This document shows, piece by piece, positions 1 through 8,501 of a stretch of 8,501 nt of DNA (its first letter is position 1; each line of letters begins with the position of its first letter). The notes beneath the pieces were generated by a model. The model saw nothing but the letters and a program-made list of their open reading frames with translations, ran no database searches and was not told where the DNA came from. This DNA is from Gammaproteobacteria bacterium (lineage in GTDB: Bacteria > Pseudomonadota > Gammaproteobacteria > Acidithiobacillales > Acidithiobacillaceae). The DNA is taken from NCBI GenBank assembly GCA_023381645.1, contig JAMCRJ010000034.1:1-8501 (forward strand), written 5' to 3'. The position numbers were made by a program, and so were the translations under genes.

Positions 1-247
1 GCCGGGGCACAGGCTCTCTCGGAGCGACGCTGTGCTGCCGCGACAGATCGGGAGAACGTACGCCCGGCAATAGCACCAAGCGGTCAAGCGTTCTGTGGTG
101 GATGACATAACGTCTGTACATGGCGCATCTCTCTGAAATGGTGTACTCCATACTCCCTAACGCCGCAATATACCGGGAAATCATGATACGCTGCTGAGGT
201 TATGTTCACTGAGGTCGCTCACACGAACAAGCCAAAAGGACTGGATT
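1..247. other. Left-edge non-coding stretch
   Basis: I see no supportable gene here. Two + strand frames are open from the window edge (frame 1 to a TGA at 103, frame 2 to a TAG at 70), so the 3' end of a gene could enter from the left, but neither translation resembles anything I know. The last part, 236-240, is AAGGA and serves as the ribosome-binding site of the small ORF at 248. Confidence 0.4.
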
Positions 248-388
248 ATGGCGATGGCCGAGTCTGCCGGCCCACCCGCAGCCGTAGGCGCTGCCTCAAA
301 ATCTGTCCGACCGCGTACCAAAACAAACGCGTCTGTTGGGGGAGTGTCACTTTTCGACCAAGAAAAGGACCCCGCCAGTGTGCCATAA
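248..388 (+). CDS. Small ORF (46 aa), probable IS accessory leader
   Basis: An ATG at 248 is preceded by AAGGA at 236-240 with a 7-nt spacer, a good ribosome-binding arrangement, and the frame runs 46 codons to TAA at 386-388. The product is Ala/Pro/Ser-rich, begins MAMAESAGPPAAVG and ends SLFDQEKDPASVP, with no membrane segment or domain I recognise. Its end overlaps by 11 nt a GTG at 378 that opens the next frame, so the two could be translationally coupled, as is common for paired ORFs inside insertion sequences. I infer it is the first ORF of a mostly lost IS. It could equally be a chance ORF. It is shorter than a typical gene-prediction cut-off. Confidence 0.35.
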   Translation: MAMAESAGPPAAVGAASKSVRPRTKTNASVGGVSLFDQEKDPASVP

Positions 389-486
389 CCTTCTGCAGGA
401 CCCCAAAATATTTCAGTGGTTGTACCACGTGGATGAAGTCCTTGCCGAAGAAGCCAGGACCACCCGGTGTGCCTGTGGTGGGAAGT
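378..486 (+). pseudogene. Zinc-ribbon transposase-like fragment (5' end only)
   Basis: From a GTG at 378, overlapping the preceding small ORF, the frame encodes about 36 residues that look like real protein: LLQDPKIFQWLYHVDEVLA followed by RCACGGKWHYA. The C-x-C-G-G-x-x-H run is typical of the first half of zinc ribbons near the N-terminus of several transposase-associated proteins, where the usual continuation is a basic YPRKPRG-like stretch. Here the continuation is lost: at about 480-490 the sequence changes to the frame of a different (rve) transposase. I read this as a truncated IS gene joined to another fragment. The protein family is from memory and not certain. Confidence 0.35.
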
Positions 487-1067
487 GGCATTACGCCGCT
501 GGTGATCACCACGCTGACCACCCAATACCGGGAACATCCGGGCTGGACAGCCCAGTTGCACTACGACAATCTGCAGGCCGTCCTGCAGGGGCAGGGCGTG
601 ACGCTTCCGTCCTACCCGACGATCCGTCGCTATCTCCAGGCGCAGGGACTGTTCCGTCAGGCGCGACCGAAGCGCGCCACCGCCGGTGCGATCGCCGCCC
701 GTGATCATCTGGAACGGCTGGAAGTGCGCAGCTATGAGGTAGAACAGACCGCCGCCCTCTGGCATCTGGATTTCCATCATGGCTCCCGCCAGGTGTTGAC
801 CCGTGCGGGCACCTGGGAGACGCCCATGCTGCTGGGGATCATCGACGATCACTCGCGGCTGCTCTGCCACCTGCAATGGTATCTGGACGAAACCGCCGAG
901 AGTCTCATCCACGGCCTCTGCCAGGCCTTCATGAAGCGCGGCCTGCCACGGGCGCTGATGACGGACAATGGTGCCGCCATGGTGGCCGAGGAAACCACCA
1001 ACGGGCTGGCCCTGCTGGGGGTGCTGCATCAGACGACACTGCCTTATAGGCCGTACCAGAATGGTGG
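487..1067 (+). pseudogene. rve/DDE transposase, truncated at both ends
   Basis: The frame encodes an integrase-core transposase. It opens with ITPLVITTLTTQYREHPGW (from 490), a winged-helix-like segment (LPSYPTIRRYLQAQGLFR), then the catalytic core. The first catalytic Asp is in WHLDFHHGS (codon at 769-771) and the second in LMTDNGAAM (codon at 964-966). The terminal block LPYRPYQNG is normally followed within a few residues by the catalytic Glu (KQE), but here the sequence changes at about 1064-1070, exactly where the remnant hicB gene begins on the other strand. The DDE triad is therefore incomplete and the N-terminal DNA-binding part is missing or replaced upstream of about 487. The frame stays open to 1218 only as antisense of hicB. 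The product cannot be an active transposase. I cannot assign the IS family with confidence. Confidence 0.75.
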
Positions 1068-1434
1068 CCAAAAAGCCGACCGGCTGGGTCCTCGGGTTCT
1101 GGACGCCTCGTCAATACGGCGAATCAGATTGCGCGGCAGGGTGATGTTGACCTTCTCCGTCTTGCCTTCCACGCGAGACACATCCACTTCCACGGCCGCC
1201 CAGGCGCCGTCCGCATAATCCGGGTCGGCTTGATACTCGACCAACGAACGCGGCTCCGGGAGGGGTGTGCCCTCTTCGGCCATGCCTTCCAGGTGTAGAT
1301 CAATGGCTTCGCGGACGCTGTCCAGCGCCTCATCCAGCGTATCGCCTGCGGAAAAGCAGCCCGGCAATCCGGGTACGGTGACGCCATAGCGCACGCACAC
1401 CGTCATCAGTATGGAGCACGACGGAGAATTTCAT
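1068..1434 (-). pseudogene. hicB: hicB-type antitoxin remnant, frameshifted and 3'-truncated
   Basis: Reading from ATG at 1432-1434 gives MKFSVVLHTDDGVR. A +1 frame change then gives YGVTVPGLPGCFSAGDTLDEALDSVREAI and later a NITLP...IDEASRTRGPSRSAF segment. This is the HicB layout: an N-terminal partial-RNase-H-like antitoxin domain, then a ribbon-helix-helix-type DNA-binding end. The two frames meet at a tandem GCAC GCAC (1391-1398), so a 4-bp duplication explains the shift. The C-terminus stops matching at about 1068-1073, where the transposase fragment starts. One T added to the run at 1070-1074 would extend it to SAFLA, the usual HicB ending. No hicA toxin is visible: only 43 bp separate this gene from the next one upstream. 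A shortened product could start at an internal ATG (1406), but it would lack the first strand. HicB family assignment is strong; functional status is poor. Confidence 0.75.
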
Positions 1435-1477
1435 GATGACCGCCAACCAGGCTGCATTATTAGACACGAACTCCGTA

Positions 1478-2383
1478 TCAAGGGTGATGTTGCCCGCCAA
1501 GCCCGCCCGCATGGGCCAATACCTGACGTTTCCGCCCTCTATTTAGCCGTGCCGGGCGGATTACGCGGCGCACTGTCGGACGACGAACTACCGGATGAAA
1601 CCGTTGTGGTTGAACCGGGTGATAGATTGGGCGCGGGCGCGCTATGGGTCGTCGCACGAAAGGCCGGGCCGGCAGGCGGCGCACAGGTGGGTGGAAAACG
1701 GGACTTGCGCCCTGTCGAAATCCTGGCCTGAATACTGGACGAACCACGGGGTGGATTACCCGGCCCCGCATCACCGGCCCGGCAATCCGCCGAACTGGAT
1801 ACGGGCGGCGGAATATCGGGCGCATGGGTCCGCGATAAAACGGCCTGCCCCGGTACCTTGGGATCACTTGTGCCCGCCAGACCCGGTAATGGTCCAGGTC
1901 CATACGATGCCGAAACCACCATGCGGGATGGTTCACCTGATACCATGGCGCCACCCAGGCACGCCACCAGACGAAGTAGGGATGGTAGGGAACCATCGGC
2001 GGTGGCGGCCCGTATTCGAGCGGCAACGGCAAAACGCTGTACGGAGGCAACGGATACCATGGGCCAATGTAATCCGTACTGTACAGCCAGCCATTGCCGG
2101 CCCAGTCGTAATAAAACCCATCATAGGCATAAATAAAGCTGGAGGCCGTGGGCAGGTAGTAGGCGTTGACGCCATCGCCGACGGAAAACGCGAAGTTGAT
2201 TTGCGCGGAGGCGGCGGGAGTGAAAAATGCCCAAGTTCCACAGAGCAGCAGAAACCAAAGCAATGGCGCCGGAGCGATCAGCGCCAGACGGCGCTTCATG
2301 GTGGGCAAGGCGGGCTTCATCGCCGCCATCCCCATCCCCGCCATGACCATCAGAAAACGCCGATAGCGTCTAACGAAACGCAT
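1478..2383 (-). CDS. Exported Trp/Tyr/Pro/Arg-rich protein of unknown function
   Basis: This is an about 301-residue protein. I chose ATG 2383 (second of an ATG-ATG pair) because GAGAGG lies 6 nt upstream; the frame is open further to 2491, and an ATG at 2299 (MKRRLALIAPAPLLWFLLL) would give a conventional signal peptide. Either way a basic N-terminus is followed by a hydrophobic core and an AASA-Q cleavage-like site, so export to the periplasm or cell surface is likely. The mature part starts with an aromatic section (YAYDGFYYDWAGNGWLYS, then IGPWYPLPPY) resembling uncharacterised secreted proteins with a GPWY-type block. It continues into about 120 residues dominated by Arg, Pro, Val and His (for example RRLPARPFVRRPIARPR). 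The strongly basic, low-complexity tail may bind polyanions or the envelope; this is inference. The opposite strand is also open for 406 codons, but only this strand has a ribosome-binding site and signal peptide. Confidence 0.6.
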   Translation of the reverse strand: MRFVRRYRRFLMVMAGMGMAAMKPALPTMKRRLALIAPAPLLWFLLLCGTWAFFTPAASAQINFAFSVGDGVNAYYLPTASSFIYAYDGFYYDWAGNGWLYSTDYIGPWYPLPPYSVLPLPLEYGPPPPMVPYHPYFVWWRAWVAPWYQVNHPAWWFRHRMDLDHYRVWRAQVIPRYRGRPFYRGPMRPIFRRPYPVRRIAGPVMRGRVIHPVVRPVFRPGFRQGASPVFHPPVRRLPARPFVRRPIARPRPIYHPVQPQRFHPVVRRPTVRRVIRPARLNRGRKRQVLAHAGGLGGQHHP

Positions 2384-2617
2384 CATGTACCTCTCAGCCT
2401 GATTGCGGGGATCAACCCTGTTGAGTTTGGACACGGGCTTCCAGCACATGTTCACACGCCCGCGACGACGATCTCTCTTGCTGAAAATCAATCCTGTATT
2501 CGCCCGTGCTGCCTATACGATGGCGAGGCCCTTGATTTGGTCATGGTCGCCGTGCTGTTGTCCAATCGCGTAGGGGCGGATATATCATGTCTTCATGACG
2601 CGCCAGCCTTTCTTATT
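2384..2617. other. Intergenic region upstream of the exported-protein gene
   Basis: This holds the ribosome-binding site (- strand GAGAGG, about 2390-2395) and presumably the promoter of the exported-protein gene, but I see no convincing -35/-10 pair. No other gene is supportable. Confidence 0.4.
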
Positions 2618-2858
2618 TTACACAGGCAGGTGCGGATCACAGTCAACCAGAACCTGATTTGTGTGATGCTCCCGTTCAGCAGCAAGCCTGCCGGGTGCAA
2701 GCCCTTTGCAGGGTGCAAGCCCATCAGGATGCGAAATGGTCCCTTCTTTCATGAAAATGTTCAGGTTGTTCTTGGTGGCGAAGTGCAGCAACTCCGCATA
2801 GGCTTCTGGATGTGACTGCTCGAGTGCTTCATCAAAGATGATGGACACGCAACCTTCG
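2618..2858 (-). pseudogene. Possible 3' fragment of an unknown gene
   Basis: A - strand frame ends at 2618 and reads through residues such as DEALEQSHPEAYAELLHFA and NNLNIFMKEGTISHPDGLAP. The acidic, amphipathic look suggests genuine coding sequence. Its open frame extends to 2950, but upstream of about 2860 it is simply antisense to the istB remnant, so the real gene, if any, was cut there. I do not recognise the family. A 12-bp direct repeat inside it gives a GLAPCKGLAP repeat in the protein. The opposite strand is also open, so this call is weak. Confidence 0.25.
2693..2722. repeat. 12-bp direct repeat GGGTGCAAGCCC (two copies)
   Basis: GGGTGCAAGCCC occurs at 2693-2704 and 2711-2722, separated by 6 bp (TTTGCA). 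The 18-bp period preserves reading frame on both strands. It looks like a slippage duplication. Confidence 0.7.
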
Positions 2859-3152
2859 ATGGTTGCCAAAGTGACGCTACTGATCATAGACGACTTCGGA
2901 CGCAAACCCATGCGCCCGCCCCATGATGAAGATTTACACGATCTGATCACCGAACGCTACGAGCGGGTCTCTACCATGCTGACCAGCAATCTCGACTTCG
3001 CCGAGTAGAGGGACGTCTTCCCGGCCAACCGCATGCTCGGAGTGGCCACCCTGGATCGGCTACGCCACGGCGCCTATCGACTGATCCTGGAAGGCGATAG
3101 TTTTCGCGCCCCCAGACCGCTCCCGGAATCTCCCAAAAACACCCATTCTTAA
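2859..3152 (+). pseudogene. istB: istB remnant of a second IS21-family element, with in-frame TAG
   Basis: The frame encodes the C-terminal half of an IstB ATPase. It has the Walker B region LLIIDDFGRKPMRPPHDEDL (Asp-Asp codons at 2889-2894), then ITERYERVSTMLTSNLDFAE, a TAG at 3006-3008 where the family has Trp, then the terminal NRMLGVATLDRLRHGAYRLI and GDSFRAP block, ending TAA at 3150-3152. The Walker A motif should lie about 180 bp upstream and is absent, so the gene is 5'-truncated at about 2860. It belongs to a different IstB subgroup from the intact copy at 3630-4388 (LDDWGLAPM versus IDDFGRKPM) and lies on the opposite strand, so it is an independent older insertion. No istA is left in the window for it. 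Confidence 0.85.
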
Positions 3153-3391
3153 CACCGTTCGAGACCCCATTTCAGGCACTTTGAAATGACGTCATTACGC
3201 CGCACATCGGTGGCGCTATATTGCCGGTCAGTGACAGAAGGTCCTGGTTTTTCAGCTTCATGAACAATGTTAAACTTTGCATGTCGATTATGTGACATTA
3301 TTTATGTACTTTAGCGTCATTATAAAATTTCATAGTGGCAATTTATCAACGGGAATAAATGCCGCAGTATACCCATTCAATAGAGGTAATA
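3153..3391. other. AT-rich intergenic stretch between istB remnant and permease 3' end
   Basis: No gene is supportable. It should contain the lost end of the older IS21-type element. A possible end is the CA at 3234-3235 in GGTCAGTGACA, but I cannot find its partner. A perfect 12-bp palindrome AATGACGTCATT lies at 3185-3196. Towards 3391 the sequence becomes AT-rich like the permease locus. The + strand frame at 3277-3708 is antisense to the permease tail and IS end, not a gene. Confidence 0.45.
3337..3363 (-). terminator. Weak candidate terminator hairpin after the permease
   Basis: On the - strand GGCATTTAT and ATAAATTGCC can pair with one bulged base around an 8-nt loop, starting about 30 nt after the permease TGA. 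The stem is AT-rich and is not followed by a clear T-run, so the call is weak. Confidence 0.2.
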
Positions 3392-3535
3392 TCAAGCACA
3401 CTTCACAGGAATATTTTTTAATGTTCCAACGTCTTTACACATATCATGACATTCCTTATCCAGGGAGCAACATAGGGAACATATTGGACCGTCATACGCA
3501 GGACAACATGCCATATCTTCTTTTTCATATTCGAA
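3392..3535 (-). pseudogene. Detached Cys-rich C-terminal end of the NCS1 permease
   Basis: These 47 codons plus TGA are the 3' end of the permease gene, cut off by the IS21-family element. The reading frame resumes exactly at the target duplication: TTC GAA (Phe-Glu) followed by YEKEDMACCPAYDGPICSLC and CSLDKECHDMCK, ending KCA. It carries 8 of the 10 cysteines of the restored tail. The other two (CVSC) stay on the 5' part. The same kind of motif (EDMAxCPAYxGxICSLCCSLD) is, from my memory of the family, found at the end of the permease domain in NCS1-histidine kinase fusion proteins. Here the gene ends right after it. The fragment lies downstream of istB on the same strand, and an internal ATG at 3514 could start a 40-residue peptide, but it lacks a good ribosome-binding site. 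Probably not functional by itself. Confidence 0.85.
3530..3535. repeat. Target-site duplication TTCGAA, left copy
   Basis: TTCGAA directly flanks the TG end of the element at 3536 and is repeated exactly at 6196-6201. The sequence is itself palindromic. Permease codons Phe-Glu are encoded by each copy. Confidence 0.9.
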
Positions 3536-3549
3536 TGCGCATTCCGGCG

Positions 3550-3581
3550 ATCGTGGGCAGTGATTCCGCTGATCGTGGGCA
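3550..3581 (+). repeat. IS21 terminal repeats, istB-side end
   Basis: Two ATCGTGGGCA copies start at 3550 and 3572 (22-bp period), next to the terminal TGCGCATTCCGG. In IS21 elements such repeated terminal motifs are where IstA binds. Confidence 0.75.
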
Positions 3582-3629
3582 CCCCCGAAAAGCGTACATT
3601 CTGGTCACCGCCATTTTATCCCCAGGTGG

Positions 3630-4388
3630 TCACGATGCGTCAACTTTTGGGGTGTCGCGTCCATCACTGCGACGACGCAGGGAGTCCCCCTTCAGCTCCA
3701 GTCGGTGAGCACTCTGCAGCAGTCGGTCCAGTACCGCATCGGCCACGGTAGGCTCGCCCAGATATTCGTGCCAATGATTCACCGGGAGCTGGCTGGTAAC
3801 CAGCGTGGCCCTTTGGTTCACCCGGTCATCGATGATTTCCAGCAGGTCTCGAACATCCTCGGCATTCATAGGGGCAAGCCCCCAATCGTCCAGTATGAGT
3901 AGATCGACCTTGGCCAACGTGGTGAGATAACGCCCGAAGCTGCCGTCACCGTGACGAATCCGGAGTTCTTCAAACAGGCGGGGCAAGCGCAGATACCGCA
4001 CGCTCAATCCCTGACGGCAGGCCTGATGACCCAGGGCACAGCCCAGCCAGGTTTTGCCGGTGCCGGTGGCGCCAGTAATCAGCAGATTATGGCCTTGCCG
4101 AATCCAGGTGTTCTGGATCAGTGCCATCACCTTGGATCGGTCCAGTCCACGGGAGCCGCGATAGTCGATATCCTCCACACAGGCATTCTGCTTGAGATGG
4201 GCGAGCTTCAGCAGGCGCGTTAGACGGCGTTGATCCCGGGCACAGAGTTCTCGGTCCAGGAGCAGTCCCAGACGCTCATCGAAGGAGAGATCCTGGATCT
4301 GTGTGAGACGAGATTGTTCGTCCAGAGCCTCAGCCATGGCGTGGAGATTGAGCTGACGCAGCGCGTTCAGAGTGGGTTGTTGTAACAT
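3630..4388 (-). CDS. istB: IstB, AAA+ ATPase transposition helper
   Basis: This is the 252-residue partner of the IstA transposase. IstB proteins form ATP-dependent oligomers on target DNA and stimulate strand transfer by IstA. The sequence shows an N-terminal helical region (1-95), Walker A GATGTGKT (106-113), Walker B LLILDD (163-168) followed by WGLAPM, a sensor-like LVTSQLP (about 196-202), and the C-terminal AVLDRLLQSAHRLELKGDSL block. Length and motif order match complete family members. I chose ATG 4388, with AGGAAG about 10 nt upstream; the frame also has an in-frame TTG at 4409 that overlaps the istA stop, so termination-reinitiation is plausible and would add 7 residues. It lies immediately after istA and is probably translated from the same message. 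Acts in the cytoplasm on DNA. Confidence 0.93.
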   Translation of the reverse strand: MLQQPTLNALRQLNLHAMAEALDEQSRLTQIQDLSFDERLGLLLDRELCARDQRRLTRLLKLAHLKQNACVEDIDYRGSRGLDRSKVMALIQNTWIRQGHNLLITGATGTGKTWLGCALGHQACRQGLSVRYLRLPRLFEELRIRHGDGSFGRYLTTLAKVDLLILDDWGLAPMNAEDVRDLLEIIDDRVNQRATLVTSQLPVNHWHEYLGEPTVADAVLDRLLQSAHRLELKGDSLRRRSDGRDTPKVDAS

Positions 4389-4405
4389 GCGATTTTTCTT
4401 CCTGT

Positions 4406-5947
4406 TCAATGGTAGTAGCGGGGTCCGCGGATATTGTCGTGGGCGGGTAGCGGGGCCGCCTTTTGCGGTGTCTCCGTGACCTGATCCAGTCCCTGCTGCA
4501 GGATGGATTTGACGCTGTTGGTGGTGGGAGACCCCACTTTAAATGCCCGGAGGCAGGCGGTATTCAGGCGATCTTTGCCATAGCTGCGGGAGAGGCTGAG
4601 CAAGCCCAGACAGGAGCGGTAACCTTGCTCGGGATGGGGTTTGCTCTCCAACTGCCAGCGCACCACATCCCGGGTCGCAGGGCCGATGGAGAGCGCCCAG
4701 TTCAGTAACCGTCCAGGAGTCCATTCGCTATGCCGCTGATGGGCCTTGGGCATGTGTTCCGTGAGCGTGCTGTAGCGGCCCTGGCTGTCCTCGCGCAGAT
4801 GGCTGGCCACCCGTTGCTGCTGATGGAATATTTCTACGGTTCGGGCGCTGACCAGCAGATCGATCCGCTCATGGGCCAGACGGTAAGGGACCGAGTAACG
4901 ATGCCGGTTATACTCCACGTGGTAGTCGATGCTGACCTTGGCGGTTTTCCAGACGGCAAAGACATAATCCTGCGCCGGCAGGGGTTTTAGGGCGGGTCTA
5001 TCCAAAGCCTCGAAGGTGCTTTTACGGCTGCCGGGTAGCTGCTTGAAGGGGCGCTGATTCAGATCCTCCAGCAGGCGGCGGATCTCCCTGTTGAGTTCCA
5101 TCAGCGAGAAGAACTGGAAGTGGCGTAGACGCGCCAGAATCCAGCGCTCCACCACTTGCACGCCGACCTCGACCTTCGCCTTGTCTTTGGGTTTATAGGG
5201 GCGTGTCGGAAGCACCACGGCCCCGTAATGGCTGGCCAGATCCTGATAACTGCGGTTGATTTCGGGTTCGTATCGGGAGGCCTTGGTGACCGCCGCCTTG
5301 AGGTTGTCGGGGACCAGCAGGACGGGTGCGCCGCCAAAGTACCGCAGGGCACGCACATGGGACCCCAGGAAGTCGCTGAGGCTCTGGCTCCAGGTGGCCT
5401 CGCAATAGGTATAGCTGGAAGCCCCCAGAACGGCTACAAAGATCTGGGACTGGCGAATCTCGCCGGTGCCAGGGTCAATGACCGGCACCATGGGGCCGGC
5501 GTAATCAATAAAGAGTTTGTCACCGGCCAAATGGTTCTGGCGCATGCTGCGTTTTAGGCGGCCTTTCCAGGCCCGATAGTGGGTGCAGAACTGGGAATAC
5601 TGATAGACGCGCTGTTCGTCATGCGCTGCTACATACTCTTCCCATAAAAGTTGCAGAGTCATCCCCTTGCGCCGCATCTCCGTGTGGATGGCCGCAAAAT
5701 CCGGCATCACTGGCGCCGTCACGGTGGCGGACCGATGGCTGGGAAAAAGCAGTGCTTCCAGTTTTGCCGGGTCCATTTCGGGAGGCAAAGGCCAAGAGAT
5801 ACTGGCCTGTTCGGCCTTCTGCAAATATTTGCCAACCGCTCCCTTAGAAAGACGGCAGGCCTGCGCAATTTGCCGCTGGCTGAGGCCTGCAGCATGTAAA
5901 CGGATTACTTCTTGAATTGCCTTCATGGTCATCCTCGGTGTGGGCAT
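4406..5947 (-). CDS. istA: IstA, DDE transposase of the IS21 family
   Basis: This is a 513-residue transposase that recognises the element ends and catalyses strand cleavage and joining. An N-terminal helix-turn-helix (about 9-45, AAGLSQRQIAQACRLSKGAV) is followed by a linker and the rve catalytic core with Asp148 (LFIDYAG), Asp214 (LVPDNLKAAV) and Glu260 (KAKVEVGV), an intact DDE triad. The C-terminal part (about 330-440) includes the VSIDYHVEYNRHRYSVPY beta-rich segment usual in IstA. ATG 5947 is chosen because AGGAGA sits about 6 nt upstream and the HTH starts just after it; the longer open frame to 6037 lacks support. The stop overlaps the alternative TTG start of istB. Transcription must start within the 248-bp leader, among the ATCGTGGGCA repeats, so IstA binding there could repress its own promoter; that is inference. 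Confidence 0.94.
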   Translation of the reverse strand: MPTPRMTMKAIQEVIRLHAAGLSQRQIAQACRLSKGAVGKYLQKAEQASISWPLPPEMDPAKLEALLFPSHRSATVTAPVMPDFAAIHTEMRRKGMTLQLLWEEYVAAHDEQRVYQYSQFCTHYRAWKGRLKRSMRQNHLAGDKLFIDYAGPMVPVIDPGTGEIRQSQIFVAVLGASSYTYCEATWSQSLSDFLGSHVRALRYFGGAPVLLVPDNLKAAVTKASRYEPEINRSYQDLASHYGAVVLPTRPYKPKDKAKVEVGVQVVERWILARLRHFQFFSLMELNREIRRLLEDLNQRPFKQLPGSRKSTFEALDRPALKPLPAQDYVFAVWKTAKVSIDYHVEYNRHRYSVPYRLAHERIDLLVSARTVEIFHQQQRVASHLREDSQGRYSTLTEHMPKAHQRHSEWTPGRLLNWALSIGPATRDVVRWQLESKPHPEQGYRSCLGLLSLSRSYGKDRLNTACLRAFKVGSPTTNSVKSILQQGLDQVTETPQKAAPLPAHDNIRGPRYYH

Positions 5948-6195
5948 CCTGGATCTCCTGTAAAAAGAGCCAAGGATGCTGTTTAACCCAATGAATGACC
6001 AGAATGTTTTCTTTTCGCCAAGGGGAAACCGGGACAACGTTCCGGCATCGTGGGCAGTGATTCCGCCATCGTGGGCACCGATTCCGGAAAATCCACAAAA
6101 GTGCCCACGATCAATCGTAATGGCTGCCCACGATCATTCAGAATCACTGCCCACGATCAAACGGAATGGGTGCCCACGATGCCCCGGAATACGCA
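5948..6195 (-). promoter_or_regulatory. istAB leader and complex transposase-binding end
   Basis: This 248-bp stretch has no gene. It holds six ATCGTGGGCA motifs: four in outer-end orientation (as the + strand complement TGCCCACGAT at 6102-6111, 6125-6134, 6148-6157 and 6171-6180) and two oppositely oriented ones (6047-6056, 6068-6077). The istA ribosome-binding site is at about 5954-5959. The istA promoter should be here, but I cannot name a clear -35/-10 pair. Confidence 0.6.
6047..6157. repeat. Long imperfect inverted repeat inside the IS leader
   Basis: The 17-mer ATCGTGGGCAGTGATTC at 6047-6063 is matched by its exact reverse complement at 6141-6157. The same sequence, extended to 20 bp as ATCGTGGGCAGTGATTCCGC, is present at the other end of the element (3550-3569) and at 6047-6066. 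The transcript could fold into a large hairpin ahead of istA. Confidence 0.8.
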
Positions 6196-7716
6196 TTCGA
6201 AACCACAGCTCACGCAAGTAAGTACATCGTGGTGTGTGCCCGCGTGATAGTGCGGATCTCTCGCAATGTAGTATTTTCCCTTCGTCATGATGGCTATTAT
6301 CGGTGAAAGCGTAAACGCAAGAAATAAGGCAATAAAAGCGCTGAATGACTCACCCCAGGGACCGAATGCCCCAAAGAAGGCAGCCACCGACACAATAGAG
6401 GCAATGACCATCGCACCGAAACCTACAGGATTAAAGTTGTAGAGATGAGCTCTCTTGAACTCAATATAAGATGGGCTCAACTTAAGAAGAGGTTTGTTAA
6501 TCACCAAGTCTGCAACAATGGCTCCAATCCAGGCGACAGCAACGTTTGAATAAAATCCGAGGATGGTACCCAGAACCGAGAACATATTGCCTTCCATCAA
6601 GGCGAGGGCTATACCTACGTTGAGGAAAATGTAGATCACTCGTCCAGGATGGCGATGGGTCAGGCGCGAGAAAAAGTTAGACCACGAAAGTGATCCGGAG
6701 TAAGCGTTGGTCACATTGATTTTGATTTGTGACATAAAGATAAAAATAGCGGCTAGAATCAGTGCTGCTGCCGGGAATGCATATCCAAAACCTGTAATAT
6801 ACATATGAATTGGTTCATTGGCCTTGGCAAGGGGGGTTCCGTGTGTTGCGGCAATAGATGACAGAAAAGAGCCCATAAGCTGCTTCGTGGCACCAAGAAC
6901 GACCCAACCAGGACCAGCGGCTAGGACGGCAAACCACCACTTCCACTTCTTTGCTGGTTTAATCTTCGGCATAAAACGAAGATAATCCGCTTGCTCGCCG
7001 ATTTGCGCAATAAGTGAAAGGGCAATTCCGGCAGCGCTTCCCCAAAGCAATGGGTCGAACCCTGCGCCGCTAGGAGACTTGCCACCGAAATGAATCCACG
7101 TAGCGACAGTCTGAGGATCTTTGATCAGTATTGCCGCGATAGGGATAATGAACAGACTGATCCAAATCGGATTTGTCCATTTTTGAACTGCTGACAGCGC
7201 CGTCATGCCGAATACCACTAAAGGTATAATAATCAGTGATGAAATAATATAGGATATGGCGATTGGTATACCAAAGAAAAGCGTAAACGCCTGGGACATT
7301 ACGGATCCCTCAAGCGCGAAGAATATGAAAGTAAACGAGGCATATATCACGGATGTTATCGTTGACCCAAGATACCCGAAGCCAGCACCGCGGGTCAGAA
7401 GATCAACATCCACATTATATTTTGACGAATAGTAGGCTATGGGAATGCCTGTTAGAAATATAATAATTGCAGCCGTAAAAATGCCAAAAAAAGCATTTGT
7501 AAAACCATACTGGATGGCAAGCGAACCACCAATGGCAAGATCTGCCATATAGGCAATACTACCCAGCGCCGCCATCGCGACTCCGTATTCTGACCACTTG
7601 CGAAATCCAGAAGGTGCGTAACGTAACGAATAATCTTCAAGAACTGGGTTATTTACAAACCCGCTAAATAGTCGCTTGGCTATTTTTTCAGTGCCCCTTC
7701 TTACTTCTGCAACCAT
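6157..7716 (-). CDS. NCS1-family permease, 3' end replaced by IS sequence
   Basis: This inner-membrane transporter of the nucleobase:cation symporter-1 family imports nucleobases or related compounds with a cation; the substrate cannot be told here. ATG 7716 has a perfect AAGGAG 8 nt upstream. Residues 27-50 (LEDYSLRYAPSGFRKWSEYG) are the typical NCS1 entry, followed by about 12 hydrophobic segments between 45 and 480, including GAGFGYLGS (110-118) and the loop with NVTNAYSGSLSW (334-345). Residues 1-505 are native, ending HHDVLTCVSCG. TTCGAA then encodes Phe-Glu, and 12 foreign residues from the IS follow to a stop at 6157. The native continuation is at 3392-3535; joined, the protein is 552 residues. 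The membrane domain is whole, so a shortened transporter might be made, but it lacks the Cys-rich tail. Third positions are richer in A/T than in flanking genes. A GntR regulator precedes it by 169 bp. Confidence 0.88.
   Translation of the reverse strand: MVAEVRRGTEKIAKRLFSGFVNNPVLEDYSLRYAPSGFRKWSEYGVAMAALGSIAYMADLAIGGSLAIQYGFTNAFFGIFTAAIIIFLTGIPIAYYSSKYNVDVDLLTRGAGFGYLGSTITSVIYASFTFIFFALEGSVMSQAFTLFFGIPIAISYIISSLIIIPLVVFGMTALSAVQKWTNPIWISLFIIPIAAILIKDPQTVATWIHFGGKSPSGAGFDPLLWGSAAGIALSLIAQIGEQADYLRFMPKIKPAKKWKWWFAVLAAGPGWVVLGATKQLMGSFLSSIAATHGTPLAKANEPIHMYITGFGYAFPAAALILAAIFIFMSQIKINVTNAYSGSLSWSNFFSRLTHRHPGRVIYIFLNVGIALALMEGNMFSVLGTILGFYSNVAVAWIGAIVADLVINKPLLKLSPSYIEFKRAHLYNFNPVGFGAMVIASIVSVAAFFGAFGPWGESFSAFIALFLAFTLSPIIAIMTKGKYYIARDPHYHAGTHHDVLTCVSCGFECVFRGIVGTHSV
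6196..6201. repeat. Target-site duplication TTCGAA, right copy
   Basis: Exact copy of 3530-3535, directly outside the CA end of the element at 6194-6195. Confidence 0.9.
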
Positions 7717-7722
7717 GATATT

Positions 7723-7729
7723 TCTCCTT
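7723..7729 (-). promoter_or_regulatory. Strong ribosome-binding site of the permease
   Basis: On the - strand AAGGAGA precedes ATG 7716 by 6 nt. This decides the start against the longer open frame to 7788. Confidence 0.85.
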
Positions 7730-7833
7730 AAATGTCGCTGTTCATCCGGTTGACCACGACCAGCCACAAGACTGGTATATAGGCTCATTGAAATTTATGT
7801 ATTATGCTTCACCTCATTTTCTTGATTTTTCGC

Positions 7834-7871
7834 AGGTGTAAAAATGTGATTTATATCCCGCACTTTTACCT
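7834..7871. promoter_or_regulatory. Imperfect inverted repeat, candidate operator
   Basis: AGGTGTAAAAATGTG (7834-7848) faces CGCACTTTTACCT (7859-7871), whose complement is AGGTAAAAGTGCG. The arms share AGGT...AAAA...GTG with small indels, around an AT-rich centre. It lies between the regulator stop (7886) and the permease start (7716), a sensible place for a GntR-family operator. A terminator for the regulator gene is an alternative, but there is no T-run after it. Confidence 0.35.
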
Positions 7872-7885
7872 ATTGTTCGCGTCCG

Positions 7886-8501
7886 TTAGATGTTACTTTT
7901 TTCGAGGCGGGCTTCGTAAAGCATGCTCAGGGTGATCTTGCGCACTTCAAGGCGACTAGCATCGATGTGCGATCTCAGGAGTCGCTGCGCTTCACCGATG
8001 CGGCCGCGATGAATTTGTTCGAGAATCGCGGCATGTTCTTCATAGGTCGCGGAAACTCTTTGTGGCTTGGTGAAGTCCAGTCGGCGAATAATGCGCAACC
8101 GTTCCATGACGTCGTGATGAATACGCCATATTTCTGGATTTCCCCCTGCCGCCACCAACCCGGCATGGAAATCCTCATCCAGCATCCAGACGGTCTTCGC
8201 ATTGCTTTCCCGCAAATCCGGCGGACAACACCAGGCCTGCATTAAAGCTCCGATACTTGGCACCTTGTCCTTACGCGACAGACGCTGTAGGGAAGATTCT
8301 TCCAGAAGGATTCGCACTTCGTAGATTTGATGGAATTTCTCGAAGTCCAGTGGTCGTACCTGCCAACCCATTCTGGGCAAGACGCTTACGTATCCTTCAC
8401 GCTGTAGGCGGAAGAGCGCTTCACGTACCGGAGTGCGGCTCACCTCCATGCGTGCGGCAATCTCGTTTTCGCTGAAATGATCGCCCGGCAGCAGGCGGAA
8501 A
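7886..8501 (-). CDS. GntR-family (FadR/FCD type) transcriptional regulator, 5' end outside window
   Basis: This is a DNA-binding regulator missing its N-terminus beyond the right edge. The visible part starts FRLLPGDHFSENEIAARM, the second half of the GntR winged helix, then EVSRTPVREALFRLQREGYV (recognition helix) and GWQVRPL (wing). The rest is an FCD effector domain: YEVRILLEESSL, WMLDEDFHAGLVAAGGN, IIRRLDFTKP, TYEEHAAILEQIHRG and LLRSHIDASRLEV. The Asp/His in DEDFH and the His residues in EEH and RSHI are at the places where FCD domains bind a metal ion and an organic-acid-like ligand. The frame is open to 8501 without interruption; an internal ATG at 8449 would cut the HTH and is not the start. 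It is upstream of, and co-oriented with, the permease, so the permease gene is a likely target. The ligand is unknown. Confidence 0.9.
   Translation of the reverse strand, partial: FRLLPGDHFSENEIAARMEVSRTPVREALFRLQREGYVSVLPRMGWQVRPLDFEKFHQIYEVRILLEESSLQRLSRKDKVPSIGALMQAWCCPPDLRESNAKTVWMLDEDFHAGLVAAGGNPEIWRIHHDVMERLRIIRRLDFTKPQRVSATYEEHAAILEQIHRGRIGEAQRLLRSHIDASRLEVRKITLSMLYEARLEKSNI

Follow-up and report, generated by a model that had tools for sequence, protein, structure and literature searches.

An IS21-family insertion sequence divides an NCS1-like permease gene of Acidithiobacillus and separates its cysteine-rich tail

Insertion sequences of the IS21 family have inverted 5'-TG...CA-3' ends with several terminal repeats, and they generate short direct target duplications of 4–8 bp. 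Disruption of a gene by an insertion sequence is a known and ordinary kind of event. Acidithiobacillus, the genus considered here, is used in biomining. IS21 elements have been reported in several Acidithiobacillus species (PMC10214660). The word "permease" is absent from the main text of that report, which thus gives no description, in those terms, of the insertion analysed in this study. Among the papers listed on IS21 in Acidithiobacillus and its target duplication, on NCS1-like permeases and urea or guanidine genes, on STAC, and on zinc ribbons, none mentions in its title or at the start of its abstract this insertion or the cysteine-rich tail discussed below.

The stretch of DNA analysed here (the window, 8,501 nucleotides) comes from an Acidithiobacillus whose close relatives include A. 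ferrivorans and A. ferruginosus. The reading that we prefer, with a probability of about 0.9, is that an IS21-family element was inserted into a permease gene, which lost its cysteine-rich module. The element transposed into this gene for an NCS1-like transporter at a point between codons 505 and 508, with duplication of the 6-bp target TTCGAA. The limits of the element and of the flanking TTCGAA copies given in the initial annotation are correct (Table 1). As it stands, the permease frame stops at 6157 and encodes 519 aa from the ATG at 7716 (minus strand), or 543 aa from an upstream ATG. A regulator resembling the GntR/FCD regulator of the window precedes the permease in four related loci (L001, L003, L004, and L005); L004 is the locus of A. 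ferrivorans DSM 22755, and L005 is that of A. ferruginosus CF3. In L003 (MAG YP4.bin20), identity to the window is 92% in the regulator region (3455–4204) but falls to 75% in the permease (5648–7123), and a porin gene separates the two; this mosaic suggests recombination.

Table 1. Positions of the permease parts, the insertion sequence, and neighbouring features in the window
Feature	Position	Strand	Remarks
Severed 3' part of the permease	3392..3535	-	Residues 506-552 and stop; includes Asp512 and Cys524-Ser-Leu-Cys527
Left TTCGAA copy of the target-site duplication	3530..3535		Encodes Phe506-Glu507 in frame
IS21-family insertion sequence	3536..6195	-	Length 2660 bp; istA and istB both on this strand
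Left-end terminal repeats (two)	3541..3581	+	ATTCCGnnGATCGTGGGCA type; spacing 22 bp
istB, helper ATPase	3630..4409	-	Maximal open frame; NF038214, PF01695
istA, transposase	4406..6037	-	Maximal open frame, TTG start as listed; NF033546, PF00665 (rve), PF22483
Right-end cluster of terminal-type repeats	6040..6181		Two in left-end orientation, four inverted
Present-day shortened permease frame	6157..7716	-	519 aa; ends with Phe-Glu of the right TTCGAA and 12 IS codons
Right TTCGAA copy of the target-site duplication	6196..6201		
5' part of the permease	6202..7716	-	Codons 1-505, 1515 bases; 96% DNA identity to L004/L005; junction at Gly505
GntR/FCD regulator	7886..8500	-	Upstream of the permease, same strand; cut by the window edge

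The termini of the element are TGCGCATTCCGG... and ...CCGGAATACGCA, with inverted TG...CA ends and several terminal repeats near both. The genes istA and istB were initially described as intact, and both frames are indeed open, with no internal stop, and score above the NCBIfam cut-offs (315.4 bits for istA with NF033546, cut-off 160; 262.9 bits for istB with NF038214, cut-off 200). The istA product has an integrase (DDE) core (PF00665 and PF22483), and the istB product is an AAA+ protein (PF01695). istB lies downstream of istA, and the maximal frames overlap at 4406–4409. Among the best 15 of 4357 plasmid records, the nearest named IS21 elements by IstA protein are those of the ISPsy40 family (54.7%) and the ISPre4 family (53.8%), and unnamed Marinobacter elements reach 58.4%. 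When the whole window was compared with the plasmid collection, IstA was the only part to match, over short stretches of three Burkholderia records. The element is common in Acidithiobacillus, and matches to it, mostly partial, were found in 15 of the 17 genomes of the genus (E ≤ 0.001). A copy in A. ferrivorans DSM 22755 (L058, genome G003) has the same length and the same ends, with 94.7% identity over 2660 bp. The copies in genomes G001 (L099) and G016 (L103) are 97.1% identical over 2599 bp and 89.4% identical with 65 gap positions, respectively, and G017 contains two full-length copies at 77%. Many contigs of the DSM 22755 assembly end inside copies of this element; in one case (L004, 6560–6678), the intact permease lies about 3.4 kb upstream of the contig end.

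The flanks of these copies bear on the nature of the TTCGAA sequences. TTCGAA is a palindrome, and a mechanically found 18-nt inverted repeat takes it in on both sides; it might be read as belonging to the inverted repeats of the IS, with no true target-site duplication. However, other copies begin and end at the same IS bases beside different flanks, several of them with duplications of their own (TTCAC at L058 and ACAGCG at L103), and at L004 and L005 the empty site has a single TTCGAA. Because the other copies keep the same ends beside other flanks, TTCGAA is target DNA and not inverted repeat. The inverted-repeat reading is ruled out by these flanks, and we give it next to no chance. The exact target-site duplication claimed in the initial annotation is borne out, and the duplications at other copies are also 5–6 bp long. 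At L104/L113, two ends lie 6 kb apart on one contig with GATAAA common to both, which looks like one copy split by other DNA. Matching flanks were also observed across separate contigs (CTTACG for L093/L092 and CCTAAA for L101/L099), where the pairing of the ends is our inference. The left flank of the L099 copy is unlike its right flank, which counts against a simple duplication picture, and several other IS ends have just one flank in the assembly.

Removal of the element and one TTCGAA by a scripted join of the flanks gave a frame of 552 codons, from the ATG at 7716 to the stop at 3392, in which Gly505 is followed by Phe-Glu-Tyr-Glu, and thereby reproduced the restored frame and junction of the initial annotation. 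The joined frame was aligned without gaps over 1659/1659 nt with the genes of A. ferrivorans DSM 22755 (96.26%) and A. ferruginosus CF3 (96.38%). Over 3237–3535, the identities are 93.3% and 92.3%, respectively. Both relatives have exactly GGT TTC GAA TAT GAA at the site, that is, a single in-frame TTCGAA, and are natural empty sites, as had been anticipated for close relatives. A contiguous permease with the cysteine-rich tail was likewise anticipated, and it is present and uninterrupted at the insertion point in all eight loci of the comparison, which come from seven named Acidithiobacillus and from MAG YP4.bin20 of the same genus set; the remaining six spell the site TTTGAA or TTTGAG. A permease match was found in 8 of the 17 Acidithiobacillus genomes, with one copy each in the two nearest. 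Among the matches listed, the closest proteins are P0001 and P0002, the latter from A. ferridurans, both of 552 aa and 92% identity.

Because L004 and L005 both lack the insertion at this site, these alignments place it after the split from their lineages (about 4% DNA difference). The description of the event as "recent" holds in this sense, as younger than the split from two relatives at about 96%; the age is only bounded. The absence of decay in either half was also confirmed, with no stop, no frameshift, and no clear excess of amino-acid changes in the tail. Lineage-unique codons (silent + replacing) number 1 + 1 in the tail of the window, 2 + 1 in L004, and 1 + 1 in L005; in the body, the numbers are 26 + 6, 17 + 4, and 14 + 6, respectively. 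Since these changes resemble those of the intact relatives, relaxation is visible in neither half, but the short tail makes a weak test that cannot date the event.

The sequence downstream of the permease could be taken to indicate an old insertion, with the locus decaying as a pseudogene amid a graveyard of mobile elements. In the relatives, the 3' end of the permease runs on into a porin gene, and the window follows them only to 3237. Exactly there, the porin-side sequence gives way to a remnant of a different IS21 element (2865–3236), beyond which lies a patchwork of fragments. The remnant is IstB-like at 2871–3005 (above the Pfam cut-off) and 3009–3149 (below it), with an in-frame stop at 3006–3008 between the two. 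However, the 6-bp duplication at the present insertion is perfect, istA and istB are open, both permease halves are free of stops and frameshifts, and the tail has changed like those of intact relatives, which is a weak test in so short a tail. We consider an old, decaying locus improbable. Because a different IS21 remnant begins at 3237, the locus has been struck at least twice by IS21-type elements. Other Acidithiobacillus genomes contain stretches like 2865–3236 whose limits are almost identical. The pieces of the patchwork at 1–2864 match different sites across the genus and meet at sharp boundaries near 288/322, 491, 1066, 1458, 1809, 2340, and 2865. It contains a HicB-like antitoxin gene and a transposase piece with an integrase core, whose best NCBIfam hit (IS481) is below the cut-off.

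The permease was initially assigned to the NCS1 family. A sequence-profile search of the PDB gave no match at E up to 1; therefore, the family was tested by fold. The best structural matches to the predicted fold of P0002, the 92% identical relative, are CodB and Mhp1, ahead of other LeuT-fold transporters, with 14–16% identity in the structural alignment. However, PF02133, the NCS1 family of Pfam, gave no hit for either the window protein or P0002; of 54 relatives, 2 match it when E values up to 10 are allowed, the better one at 8.3e-8. NCBIfam made no call for the window permease, and P0002 has neither an NCBIfam nor a Pfam hit. Thus, the assignment stands at the level of the fold, through the P0002 model, and not by Pfam or NCBIfam. 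Because PF02133 finds neither protein, we use the label "NCS1-like" for this sequence-divergent branch.

The severed tail contains the second half of a CxxC...CSLC module, which the insertion parts from the membrane body. In the model, the membrane helices extend no further than residue 477, and the insertion spares the whole predicted membrane region. The four cysteines (C501xxC504 and C524xxC527) are invariant in 54 aligned relatives, and the tail motif is present in 118 of the 120 homologues listed, which are the best of 5578 matches. The two exceptions are P0056, labelled "partial" by its source and ending inside the tail, and P0011. The latter (482 aa) ends just before the tail, either because its contig stops there or, perhaps, as another permease without a tail. 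The tail was predicted with low confidence (ten-residue mean pLDDT of 44–65), and the four short strands predicted at the cysteine knuckles reach just 50–65. Matches to zinc-ribbon Pfam families are weak and occur in single members. The tail is a putative metal-binding module, probably for zinc. An orphan cysteine-rich tail, which starts at about residue 500 and has no permease body, was observed in A. ferrianus (L123, approximately 1501–1660) between frames that resemble, by eye, a porin and an aminotransferase. Its DNA is 81% identical to the A. ferrivorans-type tail, compared with 74% to the intact permease of A. ferrianus itself.

The same module also occurs inside longer proteins. In an Acinetobacter paralogue (L013, 2294–5785, minus strand), it joins the permease to a hybrid histidine kinase, and this fused protein is encoded near a stand-alone permease in Acinetobacter genomes. 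Kinase-fused paralogues were also found in L018, L023, L025, and L029, that is, in at least 4 of the 56 related loci; this is a lower bound, since the strict pattern used misses the fused L013. In 19 of the 56 loci, all from Acinetobacter, tblastn (E 1e-15) detected a gene resembling the kinase half of the L013 protein.

In the 519-aa product, the membrane part would be whole, and Asp512 and the second cysteine pair would be lost. Because the product lacks these residues, the metal-binding, probably zinc-binding, tail would be unable to form. The shortened transporter would most likely be unstable, wrongly regulated, or inactive, and the uptake of urea or short amides by this route would be lost or weakened. 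Because 118 of the 120 homologues listed keep the tail motif, working permeases without the tail are not common. On the other hand, the shortened permease may still be active, if the tail serves in regulation or signalling and its loss alters control and not transport. The membrane region is left intact, and a complete body could still transport; the position of the module between transporter and histidine kinase in the Acinetobacter paralogues is as expected of a coupling or sensing part; and the body changes of the window lineage (26 silent to 6 replacing) show no visible relaxation. However, retention of the motif in nearly all homologues argues against this, and the absence of relaxation may merely reflect a young insertion. 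We regard retained activity as unlikely, though it is the most serious of the alternatives. Function lost or weakened through truncation is most likely the overall outcome, and loss of transport itself seems fairly probable. A broader proposal, which we offer as a doubtful one, is that the tail is a general sensing or coupling module of a family of urea/amide NCS1-like transceptors, either transporter-terminal or wired to a kinase, and that the element produced an uncoupled rather than a dead transporter. If this is true, the insertion is a ready-made natural test of the role of the module.

The genes near intact relatives include those for urea carboxylase, urease UreC and UreG, the formamidases FmdA and AmiF, aliphatic amidase AmiE, biuret amidohydrolase, and BBP2-type porins. 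At least one urea/amide enzyme-like gene was detected in 26 of the 56 related loci (tblastn, E 1e-15, up to about 6 kb on each side), a count that stands without a control set of random loci and for which the probes also match related enzymes, such as other biotin carboxylases and other amidases. The other 30 loci, several on short contigs, have no such gene in this range. Because many relatives adjoin urea carboxylase, urease, formamidase, or amidase genes, the permease is probably a transporter of urea or short amides. The full-length carboxylase of L001 scores 1894 bits against the urea carboxylase model (cut-off 1304). Such a model may not separate urea carboxylase from guanidine carboxylase; therefore, guanidine is a possible substrate. 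Downstream of the intact permease of A. ferruginosus (L126, 7571–11999), FolD-like, glutamate-synthase-like, and type III glutamine-synthetase-like genes were observed, as expected of a nitrogen-assimilation cluster.

The locus provides a clean, base-exact case of gene disruption by an insertion sequence in an acidophile genus, for which two relatives supply natural empty sites. Of more interest than the insertion itself is a by-product, the overlooked tail module. It points to a widespread transporter family that the copies of Pfam and NCBIfam used here leave unnamed, often found in urea/amide gene clusters, and whose almost universal cysteine module would escape annotation. In automated annotation, the shortened 519-aa frame would pass as normal, though it lacks this module.

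Compared with known IS21 elements, the element in the window has the same composition, with istA (DDE/rve), istB (AAA+), TG...CA ends, multiple terminal repeats, and a short target duplication; however, it forms an Acidithiobacillus lineage of its own. SLC5/STAC sensor kinases such as CbrA and CrbS resemble the Acinetobacter paralogues in having a transporter, a small linker, and a kinase in one chain. In the paralogues, however, the transporter part is NCS1-like and the linker is the cysteine module, and the window permease has no kinase. With the NCS1 transporters CodB and Mhp1, the P0002 model has the LeuT-type fold in common. The permease differs from them in its additional C-terminal CxxC...CSLC tail and in the urea/amide genes that lie near many of its relatives.
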